Both the position numbers and the translations under genes were made by a program. Below the pieces are notes generated by a model, which was given only the letters and a program-made list of their open reading frames with translations, made no database searches and had not been told where the DNA came from. Shown here one piece after another: positions 1 to 64,000 of a stretch of 64,000 nt of DNA (positions are counted from its first letter, which is position 1; each line of letters begins with the position of its first letter). The stretch lies in NCBI RefSeq assembly GCF_023101185.1, contig NZ_CP078077.1, positions 248,001 to 312,000 on the forward strand, written 5' to 3'. This stretch comes from Microbacterium galbinum. GTDB taxonomy: Bacteria > Actinomycetota > Actinomycetes > Actinomycetales > Microbacteriaceae.

Positions 1-867
1 CTCGACGACGGGATGGCCGAACTCGGGATGCTCGGGCCCGCCGTCCTCGTCCACGGAATCCACGACCGGCTGACGCGCATGGCGCGGACGATCACCGTGG
101 AGAACGGGCGGGCCCGGAAGGCGGCGAAGGGGACCGCCCCGGACATCGACTCCCCCACCGACACGGACCGCGACTCCGACACCCGCACGACCGATCAGCT
201 GCGCGCCGACCTGCTCGCCGATATCGCACTCACCGGCGCTCCGACCGGGCACGACACCGAGGCGGGACTGCTCGGCGAGATCCGCGCACGGGTCGAGGTC
301 ACCGTCCCCGTCTTCACCCTCATGGACGACGACAACGGCGGCCACAACGGCGGCAGCGCCTCCGGCGCACCCCCGGCAGAGCTCGACGGCCGCTCCCCCA
401 TCGACACCCGCACCGCACGCCTCCTCGCAGGCGACGCGACCGGATGGGAACGGGTGCTCACACACCCGATCACCGGCGCACTCCTCGCCGTCGACCGCTA
501 CCGCCCGTCGGATCAGCTCACCCGACACCTCCGGGCTCGTGATCAACGCTGCCGCTTCCCCGGCTGCAACATCGCCGCACGACGATGCGACATCGAGCAC
601 ACCCACGCCGCGTCCGACGGCGGTGAGACCTGCGCCACCAACCTCGCGCACCTCTGCCGACGACACCACACGCTCAAACACCACTCGCTCTGGCGCGTCC
701 AACACCGACGCCCCAGGGAGGACGACGTCGGGCTCCATCTCGTAGGCGGAGGAGCAGATCAGACCATCAGAACCACCGGCGATCTCGTCTGGACCAGCCC
801 GACCGGAACGACCTACATCGACCGCCCGCCTGAGCAGAACACGGTCAGGTTCACCGACAGCCGGTGA
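1..867 (+). CDS. HNH endonuclease domain protein (DUF222 type), 5' end outside window
   Basis: This is the C-terminal part of an HNH-nuclease-domain protein of the DUF222-containing family, which occurs in many copies in actinobacterial genomes. The reading frame is open from base 1, and the ATG at 13 is preceded in frame by LDDG, so the true start most likely lies before the window. The last third carries the nuclease motif: a CRFPGC pair of cysteines, then the DIEHTHAASDGG segment, then NLAHLCRRHHTLKHH, which gives the Cys, His and Asn residues of a zinc-stabilised beta-beta-alpha-metal fold. A low-complexity acidic linker rich in Asp, Thr and Gly precedes it. The biological role of the family is poorly known; mobile-element or phage-related functions are often proposed. 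The gene stops 18 bases before a 15-bp repeat array. Confidence 0.85.
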   Translation, partial: LDDGMAELGMLGPAVLVHGIHDRLTRMARTITVENGRARKAAKGTAPDIDSPTDTDRDSDTRTTDQLRADLLADIALTGAPTGHDTEAGLLGEIRARVEVTVPVFTLMDDDNGGHNGGSASGAPPAELDGRSPIDTRTARLLAGDATGWERVLTHPITGALLAVDRYRPSDQLTRHLRARDQRCRFPGCNIAARRCDIEHTHAASDGGETCATNLAHLCRRHHTLKHHSLWRVQHRRPREDDVGLHLVGGGADQTIRTTGDLVWTSPTGTTYIDRPPEQNTVRFTDSR

Positions 868-885
868 ATCGCCCTCCGGCGCGAT

Positions 886-1313
886 GCCGTCAGGCGCGGT
901 GCCGTCAGGCGCGGTGCCGTCAGGCGCGGTGCCGTCAGGCGCGGTGCCGGCAGGCGCGACACCGTCAGGCACGATGCCGTCAGGCGCGATGCCGTCAGGC
1001 GCGATGCCGTCAGGCGCGATGCCGGCAGGCGCGACACCGTCAGGCACGATGCCGTCAGGCGCGATGCCGTCAGGCGCGATGCCGTCAGGCGCGATGCCGG
1101 CAGGCGCGATGCCGGCAGGCACGACGCCGTCAGGCACGATGCCGTCAGGCACGATGCCGTCAGGCGCGATGCCGTCAGATGCGCTGCCCTCCGGCCCTCC
1201 GGCGAGATGCCGTCAGCCACGACGCCGTCAGGACCGGTCCCGTCAGGCACGACGCCATCAGGCATGATCCCGTCAGGCACGATCCCGTCAGGCACGACGC
1301 CGTCAGGCGCGCT
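886..1313. repeat. 15-bp tandem repeat array, about 27 units
   Basis: The whole gap between two convergent genes is a tandem array with consensus GCCGTCAGGCGCGAT. Twenty units run in perfect 15-bp phase from 886 to 1185. A degenerate 23-bp stretch (1186-1208) follows, then seven more units from 1209 to 1313. Variants at fixed positions (GCCGG for GCCGT, GGCAC for GGCGC) form a higher-order 75-bp unit that is duplicated exactly at 946-1020 and 1021-1095. Because 15 is divisible by three, several frames stay open and give artificial pentapeptide repeats such as PSGAM. No ribosome-binding site supports translation. The last unit supplies the stop codon of the glycosidase gene on the minus strand (TGA, complement of 1303-1305). 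Confidence 0.9.
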
Positions 1314-2613
1314 GCGCGACCTCGACGACGGTGTCGATTCCGCGAGTGGCGAGGGATGCGGCATCCTGAGCGGTGCGCGAGGTGACCACGGTCACGGGCT
1401 CGCCCTGCTCCCGCAGCTCGTGCCAGCGCTCGAACACCCGCCCGCCGGGGGCGAGGTCGGTGCGCGAGAGCGGAAGGTCGTCGGCATCCACGTCGATCAC
1501 CACACCCACGGTGCGCGGCATGACCGGAGAGTCACCGGCACCCGCAGCATCCGCCCGCGCCTGAGCGACCAGCTCCGCGAACCGCCGACCCAGCGGCTTG
1601 ACGACGTTCTCGGTGTCGAGCAGTCCGAGCGAGTACTCGAGATCCTTGTAGTCCCCGAGTGAGCGCGATACGTCATGCGAGCACCACCACGTGATGCCGT
1701 AGAGGCCCTCGGTGGTCAGCGCCGCCTCGACCGTGCGCGTGGCGAACTCGGGCATCTCGTCGTCGGCGAGATTCATCGACGGCGCACCCACCTCCTGCAG
1801 CCACACCTTGCGCTGCGGATCGGTCGCGAACGCCTTCGAGAGCTCGATCATCCACTCGGCGTGGCGAACCGACGGCGACGAGAGGCCGCCGTAGCGCGCC
1901 GCGGTGCCGTTGAAGATCCACGAATGCACCGTCGTGACATCACCGAGACGGGACGCGTGCTCGGGCAGGAAGGGATGCCCGTCGCGGTACCAGAGGTGGT
2001 CGTTCTCGCTGTGCGCGATGAGGTGGCGCGGATCACGATCGCGCGGCGCCCCCAGCAGGCTCTCGAGCCAGTGCGTGATCTGCGCGCTCTCGGCGGGCAT
2101 CGCGGCGGGGTTGGGCAGCTGGAACTGATTGAGCTCGTTGCCGAGCGTCAGACCGATGAGGTTCGGCTTGTCGCGCACAGCGTCGTAGACCGCGGCGACG
2201 AGCGCCGCCTGCGCCTGGATCGCCTCCTCGTCGGTGAACATGTTGCCGTCGTGCCAGTTGACCAGCCACGCCGGCACGAAGTCGAAGCCCGACATGTGGC
2301 CCTGGATGACGTCGACAGCGATGTCGAGCTCGAACTCGGCCGCGATGTCGGCCACGAGAGCGATGTCGTCGAGCGCCTTGCGGCGGATGAGCGTCCGGTT
2401 CGGCTGCAGCACGGGCCACAGCGGGAACACCCGCACATGATCGAGCCCCAGCCCGGCGAGCGCCTCGAAGTCCGCGCGCACGACATCGGCGTCGATCCCC
2501 ATCCACTGGAACATCCAGTCCTGGGAGGGGGTGTAGTTCGCCCCGAAACGCGGTGTTTCGAAACGCGGTGCTTCGAAACGCGGGGCATCGGAGCGCGGAG
2601 TGTTGTCAGTCAC
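1303..2613 (-). CDS. Clan GH-A (GH5-like) glycoside hydrolase
   Basis: Predicted cytoplasmic TIM-barrel glycosidase of 436 residues with no signal peptide. Residues 25-420 resemble clan GH-A enzymes. TLGNELNQF places the acid/base Glu near residue 160 and WLQEVGAPS places the nucleophile Glu near residue 274. HSWIFNG and ITWWCSHD are further barrel-end motifs. The GTG start at 2613 is chosen because AGAAGGA lies nine bases upstream. An ATG at 2667 overlaps the stop codon of the LacI gene by four bases and cannot be excluded. The extreme N-terminus is a short repeat (APRFE, APRFE, TPRFG) encoded by TTCGAAACGCGG copies 15 bp apart. The gene is downstream of and probably co-transcribed with the LacI gene, opposite a mannosidase operon, so a mannoside or beta-mannan fragment is a plausible substrate; this is inference. 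Confidence 0.8.
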   Translation of the reverse strand: MTDNTPRSDAPRFEAPRFETPRFGANYTPSQDWMFQWMGIDADVVRADFEALAGLGLDHVRVFPLWPVLQPNRTLIRRKALDDIALVADIAAEFELDIAVDVIQGHMSGFDFVPAWLVNWHDGNMFTDEEAIQAQAALVAAVYDAVRDKPNLIGLTLGNELNQFQLPNPAAMPAESAQITHWLESLLGAPRDRDPRHLIAHSENDHLWYRDGHPFLPEHASRLGDVTTVHSWIFNGTAARYGGLSSPSVRHAEWMIELSKAFATDPQRKVWLQEVGAPSMNLADDEMPEFATRTVEAALTTEGLYGITWWCSHDVSRSLGDYKDLEYSLGLLDTENVVKPLGRRFAELVAQARADAAGAGDSPVMPRTVGVVIDVDADDLPLSRTDLAPGGRVFERWHELREQGEPVTVVTSRTAQDAASLATRGIDTVVEVAQRA

Positions 2614-2663
2614 TGATCTGTGGTCCTTCTCGATCGTGGGCAGGAAGTCTCGGGGATCGGGGA

Positions 2664-3698
2664 TCATGCATCCGTCGGCGCGGGGCCGCTCGATTCGCGC
2701 ACGATCAGGCGCCGCGCCGACACGCTCTGCGACCCGACGTCCTCTCCGCTCACGAGCTGTGCGAGCAGCGCCACCGCGGTGCGAGCGCTCTCCTCGACCG
2801 GGGCGTCGAGCGCGGTGAGCCGCGGGCGCACCAGGCTCGAGACCCAGGAGTCCTCCCACGCGATCACCGACAGCTGCTCGGGCACGCGCACACCGATCTC
2901 GGGCGCATGCGCGACGATCTCGGCCGCGAGGGCCTCACTGTCGACGAGCAGGGCCGTCGTCGCTTCGGCGCGCGCCAGCAGATCGGCCACCGGATCGGAT
3001 GCCGCGCGATCCCAGCGCAGCACGAGCGAGGTCATGCCGCGCTTCTCTGCGGCATCCACGAACCGACGATCACGATCGCGGGCGTGCACGAGACCGGGCG
3101 AATCGCTCACGCGCGCGACGGCGCAGTGGCCGAGACCGTGAAGGTGCTCGAGCACCTCCTCGTACGCGGCATCATCATGCACGGTCACGGCCGGCACGGC
3201 GTCGTCGACCGGCGCTCCGAGCAGCACGGCGGGTGCGCCGAGCTCGCGAACGAAGCCGATGCGGGGGTCGTCGTCGCGGAGGTCGACGAGCAGGAACGCA
3301 TCCACTCGCTGCTCGCTCCACCACTCGCGGTACACGCGCTCCTCGTCGTCGGCGCGCACGAGGGTGAGCGAGAGCGACCATCCGATCTCGGCGAGCGGTT
3401 CGGTCAGGCCCGCGATCAGCCGCATGAAGAAGGGATCGCGCTCGAACGTGTCACCCGAGCGGGCGATCACGAGACCGAGGCTGCGTCCACCCTGACCGCT
3501 CACCTTGCGGCTCGCGTAGTTCGGACGCCAGTGCAACTCGTCGGCCGCCTGACGGATGCGCGCGGCCGTCGCCGCAGACACGTTGGGCCGTCCGTTGAAC
3601 ACGTGCGACACGGCGGAGGGCGACACCCCGGCGCGCGCGGCGACCGCTGCGATCGTCGCGCGGGCGGGCTTCTTCTCGTTCGTCACCTTCTCGCTCAC
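2664..3698 (-). CDS. LacI family transcriptional regulator of the mannoside locus
   Basis: A 344-residue LacI/GalR-type repressor. Residues 14-60 hold the helix-turn-helix and hinge (TIAAVAARAGVSPSAVSHVFNG, then NVSAATAARIRQAA and WRPNYAS); the rest is a periplasmic-binding-like effector domain. GTG at 3698 is used as start because the hexamer TAATCT lies seven bases upstream, consistent with a leaderless or nearly leaderless mRNA, and no Shine-Dalgarno sequence is present. Its -35 element (TTTACA, complement of 3729-3734) lies inside operator 1 of the divergent region, so the sequence predicts autoregulation as well as control of the lipoprotein operon. The likely inducer is a mannose-containing oligosaccharide, judged only from the neighbouring enzymes. 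Confidence 0.9.
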   Translation of the reverse strand: MSEKVTNEKKPARATIAAVAARAGVSPSAVSHVFNGRPNVSAATAARIRQAADELHWRPNYASRKVSGQGGRSLGLVIARSGDTFERDPFFMRLIAGLTEPLAEIGWSLSLTLVRADDEERVYREWWSEQRVDAFLLVDLRDDDPRIGFVRELGAPAVLLGAPVDDAVPAVTVHDDAAYEEVLEHLHGLGHCAVARVSDSPGLVHARDRDRRFVDAAEKRGMTSLVLRWDRAASDPVADLLARAEATTALLVDSEALAAEIVAHAPEIGVRVPEQLSVIAWEDSWVSSLVRPRLTALDAPVEESARTAVALLAQLVSGEDVGSQSVSARRLIVRESSGPAPTDA

Positions 3699-3705
3699 AC
3701 CACCG

Positions 3706-3734
3706 AGATTAGGGTGTTGACCCTCCGTTGTAAA
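3706..3734 (-). promoter_or_regulatory. Promoter of the LacI gene
   Basis: On the minus strand TTTACA (3734-3729) and TAATCT (3711-3706) are separated by 17 bases, and the GTG start follows seven bases after the -10 element. The -35 element overlaps LacI operator 1. Confidence 0.6.
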
Positions 3735-3744
3735 GCGGTATACA
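3717..3744 (+). promoter_or_regulatory. Promoter of the mannoside transport operon
   Basis: TTGACC at 3717-3722 and TATACA at 3739-3744 are spaced 16 bases apart, a good sigma-70-like match. The -10 element is the right end of operator 1, so bound repressor would block polymerase. Confidence 0.65.
3729..3744. promoter_or_regulatory. LacI-type operator 1
   Basis: TGTAAAGCGGTATACA is a 16-bp imperfect palindrome (six of eight positions per half) with the central CG step typical of LacI-family sites. It lies between the divergent LacI and lipoprotein genes and covers the -10 of one promoter and the -35 of the other. Confidence 0.7.
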
Positions 3745-3761
3745 TTAATCGCACGTTGACG

Positions 3762-3775
3762 TGTACCGCTTTACA
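3762..3775. promoter_or_regulatory. LacI-type operator 2
   Basis: TGTACCGCTTTACA is centred 32 bp (about three helical turns) from operator 1. Together the two sites form a perfect 13-bp inverted repeat, TTGTAAAGCGGTA at 3728-3740 against 3764-3776, which would suit cooperative binding of a repressor tetramer or of two dimers. Confidence 0.7.
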
Positions 3776-3826
3776 AAGCGCGCCGCGACACATCCATCCG
3801 TAGCACTGCAGCTCTCAGGAGGGCTC

Positions 3827-5110
3827 ATGACCGAAGGCATCAGCAGGCGCACCTTTCTCGGGGCGGTGATCGGAGGGGGCGTGATGATCCCCCTGCTCAC
3901 CGGATGCGGCCCCCTCATGCCGACGTCCAGCGCGGCGGGCTCGATCTCCGTGCACACCCAGCTCAGCGGCGCCGTCTCGGGCGCCCAGGTGTTCTCGGAC
4001 GTCGTCGCCGCCTACTCGCGGGCGAACGATCGTCCCGTCGCCCTCCTCAAGAACGGCTCCGACCTGCCGATCGTCTTCGAGACCAGCTCGCTGGCCGGCA
4101 AGGAGGCCGACATCGCGATGGTCAACCTGCAGGGCCGCACGCTCTCGTGGACCCGCCTCGGTGCCACCATCCCGGTGCAGGATCTGCTCGACGAGTGGGG
4201 CCTGCGCGACAAGATCATCCCCGAGGCGCTCGAGGAATGGACGGATGCCGAGGGCAACCTGCGCGCCTTCCCGTTCACTCGCACCAACTGGCCGGTCTCC
4301 TTCAACACGGGGCTCCTCGACGAGGCCGGCGTCGGCATCCCGACGACCTCGGACGAGCTGATCGCCGTGGCCGACGCACTGCGCTCGAAGGGCATCGGCC
4401 CCGTGACCGTCGGCGGCTCCGACTGGAGCGGCCAGAAGATGTTCCTGCAGATCCTGCAGGGCTTCCTCACCCGCGACGAGGCGAAGAAGGCGTTCTCCTC
4501 CGGCAAGCTCTCGGAGTTCCCGGGCGCCGTGGCCGGCGTCGAGCACTTCGTCGAGCTGCGCGACGCGGGCGTGTTCGTCGACAACGTGCAGGGCTACACG
4601 TCCGACTCCGAACTCACCCAGTTCAACACCCGCAAGGCGGCGATCGTCCCGGCGATGTCGTCGGCGCTCGCCCTCGTGCCCGCCGAACGCGCTGCCGAGG
4701 TCACGGTCGGCGGCTGGCCCGCCCCGTCGCGCGGCGGCGTCGTCGCCCATCCCACCGTCATCCAGAGCTTCAACGGCCACGGCATCTGGATCAGCGCGAA
4801 CGGCGCCGAGAAGCTCGACCTGCTGAAGCCCTTCATCCAGAACCTCTACACGCCCGAGGTCACGAGCGAGTTCATCCTCGGTTCCGGCCGCGACATGAGC
4901 CGGATCACCGATGTGGTCAGCCGCGACTTCCCCCTCGTCGCACAGGCCTCCCAGCTCACGACCGATCAGGTCACCCCGGTGATGCTGCCCGACCTGCTCA
5001 TCCCCGACGCCGTCTTCGAGCCGATGATCCGCGCGACCGCGATGGCCTACGGCCGCGCCTCCGCCGACCAGATCATCGACACGTTCGAGAAGGCCTACGC
5101 CGCGGCCTGA
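3827..5110 (+). CDS. ABC sugar transporter, solute-binding lipoprotein (CUT1 type)
   Basis: Extracellular substrate-binding protein of 427 residues for the importer encoded by the next two genes. The N-terminus SRRTFLGA followed by a hydrophobic segment and the lipobox LLTGC suggests a twin-arginine-exported lipoprotein anchored on the lipid-modified Cys. The body resembles family 1 extracellular solute-binding proteins that bind oligosaccharides. The ATG at 3827 is preceded closely by AGGAGGG (3817-3823). A longer frame beginning at 3761 would run through operator 2 and is rejected. The gene opens an operon with two permeases, a GH3 and a GH125 enzyme. No ATPase is present, so a shared MsiK-type ATPase elsewhere in the genome is probably used. 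Confidence 0.88.
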   Translation: MTEGISRRTFLGAVIGGGVMIPLLTGCGPLMPTSSAAGSISVHTQLSGAVSGAQVFSDVVAAYSRANDRPVALLKNGSDLPIVFETSSLAGKEADIAMVNLQGRTLSWTRLGATIPVQDLLDEWGLRDKIIPEALEEWTDAEGNLRAFPFTRTNWPVSFNTGLLDEAGVGIPTTSDELIAVADALRSKGIGPVTVGGSDWSGQKMFLQILQGFLTRDEAKKAFSSGKLSEFPGAVAGVEHFVELRDAGVFVDNVQGYTSDSELTQFNTRKAAIVPAMSSALALVPAERAAEVTVGGWPAPSRGGVVAHPTVIQSFNGHGIWISANGAEKLDLLKPFIQNLYTPEVTSEFILGSGRDMSRITDVVSRDFPLVAQASQLTTDQVTPVMLPDLLIPDAVFEPMIRATAMAYGRASADQIIDTFEKAYAAA

Positions 5111-5127
5111 GGGCCCGAGAGGACACC

Positions 5128-6060
5128 ATGACCGCGCTCGCCCCCGCCCCCACCACCGAACAGCTCGTCACCGCCCTGCCCCCGAACCGACGCCCCCGTC
5201 GCTCGTCGTTGCGCGAGCGGTTCCCCGGCCTCGCCCTGCCGGCGCTCATCTGGTACGCCGTGTTCATGATCGGCCCCGTGGTCGCGATCTTCGTGATCTC
5301 GTTCCTGCGCTGGCCCGGCATGCTCGAGACGCCGACCTTCGCGGGCTGGGACAACTTCCGCGCGGTGTTCGCCGATGCGACCTTCTGGGCCGCACTCGGC
5401 AACTCCGCCATCCAGATCGTCGTCGGCCTGCCGATCATGATCATCCTCGCGTTCCTGCTCGCGTTCTACGTCGTGCAGAAGCCGCGCGGTCACCGCGTGC
5501 TCCGCTACCTGCTCTTCATCCCGGCCCTCATCTCCGCCCCGGCGACGGCGATGGTCTTCTACGCCATGCTCAACCCCGACGGCCTGATCAACGGCATCCT
5601 CGCTCCCCTGGGCCTGGGAGGGAACGCCTGGCTGGCCGACCCGAGCACGGCGCTCGGCGCGATCATCGCCGTCGAGCTCTGGAGCGGCATCGGCTACTCG
5701 GCGGTGCTGATCGCCGCGCGCCTCGACGGCGTCGACACCGAGATCGTGCAGGCCGCCCGCGTCGACGGCGCCGGAGACTGGCGGGTGGCGTGGCGCATGT
5801 ACTGGCCGATCGCCCAGGACTTCATCGGCGTCGTGACGATGCTGCAGTTCCTGTCGCTGCTGTTCAACTCGGCCCAGACCGTGCTGCTGCTCACCCAGGG
5901 CGGCCCCGGCACCTCGACCATGACGCTGTCGTACCTCATCTACAGCAAGGCGTTCGTCGAGACGAACCTCGGCTACAGCCAGGCCGTCGGCGTCATCCTG
6001 TTCATCCTCGGACTGCTCGGCATGTGGCTGATCCGCCGCACGCTGCGCGCGACCCACTGA
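5128..6060 (+). CDS. ABC sugar transporter permease (MalF-like)
   Basis: Integral-membrane permease of 310 residues. A basic cytoplasmic N-terminus (PNRRPRRSSLRERF) precedes six predicted transmembrane helices. The cytoplasmic loop with EIVQAARVDGAGDWRVAWRMYWP is the EAA motif that docks the ATPase, and the end TMTLSYLIYSKAF is typical of the MalF/UgpA group. GAGAGGA lies just before the ATG at 5128. The gene follows the lipoprotein gene by 17 bases and precedes the second permease by 19 bases, so the three act as one importer. Confidence 0.9.
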   Translation: MTALAPAPTTEQLVTALPPNRRPRRSSLRERFPGLALPALIWYAVFMIGPVVAIFVISFLRWPGMLETPTFAGWDNFRAVFADATFWAALGNSAIQIVVGLPIMIILAFLLAFYVVQKPRGHRVLRYLLFIPALISAPATAMVFYAMLNPDGLINGILAPLGLGGNAWLADPSTALGAIIAVELWSGIGYSAVLIAARLDGVDTEIVQAARVDGAGDWRVAWRMYWPIAQDFIGVVTMLQFLSLLFNSAQTVLLLTQGGPGTSTMTLSYLIYSKAFVETNLGYSQAVGVILFILGLLGMWLIRRTLRATH

Positions 6061-6079
6061 CCGGACGAAGGAGCATCCC

Positions 6080-6931
6080 ATGGCATCACGCACCGTCCTC
6101 CCCCTCCGCGACCGGGTCGGATCGATCACGAGCGGCACGCTGGCCTGGCTGTACGCGGCCATCCTGATCATCCCCTTCTACTACTTCATCGCGTCGTCGT
6201 TCAAGACGAACGAGGAGATCTTCGAGTCGCCCCTCGCGCTCCCCACGAGCTGGGACCTCTCGAACTTCACCACGGCGCTGCGCCAGGCCGATCTGGGCCT
6301 CGCCGTCGCCAACTCCGCCCTCACGACCGTGGCCGCGCTGATCCTGACGCTGCTCCTCGCGCTCCCCGCCGCGTTCGCGCTGGCCCGTGCCACCGGCAGG
6401 ATCGGCCGCATCATCGAGACCGTCTTCAGCCTGGGCTTCCTGATCCCCTCGTTCGCCGCGCTGTTCCCTACCTTCCTGCTGGCGGCATCGCTCGGCCTGT
6501 TCCACACGCGCACCTTCGTGGTGCTGCTGCTCCCGGCGACCGCGCTGCCACTGTCGATCGTCATCCTCACCGCCTTCATGCGCACCATCCCGCGCGAGCT
6601 CGAAGAGGCGGCGTCGATGGACGGCGCGACGACGCTGCAGGTGCTCCGCCAGGTCTACCTGCCGATCTGCATCCCCGGTATCGCGACCGTGCTGCTGCTG
6701 AACTTCCTCTCGTTCTGGAACGCGTACCTGTACCCGCTCATCCTCATCGGACCCGACACCGCCCAGCGCACGATCCAGGTGGCGCTGCCGACCCTCAAGG
6801 TCGACGCGGGAACCGACTACGGTGTGCTGATGGCCGGAACCCTCCTGACCCTGCTGCCCGTCTATCTCGTCTACACCGTGCTGCAGAAGCAGATGCAGAA
6901 GGCGCTGGTCTCCGGGGCGATCAAGGGATGA
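6080..6931 (+). CDS. ABC sugar transporter permease (MalG-like)
   Basis: Second membrane subunit, 283 residues, with six predicted transmembrane helices. The EAA loop is visible as ELEEAASMDGATTLQVLRQVYLP, and the family segment FLSFWNAYLYPL follows. GAAGGAG precedes the ATG. Its stop codon overlaps the ATG of the GH3 gene (ATGA), indicating translational coupling between uptake and intracellular hydrolysis. Confidence 0.9.
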   Translation: MASRTVLPLRDRVGSITSGTLAWLYAAILIIPFYYFIASSFKTNEEIFESPLALPTSWDLSNFTTALRQADLGLAVANSALTTVAALILTLLLALPAAFALARATGRIGRIIETVFSLGFLIPSFAALFPTFLLAASLGLFHTRTFVVLLLPATALPLSIVILTAFMRTIPRELEEAASMDGATTLQVLRQVYLPICIPGIATVLLLNFLSFWNAYLYPLILIGPDTAQRTIQVALPTLKVDAGTDYGVLMAGTLLTLLPVYLVYTVLQKQMQKALVSGAIKG

Positions 6932-9246
6932 CGGGCTCTGCACATCTGCCCCTGCGCGAGCGCGTCGGCCAGATCAATCAGCGTCTCAAGGGCTGGGAAG
7001 CGGTGCGCTGGGTCGACGGCGCACCCCGCATCACCGACGTCCTGCGCCGCGAGGTCGACCGCTGGGGTGGGATCGGCGCGATCTACGGCGTGCTGCGCGC
7101 CGACCCGTGGTCGCAGGTGCGGTGGAGCAACGGCATCCCGCCCGAGCGCAGCGCCGAGGCCTATCGGGCCGTGCAGGAGTACATCGTCACGCACGGCGGG
7201 GGCCTGCCGACGCTGTTCGTCGAGGAGGTGCCGCACGGGCTCATGGCCCTCGGCGGCACGACCCTCCCCGTCAACCTGGCCCTCGGCGCGGGTATGGATC
7301 CCGCCCTCACCGAAGAGCTCGCGGTGCACGTCGCCGCCGAGACGCGCCTGCGCGGCACGCACGTCGCGCTGGTGTCGGGACTCGACGTGCTGCGCGACCC
7401 GCGCTGGGGCCGCGCCGAAGAGTGCTTCGGCGAGGATCCGGCGCTCGCCGCCCTGCTCGTCGAGGCGACGGTGCGCGGGATGCAGGGCACGGATGCCGCG
7501 GCTGCAGCATCCGTGATCGCCCCCGACCGCGTCGCCGTCGTCGCCAAGCACCTGGCGGCGCAGGGCGCGGGCATCGGAGGCCGCAACGGCTCCGGCGCAC
7601 CGATCGGGCGCCGGGAGCTGGGCGAGATCCATCTGCGTCCGGCTTACGCCGCCGCCCGGGCCGGAGTCGCCGGCTTCATGGCCGCGTACAACGACATCGA
7701 CGGCATCCCCTGCAGTGCGAATCGTGAGCTCTTGACCGGCACGCTGCGCGAGGGGTGGGGCTGGGACGGCCTCGTGATGGCCGACGGCACGGCGATCGAT
7801 CGTCTGCGCGACAGCGCCCCCGATCCGGCGACGGCCGCGGCGATCGCTCTCGACGCGGGTGTCGACCTCAGCCTGTGGGACGAGGCCTTCACGCACGTCG
7901 AGGAGGCCGTCGATCGCGGCATCCTCGACGAAGGGGTCGTCACGCGGGCCGCCGACCGCGTGCTCGCGCTCAAGCGCCGCCTCGGTCTGCTCGGGGAAGC
8001 CGACGTGCCGGCCGCGATTCCTGCCGACCCCGAGCGCGAGCGCGCGTTCCTCTCCCTCGCCGCGCGTGCCGCCGCCCAGTCCGTCGTCGTCGTGCACGAC
8101 GCGGGGGCGCTCCCGCTTCCGGCTGCCGGAGATCACGCGGACGCCGGCCCCGTGATCGCCCTCCTCGGACCGAACGCCTCGGACCTCGACGCCCAGCTCG
8201 GCGACTACACGCCCCCGCGTCCGGTCCCCGACCCGACCTCCTCCACCGTGCACTCCGCACTCGTCACCCGATACGGCGCGGAGCGGGTGCGCGTCGCGCA
8301 GGGCTCCACGCATCGCGGCGAACTCTCCGATCCCACCCGCGCCCGGGATGCTGTGAGCGCAGCCCTCGACGGCGCCGACGTCGCCCTCGTGGTGCTCGGC
8401 GGTACGAGCCGCCGCAGCTACGACGACGAGTTCGCCGACAACGGCGCGATCGATGCGCCGGCACCCGACACCACCAATGGCGAGGGCGTGGATCTCGCGC
8501 ACCTCGGGTTGCCGGACGCGCAGCTCGCCCTGCTCCGCGCCGCACGCGCCTCGGGGGCACCACGGGTGATCGCGGTCGTGATCGACGGGCGCCCGCGCCC
8601 GCTCGACGACGTCATCGCGCTCTCGGATGCCGTGATCCTCGCGCCCTTCCCCGGTCCCGGCGGTGGAGAGGCGATCGTCACCGCCCTGACCACCGGTGTC
8701 GGCGGAGGCCTGCTGCCGGCGACGCTCCCCTCCGCCGACGGAGTGCTGCCGGTCGCGCACGACGAGCGCCGCGAGACGGCGCGCGGCTACCTCGATGCAC
8801 GCCACCCCGCCGGAGTGCTCTTCGGCACCGGCACACCGTCGACGGTCGAGGTCCGTCTGCGCCCCGCTGCTCCCGGCGAGTCCCCCACCATCCCGGCCGC
8901 CGGCCTGGGCAGCGGCGAGCGTGTCACGGTCCTGATCGACGTCGCGAACGCCTCGGCATCCGAGATCTCCCTCGCCGTTCCGCTCTACGGGCGGCGGCAC
9001 GAGCACGGCATCCGTCCCCGACGTCGGACGCTGCTGGCGGTGACCCGGGTGACCGTCGCAGCGGGCGGCCGCACCACGGCCCCGGTCGACCTCGGACTCG
9101 ACGCGCTGGGCTCCTGGGCGAGCGGGCGACCCGAGGCCCTGCCCGCTGAGATCCTCGCGTGGACGGCATCCGTGCACGATCCCACCCACGACGCGATCAC
9201 GATCCGCATCACCGACGAGGAGGGCCGCACCGGATGGACGAGCTGA
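6928..9246 (+). CDS. Glycoside hydrolase family 3 enzyme
   Basis: Intracellular beta-glycosidase-like protein of 772 residues without signal peptide. The N-terminal barrel shows FVEEVPHG, SGLDVLRDPRWGRAEECFGEDP and GFMAAYNDIDGIPC, all GH3 hallmarks. The nucleophile Asp is expected at residue 286 in GLVMADG, where most family members read SDW. The alpha/beta sandwich domain follows (VIALLGPNASD, VALVVLGGTSRR), and a C-terminal fibronectin-like region ends the protein. The gene overlaps the upstream permease by four bases and the downstream GH125 gene by 13 bases. Substrate cannot be read from sequence; context suggests beta-linked decorations on a mannan or N-glycan fragment. The aberrant nucleophile context makes an unusual specificity possible. 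Confidence 0.88.
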   Translation: MTGSAHLPLRERVGQINQRLKGWEAVRWVDGAPRITDVLRREVDRWGGIGAIYGVLRADPWSQVRWSNGIPPERSAEAYRAVQEYIVTHGGGLPTLFVEEVPHGLMALGGTTLPVNLALGAGMDPALTEELAVHVAAETRLRGTHVALVSGLDVLRDPRWGRAEECFGEDPALAALLVEATVRGMQGTDAAAAASVIAPDRVAVVAKHLAAQGAGIGGRNGSGAPIGRRELGEIHLRPAYAAARAGVAGFMAAYNDIDGIPCSANRELLTGTLREGWGWDGLVMADGTAIDRLRDSAPDPATAAAIALDAGVDLSLWDEAFTHVEEAVDRGILDEGVVTRAADRVLALKRRLGLLGEADVPAAIPADPERERAFLSLAARAAAQSVVVVHDAGALPLPAAGDHADAGPVIALLGPNASDLDAQLGDYTPPRPVPDPTSSTVHSALVTRYGAERVRVAQGSTHRGELSDPTRARDAVSAALDGADVALVVLGGTSRRSYDDEFADNGAIDAPAPDTTNGEGVDLAHLGLPDAQLALLRAARASGAPRVIAVVIDGRPRPLDDVIALSDAVILAPFPGPGGGEAIVTALTTGVGGGLLPATLPSADGVLPVAHDERRETARGYLDARHPAGVLFGTGTPSTVEVRLRPAAPGESPTIPAAGLGSGERVTVLIDVANASASEISLAVPLYGRRHEHGIRPRRRTLLAVTRVTVAAGGRTTAPVDLGLDALGSWASGRPEALPAEILAWTASVHDPTHDAITIRITDEEGRTGWTS

Positions 9247-10520
9247 CGGCGTTCACGCCCGATGTCCGCACGCGGAATCTGATCGCGGACGCCGCCGACG
9301 GCGTGCGGCGCACCAGTGGTGAGCGCATCGGCGACCTCGTGGAGGCCGCCCTGCTGCGCACCCTCACCGAGACGGTGGGTATCGACCAGGAGGGACGGGT
9401 GTTCATCATCACCGGCGACATCCCGGCGATGTGGCTGCGCGATTCCACGACGCAGCTCACCCCGTACCTGCGCTTCCTCGACCGGAGTCCGCAGCTCGCC
9501 GACCTGGTCGAGGGGGTGGTGCGTCGGCAGTTCGGATTCCTCGCGCACGACTCCTACGCCAACGCGTTCAACGACGGCCCCACCGGCGCCCACTACGACC
9601 CGGACGACGTCTGCGACGACCCCGAGGTCTGGGAGCAGAAGTACGAGGTCGACAGCCTCTGCTACCCGCTCTCGCTGGCCCACACGCTCTGGCGCAGTAC
9701 AGGGCGCACCGCCGTCTTCGACGAGCGCGTGCACGCGGTCCTCCGCACGATCGTCGATCAGCTCCGTGCCGAGCAGCACCACGAGGAGTCCGCCTACCGG
9801 TTCGAGCGCGACACCCCGATCCCCACTGAGACGCTCCCCCGCGGCGGCCGCGGCTCCGCCGTCGCGCACACGGGGATGACCTGGAGCGGATTCCGCCCCT
9901 CGGACGACGCGTGCACCTTCGGGTACAACGTTCCCGCGAACCTCTTCGCCGCCCAGGCGCTGCGCGCCCTCGCCGAGATCGCTCGCGAGGTGCTCCACGA
10001 CGAGGTGCTCGCCGCTGACGCGCTCGCCCTCTCCGCCGAGTTGCGAGCCGGTGTGAGTGCGCACGGCATCATCGACGGGCCCGACGGCGAGCCGATCTAC
10101 GCGTACGAGGTCGACGGCCTGGGCGGCGCGCTCGTCATGGACGACGCGAACACCCCGTCCCTGCTGTCGCTCCCGCTGATCGCCCCCGAGGTGATCGACC
10201 GTGAGATCTGGGAGGCGACGCGTCGCGTCGTACTGAGCCCCGCGAACCCGTACTGGTTCGCGGGCACCGCCCTCCGCGGCATCGGCAGCCCCCACACCCG
10301 CGAGCGGCGCGTCTGGCCGATCGCCCTCGCCGTCGAGGGGCTCGTCGGCACTCCGGACGACCGCATCCGCCTGCTGCGCATGATCGCCGAGACGGATGCC
10401 GGCACCGGGCACGTGCACGAGAGCATCGACGTCGACGATCCCGCCGTGTTCAGCCGCCCGTGGTTCTCGTGGGCGGAATCGATGTTCTGCGAGCTCGCGC
10501 TGCAGGTCGCCGCGGACTGA
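9234..10520 (+). CDS. GH125 exo-alpha-1,6-mannosidase (metal-independent)
   Basis: A 428-residue enzyme of glycoside hydrolase family 125 (formerly DUF1237), known to release terminal mannose from alpha-1,6-mannosides by inversion. GDIPAMWLRDSTTQLTPYL (residues 61-79), EVDSLCYPLSLAH, FAGTALRGIGSPHT and the end VHESIDVDDPAVFSRPWFSWAESMFCEL are the characteristic blocks and contain the candidate acid and base carboxylates. The ATG at 9234 is used: it overlaps the GH3 gene and is preceded by GAGGAGGG. It is the last gene of the transporter operon and is followed by a strong hairpin. It is the main reason to assign the locus to alpha-mannoside use, for example from yeast mannan or N-glycans. Confidence 0.9.
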   Translation: MDELTAFTPDVRTRNLIADAADGVRRTSGERIGDLVEAALLRTLTETVGIDQEGRVFIITGDIPAMWLRDSTTQLTPYLRFLDRSPQLADLVEGVVRRQFGFLAHDSYANAFNDGPTGAHYDPDDVCDDPEVWEQKYEVDSLCYPLSLAHTLWRSTGRTAVFDERVHAVLRTIVDQLRAEQHHEESAYRFERDTPIPTETLPRGGRGSAVAHTGMTWSGFRPSDDACTFGYNVPANLFAAQALRALAEIAREVLHDEVLAADALALSAELRAGVSAHGIIDGPDGEPIYAYEVDGLGGALVMDDANTPSLLSLPLIAPEVIDREIWEATRRVVLSPANPYWFAGTALRGIGSPHTRERRVWPIALAVEGLVGTPDDRIRLLRMIAETDAGTGHVHESIDVDDPAVFSRPWFSWAESMFCELALQVAAD

Positions 10521-10553
10521 GCGCCCCTGCGCACTCGCACACCCGCGAACGCA

Positions 10554-10587
10554 CGAACCGCCCGGGTCGGATGACCCGGGCGGTTCG
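10554..10587. terminator. Bidirectional hairpin terminator
   Basis: A perfect 15-bp stem (CGAACCGCCCGGGTC against its complement) with a GGAT loop lies between the convergent GH125 and ChvE-like genes, 33 bases after one stop codon and 17 bases from the other. It can serve both directions. Confidence 0.85.
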
Positions 10588-10604
10588 TTCAGCACAGAAG
10601 GTGC

Positions 10605-11723
10605 TTACTCGTACGACTTCACGATCTCGAGCAGGCTCGGGACGTTCGCGTACGCGTCGGCAGCGTTCTCCTTGGTGACGATCAGCGGCTCGAGGAGGTA
10701 CGCCGGAACGACCTTCGCGCCGTTGTCGTACTGCTCGGTGTCGTTGACGTCGACTTCTTCGCCCTTCTGGAGCTGCTCGACCATCTTGATGGTCTGCGCA
10801 ACGAGGAGCGAGGTGTCCTTGTTGATCGTGGAGTACTGGATGCCCTCCATGATCGACTTGACGGACTCGACCTCGGAGTCCTGACCCGTGACGACCGGAA
10901 CCGGCTTGCCGGCCTGCTGCACCGAGGTGATGATGGCGCGGGCGAGGGTGTCGTTCGGGGACAGGACGCCGTCGAGGACGGTGTCACCGCTGTACGAGCC
11001 GGTCAGGAGCGTGTCCATGCGGTTCTGGGCGTTCTCCGCGAGCCAGCCCTCGGTCGCGGTCTGGGCGATCGCGGTCTGACCCGAGACCACGTTCAGCGTG
11101 CCGTCGTCGATCTTCGGCTGGAGGACGTCCATCGCACCGTTGAAGAACACGGCCGAGTTGGCGTCATCCGGCGAACCCGAGAACAGCTCGATGTTGTACG
11201 GGGCCTCGTGACCGGCGCGCTCGGCGAGGCCGTCGAGCAGAGCCTGGCCCTGGAGCTGGCCGACCTTGAAGTTGTCGAACGCGACGTAGTAGTCGACGGC
11301 CTCGGTGTTCTCGATGAGACGGTCGTACGCGATCACCTTGGCGCCGGCATCCTGAGCCGCCTGCACCTGCGTGGCCAGCTGCTTGCCGTCCTTCGCACCG
11401 ATGATGATGACCTTGGCGCCGTTGGTGACCATGGCCTGGATCTGGTTCTGCTGCTCGGCGACCGTGTTGCTGGCCGGGGCGTACTGCACGTCGGCCTTGA
11501 AGCCGGCCGACTCGAGTCCGTCCGTGAACAGCTTTCCGGCGAGCACCCAGTTCTCCGACGTCTTGTCGGGGAGTGCGACACCGATCGTCGAACCCGCCTC
11601 GAAGCCGCTGGTGGCCTCTTCGCCGCCGGATCCGGTGTCACCGCCGCGCTCCGATGAGCAGCCGGTGAGGGCGAAGGCGCCCGCGACGACAAGCGCTGTC
11701 GCCGTAACAAGGATCTTCTTCAT
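10605..11723 (-). CDS. chvE: Multiple-monosaccharide ABC transporter, binding lipoprotein (ChvE-like)
   Basis: Sugar-binding lipoprotein of 372 residues of the periplasmic-binding type 1 superfamily. The signal peptide MKKILVTATALVVAGAFALTGC contains the lipobox. The mature part has IGVALPDKTSENWVLAGKLF and the FDNFKVGQLQGQALLDGL and VLSPNDTLARAII segments of the ChvE group, which bind monosaccharides such as galactose, xylose or arabinose. The start at 11723 follows from the signal peptide; a longer open frame upstream is a shadow of the permease gene. It is the third gene of its operon, after ATPase and permease, separated by 59 bases. That order is unusual because the binding protein is normally first. 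The substrate is not determined. Confidence 0.88.
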   Translation of the reverse strand: MKKILVTATALVVAGAFALTGCSSERGGDTGSGGEEATSGFEAGSTIGVALPDKTSENWVLAGKLFTDGLESAGFKADVQYAPASNTVAEQQNQIQAMVTNGAKVIIIGAKDGKQLATQVQAAQDAGAKVIAYDRLIENTEAVDYYVAFDNFKVGQLQGQALLDGLAERAGHEAPYNIELFSGSPDDANSAVFFNGAMDVLQPKIDDGTLNVVSGQTAIAQTATEGWLAENAQNRMDTLLTGSYSGDTVLDGVLSPNDTLARAIITSVQQAGKPVPVVTGQDSEVESVKSIMEGIQYSTINKDTSLLVAQTIKMVEQLQKGEEVDVNDTEQYDNGAKVVPAYLLEPLIVTKENAADAYANVPSLLEIVKSYE

Positions 11724-11782
11724 GTGATCTCTTTCTCTGGTGTGTGAAGGCCTGAACGCGCGTGGGCCACGCGATCCGACCC

Positions 11783-13138
11783 CTACTTTCCGCTCGTCTT
11801 GTCGACGGGTGGGGCTTGGTAGGTCTTGTTGGGCTCGAAGGTCTCGGTGGCGGGATCCACCTGACGCCCGAAGCGGCGCGTCATGAAGCCGATGAGCGAG
11901 GGGCGGCCCTGCTGCTTGTTCCACACGTCGATACCGACGGCGAAGAGGAGCACGATGCCCTTGATCATGGAGACGACGTCGGCGCCCTGGCCGAGCAGTG
12001 CGAGGCCGTTGTTGAGGAACGCCATCACGAGACCACCGATGATCGATCCGATCACGGTGCCGATACCACCGGCGACGGCCGCGCCACCGATGAAGACCGA
12101 GGCGATCGCGTCGAGCTCCCACCCGGTGCCGTCGTTCGGGCCGGAGGCCTGCGAACGGGCAACGAAGATCATTCCGGCGAGGGCGGCGAGCACCGACATG
12201 TTCATCATGACGAAGAAGTCGACCCAGCGGTCCTTCACACCCGACAGCCGTGCGGCCTGGCGGTTGCCACCGACGGCGTAGATGTGACGGCCGAAAACGG
12301 TCTTGCTCGTGACGAAGGTGTACAGGATGACGAGGGCGAGGAGGATCAGACCCGGGACCGGGAAGCTCGTGCCCGGACGGCCGGTCGCGAACATCCACGC
12401 GGCGACGAGCACGACGACCGACAGGAGCACGACCTTGGTGATGCTCACCCAGAGGGGCGCGCTCTCGGAGCCCATCTTGTGCTGGACGCGGCGGGTGCGG
12501 ATCTCGAAGAACACGAGCCAGGCGACCGCGACGAGCGCGAGGAGCATGGTCGGCACGTTGAACGGCAACGGCAGGCCGATCTCGGGCAGGTAGCCGGTGC
12601 CGATGATCTGGAAGCCCTTGGGGACCGGGATGGTCTGCGCATCGCCGATCCACTGCTGAGCACCGCGGAAGAGCAGCATGCCCGCGAGCGTCACGATGAA
12701 CGCCGGCACTCCGACGTACGCGACCCAGAAGCCCTGCCAGGCGCCGACGGCGGCACCCACGGCCAGGCCGAGCAGGATCGCGAGCGGCCAGGGGAGGCTC
12801 CAGTCCTGCATGGACTTCGCCACGATGATGCCGGTGAACGCCGCCACCGAGCCGACCGACAGGTCGATGTGCCCCATGATGATGACCATCACCATGCCGA
12901 TCGCCAGGATCAGGATGAACGAGTACTGGTTGATGACGTTGATCAGGTTGCCCGAGGTCAGCGTCGCGCCGTTGGGCCCGTTTCGGATGAGCGTCAGGAT
13001 CTCGAACAGCACGATGATGACGATCAGGCTGCCGAGGATTCCGAACTGGCGCAGGGTCGAGGTGCCACCGCCGCCGAACATCTTGGTGATGTCCTTGAAG
13101 TGGAACCCGCGCTTCGCGGTCGTGGTGTCGGTGGTCAT
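11783..13138 (-). CDS. mmsB: Multiple-monosaccharide ABC transporter permease (MmsB/GguB-like)
   Basis: Polytopic permease of 451 residues of the ribose/xylose transporter class. About ten hydrophobic segments are visible. Family blocks include [52 protein letters not shown] and [25 protein letters not shown]. The start ATG overlaps the stop codon of the ATPase gene (ATGA), so translation is coupled. It forms the channel for sugar delivered by the ChvE-like lipoprotein encoded next. Confidence 0.9.
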
Positions 13139-14703
13139 GCGGATGCTTTCTGGGTAGCGGAGGTCATGCTGCGCATGAGGGCCTCGGGTGTCGCCTGGTC
13201 GGCCGGGATGCAGTCGGTGACCCGACCTTCGAAGACGGTGTAGATGCGGTCGCAGATGCCGAGCAGCTCGGGCAGCTCACTGGAGATCACGATGACGCCC
13301 TTGCCCTGCGCCGCGAGCTCGTTGATGATCGCGTAGATCTCGTACTTCGCTCCGACGTCGATGCCGCGGGTGGGCTCGTCGAGGATCAGCAGGTCGGGGT
13401 CGGTGAACATCCACTTGGCGAGGACGACCTTCTGCTGGTTGCCGCCCGACAGCTTGCCGACGCCCTCCTCGACCGAGGGGGTCTTGATGCGCAGCGCCTT
13501 GCGGTACTGCTCGGCGACCGCGAACTCCGCACGGTCGTCGACGACGCCCCGCTTGGTGATCTTGGAGAGCTTGGCGGCGACGACCGATCGCTTGATCGTG
13601 TCGAGCAGGTTGAGGCCCAGCACCTTGCGGTCCTCGCTCACGTAGGCGAGGCCGTGCTTGATCGCCGAGGCGACGTCGGGCAGCGAGATCTCCTGGCCGT
13701 CCTTGACCATGGTGCCGCCGAGGAACGTGCCGTAGGAGCGTCCGAACATGCTCATCGCGAACTCGGTTCGCCCGGCGCCCATGAGTCCGGCGATGCCGAC
13801 GACCTCACCACGGCGCACGTTGAGGCTGGAGCCCTTGACGACCATGCGCTCGGAGACGGTCGGATGCTGCACCCACCAGTCCTTGACCTCGAAGAACACC
13901 TCGCCGATCTCGGGGGTGCGGTCGGGGTAGCGGCTCTCGAGCGAGCGACCGACCATGCCGCGGATGATGCGATCCTCGTTGATCTCGCCGCGCGAGATGT
14001 CGAGGGTCTCGACCGTGCGGCCGTCGCGGATGATCGTGATCTCGTCGGCGATCTGCTCGATCTCGTTGAGCTTGTGGCTGATCATGATCGACGCGATGCC
14101 CTTGGCCTTGAGGCCGAGGATCAGGTCGAGCAGGTGCTGCGAGTCGTTCTCGTTGAGCGCGGCGGTCGGCTCGTCGAGGATGAGCAGCTTGACGTCCTTG
14201 TTGAGCGCCTTGGCGATCTCGATGAGCTGCTGCTTGCCGACGCCGAGGGTCTTGATCTGCACGTCGGGGTCTTCGTTGAGACCCACGCGGGCGAGCAGCT
14301 CGGTGGCGCGCTTCGTCTGCGCCTGCCAGTCGATCGTGCCGAAGCGGCGGATCTCGTTGCCGAGGAAGATGTTCTCGGTGACCGAGAGCTCGGGGATGAG
14401 CGCGAGCTCCTGGTGGATGATCGCGATGCCGGCGGCTTCGCTCGCCGCGATGTCCTTATAGCGCTGCTCTTCGCCGTAGAGCAGGATCTCTCCGTCGTAG
14501 GTGCCGTACGGGTACACCCCCGACAGCACCTTCATGAGCGTCGACTTCCCGGCACCGTTCTCGCCGCAGATCGCATGGATCTCGCCGGCGCGGACAGTGA
14601 TCGAGACGTCGGCGAGAGCCTTGACCCCCGGGAACTCCTTGGTGATGTTCTTCATCTCCAGGATCGGGCCAGACACGGTAGGCAACGTTGCTGTGGTGCT
14701 CAC
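13135..14703 (-). CDS. mmsA: Multiple-monosaccharide ABC transporter ATP-binding protein (MmsA/GguA-like)
   Basis: Tandem-ATPase protein of 522 residues. The first cassette has Walker [10 protein letters not shown] and Walker [12 protein letters not shown] with the signature region [16 protein letters not shown]. The second has [15 protein letters not shown] and [14 protein letters not shown] but lacks a canonical Walker A (GLMGAGRTE), which is normal for this family. [12 protein letters not shown] is characteristic of the MmsA/GguA subgroup. The GTG at 14703 is preferred because GAGGAAGA lies just upstream; a frame from 14748 would include the operator and promoter. It is the first gene of the transporter operon, directly after a LacI-type operator. 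Confidence 0.92.
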
Positions 14704-14734
14704 GGATCTTCCTCGCGACGTGCGGTCACCTTCG

Positions 14735-14750
14735 ATGTGACCGTTCACAT
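14735..14750. promoter_or_regulatory. LacI-type operator before mmsA
   Basis: ATGTGACCGTTCACAT matches its own reverse complement at seven of eight positions per half and sits between the transporter promoter and the start codon. A near copy lies in front of the LacI gene upstream (15867-15882). Confidence 0.75.
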
Positions 14751-14756
14751 TGGTAC

Positions 14757-14785
14757 ATACAACTCCGGCATACCGGGCCTGTCAA
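14757..14785 (-). promoter_or_regulatory. Putative promoter of the mmsA-mmsB-chvE operon
   Basis: On the minus strand a perfect TTGACA (complement of 14780-14785) is followed after 17 bases by TTGTAT (complement of 14757-14762), a weak -10 element. The operator lies immediately downstream, where bound repressor would block initiation. Confidence 0.55.
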
Positions 14786-14808
14786 GTCCGGCGCGGATTT
14801 TCGTGTCG

Positions 14809-15840
14809 CTACCGTGACCTGCGCGGCGCGTGGGGCCCCGCGGACTCGCGATCGCGCACCGTGGTCTGGATCGGACCGAACTCCGGAGCCTGCTCTCCGC
14901 GGATCTGCGCGAGCAGGATCTTCACCGCGCGACGGCCCAGTTCGGGGAAGTCCTGGTGCACCGTGGTGAGGGTCGGTGCGACGTGCGCGGCCACCGGAAC
15001 GTCGTCGAACCCGACGACGCTGATGTCGTCGGGTACGCGCACCCCGGCATCGCGGAACCCGTGCATGAGTCCGATCGCCATGAGGTCGTTCGCCGCGAAC
15101 ACCGCCGTGAAGTCGCGCCGGCGCGACAGTTCCTGCCCGGCGAAGTAGCCGAAGTCCGCGGTCCAGTCGCCGCGGATCGGCGGGAAGGTCGGCAGATCGG
15201 CCTCGCGCAGGCCGTCGAGGTATCCGCGCATGCGCGACTCCGCCTCGATCCAGTCCTGCGGGCCGGCCAGATGCAGGATGTCGCTGTGTCCGAGGCGGAT
15301 GAGATGCTCGGTCGCGGCTCGCGCCCCGGCGACCTGATCCGCCGACAGACTCACCCCGTCCGACCCCGACGCGGTCTGCAGCGTGACGAACGGGAAGTCG
15401 ACCGCCATCCCCCGCAGCACGTGGAACACGCGCACCTGAGGGGCGAGCACCACGATTCCGTCGACCTGTTCGCGCGCGAGCTGGCGCACGGCGCTGCCGA
15501 TCGCCTCCGGGGTGGTCGCCGCGAGGTTGAGCGTCGAGACCGAGTACCCCTCCTCGCGAGCGGCATCCTCGATGCTCGCGATCGACGAGGTCGGCCCGAA
15601 CTCCCCGATCGTGGCCGAGAGCACGCCGAGCATGTTCGATCTGCTCGTGACGAGCGCACGGGCGGCGAGATTCGGGCGGTAGTCGAGCACCGAGATCGCG
15701 TCGAGCACCTTCGCCTTCGTCTCGGGGCGGATGCTCGGATGATCGTTGAGCACACGGGAGACGGTCTGATGCGAGACCCCGGCAAGACGGGCGACATCGC
15801 GGATGCTGGGCATCCGGGCGCGCTCGGAGGCAGTGGACAT
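14809..15840 (-). CDS. LacI family transcriptional regulator of the ChvE-type transporter
   Basis: Repressor of 343 residues. Residues 11-55 contain the DNA-binding domain (SIRDVARLAGVSHQTVSRVLNDHPSI, then ETKAKVLDAISVLDYRPN); the effector domain follows with TTVHQDFPELGRRAVKILL near the end. The ATG at 15840 is chosen because AGGAGG lies five bases upstream; a GTG at 15843 is too close. Matching operators before its own gene and before mmsA indicate autoregulation plus control of the transporter. A 105-bp gap with its own promoter separates it from mmsA. Confidence 0.9.
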   Translation of the reverse strand: MSTASERARMPSIRDVARLAGVSHQTVSRVLNDHPSIRPETKAKVLDAISVLDYRPNLAARALVTSRSNMLGVLSATIGEFGPTSSIASIEDAAREEGYSVSTLNLAATTPEAIGSAVRQLAREQVDGIVVLAPQVRVFHVLRGMAVDFPFVTLQTASGSDGVSLSADQVAGARAATEHLIRLGHSDILHLAGPQDWIEAESRMRGYLDGLREADLPTFPPIRGDWTADFGYFAGQELSRRRDFTAVFAANDLMAIGLMHGFRDAGVRVPDDISVVGFDDVPVAAHVAPTLTTVHQDFPELGRRAVKILLAQIRGEQAPEFGPIQTTVRDRESAGPHAPRRSR

Positions 15841-15866
15841 CACGGCCTCCTTGCATGTGCACCCTT

Positions 15867-15882
15867 ATGTGCACGGTCACAT
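15867..15882. promoter_or_regulatory. LacI-type operator before the LacI gene
   Basis: ATGTGCACGGTCACAT has six of eight matching positions per half and shares the outer ATGTG/TCACAT half-sites with the operator at 14735. It is 26 bases upstream of the LacI start codon. Confidence 0.7.
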
Positions 15883-15953
15883 CGTACGTACATTATGACC
15901 CTGAGCGCACGAAAGCGCCTAGCGCGGGAACGGAGCGCGGGTCGGGAATCGGG

Positions 15954-16886
15954 TCAGACCAGGATGCGTGCGCCCGGCACGGGGCCGTGCACGTGCAGCG
16001 CTTCGCGACCCGCCTGCTGCAACGCCGTCTGCACCGCCTGTGCGGACTCCGGGTCACCGCACAGGAGGGCGACCGTGGGTCCGGAGCCCGACACGATGCC
16101 GTGGAGCGCACCCGCGCGGATGCCGCGCCGGATGGTCTCCTCGAGGTCGGGACGCCGGTGCACCGCGGCCGCCTGCAGATCGTTGTGCAGGCTCGCCGCG
16201 AGCTGCACCGCATCGCCCGACCGGAGCGCCTGCAGCACGGGGATCGGCACGTCGAGGCTCAACGGCGGATCGTCGGCGAGCGCCCCCTGCTCCTCGCGGA
16301 GCAGGTCGAGCTGCTCGTACACGACGGGGGTCGAGAGGCCTTCGTCGCTGGTGACCAGCACCCAGTCGAACCGGCCGCGGGCGAGCGCGGGGTTGAGCTG
16401 ATCGCCGCGCCCCGTGCCGACGGCGGTGCCCCCGTGCAGGGCGAAGGGCACGTCGGCCCCGAGCCGCGCAGCCAACTCGTGCAGCCGCGCGGGCGAGAAC
16501 CCGGTGCCCCACAGCGCATCGCACGCCACGAGGGCGGCTGCGGCATCCGCCGATCCCCCGCCCATGCCGCCGGCGACGGGCACGCTCTTGCGGATCTCGA
16601 GCGCCACTCCCCCGTGGTAGTCGGCGGCGGCGGCGAGCAGCTTCGCCGCACGCATCGCGAGGTTGCGGTCGTCGAGCGGAACGGCATCCGCGTCCACCGC
16701 TCCCCTGACCGTCACCGAGAAGTCGTCCGCCGCCCGTGCGATCACGTCCTCGTACAGCGACACCGCCTGGAAGACGGTCGCGAGGGCGTGATACCCGTCG
16801 TCGTGGCGCCCGCCGACCCCGAGGAAGACGTTGATCTTCCCCGGGGCGCGGACGTGCACCCGTTCGACGGACGCGGCAGAGCTCAT
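15954..16886 (-). CDS. ispE: 4-diphosphocytidyl-2-C-methyl-D-erythritol kinase
   Basis: GHMP-family kinase of 310 residues that phosphorylates CDP-methylerythritol in the non-mevalonate isoprenoid pathway. The N-terminal VRAPGKINVFLGVGGRHDDGYH and the glycine-rich ATP loop PVAGGMGGGSADAAAAL (about residues 100-117) are diagnostic; the C-terminal VSGSGPTVALL block completes the fold. It starts four bases after the stop of the aldo/keto reductase gene and is the last gene of the rsmA-AKR-ispE unit. The rsmA-ispE pairing is conserved in actinobacteria. Confidence 0.95.
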   Translation of the reverse strand: MSSAASVERVHVRAPGKINVFLGVGGRHDDGYHALATVFQAVSLYEDVIARAADDFSVTVRGAVDADAVPLDDRNLAMRAAKLLAAAADYHGGVALEIRKSVPVAGGMGGGSADAAAALVACDALWGTGFSPARLHELAARLGADVPFALHGGTAVGTGRGDQLNPALARGRFDWVLVTSDEGLSTPVVYEQLDLLREEQGALADDPPLSLDVPIPVLQALRSGDAVQLAASLHNDLQAAAVHRRPDLEETIRRGIRAGALHGIVSGSGPTVALLCGDPESAQAVQTALQQAGREALHVHGPVPGARILV

Positions 16887-16890
16887 CGGC

Positions 16891-17958
16891 TCACAGCTCC
16901 GAGGACTTGGCCCACAGGTTGACGTCGACCTTGCCCGAGAGGGAGTCGATGCGGGCGAGCTGCTCGGAGGTGAACTCCGGACCGTTCACCGCGGCGATGT
17001 TCTCGTCGAGCTGCGAGACGCGCGAGGCGCCGATCAGCGCCGAGGCGACGACCGGGTTGCGCAGCGTCCACTGCAGGGCGAGCTGGGCGAGCGACTGTCC
17101 GCGCTCCTTCGCCACCTCGTTCAGATCGCGCAGGGTCTGCACGGCCTCGTCGCTCAGACGCCCCTCGGGCAGCGAGCCGCGCTTCTGCGCGCGATCGGCC
17201 GTGCCGTCGCCGAGGTACTTGTCGGTGAGCAGGCCCTGGGCGAGTGGGGTGAACGCGATCGCGCCGAGGCCGTTCTGCGTGAGGGTGTCGTCGAGGCCGT
17301 CCTCGACCCAGCGGTTGAGGATCGAGTACGCGGGCTGGTGGATGACGAGCGGGGTGCCCAGCTCCTTCGCGACGGCGACGGCCTCGGCCGTGCGCTCGGC
17401 GCTGTACGAGGAGATGCCCACGTAGAGCGCCTTACCCTGGCGGACCAGGGTGTCGAGCGCTGCGACGGTCTCGGTGATCGGGGTGACCGGGTCGACGCGG
17501 TGCGAGTAGAAGATGTCGACGTAGTCGAGGCCCATGCGCGTGAGCGACTGCTCGGCGCTCGCGAGGATGTACTTGCGGCTCGCGAAGTCTCCGTAGGGCC
17601 CGGGCCACATGTCCCACCCGGCCTTCGACGAGATGATGAGCTCGTCGCGGTACGGGCGGAAGTCCTCGGCGAAGATGCGACCGAAGTTCTTCTCGGCCGA
17701 GCCGTAGGGCGGGCCGTAGTTGTTGGCGAGGTCGAAGTGCGTGATGCCGCGGTCGAACGCGTGGCGCAGCAGTGCGCGCTGGTTGTCGAGCGGGATGTTG
17801 TCGCCGAAGTTCCACCACAGGCCGAGCGAGATCGGCGGGAGGTACAGGCCGGACGAGCCGACCTGGCGATAGGCGAACTCGCTGTAGCGGCCTTCGGCGG
17901 CGGCGTACGGGCGGTGCAGTTCGGGGACGTTCGGGCTGAAGCGGGGGGAGTCGGTCAC
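16891..17958 (-). CDS. Aldo/keto reductase (YghZ/Kv-beta-like)
   Basis: NADPH-dependent aldo/keto reductase of 355 residues. [19 protein letters not shown] carries the catalytic Asp and Tyr; the catalytic Lys is in [21 protein letters not shown] and the His in DIFYSHRVD. The layout matches YghZ, which reduces L-glyceraldehyde 3-phosphate and methylglyoxal-like aldehydes. The GTG at 17958 overlaps the rsmA stop codon (GTGA) and lies six bases after a TAATCT hexamer, so it can be made from its own leaderless transcript as well as from read-through. It separates rsmA from ispE, which are usually adjacent. Confidence 0.9.
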
Positions 17959-18815
17959 GGTGCCAGATTAGTCGTTGCGGCCTGCGCGGCGATCCTCTGA
18001 TAGTCATCGACCGTAAGATCCTCGCCCCGGGCGGTCGGCGCGACACCGGCGGCGGTCAGGACCTCGGATGCCGCGGCCGAGCTGCCGAAGATCCCCGACA
18101 GCGCCTGGCGCAGCATCTTGCGGCGCTGGTTGAACGCGGCATCCACGATCTGGAACGTGCGGCGGCGCTCGTCCTCGCTCCCCCGCTCGCCCTCGGACCG
18201 GTCGAAGCCGACCAGCAGGCTGTCGACGTTGGGCACCGGCCAGAAGACCTGGCGCGAGACGTTTCCGCTGAGCTTCCACTCGCCGTACCAGGCGGCCTTC
18301 ACGCTCGGGGAACCGTAGATCTTCGATCCCGGCTTCGCGGCGAGACGCTCGGCGACCTCGGCCTGCACCATCACGACGCCGCGCTGCAGGTACGAGAAGT
18401 TCTCGAGGAAGTGCAGCAGCACCGGCACCGAGACGTTGTACGGGAGGTTGGCGACGAGCACCGTCGGCTCTCCCGGCAGCTCGGTGATGCGCAGGGCATC
18501 GGCATCCACGACGGTCAGCATGCCCTCGGGAACGCCGCGCTCCGCAGCCGTCTGCGGCAGGCGGGCGGCGAGCCGGTGATCGATCTCGACGGCGGTGACC
18601 TTCGCCCCCGCTTCGAGGATCGCGAGCGTCAACGACCCGAGGCCGGGTCCGACCTCGACGACCCGCTCCCCCGGCTGCACGCGCGCGGCGTGCACGATCT
18701 TGCGCACCGTGTTGGCGTCGACCACGAAGTTCTGGCCGAGCTTCTTGGTGGGGGTGACGTCGAGCTCGGCGGCGAGGCGGCGGATCTCGGTGGCGCCGAG
18801 CAGGGTGACGGTCAT
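17955..18815 (-). CDS. rsmA: 16S rRNA (adenine1518/1519-N6)-dimethyltransferase
   Basis: KsgA/RsmA of 286 residues, which dimethylates two adenines near the 3' end of 16S rRNA with S-adenosylmethionine. [14 protein letters not shown] near the N-terminus, the SAM loop [16 protein letters not shown] and the catalytic NLPYN motif (about residues 123-127) are all present. The ATG at 18815 begins at the conserved N-terminus ([22 protein letters not shown]) and has GGAG a few bases upstream. In-frame upstream sequence belongs to the opposite MFS gene. The stop overlaps the AKR start. Confidence 0.95.
17965..17970 (-). promoter_or_regulatory. -10 element, leaderless start of the AKR gene
   Basis: TAATCT on the minus strand is followed by exactly six bases (GGCACC) and the GTG at 17958. 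It lies inside the 3' end of rsmA. Confidence 0.5.
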
Positions 18816-18858
18816 TGCTCCATTCTCCCCTACGGCGGACGATGTCCCCGGCTCCCAG

Positions 18859-18864
18859 TACTCT
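18859..18864 (+). promoter_or_regulatory. -10 element, leaderless start of the MFS gene
   Basis: TACTCT is followed by six bases (CGGGTG) and the GTG at 18871. No Shine-Dalgarno sequence is present. Confidence 0.5.
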
Positions 18865-18870
18865 CGGGTG

Positions 18871-20154
18871 GTGCCCACCCTCGGAGAACTCGTCGCCCCG
18901 CGCCGCATGGGGCGCGATTTCCGGTGGCTGCTGGCATCGTCGTGGACCAGCAACGTCGGCGACGGCGTCGCTCTCGCGGCCGCTCCCCTGCTGATCGCCT
19001 CCATGACCTCGTCGCCGATCCTCGTCGCGGCCGGCGCCATCCTGCAGTTCCTCCCGTGGCTGCTGTTCGGTCTGCACGCGGGAGCGATCGCCGACCGCTT
19101 CGACCGGCGGCGACTGGTGATGCTCGCCAACGCCGCCCGCGCCGTCGTCCTCACCGCGCTGTGCGTCTTCCTCGTGACCGGCACCGCCAACATCTGGATC
19201 GTGCTGGCGGTGGCCTTCCTCTACGGCACGGCCGAGGTCTTCGTCGACACCGCCGGCAGCACGCTGCTGCCGATGCTGGTGCAGCCCGCCGATCTCGGCA
19301 TCGGCAACGCACGGCTCCAGGCGGGCTATCTCGTGGCCAACCAGTTCGCCGGCCCGCCGCTCGGCGCCTTCCTCTTCGCGGCCGGCAGCGCCTGGCCCTT
19401 CCTCGTCGAGATCGTCTGCGTGCTCGCGGCCGTCGTGCTGATCTCGCGCCTGGCCCGCACCCCGGTGCCCCCGCGTGAGAGCGCCGACGGCGGCGGCTCC
19501 GCGCACCCTCCCGTGCACACCGACATCGCCGAGGGTCTGCGGTGGCTGTGGCGCAACCCTCCGGTGCGGATGCTGGTGCTCATCATCCTGCTCTTCAACG
19601 TCACCTGGGCAGCGCCCTGGGGTGTGCTCGTGCTCTACGCGACCGAGCACCTGCACATGGGAGCGGTGGGCTACGGAGCGCTCACCACGGCCTCGGCCGT
19701 CGGCGGTATTCTCGCGACGCTGAGCTTCGGGTGGCTGGAGCGGCACATCTCGTTCGCGAGCCTCATGCGCATCGTGCTGACGCTCGAGGTGCTCATGCAC
19801 CTGGCCTTCGCGCTCACCACCGTGGGGTGGGTGGCGCTCGTGATCATGTTCTTCTTCGGCGCCTATGCCTTCGTCTGGGGCACGATCTCGACCACCGTGC
19901 GCCAGCGGCTCGTGCCTGCCGAACTGCAGGGCCGCGTCGCCTCGGTGAACATGGTCGGCGTGTTCGGGGGCATGGTGATCGGCCAGGCCCTCGGCGGCGT
20001 GATCGCCGAGATCTGGGGCCTCACGGCCCCGTGGTGGTTCGCCTTCGCCGGAGCGGCGCTGACCCTGCTGTTCGTCTGGAAGCCGATCAGCGCGATCGTC
20101 AGCGCAAGGCCGGTCTCACAGGACGACCCGGCTCAGCCCTCGAACGAGCCGTAG
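18871..20154 (+). CDS. MFS transporter (MFS_3, EntS-like exporter class)
   Basis: Twelve-helix major facilitator protein of 427 residues. [16 protein letters not shown], the loop-2 motif [18 protein letters not shown] and [25 protein letters not shown] place it in the MFS_3 group, which contains the enterobactin exporter EntS and macrolide efflux proteins. Substrate is unknown. The GTG at 18871 fits a leaderless -10 element. It lies on the plus strand between rsmA and tatD, a place where other actinobacteria carry a resuscitation-promoting-factor gene. Its 3' end overlaps tatD by 22 bp in convergent orientation. Confidence 0.88.
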
Positions 20155-21005
20155 ACCCGCTGCGTGTTCGCGGCGATCCGCGCGCAGAGCTCGTCGACCT
20201 CGAGATCGAGTTCGGCGGCCATGAAGCGCACCGTGATCGACACGAGGTACGGCGCGTTCGGCCGTCCGCGCAGCGGCACGGGAGTGAGGAACGGGGCATC
20301 GGTCTCGACCAGGATGCGGTCGAGCGGCGTGACCTTCAACGCATCGCGCAGGTTCTGCGCGTTCTTGAACGTCACGTTGCCGGCGAACGACAGGTAGTAC
20401 CCGGCGTCGGCGCAGACGCGGGCCATCGCGTCATCGCCCGAGAAGCAGTGGAACACCGTCGTCTCGGGCGCGCCGACCCGCGTCAGCGTCTCGAGCACCG
20501 CATCGTGCGCATCGCGATCGTGGATCTGCATCGCGATGCCGTGCCTCTTCGCGATCGCGATGTGCGCCTCGAACGAGGCGTGCTGCGGGCCCCGGCGTTC
20601 GGGCTCGGTGCGGAAGAAGTCGAGGCCGGTCTCGCCGACGGCCCGCGTGCGCGGGTGCGCGGCGAGCTCGTCGATCACCGCGATGGCCTCGTCGAGGCGC
20701 CCCTCGTCGGCGTAGGTGGGCGCGTCGTTCGGGTGGATCGCGACCGCGGCGAGCACACGGGGATCGGATGCCGCGGCATCGACCGCCCAGCGCGACGACT
20801 CGATATCTCCCGAGGACTGCACGACGCCGGCGATCCCGACCGCCTGCGCGCGATCGAGCTGCTCGCCGAGCGTCAGCGGCTCATCGCCGTCGACGATGTC
20901 GAGGTGCGCGTGGTTGTCGTACACGGCCACCGCGAGCGGCTCGGGAGCCGCCGGATACCGCAGATCCTTGCGCCCGTCGTTGCTTCGCTGCTGCACGTAC
21001 GTCAT
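20133..21005 (-). CDS. tatD: TatD family metal-dependent hydrolase (DNase/deacylase)
   Basis: TatD-type TIM-barrel hydrolase of 290 residues, usually a 3'-5' exonuclease or D-aminoacyl-tRNA deacylase. Metal ligands are visible in YDNHAHLDI near the N-terminus, VGETGLDFF, MQIHDRDAHD, VFHCFSGDD and ILVETDAPFLTPVPLRG. AGGAGGGG upstream supports the ATG at 21005. It follows metG by 37 bases, as is common in actinobacteria, and converges with the MFS gene. Confidence 0.93.
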   Translation of the reverse strand: MTYVQQRSNDGRKDLRYPAAPEPLAVAVYDNHAHLDIVDGDEPLTLGEQLDRAQAVGIAGVVQSSGDIESSRWAVDAAASDPRVLAAVAIHPNDAPTYADEGRLDEAIAVIDELAAHPRTRAVGETGLDFFRTEPERRGPQHASFEAHIAIAKRHGIAMQIHDRDAHDAVLETLTRVGAPETTVFHCFSGDDAMARVCADAGYYLSFAGNVTFKNAQNLRDALKVTPLDRILVETDAPFLTPVPLRGRPNAPYLVSITVRFMAAELDLEVDELCARIAANTQRVYGSFEG

Positions 21006-21042
21006 GCTCGCGCGCCCCTCCTGTTCAGGCGGTCGTCGATTC

Positions 21043-22620
21043 TCAGGCGGTCGTCTCCACGCGCGGGAACAGCGGCGCGAGACCGTTGACGCTCGTGCCC
21101 GGCTTCAGCGCACCCCAGGTGCCCGCCTCGCGGATCGGCTGATCCTGCAGGCGGCCCAGGTCGTCTCCGGCGCCGAGCGCCTCCCAGAGCTTCTCGGTGG
21201 ACTGCGGCATCACCGGCGACAGCAGCACGGCGAGCGCGCGCAATCCCTCGGCGCACGTGTACAGCACGGTGCCGAGCCGCTCGCGCTGAGCCTCGTCGCG
21301 GGCCAGCGCCCACGGCTCGTTCTCGGTGATGTAGCCGTTGAGCGCGTCGACGATCTTCCAGATCGACGAGATCGCCTCGTCGATGCGGAACTGCTCGATC
21401 GCGGCATCCGCCTTCGTCGCGGCATCCGCCACGATCTGCTGGATCGCGAGGTCCTTCTCGGTGTACTCGCCCGCGGGCGGCACGATCCCCTCGAAGTACT
21501 TCTCGATCATCGCGGTCGTGCGCGAGGCGAGGTTGCCGAAGCCGTTCGCGAGCTCGGCCTGGTAGCGCGCCGCGAGGTCCTCCCACGAGAACGAGCCGTC
21601 CTGACCGAAGGCGATCGCCGACAGGAAGTAGAAGCGGTACGCGTCGGAGCCGAAGACATCGGTGATCTCGGTCGGCGCGATGCCGGTGAGCTTCGACTTC
21701 GACATCTTCTCGCCGCCGACCAGCAGCCAGCCGTGCGCGAAGACGCCCTTGGGCACATCGACGCCCGCGGCCATCAGCATCGCCGGCCAGATGACCGCGT
21801 GGAAGCGCAGGATGTCCTTGCCGACCACGTGGTAGGCCGGCCAGCGCCGATCGAAGTTCGCGTCGTCGTCGCCGTAGCCGACCGCGGTCGCGTAGTTGAG
21901 CAGTGCGTCGACCCACACGTAGATGACGTGCGCGTCGTCCCACGGCACCTCGATGCCCCAGTCGAACGCCGACCGCGAGATCGAGAGGTCCTTGAGACCC
22001 TGGCGCACGAACGAGACGACCTCGTTGCGTGCCGACTCCGGGCGGATGAAGTCGGGCTGCTCCTTGTAGAGCTCGAGCAGACGGTCCTGGAACTCGCTGA
22101 GCTTGAAGAAGTAGTTCTTCTCCTGCAGCAGCTCGAGGGGCTTGGAGTGGATCGCACAGACCTTCAGCCCCTCGAAGGGACCGGTGCCGTCGAGGATCTC
22201 GGACTCGGGCTTGAACTCCTCGCAGCCCACGCAGTAGAGCGCCTCGTACTCGCCGGCGTAGATGTAGCCGCGGTCGTAGATCGCCTGCACGAACTTCTTC
22301 ACGCGCTCCTCATGACGCTCCTGCGTCGTGCGGATGAAGTCGTCGTTGGCGACATCGAGGGTCTTCAGCAACGGGAACCACGCCTCGGTGACGAGCTTGT
22401 CGACCCACTCCTGCGGGGTGACGTTGTTCGCCGCCGCCGCGCGCAGCATCTTCTGGCCGTGCTCATCGGTGCCCGTCAGCATCCAGGTGTCGTCGCCCGC
22501 CTGGCGGTGCCAGCGCGCGAGCGTGTCGACCGCCACCGAGGTGTACCCGTGGCCGATGTGGGGCACGTCGGAGGGGTAGTAGATGGGCGTGGTGATGTAG
22601 AACGATTCGCCTGCGGGCAT
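21043..22620 (-). CDS. metG: Methionyl-tRNA synthetase
   Basis: Class I aminoacyl-tRNA synthetase of 525 residues that charges tRNA-Met. The HIGH signature is HIGHGYTS (residues 21-28) and the KMSKS loop is GGEKMSKSKL near residue 303. The single CVGCEEF knuckle and the absence of a C-terminal tRNA-binding domain match the short actinobacterial form. The ATG at 22620 lies exactly six bases downstream of TAGAAT, indicating a leaderless transcript that probably continues into tatD. Confidence 0.96.
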   Translation of the reverse strand: MPAGESFYITTPIYYPSDVPHIGHGYTSVAVDTLARWHRQAGDDTWMLTGTDEHGQKMLRAAAANNVTPQEWVDKLVTEAWFPLLKTLDVANDDFIRTTQERHEERVKKFVQAIYDRGYIYAGEYEALYCVGCEEFKPESEILDGTGPFEGLKVCAIHSKPLELLQEKNYFFKLSEFQDRLLELYKEQPDFIRPESARNEVVSFVRQGLKDLSISRSAFDWGIEVPWDDAHVIYVWVDALLNYATAVGYGDDDANFDRRWPAYHVVGKDILRFHAVIWPAMLMAAGVDVPKGVFAHGWLLVGGEKMSKSKLTGIAPTEITDVFGSDAYRFYFLSAIAFGQDGSFSWEDLAARYQAELANGFGNLASRTTAMIEKYFEGIVPPAGEYTEKDLAIQQIVADAATKADAAIEQFRIDEAISSIWKIVDALNGYITENEPWALARDEAQRERLGTVLYTCAEGLRALAVLLSPVMPQSTEKLWEALGAGDDLGRLQDQPIREAGTWGALKPGTSVNGLAPLFPRVETTA

Positions 22621-22626
22621 GGAGCA

Positions 22627-22632
22627 ATTCTA
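22627..22632 (-). promoter_or_regulatory. -10 element, leaderless start of metG
   Basis: TAGAAT on the minus strand, six bases (TGCTCC), then ATG. Confidence 0.55.
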
Positions 22633-22650
22633 GGTGCCCGCAGGGCGACG

Positions 22651-24234
22651 TTACGCCGGTCCCACCGTCACGTCGATGCGGTGCCAGCCCTGGGCGCCGT
22701 CGGGTGCGGGGGCCGCGCGCTGCTCGGTCTGCGTGTCGCCGTCGGCACCGATCGCCCGGCACTCGATGCTGTGCTCACCGACCTGCGCCGACCACGGCAT
22801 GCTCCACTGCACCCAGGTGTCGTCGGAGATCCCGGTCGCGAGGTCGGCAGCCTGCCACGACCCGCCGTCGACGCGCACCTCGACGCCCGCGACGCCCGTG
22901 TGCGGAAACCAGCCCATGCCCGCGATCATCGTCTCCCCCGCAACGACCGTCCGTCCATCGCGCGGCACGTCGATGCGCGACTGCAGCTTGATCGGTCCGT
23001 GGTCGGACCAGCCGCGCGGGGTCCAGTACCCCATCGCCCGGTCGAAGCGCGTGACCTCGAGCTCGGTGACCCACTTCGTCGCCGAGACGTATCCGTAGAG
23101 CCCCGGCACCACCATCCGCGCGGGGAAGCCGTGCTCCAGGGTCAAGGGAGCACCGTTCATACCGATCGCCAGGAGCGCATCGCGATCGTCGGTGAGCGCC
23201 TCGATCGGCGACGAGGCGGTGAACCCGTCCGCCGAGGTCGAGAGCACCATGTCGGCGTCGGACTGCACCCCGGCGCGGGCGAGCAGTTCGCGCAACGGAT
23301 AGCCGAGCCAGCGGGCGTTGCCGATCAACGAGCCGCCCACCTCGTTCGACACGCACGAGAGCGTGACGTAGGACTCGGTCATCGGCAGCGACAGCAGTTC
23401 GTCCCAGATGACCACCACCTCACGATCGACCATGCCGTGGATGCGGAGCGACCAGTCGGCGGGGTCCACGCGCGGGACCACGAGGGCCGTGTCGATCCGG
23501 TAGAACTGCTCGGTCGGAGTGACGACGGGGGCGAGGCCCGGCAGATCGAGCTCGGCGCCGCTCGGCACCGCCGCCGCCGCGGTCGTCGGCTTCGGCAGCG
23601 TCAGAGCCTTGCGCACCGCCTCGAGAGATCGTGAGGCGCCGCGGGCCGCATTCCCGATGAGCAGGGAGACCACGCCCGCGGCCGCGACGCCGCCCGTCCA
23701 CAGCAGGAAGCGGCGGCGATCGTCGGGGTCGGGCGCGACGCCCACGATCGGGCGGAGCCTGCGGATCAGCAGCCGCAGGACGAACGCCGAGACCCCGCCC
23801 GCGACGATGCCGGGCACCCACGCGTACGGGCCCGGGTTCGCCCGCGTCAGCGCCACCAGCACCGCCACCGCGCCCAGAACACCGAACATCGTCGCCCCGA
23901 GGCCGGAGATGCGCCGTTCGACCACGCCGGCCAGAGCTGCGACCGCGGCGAGGACCACCCCGATGCCCACCAGCAGCGCGACCTTGTCGGCAGTTCCGAA
24001 GAGCGCGATCGCCGTGTCCTTCGCCCAGGCCGGTGCGAGATCGATGAGCCCGCCGCCGATGACCGCGAACGGACTCGCCTCCGGAGCGATGAGGGCGGCG
24101 ACGAGTTCTGCCGCGCCCACGCCCAGGGTGGCGGCGGCGAGCCCGGCGGCCGCCACCCGGACGCGCTCCGCCGAGCCCCGATCGCTCGGAGCCACGAGCG
24201 CGTTCGGCGGCGTCTGCGGCGGCGTCTGCATCAT
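22651..24234 (-). CDS. Membrane-anchored molybdopterin-dependent oxidoreductase (sulfite oxidase fold)
   Basis: Protein of 527 residues that joins an N-terminal membrane part to a molybdenum-cofactor catalytic part. Residues 24-205 contain about five hydrophobic helices. The catalytic domain begins near residue 240 and shows VTLSCVSNEVGGSLIGNARW, in which the Cys is the expected Mo ligand, followed by SADGFTASSPIEAL and HGFPARMVVPGLYGYVSATKWV. A C-terminal immunoglobulin-like dimerisation domain (GMGWFPHTGVAGVEVRVDGG) completes the sulfite-oxidase layout. The physiological substrate is unknown; no heme domain is present. The first ATG (24234) lies six bases after TACGAT; a second ATG directly follows. 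metG lies 30 bases downstream on the same strand. Confidence 0.9.
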   Translation of the reverse strand: MMQTPPQTPPNALVAPSDRGSAERVRVAAAGLAAATLGVGAAELVAALIAPEASPFAVIGGGLIDLAPAWAKDTAIALFGTADKVALLVGIGVVLAAVAALAGVVERRISGLGATMFGVLGAVAVLVALTRANPGPYAWVPGIVAGGVSAFVLRLLIRRLRPIVGVAPDPDDRRRFLLWTGGVAAAGVVSLLIGNAARGASRSLEAVRKALTLPKPTTAAAAVPSGAELDLPGLAPVVTPTEQFYRIDTALVVPRVDPADWSLRIHGMVDREVVVIWDELLSLPMTESYVTLSCVSNEVGGSLIGNARWLGYPLRELLARAGVQSDADMVLSTSADGFTASSPIEALTDDRDALLAIGMNGAPLTLEHGFPARMVVPGLYGYVSATKWVTELEVTRFDRAMGYWTPRGWSDHGPIKLQSRIDVPRDGRTVVAGETMIAGMGWFPHTGVAGVEVRVDGGSWQAADLATGISDDTWVQWSMPWSAQVGEHSIECRAIGADGDTQTEQRAAPAPDGAQGWHRIDVTVGPA

Positions 24235-24240
24235 CTCCTG

Positions 24241-24246
24241 ATCGTA
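24241..24246 (-). promoter_or_regulatory. -10 element before the molybdenum oxidoreductase
   Basis: TACGAT on the minus strand, six bases (CAGGAG), then ATG. The spacer also looks like a weak ribosome-binding site for the second ATG. Confidence 0.45.
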
Positions 24247-24253
24247 CGCCGCC

Positions 24254-24288
24254 GCGCACGCCCGGCGACCGGACGGCCTCTCGTGCGC
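24254..24288 (-). terminator. Putative terminator after the GH1 gene
   Basis: GCGCACG and its exact complement flank an inner GGC/GCC pair and a nine-base loop, seven bases past the GH1 stop codon. There is no U tract, as usual in this GC range. Confidence 0.45.
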
Positions 24289-24294
24289 CGGCTC

Positions 24295-25464
24295 TCAGAG
24301 AGCGTTCCGCCGCGCGACCTCTCCGAGCCACGCGAGCGAGGGCTTCGGTGTGCGCGCGAACGTCTCGCGATCGAAGGCGATCAGCCCGAACGTCGGGGCG
24401 AAACCGCTCGCCCACTCGTAGTTGTCGAGCGCGCTCCAGTGCTGGTAGCCGCGCACCTCGATGCCGTCGGAGATCGCCCGGTGCAACCCTTCCAGCGCCC
24501 CCTGCGTGTAGGCGATGCGGCGGGTGTCGTCGGCGGTCGCGATGCCGTTCTCGGTCACGATCACCGGCACCCCTCCGCTGCGCTCCCAGGCGCTGCGCAC
24601 GCCGAGCTCCAACGCCTGGGGGAAGAACTCCCATCCGGTGAGCGTCGTCTCGACATCGGGCGAGACCGGCAGCGGCCCCTCCGGACCGATGAAGGTGCGG
24701 GTGTACGCCTGCACGCCCACGAAGTCGTCGCCCGCGGACTGCTCGAGGTACCAGTGGTCGCGCGGATCGCCGTACTGCGCGACCATCTCGTCGGCGCCCG
24801 GCTCGCCGGTCGAGTGGAACGCCTGGGTGGCGATGGTCCACCCCGCCTGCGCGCCCGACACCGAGTGCACGATCTCGGAGGCGCGGTGGTGGGCGTCGAG
24901 CAGGGTGTCGGCGACCGCGGGATCGGGGTTCGGCAGACCGTAGGCCACGAGGTTCGATGCGTCCTCGCCGCCCGCGAGCATGGCCGCGATGTTCGGCTCG
25001 TTGATCGTGCAGACGTACCGCACCCCGTCGAGGATCGGCAGGACGGTCTCGACGTAGCGCGAGAAGAGGTCGACCGCGTCATCCGCGCGCCAGAAGCCGT
25101 CGCGCTGGAACCACTCGGGCACCGTGAAGTGCATCAGCGTTACCGTCGGATCGAGACCGTTCTCGCGAGCGGTGTCGATCATGCGCCGGTAGTGGTCGAG
25201 CATCGCCCGCGAGACGAACCCGCGCTCCGGCTCGATCCGCGCCCACTCCAGCGAGAAGCGGTACGAGTTGAGCCCCGCATCGGCGAGCAGCCGCATGTCC
25301 TCGGGATAGCGGTGCAAGTGGTCGGCGGCGTCTCCGGATGGCTCCACCATCGTCGAGTCCGGCGCATGCTCCATGCGCCACCAGTTGCTGGTCGTGTTGT
25401 TGCCTTCGACCTGGTGGGCGGCGGTCGCGGCGCCCCAGAGGAAGCCGTCGGGGAATGCGAGCAC
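24295..25464 (-). CDS. GH1 family beta-glucosidase
   Basis: Cytoplasmic family 1 glycosidase of 389 residues that hydrolyses beta-glucosides such as cellobiose. FPDGFLWGAATAAHQVEG is the family N-terminal signature, CTINEPN holds the acid/base Glu and PVIVTENGIAT the nucleophile Glu. The protein is shorter than the usual 450 residues, the middle loops being reduced. The GTG at 25464 is preferred over the ATG at 25479 because AAAGGAG lies five bases before it. It is the last gene of the operon of the oligopeptide-type importer and sits 33 bases after the ATPase gene. Confidence 0.93.
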   Translation of the reverse strand: MLAFPDGFLWGAATAAHQVEGNNTTSNWWRMEHAPDSTMVEPSGDAADHLHRYPEDMRLLADAGLNSYRFSLEWARIEPERGFVSRAMLDHYRRMIDTARENGLDPTVTLMHFTVPEWFQRDGFWRADDAVDLFSRYVETVLPILDGVRYVCTINEPNIAAMLAGGEDASNLVAYGLPNPDPAVADTLLDAHHRASEIVHSVSGAQAGWTIATQAFHSTGEPGADEMVAQYGDPRDHWYLEQSAGDDFVGVQAYTRTFIGPEGPLPVSPDVETTLTGWEFFPQALELGVRSAWERSGGVPVIVTENGIATADDTRRIAYTQGALEGLHRAISDGIEVRGYQHWSALDNYEWASGFAPTFGLIAFDRETFARTPKPSLAWLGEVARRNAL

Positions 25465-25497
25465 GGATGCTCCTTTCATGAGGGGTCTTGTGGGGTC

Positions 25498-27222
25498 TCA
25501 GCGCGAACGCGCGGGGTTGGGGACGGCATCGAGCAGCTCGACCGTGTAGGGGTCCTCGGGATGCTGCAGCACCTGCGAGGTCTCGCCGCGCTCCACGACG
25601 CGGCCGCGGTTGAGCACGAGGATGTTCTCGGTCACGAGACGGGCGCTGAGCAGATCGTGCGTGATGTAGAGCATGCTGATGCCCCAGCGCTCGCGCAGAT
25701 CCTCGAGCAGGGCGAGCACACCGGCCCGCAGCGAGACATCGAGCATCGACACCGGCTCGTCGGCGATCAGCACCTGCGGGTCGCTCGCGAGAGCCCTCGC
25801 GATCACGACGCGCTGACGCTGACCGCCCGACAGCTGGTGCGGCAGCTTCGCCGCGAACTGCTCGACGGGGGTGAGTCCGACGGTCTCGAGCAGTTCGAGC
25901 ACCCGGGCGCGCGCCTCCGCCCCGCGCAGCGGCGTGTAGTTGCGGATCGGTCGGCTGAGCGCGTACTCGACGGTGTGCAGCGGATTGAGCGCGGCGTACG
26001 GATCCTGGAAGACCATCTGCACGTCCTTGCGCAGATCGCGCAGACCCCGACGCTTCAGCGACGCGACGTCGGTCTCGCCGAAGCGCACCGTGCCCGCGGT
26101 CGGCTTCTCGATGCCGGTGAGCAGCTTCGCGATCGTGGATTTGCCCGACCCCGAGGCGCCGACGAGCGCCAGGGCCTCCCCCGGCTCCAGCCGGAACGAC
26201 ACGTCGTCGACCGCGGTGACGGCATCCTGTCCGCGACGCGGAGCGGGATAGCGCTTGCTCACGCCGTCGACGACGATCGCGGCATCCGCCCGCCGCGTCT
26301 CGCGCTGCGACACCGTCGGCAGCGTCTCGGTCACATCGGTGCGCGAGCGCCCCTCGCGCCGGCGGGTGCCGGCATCCACGAACCCGGGGATCGAGAGGGT
26401 CTCGGCGCGCGGATCGGCGTAGTGGCTGAGCAGCATGCGCGTGTACTCGTCCTGCGGGGAGTGCAGGATGTCGGCGCTCGCCGCATCTTCGACGATGCGG
26501 CCCTCGTGCATCACCATCACGCGGTCGGTGGCCTCGAGCACGATGCCGAGGTCGTGGCTGATGAGGATCGCGGTGAACCCCTCGGCGCGCTGCAGGTCGC
26601 GGATCGTGTCCATCACGGCGTGCTGCACGAGCACGTCGAGCGCGGTCGTCGGCTCGTCGAACACCATGAGCTGCGGCTCGAGCGACAGGGCGAGGGCGAT
26701 CGAGGCGCGCTGGCGCATGCCGCCGGACAGCTCGCCCGGGTAGCGCGCGAGCACGGCCGGGTCGAGCCCCACCTTCGCGACGAGCTCGCGGGCGCGGGCG
26801 TCGCGGTCGTCGCGCGGCACGTGGCCGTGGGCGGCGAAGATGTCGGCGAAATGGTGGCCGACCGTGCGCACCGGGTTCAGCGCGTTCATGCCCGACTGCA
26901 GCACCATCGCGAACCCGCCCTGACGCTGGCGGCGCAGCCCCTCGGCGTCGAGGTCGCGGATGTCCTTGCCGTCGAACAGGATCCGTCCGCCGCTGATGCG
27001 CGCCGGGGGCTTCTGCAGCCGGGTCAGCGCGAAGCCGAGCGTCGACTTGCCCGACCCCGACTCGCCGACCAGTCCCACGAACTCGCCCTGCCGCAGCGTG
27101 AACGACACGTCGTGCACGGCCTGCACCGGTTCGGTGCCGGGAGAGGCGTACTCCACCGACAGTTGCTCGACCTCGAGAAGGATCGGGTTCTCGGTCGTCT
27201 CTGACACGGTCATGGCGGTCAT
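25498..27222 (-). CDS. ABC transporter, fused double ATP-binding protein (DppD-DppF type)
   Basis: One polypeptide of 574 residues holds two complete ATPase domains that are separate proteins in most oligopeptide importers. Domain 1 (about residues 14-260) has GESGSGKST, LSGGMRQRASIALAL and MVFDEPTTALDV. Domain 2 (about 310-565) has GASGSGKST, LSGGQRQRVVIARAL and LIADEPVSMLDV. A linker rich in Arg and Thr joins them. The ATG at 27222 overlaps the stop codon of the permease gene (ATGA) and is preceded by a purine-rich GGGAAGGGGAAGG. It energises the permeases and binding protein encoded upstream, presumably for beta-glucoside uptake. Confidence 0.92.
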   Translation of the reverse strand: MTAMTVSETTENPILLEVEQLSVEYASPGTEPVQAVHDVSFTLRQGEFVGLVGESGSGKSTLGFALTRLQKPPARISGGRILFDGKDIRDLDAEGLRRQRQGGFAMVLQSGMNALNPVRTVGHHFADIFAAHGHVPRDDRDARARELVAKVGLDPAVLARYPGELSGGMRQRASIALALSLEPQLMVFDEPTTALDVLVQHAVMDTIRDLQRAEGFTAILISHDLGIVLEATDRVMVMHEGRIVEDAASADILHSPQDEYTRMLLSHYADPRAETLSIPGFVDAGTRRREGRSRTDVTETLPTVSQRETRRADAAIVVDGVSKRYPAPRRGQDAVTAVDDVSFRLEPGEALALVGASGSGKSTIAKLLTGIEKPTAGTVRFGETDVASLKRRGLRDLRKDVQMVFQDPYAALNPLHTVEYALSRPIRNYTPLRGAEARARVLELLETVGLTPVEQFAAKLPHQLSGGQRQRVVIARALASDPQVLIADEPVSMLDVSLRAGVLALLEDLRERWGISMLYITHDLLSARLVTENILVLNRGRVVERGETSQVLQHPEDPYTVELLDAVPNPARSR

Positions 27223-28133
27223 CGCCCCTTCCCTTCCCGCAGGCGCGGATTGGAGATGCCGTCCACGCCGAAGTTGATGAGTGTGAGGCTCAGCGCCAGC
27301 AGCGCGATGCACAGACCGGGGGCGAACAGCAGCAGCCACTGGCCCGTGAGCAGGGAGTTGGAGTTCTGCGCCCAGTAGAGCATCGTGCCCCAGCTGACGA
27401 TGCTCGAGTCGCCGAGTCCGAGGAACTCCAGGCCCGCCTCCGCGAGGATCGCCGCCGTGGCCGCCCCGAAGAGCGTGCCGGCGATGATCGACGTCATGTT
27501 CGGCAGGATCTCGCGGAACACGATGCGTGCCGGGCTGTCGCCCGAGAACTGCGCCGAGGCCACGAAGTCGTTGCCGCGCAGCGACTGCGTCTGGCTGCGC
27601 AGCACGCGCGCTCCCCACGCCCAGCCGGTGATGACGATCACCGCGATGATCATCAGGATGCCGCCGTTCTGCAGGTAGGCGGCGATCACGATCATGAGGG
27701 GCAGGCCGGGGATCACCAGGAACAGGTTGACGACGAAGCCGACGACCTCGCCCGAGAACCCGCGCATGTACCCCCAGCTGAGACCGATCAGCACGGCGAC
27801 GATGGTCGAGAGGATGCCGGCGGCGAAGCCGACCAGCAGGCTGACCTGCGCGCCGTAGATGAGCTGACTCAGCACGTCCTCTCCCGCCGCGGTGGTGCCC
27901 AGCCAGTGCGCGGCCGAGGCATCCGCGTTGCGTTCGAAGCCGTTCTCCTTCGCGCCGTAGGGAGCCAGGAGCGGGGCGAACACGGCCACCAGCACGAAGA
28001 AGGCGAGCAGGCACAGCCCGATGCGGGCCTTGCCGTTCGACCACAGCGTGCCGACCATGCGGCCGACCGAGCGCCAACGGCTCGGCTGGGCGACGCGATC
28101 GGAGGGGATCTTGACGTTCATGGTGGAAGTCAT
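27219..28133 (-). CDS. ABC transporter permease (DppC-like)
   Basis: Membrane subunit of 304 residues. After a cytoplasmic N-terminus, one helix (IGLCLLAFFVLVAVFAPLLAPYG) precedes the extracellular part HWLGTTAAGEDVLSQLIYGAQVSLLVG, a classic DppC segment. Five more helices and the EAA loop follow (LRGNDFVASAQFSGDSPARI). The ATG at 28133 overlaps the upstream permease stop codon (ATGA). It pairs with the DppB-like permease. Confidence 0.9.
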   Translation of the reverse strand: MTSTMNVKIPSDRVAQPSRWRSVGRMVGTLWSNGKARIGLCLLAFFVLVAVFAPLLAPYGAKENGFERNADASAAHWLGTTAAGEDVLSQLIYGAQVSLLVGFAAGILSTIVAVLIGLSWGYMRGFSGEVVGFVVNLFLVIPGLPLMIVIAAYLQNGGILMIIAVIVITGWAWGARVLRSQTQSLRGNDFVASAQFSGDSPARIVFREILPNMTSIIAGTLFGAATAAILAEAGLEFLGLGDSSIVSWGTMLYWAQNSNSLLTGQWLLLFAPGLCIALLALSLTLINFGVDGISNPRLREGKGR

Positions 28134-29110
28134 CGGCGGGTCCTTGGATCCAGCACGCCGTACAGGATGTCGACGAGGAAGTTGGCGATGAGCACGCTCA
28201 CGGTGATCATCAGGAAGAGCGCCTGCATGAGCGGGTAGTCCTGCCCGATCACGGCGTTGAAGAGCAGGTACCCGATGCCGGGATAGCCGAACACCTGCTC
28301 GACGAGGATCGACCCGCCCACCACGCCGCCGAGCGTGAGCCCGAAACCGGTGAGGTTGGGGAGGATCGCGTTCCGCGCCGCGTAGCGCACGGCGATGGTG
28401 CGCCCGTGGAGACCGTTCGCCTCGGCGAAGGTGATGTAGTCCTCGCCGAGCGTGTTGATCATGGCGTTGCGCATGCCGATGATCCATCCGCCCAGCGATG
28501 TGAGCAGGATCGTCAGCGCGGGCAGCACCGCATGCCGGGCGAGATCGCCGATGAACTCGAGGGTGAACCCCGGGGTCGTCGTCGCCGAGTAGGCGCCGGT
28601 CGTCGGGAACCAGTGCAGCACGTAGCCGAGGAAGAACAGCAGCAGCAGCGCCGTCCAGAAGTACGGGAACGTGCTGAGGAAGGATCCCGTCAGCGTCGGC
28701 AGGGAGTCGAGCCAGGTGCCGCGGCGCCAGGCGGCCGCGACGCCGATGAGCGTGCCGATCACGAACGCGAGGATCGTGACGATCCCGACGAGTCCGATCG
28801 TGTACGGCAGTGCGGTCGAGACCATGCTCGCCACCGACTGCGGATAGAAGGTGTACGAGACGCCGAAGTCGAGCGTCGCGACCTGACCGAGGTAGGCCAC
28901 GTACTGGTCCCACAGCGATCCGCCCGGAACACCGAGCTGGGCTTCGATGGCGGCCCGGGTCGCGTCGGACACCGGTCCGTTCTGCGAGAGCTTCGCGATC
29001 GCCGCGTCGGCGGGAGAGCCGGGCATGAGCCGCGGCAGGAAGAAGTTCAGAGTGATCGCGGCCCACAGCGTGAGCACGAACAGGCCGAGCTTCTGCAGGA
29101 GGTACTTCAT
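28130..29110 (-). CDS. ABC transporter permease (DppB-like)
   Basis: Membrane subunit of 326 residues. The N-terminal helix with FFLPRLMPGSPADAA is the DppB signature, followed by a periplasmic loop, LDFGVSYTFYPQSV, and five further helices. The EAA loop is LGEDYITFAEANGLHGRTI and the final LVDILYGVLDPRTRR is typical of the family. Its start overlaps the stop of the binding-protein gene by four bases. Confidence 0.9.
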   Translation of the reverse strand: MKYLLQKLGLFVLTLWAAITLNFFLPRLMPGSPADAAIAKLSQNGPVSDATRAAIEAQLGVPGGSLWDQYVAYLGQVATLDFGVSYTFYPQSVASMVSTALPYTIGLVGIVTILAFVIGTLIGVAAAWRRGTWLDSLPTLTGSFLSTFPYFWTALLLLFFLGYVLHWFPTTGAYSATTTPGFTLEFIGDLARHAVLPALTILLTSLGGWIIGMRNAMINTLGEDYITFAEANGLHGRTIAVRYAARNAILPNLTGFGLTLGGVVGGSILVEQVFGYPGIGYLLFNAVIGQDYPLMQALFLMITVSVLIANFLVDILYGVLDPRTRR

Positions 29111-30780
29111 CGATCGCCCTCCTTCACGGGATTCACGGGCTTCAGCTTCGTGAAGATCATGAGGGGCGCCGAGTCGTAGTTCTGCGGGATCATGTACGGG
29201 TCGTCCGCGCTCGGCCAGCCGGTGAACTTCGCATCGCTGAACAGACCCCAGATGCCGCCGTAGTAGAGCCCGATCACGGGCATCTCGTCGTAGACGATGT
29301 TCTGCAGCTCGCGCACGATCTCGGCCTGCCGGTCGGGATCGACCGTCTCGCGGTACTCGAGCAGCAGCGCATCCGCCTCGTCCGAGCGGTAGCGCTCGAA
29401 GTTGTTCGCGGTCGGCTCTCCGGAGGGAACGTAGAACTCGCTCGAGAGCAGGTTGTTGTAGGCCTGGTAGGCGTCACCGTTGCCCATGCCGCCGATCGCC
29501 ATCTCGAAGTCGCCGTTGCTGATCGCGCTCTGGTATCCGGCCGGCTGTGGCAGCTTCAGCGTGACCTTCACGCCCACCGCGGCGAGCTGGCTCTGCACGC
29601 TCTGGGCCGCGCGGGTCCAGTCGGTGAAGCCGTTCGCGGTCGTGAGGGCGAACTCGAGCTGCGCACCGTCGGGGCCCACGAGACGATCGCCGTCGAGGGT
29701 GTACCCGGCCTGCTCGAACGCCGCGAGGGCGGCATCCGTGTCCTGCGTGATCATGCCGGAGTCGGGGATCGACGGGTCGAGGTACTTCTCCTGGTTGGGC
29801 AGGATGAGGCCGGTCTGGCCGGCGGGCTCCATGTACCCCTCGGATGCCGTCTCGGCGATCTCCTCGCGGTCGAGCGAGAGGGCGATGCCGCGCCGGACGT
29901 TCACGTCGTCGAACGGCGCGACCTCGAGGTTCGGCATGAGCGCGATCACCCCGCCCGGCGGGAACCACCAGGAGTTGTGCTCGCTCGCCGCGCCCCACGT
30001 GCCCTCCACGTCGGAGATGAAGGCGTACGCCCAGTCGTATCCGCGGCTGACGGTGTCGAGCTGGTTGTTCGTGGCGGGCAGGACGATGTGCTCGATCTCG
30101 ATCGAGTCGGCCTGCCAGTAGTCGGGGTTGCGATCCATCGAGTACTGCTGGTCGTTGTAGTTGCCGAGCACGAAGGGCCCGCTGCCGACCGGCTCCTCGT
30201 TGCGATAGGTGCCCGGGTCCTCGACGTCGGCCCAGAGGTGCTCGGGCACGATCATCGTGAGGCCGATGATCGACAGCGACGGGGCGTCCTCGCTCAGCAG
30301 GTGGAAGACGACGTCGTTCCCCTGGGTCTCGACGCTCTCGATGTGCTGCCAGGCGCCCTTGATGTCGAGCGTGGGCTCGTCCTTCAGCAGCTGGAACGTG
30401 AACGCGACGTCATCCGGGGTGAGCGGCTCGCCGTCGCTCCACTCGACGCCGTCGCGGATCGTCATGACGATCGTCTTCGCGTCGGGCTGCGACCACTCGG
30501 TCGCCAGCCACGGGTTCAGTTCGCCGTCGAGCGGGTTCACCAGGATGAGCGGCTCGTAGATCCAGCGCGACGCCGTGCGCGTGTTCGTCAGGTACGGGTT
30601 GAAGTTCCGGGTGAAGAACGGGTTTCCGTGGTCGGCGTTGATGAGCATCGTGTCGTCGCCGATCGTGGGATCGGGCTGGGATGTGATCTGGATGCTGCAT
30701 CCGCTCAGCGCCACGGCCGCCGCCGCGAGCGCGACCACCGCCGTCCTGCGCCAGCGTCGGAGCATGTGCGTCTTCGCCAC
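29107..30780 (-). CDS. ABC transporter, solute-binding lipoprotein (family 5, DppA-like)
   Basis: Lipoprotein of 557 residues with signal peptide and lipobox (AVALSGC). The family 5 fold is clear from MLINADHGNPFFTRNFNPYL, PWLATEWSQPDAKTIVMTIRDGVEWSDGEPLTPDDVAFTF and FDDVNVRRGIALSLDREEIAE. Family 5 proteins bind peptides, but some bind cello- or xylo-oligosaccharides; the downstream GH1 gene and the LacI repressor suggest a beta-glucoside ligand. GTG at 30780 is chosen because GAGGTGG lies close upstream; an ATG at 30765 is an alternative. It is the first gene of the five-gene operon. Confidence 0.88.
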   Translation of the reverse strand: MAKTHMLRRWRRTAVVALAAAAVALSGCSIQITSQPDPTIGDDTMLINADHGNPFFTRNFNPYLTNTRTASRWIYEPLILVNPLDGELNPWLATEWSQPDAKTIVMTIRDGVEWSDGEPLTPDDVAFTFQLLKDEPTLDIKGAWQHIESVETQGNDVVFHLLSEDAPSLSIIGLTMIVPEHLWADVEDPGTYRNEEPVGSGPFVLGNYNDQQYSMDRNPDYWQADSIEIEHIVLPATNNQLDTVSRGYDWAYAFISDVEGTWGAASEHNSWWFPPGGVIALMPNLEVAPFDDVNVRRGIALSLDREEIAETASEGYMEPAGQTGLILPNQEKYLDPSIPDSGMITQDTDAALAAFEQAGYTLDGDRLVGPDGAQLEFALTTANGFTDWTRAAQSVQSQLAAVGVKVTLKLPQPAGYQSAISNGDFEMAIGGMGNGDAYQAYNNLLSSEFYVPSGEPTANNFERYRSDEADALLLEYRETVDPDRQAEIVRELQNIVYDEMPVIGLYYGGIWGLFSDAKFTGWPSADDPYMIPQNYDSAPLMIFTKLKPVNPVKEGDR

Positions 30781-30836
30781 GCGTCCACCTCATGTCGTCG
30801 TCGTCATGGAGGGACCCGGTGGCCCCTCGAGAAGCC

Positions 30837-30866
30837 ACTGTAAGCGCATACATTTCGATCGCGCAA
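30837..30866 (-). promoter_or_regulatory. Promoter of the beta-glucoside operon
   Basis: On the minus strand TTGCGC (complement of 30861-30866) and TACAGT (complement of 30837-30842) are 18 bases apart. The operator lies in the spacer and overlaps the -10 element. Confidence 0.55.
30839..30852. promoter_or_regulatory. LacI-type operator of the beta-glucoside operon
   Basis: TGTAAGCGCATACA is a 14-bp palindrome with one mismatch per half and a central GC step. It lies between the 3' end of the LacI gene and the first transporter gene and covers the promoter spacer. Confidence 0.7.
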
Positions 30867-30879
30867 GGGGGTGACGAAT

Positions 30880-31980
30880 TCAGGACGGGCGCTGAGAGCT
30901 CTCCCGGAGCAGGATCTGCAGGGGCAGGCGCACGACTGCGGGCGGGGCATCCGGATGTTCCAACCGACGCGCGAGCACCTGCACCGCCGCGCGACCGAGG
31001 TCGATCATCGGCTGCCGGATCGTGGTCACCGCGGGCCGCGAGAGCGCCGCCGCCTCGATGCCGTCGAACCCGGTCACGAGCACGTCCTCCGGCACGCGCA
31101 GCCCGGCGTCGCGGAGCACGTCAATCGCACCGAGCGCCATCTGGTCGTTGGCCGCGACGAGGGCGTCGGGGGCTCCCCCGACCAACAGGCCCTCCGTTGC
31201 TCGGCGCCCGGACTCTCGGGTGAAGTCGCCCCGTACCACGGTCACGGCATCCGTTCCGATTCCCGCGGCGCGCACGGCCTGCGAGAAGCCCTCCCACCGC
31301 TGCCCGCCGTCCGGCGAGTCCTCGGGGCCGGCGAGGAAGGCCACGCGTGCCCCCTCCGGCACCTGCGCGAGCACGTGCCGGGTGAGCTCGGCCATCGCCT
31401 CGCTGTTGCTCACCGTCACGTGGTCGTAATCGTCTCCGCGGGGAGGCCCGGAGAGCACGACCACGGGGATGCGACGCGACAGTCGGGCGAGCACGTCGTC
31501 GGGCACGCTCCGAGCGAGCACGACCAGACCGTCGACACGCCCTGCCATGTCGCGCACCGTCGAGCGGTCGGGGTCGTCGCGGCCGACGCCGATCATGAGT
31601 ACGAAACCGCGCTTCCACGCCTCGAGCTCGGCCCCGCGCAGCACCTCGTCGAGGAAGAGCGACGTCGGATGCACCTCGCCGTCGTCGTGCGCCAGGGTGA
31701 ACGTCGGGACGGATGCCGGGTCGTCCACGAACACGTCGAGATCCGGGGCCTCCTCGGCCGCGTCGAACCCCGGGAAGTACAGCCCCAGCACTCCCGTGCG
31801 CCGCTCGGCGAGCCCGCGCGCGCTGCCGCTGGGCACGTAGCCGAGTTCGGCGACCGCCTCGCGCACCCGCTCGCGCGTGGTCGCACGGACGGCATCCGGC
31901 GAGCGCAGCACCCGCGAGACCGTGGCGATCGAGACGCCGGCGCGCGCGGCGACGTCGTAGACGGTCACGGACCTGCTCAC
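30880..31980 (-). CDS. LacI family transcriptional regulator of the beta-glucoside operon
   Basis: Repressor of 366 residues. The DNA-binding domain is at the very N-terminus (SVTVYDVAARAGVSIATVSRVLRSPDAV), and the effector domain ends with AALSRPAVTTIRQPMIDLGRAAVQVLARRL. The GTG at 31980 gives the correct family N-terminus and has GGAG about nine bases upstream; a longer frame from 32049 is rejected. It lies directly upstream of the operon it probably controls, on the same strand, and only 43 bases after the methyltransferase gene, so it may be co-transcribed with rsmI. Confidence 0.9.
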   Translation of the reverse strand: MSRSVTVYDVAARAGVSIATVSRVLRSPDAVRATTRERVREAVAELGYVPSGSARGLAERRTGVLGLYFPGFDAAEEAPDLDVFVDDPASVPTFTLAHDDGEVHPTSLFLDEVLRGAELEAWKRGFVLMIGVGRDDPDRSTVRDMAGRVDGLVVLARSVPDDVLARLSRRIPVVVLSGPPRGDDYDHVTVSNSEAMAELTRHVLAQVPEGARVAFLAGPEDSPDGGQRWEGFSQAVRAAGIGTDAVTVVRGDFTRESGRRATEGLLVGGAPDALVAANDQMALGAIDVLRDAGLRVPEDVLVTGFDGIEAAALSRPAVTTIRQPMIDLGRAAVQVLARRLEHPDAPPAVVRLPLQILLRESSQRPS

Positions 31981-32023
31981 GATGAATGCTCCGTCCTGGT
32001 GGTCGCGCCCCGGCGCCGGGACG

Positions 32024-32701
32024 TCAGGCCAGGGTACCCGGCGGATCACACCGCACCGCGGTCAGCGCACCGTGCGGGCGCGAGCTCGCCTCGCCCGGCC
32101 GACGATCACGGCGCTCGGCCGACACCACCGTGAAGCCCGCGTCGACGAGCAGCGCCCCGAGAGCCTCGGCCGACCAGAAGTACGCGGTCGTCACCCGGTG
32201 CCCGAACTCCTCGCGTGCGGTGCCGTCGAAGTAGCCGAGCAGCAGGCTCCCGCCGGGCCGGAGCACCCGCGCGAACTCCGCCAGCACGGCGGGCACCTCG
32301 GCGGGCGGGGTGTGGATCAGCGAGTACCAGGCGAGGATGCCGCCGAGCGAGGCATCCGCTGCGGGGATCTCCCGGAACGATCCGACCGCGAAGGTCGTCT
32401 CCGGGAAGCGCGCCCTGGCCGAGGCGACGAACGCCTCGGTGACGTCGAGGCCCCAGACGTCGCGCCCGCCTTCGTCGCGCGTGCCGCCGCCGAGGAACCG
32501 CGTCCACATGCCCGGCCCGCTGCCGGCATCCAGCAGCGTTCCCGTCGTGGAGTCGCGCCAGGCCGCGATGGTCGCGCGGTCCGCAGCATCCAGCTGCTCG
32601 ATATCACCCAGCACGCGCACGTACTCCTCGGCGCGGGCGGAGTACGCCGCGGCGATCACGCTGTCCGATGTGACCGCCTCCGACGCGACCGCGTCCGACA
32701 T
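32024..32701 (-). CDS. Class I SAM-dependent methyltransferase
   Basis: Small-molecule methyltransferase of 225 residues. TLLDAGSGPGMWTRFL is SAM-binding motif I, VWGLDVTEAFVASARARFP motif II, and LRPGGSLLLGYFDG the post-motif region. The fold fits the ubiE/methyltransferase-11 group. The substrate cannot be inferred. It begins eight bases after the rsmI stop codon and is probably translated from the same mRNA. Confidence 0.88.
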   Translation of the reverse strand: MSDAVASEAVTSDSVIAAAYSARAEEYVRVLGDIEQLDAADRATIAAWRDSTTGTLLDAGSGPGMWTRFLGGGTRDEGGRDVWGLDVTEAFVASARARFPETTFAVGSFREIPAADASLGGILAWYSLIHTPPAEVPAVLAEFARVLRPGGSLLLGYFDGTAREEFGHRVTTAYFWSAEALGALLVDAGFTVVSAERRDRRPGEASSRPHGALTAVRCDPPGTLA

Positions 32702-32709
32702 GCGCGTGG

Positions 32710-33531
32710 CTAGCCCTTCTTCGCGGCGAGCGCGGCCTGGTACAGGTCGCGCGACGACAGCCCCGTGAGTCCGGCGACCTCGGAGGCGGCATCCTTCAGG
32801 CGGATGCCGTCGGCGACGAGCCGCTGCACCTGCGCGAGCGCGTCCTCGGGCGAGGCATCGCGACGCGGCGCCCCCTCGACGACCACGACGATCTCCCCCT
32901 TCACGCCGCCCTCGGCCCAGGCGACGAGTTCGGCGGCCGTTCCCCGGCGCACCTCCTCGTAGAACTTGGTGAGCTCGCGGCAGACGGCGATGCGCCGGTC
33001 GTCGCCGAAGGCCGCCCCCATGTCGGCGAGCGCCGAGGCGAGGCGGGCCGGCGACTCGAAGAACACCATCGTGCGCGGCTCGGAGGCGAGCGCCCGCAGC
33101 GCCGTGCGGCGCTCGGCGGGCTTGCGGGGCAGGAACCCCTCGAAAGTGAAGCGGTCGGTGGGAAGGCCCGAGATCGCCAGTGCCATCAGCGGCGCGCTCG
33201 GCCCGGGGATGGCGGTGACCGTCACTCCCTGGGCTACCGCCTCGGCGACGAGCCCGTAGCCGGGGTCGCTCACCGTCGGCATGCCCGCATCGCTCATCAC
33301 GACGACGTCGGTCTCGATCGCGAGGGTCGCGAGCTCGGCGGCCTTCTGCTTCTCGTTGTGATCGTGCAGCGCGATCAGACGCGGACGGTTGGCGATCTCG
33401 AGCGCCTTCAACAGCTTCTGCGTGGTGCGGGTGTCCTCCGCCACGACGACCTCCGCGTTCTCGAGCACCTCGATGAGGCGGCGCGAGGCATCGCCGAGAT
33501 TTCCGATCGGGGTCGCAGCGAGGATGATCAC
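32710..33531 (-). CDS. rsmI: 16S rRNA (cytidine1402-2'-O)-methyltransferase
   Basis: RsmI of 273 residues, which 2'-O-methylates C1402 in the decoding centre of 16S rRNA. LAATPIGNLGDAS at the N-terminus, VAEDTRTTQKLL, MSDAGMPTVSDPGYGLV and IPGPSAPLMALAISGLP are the family signatures. The GTG at 33531 lies exactly six bases after a TAGGCT hexamer shared in inverted orientation with the pmt promoter. Confidence 0.95.
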   Translation of the reverse strand: MIILAATPIGNLGDASRRLIEVLENAEVVVAEDTRTTQKLLKALEIANRPRLIALHDHNEKQKAAELATLAIETDVVVMSDAGMPTVSDPGYGLVAEAVAQGVTVTAIPGPSAPLMALAISGLPTDRFTFEGFLPRKPAERRTALRALASEPRTMVFFESPARLASALADMGAAFGDDRRIAVCRELTKFYEEVRRGTAAELVAWAEGGVKGEIVVVVEGAPRRDASPEDALAQVQRLVADGIRLKDAASEVAGLTGLSSRDLYQAALAAKKG

Positions 33532-33537
33532 CCGCCC

Positions 33538-33547
33538 AGCCTAGGCT
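33538..33547. promoter_or_regulatory. Palindromic bidirectional -10 element of rsmI and pmt
   Basis: AGCCTAGGCT is a perfect 10-bp palindrome. Read on the plus strand it gives TAGGCT at 33542-33547, six bases before the pmt GTG at 33554. Read on the minus strand it gives TAGGCT at 33543-33538, six bases before the rsmI GTG at 33531. Only 22 bases separate the two start codons, so both mRNAs are predicted to be leaderless. Confidence 0.6.
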
Positions 33548-33553
33548 GTACCC

Positions 33554-35125
33554 GTGACGTCGCCCGATCCCGCTCCTGCGCTGCCAGTGCACCTGCCTGC
33601 ACACGTGGAGCGCACGACCTGGTGGGGGCGCACCCGCGACCGTCTGCTGCTCGATCCGGAGTGGAACAGCATCCTGAACTGGCTCGCGCCGTTCGCGGTG
33701 ACCCTGCTCGCGGCCTTCCTGCGACTGGTGAACGTCGGGCACCCGCACGAGCTCGCCTTCGACGAGACGTACTACGTCAAGGACGCCTGGTCGCTGTGGA
33801 CGCTCGGCTACGAGGGCACGTGGGGCGACGGCGCGAACGAGGCGTTCGTCGCGAACCAGGATCTCCCGCTGTCGGAGAAGGGCTCGTTCATCGTCCACCC
33901 GCCGCTCGGCAAGTGGCTGATCGCGCTCGGCATGGCCGCCGGCGGACCGGCCGACAGCCTCGGTTGGCGCCTCGCCACCGGCATCCTCGGCACCGCCTCC
34001 GTGCTGCTGGTCTACCTGATCGCACGCGTGCTGACGGGATCGACCGTCGCCGCGACCGTCGCCGGCTTCCTGCTCGCGATCGACGGCCTGAGCATCGTGC
34101 TCAGCCGCATCGCCCTGCTCGACGGCCCGCTCACCTTCTTCGTGCTGCTCGGGGTGCTCTTCGTGCTCCTCGACAGGCGCCGCACGATCCCGCTCCTCGA
34201 ACGGGGCGACCCCGACAGACCCGAGCCGCTGTGGGGTCCGATCCTGTGGCGGCGCCCCTGGCTGATCGCGGCGGGCGTCGCCCTCGGCGCCGCCTCCGCC
34301 GTGAAGTGGTCGGGCCTGTACGCGCTCGCGGGCTTCGGCCTGTACGTCGTGGTGACGGATGCCCTCGCACGGCGCCGGGCGGGCGTCGTGGTCTGGCCGT
34401 CCGACGCGGTCTTCCGGCAGGGCCCGGTCTCGTTCGCGCTGCTGGTCTTCCCCGCGCTCGCGACCTACCTCGTCAGCTGGACAGGATGGCTGGTCACCGC
34501 GGGAGGGTACGACCGGCAGAGCGACCCGAATCCGCTGATCGCGCTGTGGAACTACCACCAGTCCATGCTCGGGTTCCACGTCGGGCTCACCCGCGGGCAC
34601 CCCTACGCGAGTCCCGCGTGGGAGTGGCCGTTCCTCCTGCGCCCCACCGCGGTGTGGGTCGACAGCGACCCTGGCCCCTGCGGCACCGACCACTGCATCG
34701 CCGTGATCTCCTCGATCCCGAACCCGCTGATCTGGTACGCCGGAGTCGCGGCATCCGTCTACCTGCTCTACCGGCTCGTGCGCGGCTGGGTGCTGCGGCA
34801 GCCGGTCGGCGCCGAGATCGGCATCCCGCTCGTCGGCCTCGCGGTGACGTACGTGCCCTGGCTGATGTTCCCCGAGCGCACGATCTTCCAGTTCTACACG
34901 GTCGTCATGATGCCGTTCCTCGTGATCGCGCTCGCCCTGACGCTGCGCACGATCGCCGGTCGGCGCGACGACCCTCTTTACAGACGGCAGTCCGGCGAGC
35001 GCACCGTGATCGTCTTCCTGGTCGTCGCCGTGCTGGTGTCGATCTTCTTCCTACCGTCGTGGGTCGGCATGAGCGTGCCGTACCCGTTCTGGCTCGTGCA
35101 CAACTGGCTGCCCGGCTGGGTGTGA
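33554..35125 (+). CDS. pmt: Polyprenyl-phosphate-mannose protein mannosyltransferase (GT39)
   Basis: Integral-membrane O-mannosyltransferase of 523 residues that transfers mannose from a polyprenyl phosphate carrier to secreted proteins. The first extracytoplasmic loop has HELAFDETYYVKDAW with the catalytic acidic pair, followed by FIVHPPLGKWLIALG. About ten transmembrane helices follow, and WYAGVAASVYLLYRL and LMFPERTIFQFYTVVMMPF are family blocks near the C-terminus. Its stop codon abuts the stop of the amino-acid permease gene with no gap (TGATCA). It is divergent from rsmI, as in mycobacteria. Confidence 0.93.
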   Translation: MTSPDPAPALPVHLPAHVERTTWWGRTRDRLLLDPEWNSILNWLAPFAVTLLAAFLRLVNVGHPHELAFDETYYVKDAWSLWTLGYEGTWGDGANEAFVANQDLPLSEKGSFIVHPPLGKWLIALGMAAGGPADSLGWRLATGILGTASVLLVYLIARVLTGSTVAATVAGFLLAIDGLSIVLSRIALLDGPLTFFVLLGVLFVLLDRRRTIPLLERGDPDRPEPLWGPILWRRPWLIAAGVALGAASAVKWSGLYALAGFGLYVVVTDALARRRAGVVVWPSDAVFRQGPVSFALLVFPALATYLVSWTGWLVTAGGYDRQSDPNPLIALWNYHQSMLGFHVGLTRGHPYASPAWEWPFLLRPTAVWVDSDPGPCGTDHCIAVISSIPNPLIWYAGVAASVYLLYRLVRGWVLRQPVGAEIGIPLVGLAVTYVPWLMFPERTIFQFYTVVMMPFLVIALALTLRTIAGRRDDPLYRRQSGERTVIVFLVVAVLVSIFFLPSWVGMSVPYPFWLVHNWLPGWV

Positions 35126-36508
35126 TCAGCGCCGGCGTGTGAGGCGTGCGACGACCCAGAGCGCGAGCGTCAGCCCGGCCGTGAGCAGCAGTTGCGTGCG
35201 AGCCGCGGCATCGAACGCCGCGAGCACGACGACGCCGGCGATCAGAGCGACGCACAGCCACGACAGCCAGGGGAAGCCCCACATGCGGATCGGCAGCTCC
35301 GTGCCCGTGCGCTCGGCGCGGCGGCGCAGGATGATCTGCGACACCGCGACGGCCGCCCACGTCACGAGCAGCGTCGAGCCCACCACGTTCAGCAGCACCG
35401 GGAGCACGACGTCGGGGAACGCCCAGTTCAGCCCCACGGCCACGAAGCCGAAGGCGACCGAGGCGACGACGGCGATCCGCGGGACCCCCTTCACGGTGGT
35501 GCGCGTGAGCGCGCGGGGCGCGAGGCCGCGCTCCCCCAGCGAGAACACCATGCGCGAGGCGCCGTAGATGTTGGCGTTCATGGCCGACAACAGCGCCACG
35601 ACGACGATGATCGACATCACCAGATCGACGCCGGGAAGGCGCAGGGTGGCGAGCACGGCCGAGAACGGCCCGTCGAGCACCGCCGGGGTGTTCCACGGCA
35701 GCACGGCGACGATCACGAAGATCGAGCCCAGGTAGAACACGAGGATGCGCACGAGCACCTGGCGCACGATCCGGCGGATGCTGCGGCCGGGGTCCGCCGA
35801 TTCCGCCGCCGCGATCGCGACGAGTTCGGTGCCGCCGAACGCGAAGACGACGATGAGCAGGGCGGCGGCGATGCCGGCGGCGCCGTTCGGGGCGAAGCCG
35901 CCCTCGTCGAAGAGATGCGCGATGCCGGTCGCCGGCACCCCGGGGAACAGCCCGAGGATCGCGCAGACGCCGATCACGAGGAACACGATGATCGCGGTCA
36001 CCTTGATCGCCGCGAACCAGAACTCGAACCGTCCGTAGCCGCTCACCGCGAAGAGGTTGATGGCGGTGAACGCGGCGACGAACAGCAGTACCCACACCCA
36101 CGCGGGCACGGCCGGCACCCACCCCGCGACGATCCCCGCGGCGCCCGTCGCCTCGGCGGCGATCACGACCACGAGCTGGATCCAGTACATCCATCCGACC
36201 GCGCTGCCGGCGCTGCGCCCCATCGCATCCTGCGCGTAGGAGCTGAAGGCGCCGGAGCTGGGGCGCGCGGCCACCATCTCGGCGAGCATCGCCATCACCA
36301 GCACGACGATGGAACCCGCCACGAGGTACGAGATCAGCACCGCGGGACCGGCCAGACCGATCGCCTGCCCCGAGCCGACGAAGAGACCGGCACCGATCGC
36401 GCTGCCGAGCCCCATCATCGAGATCTGACGGCGCGTCAGCCCCGGCTTCAACGAGGTCGATGCGGTGCTCGACGCGGGGGCGGGTGCGGTGGGGGCGGAG
36501 TCGGTCAC
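35126..36508 (-). CDS. APC-family amino-acid permease
   Basis: Twelve-helix amino-acid transporter of 460 residues. LTRRQISMMGLGSAIGAGLFVGSG is the first-helix signature of the AAT subfamily of the amino acid-polyamine-organocation superfamily, and AGSAVGWMYWIQ and FAFGGTELVAIAAAESADP follow. The substrate could be an aromatic, aliphatic or gamma-aminobutyrate-like amino acid and cannot be fixed from sequence. GTG at 36508 is six bases downstream of TAGGGT. Confidence 0.9.
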   Translation of the reverse strand: MTDSAPTAPAPASSTASTSLKPGLTRRQISMMGLGSAIGAGLFVGSGQAIGLAGPAVLISYLVAGSIVVLVMAMLAEMVAARPSSGAFSSYAQDAMGRSAGSAVGWMYWIQLVVVIAAEATGAAGIVAGWVPAVPAWVWVLLFVAAFTAINLFAVSGYGRFEFWFAAIKVTAIIVFLVIGVCAILGLFPGVPATGIAHLFDEGGFAPNGAAGIAAALLIVVFAFGGTELVAIAAAESADPGRSIRRIVRQVLVRILVFYLGSIFVIVAVLPWNTPAVLDGPFSAVLATLRLPGVDLVMSIIVVVALLSAMNANIYGASRMVFSLGERGLAPRALTRTTVKGVPRIAVVASVAFGFVAVGLNWAFPDVVLPVLLNVVGSTLLVTWAAVAVSQIILRRRAERTGTELPIRMWGFPWLSWLCVALIAGVVVLAAFDAAARTQLLLTAGLTLALWVVARLTRRR

Positions 36509-36514
36509 CGCGCC

Positions 36515-36520
36515 ACCCTA
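36515..36520 (-). promoter_or_regulatory. -10 element, leaderless start of the amino-acid permease
   Basis: TAGGGT on the minus strand, six bases (GGCGCG), then GTG. It lies between the stop of the upstream DUF255 gene and the permease. Confidence 0.5.
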
Positions 36521-38329
36521 GACGGCGACCCTCTCGCGCGACAATTCGTGAGGCTCGCTCACCGGAAGCAGGCACACGAAGCCGCGGCAGTCGTAGGCCA
36601 GACCCTCCGTGCCCGAGCGCCCGGCGAACAGCTCGAACCCGGCCGCGGCGAACTCCTCGGCCTGTGCGGGCGACACGACGCCGACCACGTCGGCATCCGC
36701 ACGTCGGGCGGCGACGGCGAGTGCGCCCGCCGGATCGTCGGTGACCACCACGATCTGCCGCGGCGGATCGACGAGCCCGGCCGCGACACGCAGCAGACTG
36801 CCGTGCGCGAACGGTTGGGACAGGGCGGATGCCGCGTAGGCGTGCACCACGGACGCGGCCGCCTCGCGATACCGTTCCCCCACCCCGAGGCGCCACGCGG
36901 TCAGCGCTGCCTGAGCGAGTGCTGCGGAGCCGGACGGTAGATCGCCGTCGGTCTGATCGGGAGACGAGGCGATCCCCTGCGCGCTCAGCAGCGGATCGCC
37001 GGCGATGCCGTCGAGGGCGAGATCGACGATGCCCTGTGCGGCGATCGCCCACGTCGCCTCCCCCGTCGCGAGAGCCAGCGCGAAGAGGCCGTCGGCGAGG
37101 AGGCCGAGATCGGAGGGGGTCGCGACGGCCGTCGATGACACACCGTCGAGCGACGCGCGCACGAGGGCACCGCTCGCATCGCGGTTGGTGGTGAGCACGG
37201 CATCCGCGGCCCGCCGGGCGGCGTCGACCCAGGATGCTTCGCCCAGAGCAGCGCCCGCGCGCGCGAGGGCACCGATCGCGAGGCCGTTCCAGCCCGTGAT
37301 CACCTTGCCGTCGACGGCCGGCGGTTCGAGACCTCGACGCCCGGCGGCATCACGGAGGTAGTAGCCGCCCTCGCTGCGCTCGCCGTCGATCCATGACTCG
37401 GAATCCTGGGCGGCTCCGAACCCGCCGCCTTCGCGCCCGAGGACGTCGATGAGGAAGCCGGCGACCCCGCGCACGGTGGGCTCGTCGCCGTCGTCCAGCG
37501 CGACATCCAGCAGCTGCGCGTTGTCGGTGAGCATCCGCTCGTAGTGGGGCACCGTCCAGTCGCGCTGCGTCGCGTAGCGGAAGAACCCGCCCTCGACGTC
37601 GTCGCGCAGATCGCTCGCGGCCATCGCGGAGAGAGCCCGCCGCCCCGCCTCCGCCGCCGGCGCGTTCTCCCGGCACACGAGCGGCGCCTGCAGGAACCGC
37701 AGCACCGTCGCGACGGGGAACTTCGGAGCACCCCCGAAACCGCCGTGCTGCGGGTCTTCGCGGTCGGCGATCGCCGATGCCGCGCCCGCGAGCGCCGCGG
37801 CATCGGGCAGGTCCGAGGGCGTCGTCTCGGCGGCGCGCGCGAGTGCTTCGATCACGGCATCCGCCGACTCCTCGGCCTGCGCCCGGCGCTGCGTCCACCC
37901 CTCCTGCACCGCCGCGAGCACCTCGCGGAACGAGGGCATCGGCGGGCGGGAGTCCGGCGGCCAATAGGTGCCCGCGAAGAACGTGCGCCCGCGCGGGGTC
38001 GCGAAGACGGTGAGCGGCCAGCCGAGGTTCTGGGTGAAGGCGGATGCCGCGGCCATGTACGCCCCGTCGACCTCGGGATGCTCCTCGCGGTCGACCTTCA
38101 CCGCCACGAAGTCGCGGTTCACGATCTCCGCGGTCTCGGGGTCGGCGAAGGACTCGCGCGCCATCACATGGCACCAGTGGCACGTCGAGTACCCGATCGA
38201 GATCATCAGTGGCACGTCGCGGCGCTGCGCCTCGGCGAACGCCTCCTCGCCCCACGGGTACCAGTCGACGGGGTTCTCGGCGTGCGCGCGGAGGTACGGG
38301 CTGAGCGTGTCGGCGAGCCGGTTGGTCAT
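36518..38329 (-). CDS. Thioredoxin domain / six-hairpin glycosidase-like protein (YyaL, DUF255)
   Basis: Protein of 603 residues of the YyaL/SPATA20 family. Residues 1-160 form a thioredoxin-like domain with a CHWC active site at residues 50-53 ([13 protein letters not shown]). The remainder resembles an alpha/alpha barrel of the glycosidase superfamily, with [37 protein letters not shown] and [16 protein letters not shown] blocks. The cellular function is not known. The ATG at 38329 lies six bases after TAGCGT. Confidence 0.9.
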
Positions 38330-38335
38330 GCCCTC

Positions 38336-38341
38336 ACGCTA
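38336..38341 (-). promoter_or_regulatory. -10 element, leaderless start of the DUF255 gene
   Basis: TAGCGT on the minus strand, six bases (GAGGGC), then ATG. Confidence 0.5.
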
Positions 38342-38375
38342 CGCGCCCCGACCGACATCGCGGCCGGAACGTCAC

Positions 38376-38945
38376 TCAGATCGCGAGAGCCGCGAGGGGC
38401 TGCGAGGCCGCGTAGTTCACGAGCGGCAGCGCACGATCGGCGGCGAGGTCGATGCGCGAGCGCAGCACGTCGGAGTTGATCTCGTAGCCGTCGAAGTCGG
38501 TGTTGCTCGCGTACACGCCGATCGGCAGCGTGAGCGCCTGGAAGAACGCGAACAGCGGGCGCAGTTGGTGCTCGATGATGAGGGCATGGCGCTCGCCGCC
38601 GCCCGTCGCCGCCAGCAGCACCGGCTTGCCGACGAGCTCGTACTGCCCGACGAAGTCGAAGAGGTGCTTGAAGAGTCCCGTGAACGACGCACGGTAGACG
38701 GGGCTGCCGACGATCAGCAGATCGGCCTGCTCGATCGCGACGAGCTTCTCCTCGACCCGGGCCGGCAGCTGATCGCGGCTCAGAGCGCCCGCGAGGTCCG
38801 GGCCGATGTCGGTGAGCTCGATGACCTCGACCTCGACCGCCGTGCGCTCGGCCACGGCGGCGGCGATCGCACGGATGAGGGCGGTCGTCTTGCTGGGCTC
38901 GTGGAGCGACCCGGACACGGCGACGACGCGGTAGGGAGCTGTCAT
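38376..38945 (-). CDS. NAD(P)H-dependent FMN reductase (MsuE/SsuE-like)
   Basis: Flavodoxin-fold reductase of 189 residues. VVAVSGSLHEPSKTTALI is the phosphate-binding loop for FMN and LLIVGSPVYRASFTGLFKHLFDFV the second flavin-contact block. Members supply reduced FMN to two-component monooxygenases such as alkanesulfonate monooxygenase, but no such partner is present here. The ATG at 38945 is seven bases downstream of TACCGT; a start at 38963 is rejected because it would place the -10 element inside the gene. Confidence 0.88.
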   Translation of the reverse strand: MTAPYRVVAVSGSLHEPSKTTALIRAIAAAVAERTAVEVEVIELTDIGPDLAGALSRDQLPARVEEKLVAIEQADLLIVGSPVYRASFTGLFKHLFDFVGQYELVGKPVLLAATGGGERHALIIEHQLRPLFAFFQALTLPIGVYASNTDFDGYEINSDVLRSRIDLAADRALPLVNYAASQPLAALAI

Positions 38946-38952
38946 GTCCTCG

Positions 38953-38958
38953 ACGGTA
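38953..38958 (-). promoter_or_regulatory. -10 element of the FMN reductase gene
   Basis: TACCGT on the minus strand with a seven-base spacer (CGAGGAC) to the ATG. It lies just downstream of the terminator of the preceding gene. Confidence 0.4.
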
Positions 38959-38966
38959 CCCACGAA

Positions 38967-39002
38967 GACGCCCCGTGTCGCGGGCTGGCGACACGGGGCG
39001 TC
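38967..39002 (-). terminator. Hairpin terminator after the aldo/keto reductase gene
   Basis: A perfect 15-bp stem (GACGCCCCGTGTCGC with its complement) and a six-base loop begin 32 bases past the AKR stop codon. The hairpin separates this gene from the FMN reductase promoter. Confidence 0.8.
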
Positions 39003-39034
39003 ATCTGTGGATTCCTGTCGAATCCGCGACGGGA

Positions 39035-41058
<2,024 letters not shown>

Positions 41059-41065
41059 CCGATGC

Positions 41066-41094
41066 ATCGTAGGGGGTCGAGGTCGGCATACGAT
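41066..41094. promoter_or_regulatory. Divergent -10 elements of the acyltransferase-like gene and hrpA
   Basis: TACGAT occurs on the minus strand at 41071-41066, seven bases before the GTG at 41058, and on the plus strand at 41089-41094, eight bases before the hrpA ATG. The two elements point away from each other across 17 bases. Confidence 0.4.
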
Positions 41095-41102
41095 GAAGGG
41101 CT

Positions 41103-44100
41103 ATGTCCTCTCCCGTGATCTCCTTCCCCCCGGAGCTGCCCGTCAGCGCGGCCCGGGCGGAGATCGCCGACGCCATCCGCGACCACCAGGTCGTGATCGT
41201 GGCCGGTGCCACGGGTTCGGGCAAGACCACGCAGCTCCCCAAGATCGCCCTCGAGCTGGGGCGCGAGCGCATCGCGCACACGCAGCCGCGACGTCTCGCC
41301 GCCCGCACGATCGCGGAGCGCGTCGCCGAGGAGCTGCAGGTCGAGCTGGGCACCCTCGTCGGCTACAAGGTGCGCTTCACCGACAAGGTGTCCGACGACA
41401 CCCGCATCGCGCTGATGACCGACGGCATCCTGCTCAACGAGATCCACCGCGACCGGCTGCTCACCCGCTACGACACGATCATCATCGACGAGGCGCACGA
41501 GCGCTCCCTCAACGTCGACTTCCTGCTCGGCTACCTCGCGCGCATCCTGCCCGAACGCCCCGACCTCAAGGTGATCATCACCTCGGCGACGATCGACCCC
41601 GAGAGCTTCGCGAAGCACTTCTCCGTTCCCGGCCCGGGCGACGACCGAGTGCCGGCGCCGATCATCGAGGTCTCCGGCCGCACCTATCCGGTCGAGATCC
41701 GCTACCGCCCGCTGGTCGCCGACGCCGACGACGACGAGACGGACGACGCTTCACGGGTCCCTGAGCCTGTCGAAGGGCCCGAGGACGAGGTCTCGGCGAT
41801 CGTCGCGGCGCTCCGCGAACTCGACCGCGAGGAGCCTGGCGACGTGCTGGTCTTCCTCCCCGGCGAAGCCGAGATCCGCGATGCCGCCGACGCCGTGCGG
41901 GGCGCGTATTCGAAGGACCGCTCCCCCACCGAGGTGCTCCCCCTGTACGGGCGCCTCTCCGCCGCGGAGCAGCACCGCGTGTTCGAGCGCAGCCGAGTGG
42001 CGGGTGTCCGCCGCCGCGTGATCCTCGCGACGAACGTCGCCGAGACGAGCCTCACGGTTCCCGGCATCCGCTATGTGATCGACACGGGCACCGCCCGCAT
42101 CTCGCGCTACAGCAACCGATCGAAGGTGCAGCGTCTGCCGATCGAGGCGATCTCGCAGGCATCCGCGAACCAACGCTCCGGTCGCGCCGGTCGCACGAGC
42201 GACGGCATCGCGATCCGCCTGTACTCGGAGGACGACTTCGCCAAGCGGCCGGAGTTCACCGAGCCCGAGATCCTGCGCACCTCGCTCGCCTCCGTCATCC
42301 TGCAGATGCTGTCGCTCGGATTCGGCGACATCTCGGACTTCCCCTTCCTCACCCCGCCCGACTCGCGGGGTGTCAAGGCGGCGTTCGACCTGCTCACCGA
42401 ACTCGGTGCGGTCGAACCGTCGCGGCGCGACGGGTCCCCGCACCTCACGCGCATCGGCCGCGACATCTCGCGCATGCCGATCGACCCGCGCTTCGCCCGC
42501 ATGCTGATCGAGGCCGGGCGCCACGGCGTCACCCACGATCTGCTGCCGATCGTGTCGGGCATGACGATCCAAGACGTCCGCGAGCGACCGGAGGAGCGCC
42601 GCGAGGAGGCCGACCGGCTGCACGCGCGCTTCGTCGACCCGACCAGCGACTTCATCACCCTGCTCAACCTCTGGAACCACCTGCGCGAACAGCAGCGCGA
42701 GCTCGGATCCAGCGCGTTCCGCCGCCTCTGCCGCGCCGAGCACCTGAACTACGTGCGCGTGCGGGAGTGGTTCGACGTGCACCGTCAGCTCAAGACGCTG
42801 GTGAAGAGCGCCGAGCTGAAGGGCGACGGCAGCAGCGATCCCGACGCGATCCACCGGGCGATCCTCGCGGGACTCCTCTCGCAGATCGGACTCCTCGACG
42901 AGCGCACCGCCCCCGCCGGCAAGACGCACGCACCCGCGAAGGACAAGGGGCGCCGCATCGCCGAGTACCGGGGAGCGCGCGGCATCCGCTTCTCGATCTT
43001 CCCGGGGTCGGGTCTGCGCAAGAAGAGCCCGCGCGCGGTCATCGCGGCCGAGATCGTCGAGACCTCGCGCACCTTCGCCCGCACCGTCGCCGCGATCGAT
43101 CCGGCGTGGGCCGAGCCGCTCGCCGGCGACCTCGCCAAGCGCCAGGTCACCGAGCCGCACTGGTCGAAGGATGCCGGCGCGGCCGTCGCCTACGAGAAGG
43201 TGACGCTGTTCGGCCTCGAGATCATCCCGCGCAGACGCGTGCAGTTCGCGCGCATCGACCGCGCGGCCTCGCGCGAGCTGTTCGTGCGGCACGCGCTCGT
43301 CGAGGGCGAGTGGGATCCGAGCCGCATCGACAAGCGCGTGAGCGCCTTCTGGCGTAGCAACGCCGAACTGCGCAAGCGTCTCGAGAAGCTCGAGGAGCGC
43401 GAACGCCGCCGCGACATCCTCGCCGGTGACGAGGCGGTGTTCCGTTTCTACGACGAGCGCATCCCCGCCGAGGTCTTCGACGTGCGGTCGTTCGAGACGT
43501 GGTGGCGGGAGGCGCTGACGACGACGCCGAAGCTCCTCGTCATGCGCGAAGCCGACCTGATCGACGACGAGGGGCGGGCCTCGCAGAACGAGTTCCCCAC
43601 CCGCTGGACGCAGGGCGACCAGGTGCTCGGCCTCGCCTACCGGTTCGAGCCGGGCGCCGCCGATGACGGCGTGAGCGTCGTGGTGCCGCTGGCCCTGCTC
43701 GCCCAGATCGAGGACACCGGGTTCGACTGGCAGGTGCCGGGGCTGCGCGCCGAACTCATCACGGGCCTGCTGCGTGCGCTGCCGAAGGCGATCCGGCGTC
43801 ACGTCGTGCCCGCCGCCGATTGGGCCGACAAGTTCGGCGCCGAGCTCGCGGGCCAGGGACCCGAAGACCACGACGGTCGCCCGAGCAGGTCGTTGAAGGA
43901 GGCGCTCGCGCGCCTGATCCAGCCGCTGGCGAACCAGCTCGTCTCGGCCGCCGACTTCGAGGACGAGCGGGTGCCCGCTCATCTGCGCATGAACTTCCGT
44001 GCGGTCGACGAGCGCGGGCGCGTGGCCGGTTCCCACCGCGACCTCGCGACCCTGCAGGCGGAACTCTCCGATCGCGCGCGCAGCAGCGTCGCGCGCTCGA

Positions 44101-45059
44101 TCGCGAAGCCCGAGCGCGGACCGCGCGCACGGGGTGGTTCCGAGGCGGTGGCCGCGGCATCCGCTCGGGGTCCGATCGAGCAGGCGGGTCTCACCGCCTG
44201 GACGTTCGGCGACCTTCCCGAGGTGCTCGATACGCGCGTCGCCGGTGGCGTCGTGCGCGGCTACCCGGCGATCGTCGACGAGGGCAAGAGCGTCGCGGTG
44301 CGCGTGGAGTCATCGGCGGATGCCGCGGCCGACGCCACCCGTGACGGCGTGCTGCGTCTCGTGCTGCTGGCCGTGCCGTCGCCCTCGTCGTACGTGCAGC
44401 AGCACCTCACCAGCCAGGAGAAGCTCGCCCTCGCGGCCTCGCCGTACCCGTCGGCGGCCGCGCTCATCGAGGACTGCCGTGCGGCCGTGGCGCGGAAGGT
44501 GATCGACGCTTCGACAGGCTCAGCGACCGGGGGTGTCGGCGTCGTGCGCACCGAGGCAGACTTCGGGCGGGTGCGGGATGCCGTGTCGGCCGCGCTCGTC
44601 GACCAGCTGTTCGCATGCGTGTCGCTCGTCGCCCGCATCCTCACGCAGTCGCGCGAGGTCGAGCGCGGCATCAAGTCGCAGAACTCCCTCGCCCTCCTCG
44701 GGCCGTTGAACGACATCCGCACGCAGCTCTCGGGGCTTCTGCATCCGGGCTTCGTGTCGGCCGCCGGGGTCGACCGGATCGCGCACTTCCCCCGCTACCT
44801 CAGCGGCATGGTCGACCGGTTGAAGACCCTCTCGTCGGAACCCGGCAAGGACCGCACGCGCATGAGCGAGTACGAACGGATGGCGAAGGCCTTCGAGGAT
44901 GCCGGGGGAACGATCCCGCTCCCCCGCGGTGCCGCTGCGTCGCTCGTCGAGACCCGCTGGCTACTGGAGGAGTACCGGGTGAGCGTGTTCGCCCAGCGCC
45001 TCGGCACCGCGCAGCCCGTGTCGCCGCAGCGCATCATGAAGGCCCTCGCGGGGAAGTAG
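41103..45059 (+). CDS. hrpA: ATP-dependent RNA helicase HrpA
   Basis: DEAH-box helicase of 1318 residues, the usual full HrpA length, with a role in ribosome rescue and mRNA handling in other bacteria. Motif I is GATGSGKTT at residues 35-43, motif II DEAH at 129-132, motif III SAT at 161-163, and motif VI QRSGRAGRT. Winged-helix, ratchet and OB-fold regions follow, then the long HrpA-specific C-terminal half. Two copies of a dispersed hairpin repeat lie in frame: one near residue 219 (RVPEPVEG), in the linker between the RecA domains, and one near residue 1136 (ASTGSATG), in the C-terminal extension. Both fall in stretches that look like surface loops. Confidence 0.95.
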   Translation: MSSPVISFPPELPVSAARAEIADAIRDHQVVIVAGATGSGKTTQLPKIALELGRERIAHTQPRRLAARTIAERVAEELQVELGTLVGYKVRFTDKVSDDTRIALMTDGILLNEIHRDRLLTRYDTIIIDEAHERSLNVDFLLGYLARILPERPDLKVIITSATIDPESFAKHFSVPGPGDDRVPAPIIEVSGRTYPVEIRYRPLVADADDDETDDASRVPEPVEGPEDEVSAIVAALRELDREEPGDVLVFLPGEAEIRDAADAVRGAYSKDRSPTEVLPLYGRLSAAEQHRVFERSRVAGVRRRVILATNVAETSLTVPGIRYVIDTGTARISRYSNRSKVQRLPIEAISQASANQRSGRAGRTSDGIAIRLYSEDDFAKRPEFTEPEILRTSLASVILQMLSLGFGDISDFPFLTPPDSRGVKAAFDLLTELGAVEPSRRDGSPHLTRIGRDISRMPIDPRFARMLIEAGRHGVTHDLLPIVSGMTIQDVRERPEERREEADRLHARFVDPTSDFITLLNLWNHLREQQRELGSSAFRRLCRAEHLNYVRVREWFDVHRQLKTLVKSAELKGDGSSDPDAIHRAILAGLLSQIGLLDERTAPAGKTHAPAKDKGRRIAEYRGARGIRFSIFPGSGLRKKSPRAVIAAEIVETSRTFARTVAAIDPAWAEPLAGDLAKRQVTEPHWSKDAGAAVAYEKVTLFGLEIIPRRRVQFARIDRAASRELFVRHALVEGEWDPSRIDKRVSAFWRSNAELRKRLEKLEERERRRDILAGDEAVFRFYDERIPAEVFDVRSFETWWREALTTTPKLLVMREADLIDDEGRASQNEFPTRWTQGDQVLGLAYRFEPGAADDGVSVVVPLALLAQIEDTGFDWQVPGLRAELITGLLRALPKAIRRHVVPAADWADKFGAELAGQGPEDHDGRPSRSLKEALARLIQPLANQLVSAADFEDERVPAHLRMNFRAVDERGRVAGSHRDLATLQAELSDRARSSVARSIAKPERGPRARGGSEAVAAASARGPIEQAGLTAWTFGDLPEVLDTRVAGGVVRGYPAIVDEGKSVAVRVESSADAAADATRDGVLRLVLLAVPSPSSYVQQHLTSQEKLALAASPYPSAAALIEDCRAAVARKVIDASTGSATGGVGVVRTEADFGRVRDAVSAALVDQLFACVSLVARILTQSREVERGIKSQNSLALLGPLNDIRTQLSGLLHPGFVSAAGVDRIAHFPRYLSGMVDRLKTLSSEPGKDRTRMSEYERMAKAFEDAGGTIPLPRGAAASLVETRWLLEEYRVSVFAQRLGTAQPVSPQRIMKALAGK
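41755..41777 (-). repeat. Dispersed 23-bp hairpin repeat, copy 1 (inside hrpA)
   Basis: On the minus strand the core is CTTCGACAGGCTCAG followed by GGACC. CCCT and AGGG flank an 11-base loop and can pair. It is translated in frame as RVPEPVEG. Confidence 0.7.
44507..44529 (+). repeat. Dispersed 23-bp hairpin repeat, copy 2 (inside hrpA)
   Basis: Twenty of 23 positions match copy 1 in the opposite orientation. Here the stem reads CGCT and AGCG, so one base pair is exchanged from C-G to G-C without loss of pairing. It is translated in frame as DASTGSATG. Confidence 0.7.
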
Positions 45060-45113
45060 CGCGGGTAGCGAACCAAAAGTCACAGATGGGTCGGCAGATA
45101 GCGGAGACTCCAT

Positions 45114-45119
45114 TAGCAT
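45114..45119 (+). promoter_or_regulatory. -10 element, leaderless start of the candidate HEPN gene
   Basis: TAGCAT, six bases (GAACGC), then GTG at 45126. No Shine-Dalgarno sequence is seen. Confidence 0.5.
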
Positions 45120-45125
45120 GAACGC

Positions 45126-45797
45126 GTGACAGACGGCGCAATCGACCCCTTGCACGGCTTGCTTCCACCAGGAGGTACTTATTTCGGGCGCCCAGAACGC
45201 GTGGATACCTCAGAGTGGCCCGCGCGACATGCGCTCTCATTCCACGTCGGAGATGTGCTCCTCGCTGCCGCCGATCTGGATGCCAACCTGACTACGTTGA
45301 TTGCGGTGCTCGTGAATCGGGACCACCCAAATCGAGAACTTGCGAAGGGTCGTTTCGTCAGCGACAAGATCCAGATCCTAGAGAGCGTCTATCCGCAGGG
45401 ATGGCGCGACACTAACGCCCTCACTCGGAGTCTCAAGCGGGTAACTCAGGACCGGAACTCATTAGCGCACGCATTTTGGGAACCGGACCTTGAAGCGCTC
45501 AAAGAGACGGATCCCTCCGCGATGGAGGACGAGCCTCAGGAGCTGAAGCTACGACTCCACCGAGAAAAATCCAAGAAGAGCACCCCAGTGGACTTTAACG
45601 CTCTTTATCAAACGCGAGTGGACGTCGGACTCCTCAACATGGTCTGCCTCGACATCACGAATCGGTGGCTTTTCGGCGAACTCGACGACGTCTCTATTCC
45701 AGAGTATGTACAGAGTTTGGGTGAGAACCCGCTCTACATCGGTTGGCCAAAGTCGGCGGAATGGGCCGCTGACGTGAATCGGGTGTTCTCCTCCTGA
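45126..45797 (+). CDS. Uncharacterised protein with HEPN-like RNxxxH motif
   Basis: Protein of 223 residues that I do not recognise as a named family. It appears mainly alpha-helical and soluble. The central segment SLKRVTQDRNSLAHAFWEPD contains an R-N-x3-H arrangement in a helix-end context, as in HEPN-domain ribonucleases and in non-catalytic HEPN proteins. A charged loop (HREKSKKS) follows, then a helix with VGLLNMVCLDITNRWLFGEL. Base composition and codon choice differ from the surroundings: AAA, CGA, ACT, CTA and TTA codons are common here and rare nearby, which suggests recent acquisition. No antitoxin-like partner gene is adjacent; the nearest unexplained sequence is the 173-bp gap downstream. 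Function could be defence or stress related, but this is inference from one motif. Confidence 0.7.
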   Translation: MTDGAIDPLHGLLPPGGTYFGRPERVDTSEWPARHALSFHVGDVLLAAADLDANLTTLIAVLVNRDHPNRELAKGRFVSDKIQILESVYPQGWRDTNALTRSLKRVTQDRNSLAHAFWEPDLEALKETDPSAMEDEPQELKLRLHREKSKKSTPVDFNALYQTRVDVGLLNMVCLDITNRWLFGELDDVSIPEYVQSLGENPLYIGWPKSAEWAADVNRVFSS

Positions 45798-45958
45798 TCT
45801 TCACCGATCGCTCCTCTCCGTAAACGGGCACGCACGAGCATCATCGGCATAGCGAACAAGTCGGCTGCCGCGCCGAGCCCCGCAGCCGGAGGTTCCACAC
45901 AAGGCGGGTGGACGTCGTACCCGTATCGCCAAAGCCTCGGCCTCGTGAACATCTCGAC
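45798..45958. other. Lower-GC intergenic stretch after the candidate HEPN gene
   Basis: About 160 bases with no convincing open frame, hairpin or RNA gene. It ends at the -10 element of the quinone oxidoreductase and may be the remainder of the segment that brought in the upstream gene. Confidence 0.4.
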
Positions 45959-45964
45959 TAGCGT
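45959..45964 (+). promoter_or_regulatory. -10 element, leaderless start of the quinone oxidoreductase
   Basis: TAGCGT, six bases (GGGGTG), then ATG at 45971. This spacing selects the ATG over the GTG at 45968. Confidence 0.55.
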
Positions 45965-45970
45965 GGGGTG

Positions 45971-46912
45971 ATGGCTCGCGCGATCGTCTACACCGAAATC
46001 GGCTCCCCCGACGTCCTCCACCTCACGGAGGTGCCCGATCCCCTCGCCGGTCCCGGCGAGATCGTGGTGCGCATCGAGGCCGCGGGCGTCAACCCGATCG
46101 ATGCGAAGATCCGCGGCGGACGCCGCCCCTCGCCGCCCATCACCGAACCCCGCCCGGTCGGCTTCGACGGTGCGGGTGTCGTCGATCAGGTCGGCGACGG
46201 TGTGGAAGGCTTCGCGGTCGGCGACCGGGTCGCGATCCGCGACGCCCACGGCACCTACGCGTCGGCCCTGCTCGTGCGCCCCGAGAACCTCGCCCTCCTG
46301 CCCGACGCGGTGACCGCCGCGGAGGGCGCCGGCATCGGCATCCCCGCCGGCACCGCCTATCAGGTGCTGCGCTCGCTCGCCGTGGGCCCCGACGACGTGC
46401 TGCTCGTGCACGCGGGTTCCGGTGCCGTCGGCCAGGCGGCCGTGCAGTTCGCCGTGGCGTGGGGCGCGACCGTGATCGCGACCGCCAGCCCCTCGCGCCA
46501 CGCGCAGCTGCGCGAGCTCGGTGCGATCCCCGTGGCCTACGGCGACGGCCTGCTCGAACGCGTGCGCGACGCCGCACCTTCCGACGTCACCGTCGTGTTC
46601 GACGGCGCCGGCACCGACGAAGCCATCGAGGTGTCACTCGCGCTCGTCGCCGACCGCGACCGCATCGGCACGATCGTGCGCGGACCGGACGCCGCATCGT
46701 TCGGCATCCGCGCCTTCTCGGGCGGCTCGCCGGTCCCGCTCACCGACGAGGAGCAGGCCTGGCGCGCCGAGGCGCTGCCGAAGACCATCGAACTCCTCGC
46801 CAGCGGCGACTTCGTGATCGAACTCGGACCCGAGCTGCCCCTCGCCGAGGCCGCCCGGGCCCACGAACTCGTCGAGGCGCACGTCGCGGGCAAGATCGTG
46901 CTGCTGCCGTAG
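45971..46912 (+). CDS. NADPH:quinone oxidoreductase (zinc-free MDR family)
   Basis: Medium-chain dehydrogenase/reductase of 313 residues without the zinc-ligand cysteines, as in quinone oxidoreductases. GEIVVRIEAAGVNPIDAKIRGG and PVGFDGAGVVDQVGDGV form the catalytic-domain signature; LLVHAGSGAVGQAAVQFAVAWG is the NADPH-binding Rossmann loop. It probably reduces quinones or enones in the cytoplasm. It has its own leaderless promoter. Confidence 0.92.
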   Translation: MARAIVYTEIGSPDVLHLTEVPDPLAGPGEIVVRIEAAGVNPIDAKIRGGRRPSPPITEPRPVGFDGAGVVDQVGDGVEGFAVGDRVAIRDAHGTYASALLVRPENLALLPDAVTAAEGAGIGIPAGTAYQVLRSLAVGPDDVLLVHAGSGAVGQAAVQFAVAWGATVIATASPSRHAQLRELGAIPVAYGDGLLERVRDAAPSDVTVVFDGAGTDEAIEVSLALVADRDRIGTIVRGPDAASFGIRAFSGGSPVPLTDEEQAWRAEALPKTIELLASGDFVIELGPELPLAEAARAHELVEAHVAGKIVLLP

Positions 46913-46940
46913 GGCGCGTTCCCATGTCGGTCACACCCTC

Positions 46941-46946
46941 TACGCT
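46941..46946 (+). promoter_or_regulatory. -10 element, leaderless start of the Gfo/Idh gene
   Basis: TACGCT, six bases (GGGGAC), then ATG at 46953. Confidence 0.55.
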
Positions 46947-46952
46947 GGGGAC

Positions 46953-47963
46953 ATGACTGGTCTTCGATGGGGAATCCTCGCGACGGGCGGCATCGCCGGC
47001 TCGTTCGCTTCCGACCTGCGCGCCGCGGGTCTCGACCTGGTGGCCGTGGGGTCGCGTTCGCAGGAATCGGCGGATGCCTTCGCCGCCCGCTTCGACATCC
47101 CGCACGCCCACCCGTCCTACGAGGCTCTCGTCGCCGATCCCGACGTCGACATCATCTACGTCTCGACCCCGCACCCGATGCACCACGCGAACGCGCGCCT
47201 GGCGCTCGAGGCCGGCAAGCACGTGCTCGTCGAGAAGGCCTTCACGCTGAACCAGGCCGAGGCCGCCGACCTGCAGGCCCTCGCCACCGAGCGCGGTCTG
47301 CTCGCGACCGAGGCGATGTGGACCCGCTATCTGCCGCACATGATCCGGGTGCGTGAGATCGTCGCCTCCGGCATCCTCGGCGAGGTGCGCTCGGTGAGCG
47401 CCGACCACACGCAGCTGCTGCCCTCCGACCCCGAGCACCGTTTGAACGCGCTCGAGCTCGGCGGGGGCGCCCTCCTCGACCTGGCGATCTACCCGATCTC
47501 GTTCGTCTGGGACATCCTCGGTGCGCCCACCAGCATCCACAGCGTCGCGCGTCTGATCGAGACCGGTGCCGACGCCGAGGTCGCGACCGTCATGACCCAC
47601 GAAGGCGGCGCGGTCTCGACCACGCTCTCCTCGTCGCGCACGGCCGGCCCGAACCGCGCGACGATCCTCGGCACGAAGGCCCGCATCGAGATCGATCGCT
47701 TCTTCTGGTCGCCGTCGGTGCTGCGCGTGATCGACCCCGAGGGCACGGTGCTCGAGGAGTTCGACGGGCGTCTCGACCCCGAGGCCGGCGGCCGCGGCAT
47801 GCAGTTCGAGGCTCTCGCCGCCGAACGCCTCGTGCGCGAGGGGAACCTCGCCGGCGACATCCTGCCGCTCGCCGAGTCCGTCGCGATCATGGGCACGCTC
47901 GACGAGATCCGCCGTCAGATCGGCGTCCGCTATCCCGGCGAGTCGACCGGCGAGCAGGCCTGA
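46953..47963 (+). CDS. Gfo/Idh/MocA family oxidoreductase
   Basis: NAD(P)-dependent sugar or cyclitol dehydrogenase-like protein of 336 residues. WGILATGGIAGSFASDL is the Rossmann start, YVSTPHPMHHANARLALEAGKHVLVEKAF contains the conserved E-K pair, and EAMWTRYLPHMI begins the C-terminal substrate domain, as in trans-dihydrobenzenediol dehydrogenase-like members. The exact substrate is unknown. The NYN-domain gene follows two bases after its stop codon. Confidence 0.9.
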   Translation: MTGLRWGILATGGIAGSFASDLRAAGLDLVAVGSRSQESADAFAARFDIPHAHPSYEALVADPDVDIIYVSTPHPMHHANARLALEAGKHVLVEKAFTLNQAEAADLQALATERGLLATEAMWTRYLPHMIRVREIVASGILGEVRSVSADHTQLLPSDPEHRLNALELGGGALLDLAIYPISFVWDILGAPTSIHSVARLIETGADAEVATVMTHEGGAVSTTLSSSRTAGPNRATILGTKARIEIDRFFWSPSVLRVIDPEGTVLEEFDGRLDPEAGGRGMQFEALAAERLVREGNLAGDILPLAESVAIMGTLDEIRRQIGVRYPGESTGEQA

Positions 47964-47965
47964 GC

Positions 47966-48940
47966 ATGGCCGAGCCCACCGACGTCCGCGTCGCGGTCTA
48001 CCTCGACTTCGACAACATCGTCATCTCCTGGTACGACCGGGTCCACGGTCGTAACGCCTACGGCAAGGACCGTCAGCGCATCAGCGAGAACCCGAACGAT
48101 CCCGAGGTCGCCGAGCGCCTGAGCCTCGCGATGATCGAGGTCGGCGCGATCATCGACTACGCCGCCTCCTTCGGCACGCTCGTGCTCACCCGCGCCTACG
48201 CGGACTGGTCCTCGCCCGTGAACGCGGTCTACCGCTCGCAGCTCGTCGCCCGCGCGGTCGACCTGGTGCAGCTGTTCCCGGCCGCCGCATACGCGAAGAA
48301 CGGGGCAGACATCCGCCTCGCGGTGGATGCGGTCGAAGACATGTTCCGCCTGCCCGACCTCACGCACGTGGTGATCGTCGCCGGCGACAGCGACTACGTG
48401 CCGCTCGCCCAGCGCTGCAAGCGTCTCGGCCGGTACGTGATCGGCGTCGGCGTCGCCGGGTCCACCGCGAAGTCGCTGGCCGCGGCCTGCGACGAGTTCG
48501 AGGCCTACGACTCGCTCCCCGGCGTGCACCGTCCCGTCAAGGCCGCCCCGGTGGCCGAGGTCGTCGCCGCGCCCGCCGAGACGGCCGAAGCGGAGGCCGA
48601 GCCGGCGGCCGAGGCTCCGACCGACACGGTCAAGAAGAGCACCCGCTCGCGTCGCGCCAAGTCGGCACCGGCCGCGCCGCCGCCCGAGCCCGTGATCGAC
48701 CCGCAGAACGAGGCGACGCAGCTGCTCGAGCGGGCGCTGCGCCTGGGGCACGACAAGGCGGATGCCGACGAGTGGCTGCACAGCTCGGCGGTCAAGACGC
48801 ACATGCGCCGCATGGATCCGTCGTTCAGCGAGAAGGGACTCGGCTACCGGTCGTTCTCGGACTTCCTGAAGTCCCGCGACGACATCGCCGAGCTCGAAGA
48901 GACCGGGCACGAGCGCTTGGTCAGGCTGCGCGACCGCTGA
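47966..48940 (+). CDS. NYN domain protein with C-terminal OST-HTH/LOTUS domain
   Basis: Putative RNA-processing protein of 324 residues. The NYN (PIN-like) nuclease domain spans about residues 1-165, with acidic metal-binding positions in VYLDFDNIVISW, KNGADIRLAVDA and VIVAGDSDYVPLAQ. A low-complexity linker rich in Ala, Glu and Pro follows. Residues 250-324 (LLERALRLGHDK through GLGYRSFSDFLKSRDDI) resemble an OST-HTH/LOTUS RNA-binding domain. The combination is that of LabA/DUF88-like proteins; substrate RNA is unknown. It is translated directly after the Gfo/Idh gene and overlaps the 3' end of the convergent MFS gene by 20 bp. Confidence 0.88.
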   Translation: MAEPTDVRVAVYLDFDNIVISWYDRVHGRNAYGKDRQRISENPNDPEVAERLSLAMIEVGAIIDYAASFGTLVLTRAYADWSSPVNAVYRSQLVARAVDLVQLFPAAAYAKNGADIRLAVDAVEDMFRLPDLTHVVIVAGDSDYVPLAQRCKRLGRYVIGVGVAGSTAKSLAAACDEFEAYDSLPGVHRPVKAAPVAEVVAAPAETAEAEAEPAAEAPTDTVKKSTRSRRAKSAPAAPPPEPVIDPQNEATQLLERALRLGHDKADADEWLHSSAVKTHMRRMDPSFSEKGLGYRSFSDFLKSRDDIAELEETGHERLVRLRDR

Positions 48941-50207
48941 CCTCGTCGCCGCTTCCGTCGCCGCTCCCGTCGTGACGCCCGAGGGCGCGCCACGAGAGGG
49001 CGGCCACGACGACCGTGACCGCGCCGACGACGGCGTAGGCGAGGCGCGGGTCGGTGAGTTGCGCGAGCGCACCCACGAGCACGCCGGTCACGACGGTCGA
49101 TCCCGGCAGCGCCATGGCCCAGATGCCCATGACGCGGCCGCGGATCGGCGTCGGGGTCGAGAGCATGACGAGCGCGTTGGCGCGCGCGATGAACCACATC
49201 ACGATCGCCCCGACCACCGCGAGGCCGATGAACAGAAGCGGCAGACTGGGTGCCGCCGCCGACAGCAGCACCGCCAGGCCCATCAGCGCCGCCAGCATCC
49301 GCACCTCGCCGCCGCGCGGTGTCGTCGGCCCGGTCGCCGAGAAGAATGCGCCGGGCAACGCGCCCAGACCGAAGGCGACGGCCAGCAGCCCGTAGGTTCC
49401 GCCGTCGGCGCGGAAGACGTTCGCGACGATCAAGGGGATCACGACCGCGATGTTGTACCCGGCCGCCGCGCACACGGCGAGCAGGAGCGTCTGCCGCACC
49501 GCAGGCGCGCGGGCCACGAACCGCCAGGCGCCCGTCGTCGGCGGGTCGGGCGCGGCCGATTCCTCGACCACCGGAGCCGACGTCGGCCGCGACCGCGGCC
49601 GCAGCGTCAGCAGCACGATGATCGACGGCACGAACACCAGGGCGTTCACGACGAAGCACCACGCGGCATCCGCGAACACGAGCAGCACTCCCGCCACCGC
49701 GGGGCCCAGCACCCGCGCGCCGTTGATGATGACCTCGTTCATGCTCACCGCGCTCGTCACGCGCTCGCGCCCGACGAGGTCGAGCACCAGCAGCTGACGC
49801 GCCGGGTTGTCGGCGGCGAACGCGAGGCCGTGCGCGAGCGAGAGCGCCATCAGCATCCAGATCTCGAGCGCACCGCCGAAGGCGAGCGCGGCCAGCACGG
49901 CGGCCACCGCCATCTGTGCGACGGCCGTCACCAGCAGCACCGAGCGCCGCGAGTAGCGATCCACGAGCACGCCGATGAACGGGCCGAGGGCGAGCGTCGG
50001 CACCATCATGCAGGCCGTCACGGCACCGAGCGCGAGCCCATCGCCCCCGAGTTCGACCACGAGCCACGCGATCGCGATCTGCGAGGCGGCCCCGCCCGCC
50101 GCCGACAGCAGCTGCGCGATGCTCCATCGGCGGTAGTCGCGGATGCGCAGCGCGGCGAACGACCGGGTCAGGGCTTCGCGCGTGAAGCGATCGCGCCAGG
50201 AGCTCAC
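48921..50207 (-). CDS. MFS transporter (MFS_3 class), last gene of the glycoside operon
   Basis: Twelve-helix transporter of 428 residues. [49 protein letters not shown] and [18 protein letters not shown] identify the MFS_3 group. The GTG at 50207 overlaps the stop codon of the isomerase gene (GTGA); longer frames are rejected because they run through that gene. As the last member of the operon it might export a reaction product or the aglycone left after sugar removal. This role is inferred only from position. Confidence 0.85.
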
Positions 50208-51211
50208 TGGTTGCTGAATGCGGCGTCGAACGAGGCCGTCGGCTTCGGCCACAGCAGCGACCGCACGTACTCGGCTGCCTGCGCTGCGCCGTGCAGACGA
50301 TCCATGCCGGCGTCCTCCCACTCGATCGAGATGGGGCCCGCGTATCCGATGGCGTCGAGCGCGCGGAACGAATCCTCCCAGGGCACGTCACCGTGCCCGG
50401 TCGAGACGAAGTCCCAGCCACGGCGCGGGTCGCCCCAGGGCAGGTGCGAACCGAGCACGCCCGCGCGTCCGTTGTGCGGGCGCAGTCGGGTGTCCTTGCA
50501 GTCGACGTGGTAGATGCGGTCGGCGAAGTCGACGATGAAACCCACCGGATCGATGTTCTGCCACATCATGTGCGAGGGGTCCCAGTTGAAGCCGAAGGCC
50601 TCCCGGTGGTCGATCGCTTCGAGGGCCCGCACCGACGACCAGTAGTCGTAGGCGATCTCGCTCGGGTGCACCTCGTGCGCGAACCGCACGCCCTCGGCGT
50701 CGAAGACATCGAGGATCGGGTTCCAGCGTGCCGCGAAGTCCTCGAATCCTCCGTCGATCACCGACTCGGGCACCGGCGGGAACATCGCCACGTAGGGCCA
50801 GATCGACGAACCGGTGAACCCGACCACGGTGTCGACGCCGAGCTTGCGGGCCACGCGCGCGGCGCGCTTCATGTCGTCGGCGGCACGCTGACGCACGCCT
50901 TCGGCCTCGCCGTCGCCCCACACGTAGTCGCGGAGGATCGCCTGATGGCGGAAGTCGATCGGCGCATCGCACACCGCTTGACCGGCGAGGTGGTTCGAGA
51001 TCGCGAAGACCTGCAGGCCGTGGCGGTCGAGGATCTCGAGGCGGGAGGCCGCATAGGCGTCGTCCTCGTCCGCGCGCTGCAGGTCGAGGTGGTCTCCGGA
51101 TGCCGCGATCTCCAACCCGTCGTAGCCCCACGAGGCGGCGAGCCGGGCCACCTCCTCGAACGGCAGATCAGCCCACTGGCCGGTGAACAGGGTGACGGGA
51201 TGCGTGCTCAT
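50204..51211 (-). CDS. Sugar phosphate isomerase/epimerase-like TIM barrel (type A)
   Basis: Xylose-isomerase-like TIM-barrel protein of 335 residues from a well-conserved uncharacterised family. Blocks are [106 protein letters not shown] and [12 protein letters not shown]. The Glu, Asp, His and Glu residues in the last motifs are the expected divalent-metal ligands. It overlaps its neighbours by four bases on both sides. Possible functions are isomerase, dehydratase, or lyase acting on an oxidised sugar. Confidence 0.88.
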
Positions 51212-52182
51212 CGATGTGCCTCCGTTGGCGCTGCGGGGTAGTTCTCGGCGATCCACGCCCAGCTCGTCTTCGCGCTCTCGAACGGCTCCATGCTGGGCTT
51301 GTCGACCTCGATCAGAACCGTACCGCCGAAGTCGTCCGGCAGCTCGGCGAGCGCCTCGCGGATCGGCACGTCGCCGAGCCCGGGCTCGAGGAAGAAGCGC
51401 TCGGCCATGACGTCGAAGTAGGGCGTCTTCTTCTCGCGCGCGGTCTTCGCGAGCGCGAGATCCATGTCCTTCACGTGCAGGTCCGAGATGCGATCGGCGT
51501 GCGCGGCGACCCAGGCCACGACATCCGTGCCCGTCCACGCGAGGTGCCCGATGTCGGGCCCGGCGGCGAGCAGGGACGGCGAGATCGCGTCGAGCACGTG
51601 GTCGTACTCGGCCTCGGTCTCGATCCACGTGCCGACGTGGTTGTGCAGCGCGGGCGTCACGCCCTCGGCCGTCAGCACCTCCGCCGCCTCGCCGATGACG
51701 TTCACGACCCGATCGAGCCGCGCGGCGTCGAAGGCATGGCCGGAGGCCGCCGCCTCGTCGATGCGCGGCCGCCCGGGGGCCATGTCGGCCGCGAGGAACA
51801 CGCGGTCGAGACCGAGGTACAGCGACTCCTCGGCACGCCGACGGATGCCGTCGAACCAGCGGAAGTGCGCCTCGTCGTCACCCGTGTGATCGCGCCCGAA
51901 CTCCTCGGGGAGCCCGATGTGCACGTAGCCCGGTGTGACCTTCAGCCCCGAGTCCGCGACGACGCGGGCGTACGCCTGCAGGGTCTGGGTCGGGAGCACC
52001 TCGAGCATGACCGACGAGAACCCGGCGTCGCGCACCTGACCGAGCACGATCGGCTGGCGGGCGAGGAAGCTCGGGCGGTCGAACTCCCATCCGACGCTGC
52101 CCGGGTCGCCCGTCGAGTCGCCGAGCGAGACGGTGATCCACTGGAGGGTGTTGAGCGAGAAGTGATCCCTGGTGAGTGTCAT
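51208..52182 (-). CDS. Sugar phosphate isomerase/epimerase-like TIM barrel (type B, paralogue 1)
   Basis: TIM-barrel protein of 324 residues, a clear paralogue of the next upstream gene. Shared blocks are [75 protein letters not shown] and [10 protein letters not shown]. They recall inosose dehydratase (IolE) and supply Glu, Asp, His and Glu metal ligands. Two tandem copies plus the type A protein next to a glycoside-oxidising flavoenzyme suggest hydratase, isomerase or lyase steps on 3-keto sugars. Confidence 0.87.
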
Positions 52183-52186
52183 CGTG

Positions 52187-53131
52187 TCACTCCGTGATCT
52201 CTGCGACCCAGCGGGCCGTGTGGTGGGCGCTGGCGACCGGGTCCATGCTGGCGCGATCGACCTCGATGATCACCCAGCCGTCCCATCCCTCGGGCAGCTG
52301 CTCGAGCGTGCCCCGCAGGTCTACCTGCCCGAGCCCGGGCTCGAGGTAGAGTCCGAGGTCGGTCGCCCGCTCGTAGCTCAGTCCCTCCTCGCGGCTGCGC
52401 CGAGCGAGTTCGAGGTCGAGATCCTTCAGGTGCAGATCCTGCACGCGGTCCGCCCAGCGCGCGATGGTGTCCTTCGCGCTGATGCCCGCCCACTCCAGGT
52501 GACCGATGTCGAAGGCCGCGCCGAGGCGCTGCGCGTCGATCGCGTTCAGCACGTGCTCGTACTCGTGCTGCGTCTCGATCCAGGTGCCGACGTGGTTGTG
52601 CAGCCCGGGCTTCACTCCCTCGGCGTTCAGCACGTCGACGGCCTCGTCGATCAGGTCGGTGAGCTCGTCGAGGCGATCCTGCGAGAAGTCCGCGCCGATG
52701 GCCGGCTTCTGCCAGCGGATCGCCGTCTGGTCGACCTCGGCGGCGAGGAAGATCGTGCCGATCCCGAAGTAGTTCGACTCCTCGGCCTTGCGACGCACCG
52801 CGTCGAACCAGTGGATGCGCTCGAAGGTGCCGCGCTCGAGCCGTCCGCCGTGATCGCTCGCCAGCGGAACCTGCACGTACCCCGGGGCGAGGGTCAGACC
52901 CGACTCCCGCACCATCGCCGCGTAGTTCTGCAGGGTCTGCGTGTCGAGCACCTCCATCATCGTGGCCCCGAACCCGGCCTGTCGGATCTCGCGGAGCACA
53001 TCGGGGTACTCGGCGACGAACGCGGGGTCGGCGAAGCGCCACAGACTCGCGCTCTCGAGGTCTTCCGGGTCCTCCTTCACGTTGATCCACTGGATCGCGT
53101 TGAGGGCGAACTTCAGGTCCTTCACGGCCAT
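52187..53131 (-). CDS. Sugar phosphate isomerase/epimerase-like TIM barrel (type B, paralogue 2)
   Basis: Paralogue of 314 residues, aligning throughout with the following gene: [78 protein letters not shown] and IIEVDRASMD. Differences are concentrated in the loop after the second barrel strand, where substrate specificity usually resides. AAAGGA a few bases upstream supports the ATG at 53131. Only four bases separate its stop from the next start. Confidence 0.87.
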   Translation of the reverse strand: MAVKDLKFALNAIQWINVKEDPEDLESASLWRFADPAFVAEYPDVLREIRQAGFGATMMEVLDTQTLQNYAAMVRESGLTLAPGYVQVPLASDHGGRLERGTFERIHWFDAVRRKAEESNYFGIGTIFLAAEVDQTAIRWQKPAIGADFSQDRLDELTDLIDEAVDVLNAEGVKPGLHNHVGTWIETQHEYEHVLNAIDAQRLGAAFDIGHLEWAGISAKDTIARWADRVQDLHLKDLDLELARRSREEGLSYERATDLGLYLEPGLGQVDLRGTLEQLPEGWDGWVIIEVDRASMDPVASAHHTARWVAEITE

Positions 53132-53179
53132 GGGAGGGGTCCTTTCGAGGGGGTCGCTGCAGGGGTCACGACGCGGCGG

Positions 53180-54007
53180 TCACTTCAGACCGGTGGCGGC
53201 GACGCCCTGGATGAAGTACTTCTGCAGGAAGAGGAACAGGATGAGGATCGGCAGCAGCACGACCATCGCACCGGCCAGCAGCAGACCGAAGGAGATGGTG
53301 TTGGATGCCTGCGACGCGACCGAGAGTCCGACCGGCGCGGTGTAGGTGTCCTGCGACTGGGCGACGACGAGCGGCCAGAGGAAGTTGTTCCACGAGGTGA
53401 GGAACGACAGGATCGCGACGGTCGCGAGGCCGGGACCGGTGAGCGGCAGGAAGACCCGGAAGAAGATCCGGCCCTCCCCCGCGCCGTCCAGACGCGCGGC
53501 CTCCATGAGCTCGAACGGCACGCCGTGCGCGAACTGGCGCATGATGAACACGCACAGCGGCAGCACGAGCACCGGCAGGATGATCGCGATGAGCGAGTTC
53601 ACCAGGCCCATCTGCACGACGATCACGAACTGCGGCACGAAGAGCGCCACGTACGGCACGATCATCGATGCGATCACGAGCGGGAACACGAGGCCGCGTC
53701 CGCGGAAGCGCAGCTTCGCGAGCGCATACCCGGCCATCGCGCTGAAGAGCACGTTGCCCACGATCGCGACGCTCGAGACCACGATGCTGTTGAGCATGTA
53801 GGTGCCGAAACCGCGGTCGGCGAACAGCTGGATGTAGTTCTGGATCTGGAACGACTCCGGGAACCACGCCCCCGGGTTGCCGAGGAACTCGGCCTGCGTC
53901 TTGAACGATCCGAAGAACACCCAGACGAAGGGCAGGAGCATGAAGACGGTGATGACGGTGAGCGCCGTGTAGTTCAGCGCTTGACGCGTCGGAGACAGAG
54001 TTTTCAA
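53180..54007 (-). CDS. ABC sugar transporter permease (MalG-like), TTG start
   Basis: CUT1 permease of 275 residues with six helices; the EAA loop is ELMEAARLDGAGEGRIFFRVFLP, followed by LTSWNNFLWPLVV. No ATG or GTG fits the N-terminus. A TTG at 54007 overlaps the stop codon of the preceding permease (TTGA) and has GAGG eight bases upstream, giving LKTLSPTRQALNYT. This start gives the family length, so the rare codon is accepted. It pairs with the MalF-like permease upstream. Confidence 0.87.
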   Translation of the reverse strand: MKTLSPTRQALNYTALTVITVFMLLPFVWVFFGSFKTQAEFLGNPGAWFPESFQIQNYIQLFADRGFGTYMLNSIVVSSVAIVGNVLFSAMAGYALAKLRFRGRGLVFPLVIASMIVPYVALFVPQFVIVVQMGLVNSLIAIILPVLVLPLCVFIMRQFAHGVPFELMEAARLDGAGEGRIFFRVFLPLTGPGLATVAILSFLTSWNNFLWPLVVAQSQDTYTAPVGLSVASQASNTISFGLLLAGAMVVLLPILILFLFLQKYFIQGVAATGLK

Positions 54008-54972
54008 TGTTTCGGCCTCAGGATTCTGAACTGGACGATCGCGACGATTCCGACGAGCACGAGCAGCAGCACCGATCCCGCCATCGAGGCGGAGACGTTG
54101 CCGAACCCGAACTGCTCGTACACCCAGACGGCGATCGACTTGGTGGATCCGAGCGGGCCGCCCTTGGTGAGCAGGTACGGCTCTTCGAAGATGTTGAGGA
54201 ACGAGACCGTCTGCAGCACCGTGACGAGCAGGGTCGTCGGGCGCAGCAGCGGCAGCGTGATCGACCAGAGCCGGCGCCAGGCACCCGCCCCGTCGGTGGC
54301 CGCGGCCTCGTAGATCTCCTCCGGCACGGCCTGGAGGCCGGCGAGGAAGAGGATCATGCAGGTTCCGGTCGTGCGCCACACGCCCATCATCACGACGGTG
54401 GTGATGGCCCAGCCCGGCTCGCCGAGCCAGTTCGGCGCTCCGAGTCCCAGATCCGTGAGGGTCGTGTTCACCGGCCCGGTGATCGAGAACGCGTACTGCC
54501 AGATCACGGCGGCGGCGACGATGTTGGTGATCACCGGCACGTAGGCCGCGGCCCGGAAGAAGTTGCGCAGGCGACGGATGCCGTTGTTGAGCATGAGCGC
54601 CAGGGCGAGGCCCAGGGCCATGCTGATCGGCACGCAGATCACCACGAACATCACGGTGTTCAGGAACGCGCTCTGGAATCCGGGGTTGTTGATGATGTCG
54701 ATGAAGCCCTGGAAGCCCGTGAAGTTCACATTGAACGGATCGCGGATGTCACGGGCGCTGATGTCGGTCAGGCTCGCCCCGATCGCGAGCACGGCGGGGA
54801 TGCCGGTGAAGAGCAGGAAGATCGCGAGGAACGGGGCGAGGAACAGCCACGCGGTGGTGGCTTCGGCCCGCGATCCCTCGTGCACCTTCCTGATCCGTCG
54901 AGGACCGGTGCCCCGGGGGCGTCGCGAGGACGCCCCCGAGGTGACCATGGTGCGGGTCGCAGTGGTGGACAT
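54004..54972 (-). CDS. ABC sugar transporter permease (MalF-like)
   Basis: CUT1 permease of 322 residues. A basic N-terminal tail with RRPRGTGPRRIRKVH precedes six helices. The EAA loop is EIYEAAATDGAGAWRRLWSITLP, and the C-terminal KSIAVWVYEQFGFGNVS is typical. It starts eight bases after the binding-protein stop codon. No ATPase gene is present, so a shared ATPase is presumed. Confidence 0.9.
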   Translation of the reverse strand: MSTTATRTMVTSGASSRRPRGTGPRRIRKVHEGSRAEATTAWLFLAPFLAIFLLFTGIPAVLAIGASLTDISARDIRDPFNVNFTGFQGFIDIINNPGFQSAFLNTVMFVVICVPISMALGLALALMLNNGIRRLRNFFRAAAYVPVITNIVAAAVIWQYAFSITGPVNTTLTDLGLGAPNWLGEPGWAITTVVMMGVWRTTGTCMILFLAGLQAVPEEIYEAAATDGAGAWRRLWSITLPLLRPTTLLVTVLQTVSFLNIFEEPYLLTKGGPLGSTKSIAVWVYEQFGFGNVSASMAGSVLLLVLVGIVAIVQFRILRPKH

Positions 54973-54980
54973 GATCGGGG

Positions 54981-56294
54981 TCAGTTACCCGTCCCGATGG
55001 ACTCGGCCTGCGCCTGAGCCTCGTCGAGAGCGTCCTGCGCCGACACTCCGCCGCGGACGACCTTCTCCATCTGCTCACCGATCACGGTGCCGACCTGGCT
55101 CCAGGTCGAGACCTTCGGCAGGGTGACGCCGGTCTCGAGACCGGCCTCGACCGTCTGCAGCAGACGGTCCCCGGCGAGCGCCGGGTCCTCCCACGCCGAC
55201 TTCACGGCCGGCATGTTCTTGAAGATCTCGAACCACTTGACCTGGCTCTCGGGCTCCGACATGAAGCGGGCGAACTTCCACGCCGCGTCCTTGTTCTCGG
55301 AGTCCGAGGGCACGAACCAGCTGCCGCCGCCGACCGTGGTCGCGGCGTCGCCGTCGGGGCCGACGGGCATCGTGGCGAGCGAGAGGTGCTCGTCCGCCCA
55401 GCCCTCGCCGTTGGCATCGTCGAACCAGCCGACGAACCAGGGGCCGCCGTCGATGATCGCGGCGTTCTTGCCGGTGGTCGACCACGAGACCGTGTCGAGG
55501 AAGGCGGGGCCGTCGGGCGAGGCCAGGCCGTCGGCCATCAGGCCCGCCCAGTACTCGAGCGCCTCGACGTTCTCGGGCGAGTTGATCGTCCACGTCGAGA
55601 GGTCGTCGGAGATGAACCCGCCGCCGTTCTGCTTCGCGAAGGTCAGCAGCTGACGGGCGGTGTACGAGTCGTAGGCCGCGTAGAGCGCGAGCGGCCACTC
55701 GACACCGGAGGCCTTGAGGTCCTCACCGAAGGTGCGCAGACTGTCCCAGTCGGTGGGGGCCTCGGCACCCGCGGCCTCGGCCAGGTCGGTGCGGTAGATG
55801 ACCATGTCGGCGTAGGCGTACCACGGCACGCCGTAGGCCACGTCGTCGTAGACCGAGTTGTCCCAGATGACCTCGAAGAAGTCGTCCGGGTCGACGAGGC
55901 CGTCGGGCACGGCGTCGAATCCACCGGTCGAGATCAGCGACGACTGCGTCTCGGTGAACGCGTAGATCAGGTCGGGCACGGTGCCCGCGGTGATCGCCGC
56001 GGTCATCTTCGATGCGAACTCCGCTTCCGGGATCTGCGTCATGTTGATCTCGACGTCGGGGTTGTCCTTCGTGAACTCCTCGAACATCTGGGGCAGTTCG
56101 GCGCCGTCGGCGCCCTGCGTCCAGATCTCGAGGGTTCCGGTGGCCGGCTCGTCGTCGACCTTCGTGGAAGCGCCGGCATCGCCGCCGCCGCTGTCGCCGC
56201 CGCGGCCGCAGCCGGTGAGCAGCAGGGCGCCGGACGTGACCAGCGCGATTCCGAGCATCGTCGCCCGGCGTCGCGAAGTGGTGTGGAAGTGCAT
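54981..56294 (-). CDS. ABC sugar transporter, solute-binding lipoprotein (CUT1 type)
   Basis: Binding lipoprotein of 437 residues. The N-terminus SRRRATMLGIALVTSGALLLTGC has an arginine-rich n-region and a lipobox. LEIWTQGADGAELPQMFEEFTKDNPDVEIN and FADMV-type family 1 blocks follow, with SWFVPSDSENKDAAWKFARFM near the C-terminus. The second ATG (56294) is used because AAGGAG lies nine bases upstream; for the ATG at 56303 the same sequence would be directly adjacent. Ligand is presumed to be the glycoside processed by the operon. Confidence 0.88.
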   Translation of the reverse strand: MHFHTTSRRRATMLGIALVTSGALLLTGCGRGGDSGGGDAGASTKVDDEPATGTLEIWTQGADGAELPQMFEEFTKDNPDVEINMTQIPEAEFASKMTAAITAGTVPDLIYAFTETQSSLISTGGFDAVPDGLVDPDDFFEVIWDNSVYDDVAYGVPWYAYADMVIYRTDLAEAAGAEAPTDWDSLRTFGEDLKASGVEWPLALYAAYDSYTARQLLTFAKQNGGGFISDDLSTWTINSPENVEALEYWAGLMADGLASPDGPAFLDTVSWSTTGKNAAIIDGGPWFVGWFDDANGEGWADEHLSLATMPVGPDGDAATTVGGGSWFVPSDSENKDAAWKFARFMSEPESQVKWFEIFKNMPAVKSAWEDPALAGDRLLQTVEAGLETGVTLPKVSTWSQVGTVIGEQMEKVVRGGVSAQDALDEAQAQAESIGTGN

Positions 56295-56331
56295 CGCGAT
56301 CATCTCCTTGGTGGGTAGGGGTACTGCAGGG

Positions 56332-57825
56332 TCAGAGGGAAGCGGCGACCGCGCGCGCGATGCGCACCGAGAGCGTGGCTCCGGTGAGCGTCGAGTTGCA
56401 CGTCAACGCGGTCGGGATCACGCCGTTGCCGGCGAGATACAGGTTGTCGAAGCCCCAGACACGGCCGTCCGTGTCCACGACGCTCGTGCCGTCGTCATCG
56501 GGCCCCATCCGGACGGTGCCGGTGTAGTGCAGGGATGCCCCGGGGGGCTGCACCTCGCGGTCCTCGGTCGGGAAGTCCCCGATCACGGCCGCTGCCGTCC
56601 GCTGCACCTCCTGGGTGCGGCGGATCTCCTCGAGGTCGGCGTCGGAGTACGAGAAGTGCACGGTCATGTGCGGCATGCCGAGGGCATCCGTCAGCTCGTC
56701 GGAGAACTCGATGCGGTTCTCGGCGCGGATCTCGGTGGCGCAGTACCATCCGACGCTGAGCTTGTGGCGCCCCTCGAACTCGCGCTCCATGAGCTGGCCG
56801 TGCGCGGGGCGGGCGGCGCCGATCGACGGGCTCCAGAACGAGCCGATGAACGGCTCCCCCGCGGGCGGCTGGAGGATGTCGGCATCCGTCAGCCCGAAGC
56901 GGGAGGCGTCGATGTCGACCTCGCCGTCGATCGTCGCGTGCTCGTTGAGGTAGGCGCCGAGGGCGGTGGGGCGGATGCCGGAGGCCCAGAGCAGCTGCGG
57001 GGTGCGCAGCGCGTCGCCCGCGATCAGCACCTGCGCGCCGTGGGCGGTCGCTTCCTCGCCGGTGACGAGGTCGCGGTAGGAGAGTCCGGTGACGCGCGTT
57101 CCGTCGTGCTCGATGCGGTGCACCAGCACGCCGCTGCGGAGCGTGACGTTCGGCTCGCTGCCGTCGAAGACGAAGGGCGCGATGTCCCGGGGGCCGGTGC
57201 GGGCGAAGGGCTCGCCGACGCGCGGCACGCCGCCCATCGGCATGTACCCGAACTCGCGGGCGGGATCGGGGCTCGGCACGGCCTCGCGGAGAGCGGCGAA
57301 CAGCGGCTGCTCGAACGGGTTCGGCACGCCCGCGACGAGGGGCCCGACGTAGGTGCGCAGCAGACCGCGCGCCGTCTCGAGGTCGGCGTCCCATTCCGTG
57401 CGCGGCAGGAAGGCGGGGATCTCCTCTGCGTAGGGCCAGGGGGTCGCGGCGGTCCAGTGCACGCCCATCCCGCCGATGTTCCAGGCGACGGACGCCCCCG
57501 GGAAAGCGGCGAAGTTGTGCCCGAAGAACGCGGCGGGGAACACACCCGAGGACTCGGGGTCCCATCCGTCGCCCTCGATCGCGCTCATCGAGACCGCGTC
57601 CTTGACGTACTCGATCTGGCGCGCGCGGCGCATGAGGTCGTCGTACGAGGCGTTCATCGCGCTCTCATCGGCCTCGACGAGGTGCTCGCCCGGCACCGAG
57701 GTGATCTCGCGACCGGCCTCGAGCACCAGGATCGTCGCCTCGGGCACCTGCTGGTGCACCTGCTGCGCGATGATCGCGCCGTTCGGACCGGTGCCGACGA
57801 TCACGAGGTCGAAGTTGTCAGTCAT
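56332..57825 (-). CDS. GMC-type FAD oxidoreductase (pyranose / C-glycoside 3-oxidase-like)
   Basis: Flavoprotein of 497 residues. FDLVIVGTGPNGAIIAQQ is the FAD-binding Rossmann fingerprint at residues 5-22 and VLEAG the following strand. WNIGGMGVHWTAATPW matches the position of the STHW motif where pyranose 2-oxidase binds FAD covalently through His. The catalytic pair of the GMC family is seen in SLHYTGTVRMG (His) and ALTCNSTLTGATLSVRIA (Asn). The length and motifs resemble bacterial pyranose oxidases and the C-glycoside 3-oxidase CarA described from Microbacterium. AGAAGGA supports the ATG at 57825. Expected reaction: oxidation of a sugar or glycoside at C2 or C3; which one is not determined. 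Confidence 0.85.
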   Translation of the reverse strand: MTDNFDLVIVGTGPNGAIIAQQVHQQVPEATILVLEAGREITSVPGEHLVEADESAMNASYDDLMRRARQIEYVKDAVSMSAIEGDGWDPESSGVFPAAFFGHNFAAFPGASVAWNIGGMGVHWTAATPWPYAEEIPAFLPRTEWDADLETARGLLRTYVGPLVAGVPNPFEQPLFAALREAVPSPDPAREFGYMPMGGVPRVGEPFARTGPRDIAPFVFDGSEPNVTLRSGVLVHRIEHDGTRVTGLSYRDLVTGEEATAHGAQVLIAGDALRTPQLLWASGIRPTALGAYLNEHATIDGEVDIDASRFGLTDADILQPPAGEPFIGSFWSPSIGAARPAHGQLMEREFEGRHKLSVGWYCATEIRAENRIEFSDELTDALGMPHMTVHFSYSDADLEEIRRTQEVQRTAAAVIGDFPTEDREVQPPGASLHYTGTVRMGPDDDGTSVVDTDGRVWGFDNLYLAGNGVIPTALTCNSTLTGATLSVRIARAVAASL

Positions 57826-57876
57826 CTGTGTTCCTTCTGTTCTGCGTTGAATCAGGAGAGGTGCATGCACCGGGGG

Positions 57877-58983
57877 TCAGAGTGCGGGGGTGTCGACCCA
57901 GCGCTGCTCGTCGGCGGCGATCAGCACGGCCTCGGTGAGCTGAGCGGCGCGCACACCGTCGTCGAAGGTGGGTAGGCCGTCGGGTGACTCACCGCGGATC
58001 GCCGCGTAGGCGTCGGCGACGAAGCCGTTGAAGGCGTCCTGATAGCCCTGCGCGTGACCGGCGGGAACGGTCGAGAACCGGGCGACTCCGGGGTGAGCGG
58101 TCTGCGGGTCGCGGAAGAGGTGCCTGCTGCCCTCGCGCTCGCCGATCCACAGCTCCTCCGGGCGTTCCTGGTCGAAGCGGATGCTGGCCTGCGCACCGTG
58201 GAGTTCGAGGGTGAGGGAGTTCTTGCGGCCGGCGGCCATCTGCGAGATCAGCAGCGTGCCGATCGCGCCCGACTCCATCTCGACGAGGATCGACACGGCA
58301 TCCTCGTTGGTGACGGCGCGCCCGGCGCGCTCGGCGTAGACGCGGCGCGTGCGGGCGGTGAGGCGCACGATCCGCTCCCCCGCGACGAACTCGAGCAGGT
58401 CGCACAGGTGCGAGCCGATGTCGGCGAAGGCGCGGGAGGGTCCGCCGTCGGCGGAGGTGACGCGCCAATCGTCGTCACCGGGCAGGAGCATCCAGTCCTG
58501 CAGGTATCCGCAGTCCACCGTGAGGAGATCTCCGATCTCACCGGCGGCGACGCGGGCGCGGGCCTCGCGCACCATCGGGTGGTACCGGTAGACGAAGGGC
58601 ACCACGGCGACCACACCGCGCTCGGCGGCTGCGGCGGCGAGCGCGCGGGCGTCGTCGACGTGCGTGGCGAGCGGCTTCTCGCAGATCACGTGCACGCCGG
58701 CCTCGATCACCGCGAGGGCGAAGGCGGCGTGGGTGGCGTTGGGGGTGCACACGTGCACCACGTCCACGTCCTGGGTGAGCAGTTCGGCGAGATCCTCGGC
58801 GGCGCGTTCGATCCCGAGGTCCTGAGCGGCGGTGAGGGCCCGCTCCCGCGAGGAGCTCGCGAGCACTGCGGTGGTGGCACCGGCGGCGCGTGCTGCGCGG
58901 CTGTGCACCTGGGCCATGAATCCTCCGCCGAGGAATCCGGATCGGATCGTCCCGACGCCGGTAGCTGTGACGTCCGTTGTCAT
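57877..58983 (-). CDS. Gfo/Idh/MocA family oxidoreductase, first gene of the glycoside operon
   Basis: NAD(P)-dependent oxidoreductase of 368 residues. SGFLGGGFMAQVHSRAARAAG is the cofactor loop, HVCTPNATHAAFALAVIEAGVHVICEKPLATH carries the catalytic Lys, and DIGSHLCDLLEFVAGE the conserved Asp and His of the substrate domain. Members interconvert sugar hydroxyl and keto groups, so it could reduce a 3-keto sugar after cleavage or oxidise the substrate in place of the flavoenzyme. No good Shine-Dalgarno precedes the ATG at 58983; AGGAGGA lies too far upstream. It is divergent from the ROK regulator. Confidence 0.88.
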   Translation of the reverse strand: MTTDVTATGVGTIRSGFLGGGFMAQVHSRAARAAGATTAVLASSSRERALTAAQDLGIERAAEDLAELLTQDVDVVHVCTPNATHAAFALAVIEAGVHVICEKPLATHVDDARALAAAAAERGVVAVVPFVYRYHPMVREARARVAAGEIGDLLTVDCGYLQDWMLLPGDDDWRVTSADGGPSRAFADIGSHLCDLLEFVAGERIVRLTARTRRVYAERAGRAVTNEDAVSILVEMESGAIGTLLISQMAAGRKNSLTLELHGAQASIRFDQERPEELWIGEREGSRHLFRDPQTAHPGVARFSTVPAGHAQGYQDAFNGFVADAYAAIRGESPDGLPTFDDGVRAAQLTEAVLIAADEQRWVDTPAL

Positions 58984-59011
58984 GTCGATGATTCTGACAC
59001 GAGTCCTCCTA

Positions 59012-59035
59012 CTTTTGCTAGATCTTCGTCAAAAG
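59012..59035. promoter_or_regulatory. Putative ROK-regulator operator
   Basis: CTTTTG and its exact complement CAAAAG are separated by 12 bases in the only AT-rich part of the divergent intergenic region. Position and form suit an operator of the adjacent ROK protein. Confidence 0.4.
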
Positions 59036-59098
59036 ATTTTTCTCCATCGTCAGATCTCCTCCGCTGAGCAATGGAAGTCCTGTGATTTACTGACCCCT

Positions 59099-60295
59099 AT
59101 GAGTGATGCGGAACGCCACCTCCCGAACGCCTCCACGGGCGCGGGCGACATCTTCCAGCTCCTGCTGGACGGTCAGGCGCGCACCAAGGCCGACCTCGTG
59201 CACCTCACCGGCCTCGCCCGTTCCACCGTGTCGGCGCGCGTCGATGCCCTCCTCTCCGCCGGACTGCTCGTCGCCGCGGGCGAGGCCGCGTCCACCGGCG
59301 GGCGACCCCCGTCGCGCGTCGCCTTCAACCCGCGCGCGGGCCTCGTGCTGGCCGTCGACCTCGGCGCCTCACACGCCACGATCGCCATCGCCGACCTCGG
59401 CGGCAGGATCCTCGGCTCCACCACGCATCCGCTCGACATCGCCGGCGGGCCCGAGCCGGTGCTCGATCGGATGCTCGTCGAGGCCGAGGCCCTTCTCTCC
59501 AACCTCGAGACGCCCACGAGCGCGCTCGTCGGCGTCGGGATCGGCGTGCCCGGCCCGGTCGAGCACTCGACCGGCCGCCCCTACAACCCGCCGATCATGC
59601 CGGGATGGGACCGCTTCGACATCCCCGGGTACGTGCAGCGCACGTTCGACGTGCCGGTGCTCGTCGACAACGACGTGAACGTGCTCGCCCTCGGCGAGCA
59701 GACCACCAGCTTCCCCGACACCACCGATCTCATCTTCGTCAAGGTCGCCACCGGCATCGGCGCCGGCATCATCGCGGGCGGCCAGCTGCAGCGCGGCGCG
59801 CAGGGCTCGGCCGGCGACATGGGGCACGTCCGCGTGCCGCACTCCGCCGAGTCCACGCACGCCGCCGATGAGGAGCGAGACCTCGAGGACCTCGCCAGCG
59901 GCAGCGCGATCGCCGCGTCACTGCGCGCGCAGGGGATCGACGCCGAGACCAGCCGAGACGTGACCGAGCTGGTGCGGGCGGGGAACACCGCGGCGATCGA
60001 AGCGCTGCGCCAGGCAGGGCGCGACGTCGGCGAGGTGCTCGCCACGGTCGTGAACCTGCTCAACCCCTCGATCGTCGTGCTCGGCGGCAGCATCGCTCGA
60101 GCGGGCGAGCACCTGCTGGCCGGTGTCCGCGAGGTCGTCTACCGCCGCTCGATCCCCCTCGCCACCCAGCATCTCGCCATCGTGCAGTCCCCGACCGGGG
60201 AGCGCGCCGCGGTGCTGGGCGCGGCGATCATGGTCGCCCGCGAGGTGCTCTCCCCCGCCAACGTCGAACGATACGTGTCAATGAGAACCCGATGA
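59099..60295 (+). CDS. ROK family transcriptional regulator
   Basis: Regulator of 398 residues. The N-terminal winged helix (TKADLVHLTGLARSTVSARVDALLSAGLL) binds DNA; the remainder is a ROK sugar-kinase-like domain with AVDLGASHATIAIADLGG, GVGIGVPGPVEHSTGRP, LVDNDVNVLALGE and GIGAGIIAGGQLQRGAQGSAGDMGH. The zinc-binding CxCGxxGC motif of many ROK proteins is absent. The ATG at 59099 gives the correct N-terminus; the longer frame lies over the divergent gene. It probably represses the minus-strand glycoside operon and is induced by its sugar. Confidence 0.9.
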   Translation: MSDAERHLPNASTGAGDIFQLLLDGQARTKADLVHLTGLARSTVSARVDALLSAGLLVAAGEAASTGGRPPSRVAFNPRAGLVLAVDLGASHATIAIADLGGRILGSTTHPLDIAGGPEPVLDRMLVEAEALLSNLETPTSALVGVGIGVPGPVEHSTGRPYNPPIMPGWDRFDIPGYVQRTFDVPVLVDNDVNVLALGEQTTSFPDTTDLIFVKVATGIGAGIIAGGQLQRGAQGSAGDMGHVRVPHSAESTHAADEERDLEDLASGSAIAASLRAQGIDAETSRDVTELVRAGNTAAIEALRQAGRDVGEVLATVVNLLNPSIVVLGGSIARAGEHLLAGVREVVYRRSIPLATQHLAIVQSPTGERAAVLGAAIMVAREVLSPANVERYVSMRTR

Positions 60296-60900
60296 GTTCA
60301 CCGTATGAGCGCGCGCTCGGAGATCGCATCTCCGAGCTCCACCCGAAGACCGCCTGGTACTTCCGCACGATCCCCGATGGTCAGGTCGGCATCGGCACCG
60401 GGGTCTTCACCCGAGCCGGGTCCCCGCATCGCTGGCTGTGGCCGGTCTTCCGCATCGCCGAGTCCCTGGGCGTCGCGTTCGCCGGGTGGGAGCGCGACGT
60501 GCCCTTCCGCATCGAGAACCGCACGATCGGCGGCACGGCCGTCGCGGTGCGGTACTTCGACCTCCCCGGCCGCACCTGGGTCATGCCCGACACGGTCGCC
60601 CTCGGCGAGAATCGCGTCCTCCGCAACGAGATCGGCCCGCACCGCACCGTCGTGACGACCTTCGACCTCGACGTTCACGACGGCGCGGTCGTGCTCACCA
60701 TCCGACGTGTCGGGATGCGGTTCGGGCGGCTGCGCATCGCCGCTCCGCGCTTCCTGCGCCCGCGCATCGGCCTCGTCGAGCGCTGGGACGAAGACCGGCA
60801 GCAGCACCACGTGAACATGACCATCGACGCGCCACTCCTCGGTCGCGTCTACGAGTACACGGGCTACTTCGACTACGTGATCGAGAGCGAGACCCCGTGA
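60292..60900 (+). CDS. DUF4166 domain protein
   Basis: Uncharacterised protein of 202 residues. The DUF4166 signature is visible as HPKTAWYFRTIPDGQVGIGTGVFTRAGSPH, then VPFRIENRTI and the C-terminal FGRLRIAAPRFLRPRIGLVERWDE and GRVYEYTGYFDY. No catalytic motif is apparent. In many bacteria this domain is next to, or fused to, saccharopine-dehydrogenase-like or SDR proteins, which fits the SDR gene that follows. The start overlaps the ROK stop codon (ATGA) and the stop overlaps the next start (GTGA). Confidence 0.85.
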   Translation: MSSPYERALGDRISELHPKTAWYFRTIPDGQVGIGTGVFTRAGSPHRWLWPVFRIAESLGVAFAGWERDVPFRIENRTIGGTAVAVRYFDLPGRTWVMPDTVALGENRVLRNEIGPHRTVVTTFDLDVHDGAVVLTIRRVGMRFGRLRIAAPRFLRPRIGLVERWDEDRQQHHVNMTIDAPLLGRVYEYTGYFDYVIESETP

Positions 60901-61913
60901 CCGATGCCACGCCCCTCCCCGCGGGCCCCGTCGTCATCGGCGGCTCCTCGGGATTCATGGGCAGGCACCTCGTCCCGCGCCTGCGGTCCGCCGGACGCGA
61001 GGTCATCACGATCTCGCGATCGGGAGCCGACATCTCCTGGGGCGAGCAGCGCGCGATCGATCGCGCCGTCGACGGCGCGTCGCTCGTGATCGGTTTGGCC
61101 GGCAAGAGCGTGAACTGCCGATACACGCCCGAGAACCGCGCCGAGATCTTCCGGTCGCGGCTCGACACCACCGCGTCGCTGAGCTCGGCCATCGCCGACG
61201 CGACGGACCCGCCGCCCCTGTGGATCAACTCCTCGACGGCGACGATCTACCGCCATGCCGAGGATCGACCGATGACCGAGTCGTCCGGGGATCTCGGCGC
61301 CGGTTTCTCCGTGGACGTGGCGAAGGCCTGGGAACGCGCTTTGTTCGCCGACGATCTGCCGCACACCCGACGGGTCGCACTGCGCAGCGCCATCGTGCTC
61401 GGCCACGGCGGTGTGCTCGGTCCGCTCGAACGCCTGGCGAGACTCGGGCTGGGCGGCGCACAGCACGACGGACGCTGGCCCGTCAGCCGGGCGCGCCGCG
61501 CCGCCGGAACCGGGCACTTTTCGGGAGCACTCCACGGCACGCAGAGGTTCAGCTGGGTGCACGTCGACGACGTGGCCCGGATCATCGACTTCCTCGAGGT
61601 CACCCCCTCGATCGAGGGCCCGGTGAACGCGGCCTCCCCGAACCCCTCCGACAACGCCGGGTTCATGGCCACCGTGCGCCGAGTGCTCGGCGTCGGCTTC
61701 GGGCCCCCGCTCCCCCGATGGATGCTCGAACTCGGCGCCATCGGCATCCGCACCGAGACCGAACTGGTCCTGAAGAGCCGCTGGGTCATCCCCGAGAGGC
61801 TCACGACCGCCGGGTTCGCCTTCGCCTATCCGGAGCTCGAGGGCGCGGTCCGTGAATCCTTCTCGCGCACGTCGCGCAGCGCCGGCTCCAGCTCGGGGAA
61901 GGCGAAGGCGTAG
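60897..61913 (+). CDS. SDR epimerase-like protein, TIGR01777/DUF1731 family (paralogue 1)
   Basis: Extended short-chain dehydrogenase-like protein of 338 residues. VVIGGSSGFMGRHLVPRL is the nucleotide-binding loop, VDGASLVIGLAGKSVNCRYTPENR and WINSSTATIYRH are typical of the TIGR01777 (YfcH-like) family, and RFSWVHVDDVARIIDFL and the final PERLTTAGFAFAYPEL form the DUF1731 end. The active-site Tyr is in the SSTATIYRH segment. The GTG at 60897 overlaps the DUF4166 stop. Its last 88 bp are antisense to the next gene, its paralogue. Confidence 0.9.
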   Translation: MTDATPLPAGPVVIGGSSGFMGRHLVPRLRSAGREVITISRSGADISWGEQRAIDRAVDGASLVIGLAGKSVNCRYTPENRAEIFRSRLDTTASLSSAIADATDPPPLWINSSTATIYRHAEDRPMTESSGDLGAGFSVDVAKAWERALFADDLPHTRRVALRSAIVLGHGGVLGPLERLARLGLGGAQHDGRWPVSRARRAAGTGHFSGALHGTQRFSWVHVDDVARIIDFLEVTPSIEGPVNAASPNPSDNAGFMATVRRVLGVGFGPPLPRWMLELGAIGIRTETELVLKSRWVIPERLTTAGFAFAYPELEGAVRESFSRTSRSAGSSSGKAKA

Positions 61914-62827
61914 CCTGCGTCCTCGAGCACTCTGGGAGCGATCCACCGACTGTTGAGCACCAGATCCGGCTCGGCGCGCAGCACCCACATCGCCGGCTCG
62001 AGCATGAACCGCCACGAGGGCAGCCCGATCGGCATCCCGACGACACGACGCAGCGCCCGCATCAGTCCGCGGTTGTCCACGACGCCCGGCGCCGACATGT
62101 TCACCGGACCCGAGACGCGCGCGTCGTCGCGGATGAACCGCACGGCGCCCACGAGGTCGTCGATGTGGATCCAGCTGAACCGCTGATGCCCGCGGGATCG
62201 CCGTCCGAGCGGCTTCCGCGGCTCGGTCGGGTGCGGGCCGATGCCGCGATAGCGCCGGTGCGGGAACCACCAGCCGTCGAACTGCGGCCCGCCGACGCCG
62301 AAGCGAGCGAGGCGGAAGAGCAGTGCCGGCGCGGGACCGTCGCCGACCACGAAGGTGATCCGCAGCGCCACCCGCCTCGTCGACGGCAGATCGCCCCGGA
62401 ACAGCTCGGCTTCCCAGGCCCGGGTCACGTCCGGCAGGAAGCCGGTGTCGCGCTCGGTGTCGGCCTCGGTCTGAGCGCAATCGAGCGCGTAGCGGTAGAC
62501 CGCCGCGCTGGAGGCGTTCATCCAGACGGCGGGCGGACGCTCGGCTCCCGCGATGGCGTCGTGGAGCGCGCGGGTCGTGTCGATGCGCGACTGGAGGATC
62601 TCCTCGCGATTGCGATCGGTGAACCGCGCGTTGATGCTCTTGCCCGCGAGGCCGATGACCAGGTCCGCGCCGTCGACGACGCGCCGGATCGACGCGGGGT
62701 CGTCCCAGCGGGCGTCCGGGCCGTGGCGGCCGATCACGCTCACCGCGTATCCGTCGGCCTCGAGCGCCCGCGTCAGCGCCGTGCCGACGAATCCACTCCC
62801 GCCGCCGATGACGGCCCGTTTCGCCAT
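61826..62827 (-). CDS. SDR epimerase-like protein, TIGR01777/DUF1731 family (paralogue 2)
   Basis: Protein of 333 residues and homologue of the convergent gene: AVIGGGSGFVGTALTRAL, VDGADLVIGLAGKSINARFTDRNREEI, WMNASSAAVYRY, RFSWIHIDDLVGAVRFI and PRVLEDAGYAFAFPEL match block by block. The ATG at 62827 is chosen because GGAAGG lies eight bases upstream and it gives the conserved N-terminus. It follows the small membrane-protein gene by one base. Function of the family is uncertain; NADP-dependent sugar-nucleotide or cell-division-related roles have been proposed. Confidence 0.9.
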   Translation of the reverse strand: MAKRAVIGGGSGFVGTALTRALEADGYAVSVIGRHGPDARWDDPASIRRVVDGADLVIGLAGKSINARFTDRNREEILQSRIDTTRALHDAIAGAERPPAVWMNASSAAVYRYALDCAQTEADTERDTGFLPDVTRAWEAELFRGDLPSTRRVALRITFVVGDGPAPALLFRLARFGVGGPQFDGWWFPHRRYRGIGPHPTEPRKPLGRRSRGHQRFSWIHIDDLVGAVRFIRDDARVSGPVNMSAPGVVDNRGLMRALRRVVGMPIGLPSWRFMLEPAMWVLRAEPDLVLNSRWIAPRVLEDAGYAFAFPELEPALRDVREKDSRTAPSSSG

Positions 62828-62828
62828 G

Positions 62829-63215
62829 TCAGAGGCCTTCCCCGCCGGATTCGCCGGCATCTCGCTTGCGCTTCTCGATCTCCTCGCGCAGGCGCCATTC
62901 CTCGATCTCGCGATCGAGGTCGGCGATCTGCTGCTCGGTCGTGCGGATGTCGCGGGGCGGCGCCGGGGGTGCCGCGGTGCCCGTCGACGGGGCCGTGCGA
63001 GGAGCCCTCCGCAGACGCGGGATCGCGATCCCCGCGTCGCCGTAATCCCGACCGAGGCCGAACCACAGCAGGGCTCCGAGGAGGGGCAGCAGGATCACCA
63101 CGATCAGCCAGACGAGGCGGGGCAGGAACCGCACCTGCGAGTCCTCGCGCCGCACGATGTCGACCACCGCGCCGATCGTCAGCGCGAGAGTGATGATCGT
63201 GAACAGGAACGGCAT
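62829..63215 (-). CDS. Small membrane protein with phospholipase D N-terminal-like (PLDc_N) domain
   Basis: Protein of 128 residues with two transmembrane helices (MPFLFTIITLALTIGAVVDIV and FLPRLVWLIVVILLPLLGALLWF), the arrangement of the PLDc_N/phospholipase-D-nuclease N-terminal family. A proline-rich linker and a charged, coiled-coil-like tail (EQQIADLDREIEEWRLREEIEKRKR) follow, probably in the cytoplasm. No catalytic domain is attached. The ATG at 63215 lies exactly six bases after TACTCT. Confidence 0.85.
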   Translation of the reverse strand: MPFLFTIITLALTIGAVVDIVRREDSQVRFLPRLVWLIVVILLPLLGALLWFGLGRDYGDAGIAIPRLRRAPRTAPSTGTAAPPAPPRDIRTTEQQIADLDREIEEWRLREEIEKRKRDAGESGGEGL

Positions 63216-63221
63216 GAACTC

Positions 63222-63227
63222 AGAGTA
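63222..63227 (-). promoter_or_regulatory. -10 element, leaderless start of the PLDc_N gene
   Basis: TACTCT on the minus strand, six bases (GAGTTC), then ATG. It begins two bases after the stop codon of the preceding AKR gene. Confidence 0.55.
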
Positions 63228-63229
63228 GA

Positions 63230-64000
63230 TCAGGGAAGCAGGTGCCCGGCAGCCCGGAACAGCTCGTACCACTCCTCACGGGTGAGTTCGACATCCGCCC
63301 CGGCCGCGGCATCCGTCACCCGCTCGGGCGTCGTGGTGCCGAGGACGACCTGCATGCGCGCCGGGTGACGGACGATCCACGCCGTCGCGATCGCGATCGG
63401 CGTCACGCCGTGCGCGGCGGCGAGCCGGTCGATGACCGCGTTCAGCTCGGCGTACTGCGGGTTGCCGAGGAAGACGCCGGTGAAGAAGCCGCCCTGGAAC
63501 GGCGACCACGCCTGGATCGTGATGCCGTTGATGCGGCAGTACTCGATGATCCCGCCGCCGTCGCGCACGATGCTCTGGTCCTCGGCCGCCATGTTCATCG
63601 CGATCGGCTGGGCGATGATCGGGGCGTGCGTGATCGAGAGCTGCAACTGGTTCGCGACGAGGGGCTGGCGCACCGCGGTGCGCAGCAGGTCGATCTGGCG
63701 CGGCGTGTGGTTCGACACCCCGAATGCGCGCACCTTGCCCGAGGCTTCGAGCTCGTCGAACGCGCGCGCGACCTCCTCGGGTTCGACCAGCGCGTCCGGG
63801 CGGTGCAGCAGCAGCACGTCGAGGCGGTCGGTGCGCAGCGAACGCAGAGATCCCTCGACCTGCGCGACGATGTGCTCGTACGAGAAGTCGAACATCCCCT
63901 TGTCGGGCACGATGCCGCACTTGGTCTGCAGCACGATCTCGTCGCGCTCGGCGGCGGTGAGACGCAGAGCAGCGGCGAACCGGGACTCGCAGTGGTGCAT
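63230..64000 (-). CDS. Aldo/keto reductase (YdhF-like), 5' end outside window
   Basis: C-terminal 256 residues of an aldo/keto reductase. The frame is open to the window edge, and CESRFAAALRL corresponds to the region just after the catalytic Tyr, so roughly 55-60 residues are missing. The catalytic Lys is in IVLQTKCGI and the His in DVLLLHRPDALVEPEEVARAFDEL. AFGVSNHTPRQIDLL and ITIQAWSPFQGGFFTGVFLGN fit the YdhF subgroup. Substrate is unknown. Confidence 0.9.
   Translation of the reverse strand: MHHCESRFAAALRLTAAERDEIVLQTKCGIVPDKGMFDFSYEHIVAQVEGSLRSLRTDRLDVLLLHRPDALVEPEEVARAFDELEASGKVRAFGVSNHTPRQIDLLRTAVRQPLVANQLQLSITHAPIIAQPIAMNMAAEDQSIVRDGGGIIEYCRINGITIQAWSPFQGGFFTGVFLGNPQYAELNAVIDRLAAAHGVTPIAIATAWIVRHPARMQVVLGTTTPERVTDAAAGADVELTREEWYELFRAAGHLLP

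Follow-up and report, generated by a model that had tools for sequence, protein, structure and literature searches.

Background

The idea of the bidirectional promoter is said to have been introduced in a paper of 2021. In promoters of this kind, two opposite transcription starts flank or fall within one shared -10 element, and simultaneous binding is excluded; a distance of 18 bp between the two starts is the commonest, distances of 10 and 23 bp are also common, and five such promoters of E. coli showed little basal competition, competition being important upon activation (excerpts of PMC12825309). In M. tuberculosis, promoters carry TANNNT without a -35 motif and about a quarter of the genes are leaderless (PMC3898074, in part), and in Actinobacteria, leaderless genes, which make up more than 20% of genes, are recognizable by TANNNT at about 12 bp upstream (PMC3160421, in part). 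Closely juxtaposed divergent promoters and the divergent leaderless pair Rv1130/Rv1129c are mentioned in the excerpts of these two papers, without a shared box; Rv1003 and Rv1002c both go unmentioned in the main text of PMC3898074. Among the literature matches listed, judged by their titles and the beginnings of their abstracts, none concerned the promoter described here.

This putative promoter lies between rsmI and pmt in a window of 64,000 nucleotides of the Microbacterium galbinum genome. It resembles the bidirectional promoters of Grainger and co-workers (PMC12825309, PMC10268837, in excerpt) in its single shared -10 core, in its start distance of 23 bp (predicted here) and in the two mRNAs that would arise from one core. 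It differs from them in that its predicted starts coincide with the start codons, in that no -35 element is visible, and in that the core is shared or split among related species; moreover, the examples in these excerpts come from E. coli and Salmonella and have measured starts, whereas those of rsmI and pmt are predicted from the sequence. With the TA-led genes of Actinobacteria, as far as the parts of PMC3160421 and PMC3898074 describe them, the two genes share a first T placed 12 nt upstream, GTG starts, high GC content and the lack of a -35 element, but their boxes, unlike those of the described genes, overlap head to head. Both kinds of promoter are thus known, and the rsmI/pmt junction would be a further member, predicted to be doubly leaderless.

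The rsmI/pmt junction

The gene rsmI (positions 32710 to 33531, minus strand) encodes a 16S rRNA (cytidine(1402)-2'-O)-methyltransferase of 273 aa, which scored 246.7 bits against TIGR00096 (cut-off 167.9), matched PF00590 and PF23016, and had a best identity of 92–93% to RsmI of named Microbacterium relatives. The gene pmt (33554 to 35125, plus strand) encodes a protein O-mannosyltransferase of 523 aa that exceeded the cut-offs of PF02366, PF16192 and PF13231; its score with the NCBIfam PrMnsylTfPmt equivalog (NF058602) was 185.6, under the cut-off of 800. The two genes begin with GTG codons, at 33529 to 33531 (minus strand) and 33554 to 33556 (plus strand), and the gap between these codons is 22 bp, CCGCCCAGCCTAGGCTGTACCC.

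On either strand, TAGGCT ends 6 nt short of the respective GTG, so that the first T of each hexamer stands 12 nt upstream of the start codon. The candidate -10 box of rsmI occupies 33538 to 33543 on the minus strand and that of pmt 33542 to 33547 on the plus strand; they overlap by 2 bp within the core AGCCTAGGCT (33538 to 33547), and the TA step in both boxes (33542 to 33543) would, from the geometry, place positions -12/-11 of one box over -11/-12 of the other. This arrangement agrees exactly with the first-pass annotation, which had described a palindromic -10 box serving two leaderless genes. If each RNA begins at its own GTG, as the position of the boxes predicts for both mRNAs, the starts are 23 bp apart. 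Hexamers on both strands that share their TA, together with a start distance already known, are what characterizes the described bidirectional promoters, and both genes also carry TANNNT about 12 bp before the start codon at a frequency above background, as TA-led leaderless genes do. No -35-like hexamer was visible on either side: the expected places read CGAGGA for pmt and CGGGCG for rsmI, which are unlike TTGACA.

A similar placement recurs in the window. Among 41 genes called by ORF length and GC3, with in-frame starts considered within the first 60 codons, nine had a TANNNT separated from an in-frame start by exactly 6 nt, and each of the other offsets from 0 to 39 nt was represented by zero to two genes. 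This peak corresponds to the published mark of actinobacterial leaderless genes (PMC3160421, PMC3898074, in the parts cited above). Apart from rsmI and pmt, nine further window genes with TANNNT 6–7 nt before the start codon are likely to be leaderless: 2664–3698, 16891–17958, 21043–22620, 22651–24234, 35126–36508, 36518–38329, 39868–41067, 45968–46912 and 46953–47963.

Chance occurrence and placement

The pattern CAY-6-ANNNTANNNT-6-RTG, which is symmetric and was searched on both strands, has a single location in the 3.46-Mb genome, and the count for its reversed control is the same. The bare string is at chance level genome-wide and alone proves nothing; because its count equals that of the control, the case for a promoter has to be made from placement and conservation. 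Shuffling the mononucleotides of the window junction produced both boxes in 0.0245% of trials, and shuffling the 95 genus junctions no longer than 100 bp produced both in 0.034%, versus 97 of 98 observed with the start positions picked in that run. A looser search pattern matched 198 of 366 genus genomes, a count that includes places other than rsmI, versus six with the reversed control.

With spacings of 6 and 7 nt, the pattern is found at two further places in the same genome, at one of which one side has no gene. The other (L243, G000:C1:2846704-2846732, outside the window) is a second candidate shared -10 core, flanked by a ThiL-like gene (331 aa) and a lipoprotein-like gene (161 aa), both named by eye.

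Conservation within Microbacterium

RsmI was found in 146 of 149 genomes of the genus. From these 146 genomes, 110 junctions were taken, 30 as loci and 80 out of a list of 113 other genomes, which left off G046, G105 and G109; the rsmI start could be placed in 107 junctions and both starts in 98. The choice of the pmt start was guided not by the -10 box but by the second codon, wherever this encoded Thr or Ser. All 98 placed junctions carry ANNNTA 6–7 nt from the rsmI start and TANNNT 6–7 nt from the pmt start, and it is very likely from this conservation that both -10 boxes are real. The first-pass annotation had named lack of conservation of the hexamers in close relatives as evidence against its proposal; both are kept, and its claim that two leaderless genes have -10 boxes with bases in common is supported by hexamers held at start-codon spacing throughout the genus.

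The separation of the boxes falls into two classes. In 49 of the 98 junctions, ANNNTANNNT stands as in the window, with the TA shared (separation -2), and in the other 49 the boxes are at least 11 bp apart; no junction has a separation from -1 to 10 bp, and the class of one, L053, changes with the pmt start picked. Twenty extra junctions had been selected for a match to the shared pattern; three lacked an rsmI start, one (L145) lacked pmt and one (L159) had a doubtful pmt start, and the 15 usable ones are all shared. With these 15 and one further genus row, the enlarged set contains 64 shared and 49 split junctions. Records L162–L241 overlap genomes already counted and served only as extra comparisons in the deletion fits described below, and L250 (100 bases) was left out. 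A record titled Planococcus sp. APC 4015 (L237) has an rsmI/pmt junction that resembles those of Microbacterium and contains a shared core; the label of this record may be wrong.

The perfect palindrome to which the first-pass annotation had drawn attention does not have the same standing as the hexamers. It occurs in just six of the 64 shared junctions, of which 24 carry the commonest 10-mer, AGCATAGGCT; to judge from this comparison, the palindromic form of the window core is incidental.

Junctions without pmt and other gene pairs

In ten genus junctions, pmt was not found adjacent by the motif used, and the rsmI box is kept in all ten. One of these, L077, has a named copy (L227) that shows pmt about 600 bp away, and another, L059, is a contig end too short for the pmt-ward half to be judged. 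The pmt-ward T is absent in eight of the nine judgeable junctions. The exception (L145/L251, genome G492) has an intact shared core and, in the place of pmt, a gene starting at GTG that appears CorA-like by eye from its translation. Among the junctions with enough sequence in which neither an adjacent pmt nor a substitute partner was found, eight of eight retain the rsmI box and lack the pmt-ward T, which favours two real boxes.

The split junctions show a similar loss. The T that would complete a pmt box beside the rsmI box is absent in 48 of the 49, and GGC, TGC or GAC is left there in 38 of the 49, these rows being related to one another and hence not independent. L056 has an entire core and, ahead of pmt, another copy of it; L052 has the same arrangement with the first copy decayed. 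We would read these two junctions, together with the half-box remnants, as traces of a duplication followed by a division of labour. Directly before the TA of the pmt box, 26 of the 49 split junctions (for example L003–L028) have TGTC, often as TTGTC; the shared junction of the window has no such stretch.

Another shared core, AGCGTAGGCT, lies between a prephenate-dehydratase-like and a lipoprotein-like gene in five listed Microbacterium genomes (loci L244 and L245; the string is also present in G081, G457 and G476).

Occurrence outside the genus

At class level, orientation could be stated for 23 of 45 loci, and each of these has rsmI and pmt as a divergent pair; so do 37 of the 39 loci of a second set, the remaining two being one without a pmt hit and one without a located RsmI start. 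This agrees with the description of the two genes as divergent neighbours. Of 65 class-level loci, 51 were analysed, seven having no pmt hit and seven no located rsmI start. The TANNNT box of pmt is present in 39 of these 51 junctions and the rsmI box, at 6–7 nt, in only 13; four are shared at this spacing, in a set that several f7 and f26 genomes joined after sharing had been seen there. Outside Microbacterium (L113–L140 and class loci such as L284–L286), rsmI often has CAGACT, GAGACT or GAGGAT shortly before its start, that is, the A and the last T of a -10 box without its first T.

Sharing at rsmI/pmt recurs in two other genera. In genus g87, which we take to be probably Mycobacterium from the RsmI start of M. 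tuberculosis, the shared core was found in seven of eight sampled genomes (with 8 nt allowed) and in 28 of the best-scoring 30 loci from 58 matching genomes (with up to 8 nt on the pmt side), five genomes being common to the two sets; of the other two loci, one is not shared and one had no RsmI start found. Both genomes of genus g121 have a shared rsmI/pmt core. In the family of g87, the four genomes sampled from other genera lack the core, and none of the 21 placed junctions from other Microbacteriaceae genera (L113–L140 without L117), some with doubtful pmt starts, was shared. In one junction outside Microbacterium (L290), the boxes are 9 bp apart. From the genus labels, we infer at least three origins of the shared rsmI/pmt core.

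Probable splitting and re-fusion of the boxes

A Pmt tree was built by a quick method from 125 rows and 231 columns, with 35 of its 122 inner branches drawn open and 15 of its rows chosen as shared. It requires at least 12 changes between the shared and split states among the genus rows. In the smallest starred clade that contains the window, 25 of 28 rows are split, so overlap is mostly absent in the closest relatives, and the tree rejects overlap as a fixed feature of these relatives. A two-state model gave P(shared) of 0.84 at the root of the genus; at the four inner nodes that immediately precede the pair of the window and a genome of the same species, it gave 0.000–0.005. Its best states entail five fusions and seven splits, and its rates are rough, since the tree branches are weak, 15 rows were selected for sharing and junctions within a clade are not independent. 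As the nearest relatives of the window mostly have separate boxes, its own shared box was probably re-fused from a split ancestor.

Some shared junctions can be derived from split ones by a single deletion between short repeats. Removing 25 bp between CTTAGG repeats turns L038 exactly into L040 and L148, and removing 40 bp between TAGGC repeats turns L004 exactly into L142; L028, the neighbour of L142 in the tree, also fits L142 when it loses 26 bp, as judged by eye. Exact fits exist for five shared rows overall, L171 repeating L142. The window is an exact deletion of no sampled split junction, and differs by two mismatches from L017 less 13 bp between 3-bp CTA repeats. Because such a fit is identical whichever state came first, the direction of change is taken from the tree. 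Relatives of this bacterium seem to have split the shared promoter in two and re-fused it several times.

Interpretation

It is quite probable, to judge from geometry and conservation, that the 22 bp between rsmI and pmt act as one bidirectional promoter of the housekeeping type that yields two leaderless mRNAs, that the sharing is a compact and reversible layout and not a regulatory link, and that in the window it has been re-fused. RNA polymerase would open the DNA at the shared TA whichever way it faces, with TAGGCT of the respective strand as its -10 box, and both RNAs would begin at the G of each GTG. Each box would be maintained by selection on its own gene; a tandem duplication of the core would separate the boxes, each copy then retaining one direction, and a deletion between repeated half-boxes would fuse them again.

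Two other readings were weighed. The core might be the true -10 box of one gene, the other being read from farther upstream and its hexamer being a chance match, as may be suspected from the facts that hexamer matches alone are common and that a genome-wide search met the strict pattern no more often than its control; yet both boxes are kept in all 98 placed junctions, 49 of which have them physically separate, the pmt box is found in 39 of the 51 class-level junctions, and junctions in which no neighbouring pmt was found have lost the pmt-ward half but not the rsmI half, which makes this reading very unlikely. Still less credible, to the point of being negligible, is a palindromic operator at AGCCTAGGCT for a dimeric regulator of both genes: the window 10-mer is indeed a perfect palindrome between two divergent genes, but the inverted repeat is not conserved as such, with six perfect palindromes among 64 shared junctions and AGCATAGGCT as the commonest form, and the split relatives retain two hexamers and no palindrome. 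A palindromic operator of the divergent pair was accordingly rejected as a candidate.

A more serious alternative, which we nevertheless consider rather unlikely, accepts both boxes and holds that their overlap is selected because the polymerase serves one direction at once, so that expression of rsmI and pmt is coupled or kept low in noise. Exclusion of simultaneous polymerase binding would indeed follow from the predicted geometry, and the sharing is near-fixed in g87 and found in three genera of the class. On the other hand, half of the Microbacterium junctions (49 of 98) have separate boxes, and the state has changed repeatedly in both directions; in G492, it is a CorA-like gene that faces rsmI across the shared core; and the same geometry occurs at other, unrelated gene pairs (ThiL-like/lipoprotein-like and prephenate-dehydratase-like/lipoprotein-like). 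Given the size of RNA polymerase, two polymerases at most split junctions, where the starts are a few tens of bp apart, would be expected to obstruct each other as well, and overlap would thus add little exclusivity. The published examples point both ways, since two polymerases are described as sterically excluding each other at promoters with a shared -10 element, strong activation in one direction represses the other and interference reduced noise in a studied example, but basal competition was small at the five E. coli promoters (PMC12825309, in the excerpts cited). The repeated gain and loss, the CorA-like substitution and the other gene pairs argue against the dedicated link between rRNA methylation and O-mannosylation that the first-pass annotation had drawn from mutual exclusion. 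The best argument for coupling is the near-fixation in g87 (28 of the best 30 of 58), which keeps a milder form of the idea alive, and which would equally fit positive selection for sharing.

A wider form of this idea goes beyond the compact, reversible layout preferred here. The shared core would be an evolutionary toggle across the class, with several independent origins, and would be maintained because an indel that parts the boxes has to duplicate the core. Tandem duplication, after which each copy loses one direction, would open it, and deletion between the half-boxes would close it; in genus g87 at least, it would be near-fixed because it is useful there that starts at rsmI and pmt exclude each other, for example in limiting noise. 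In its entirety, we regard this proposal as speculative and improbable.

The record of splitting and fusing at rsmI/pmt is unusually clear. Both -10 boxes are kept through the genus, shared or separate in sister species, and the locus is in this sense a natural experiment, which permits a direct test of whether sharing alters expression or noise, and which suggests how shared promoters may arise and dissolve.
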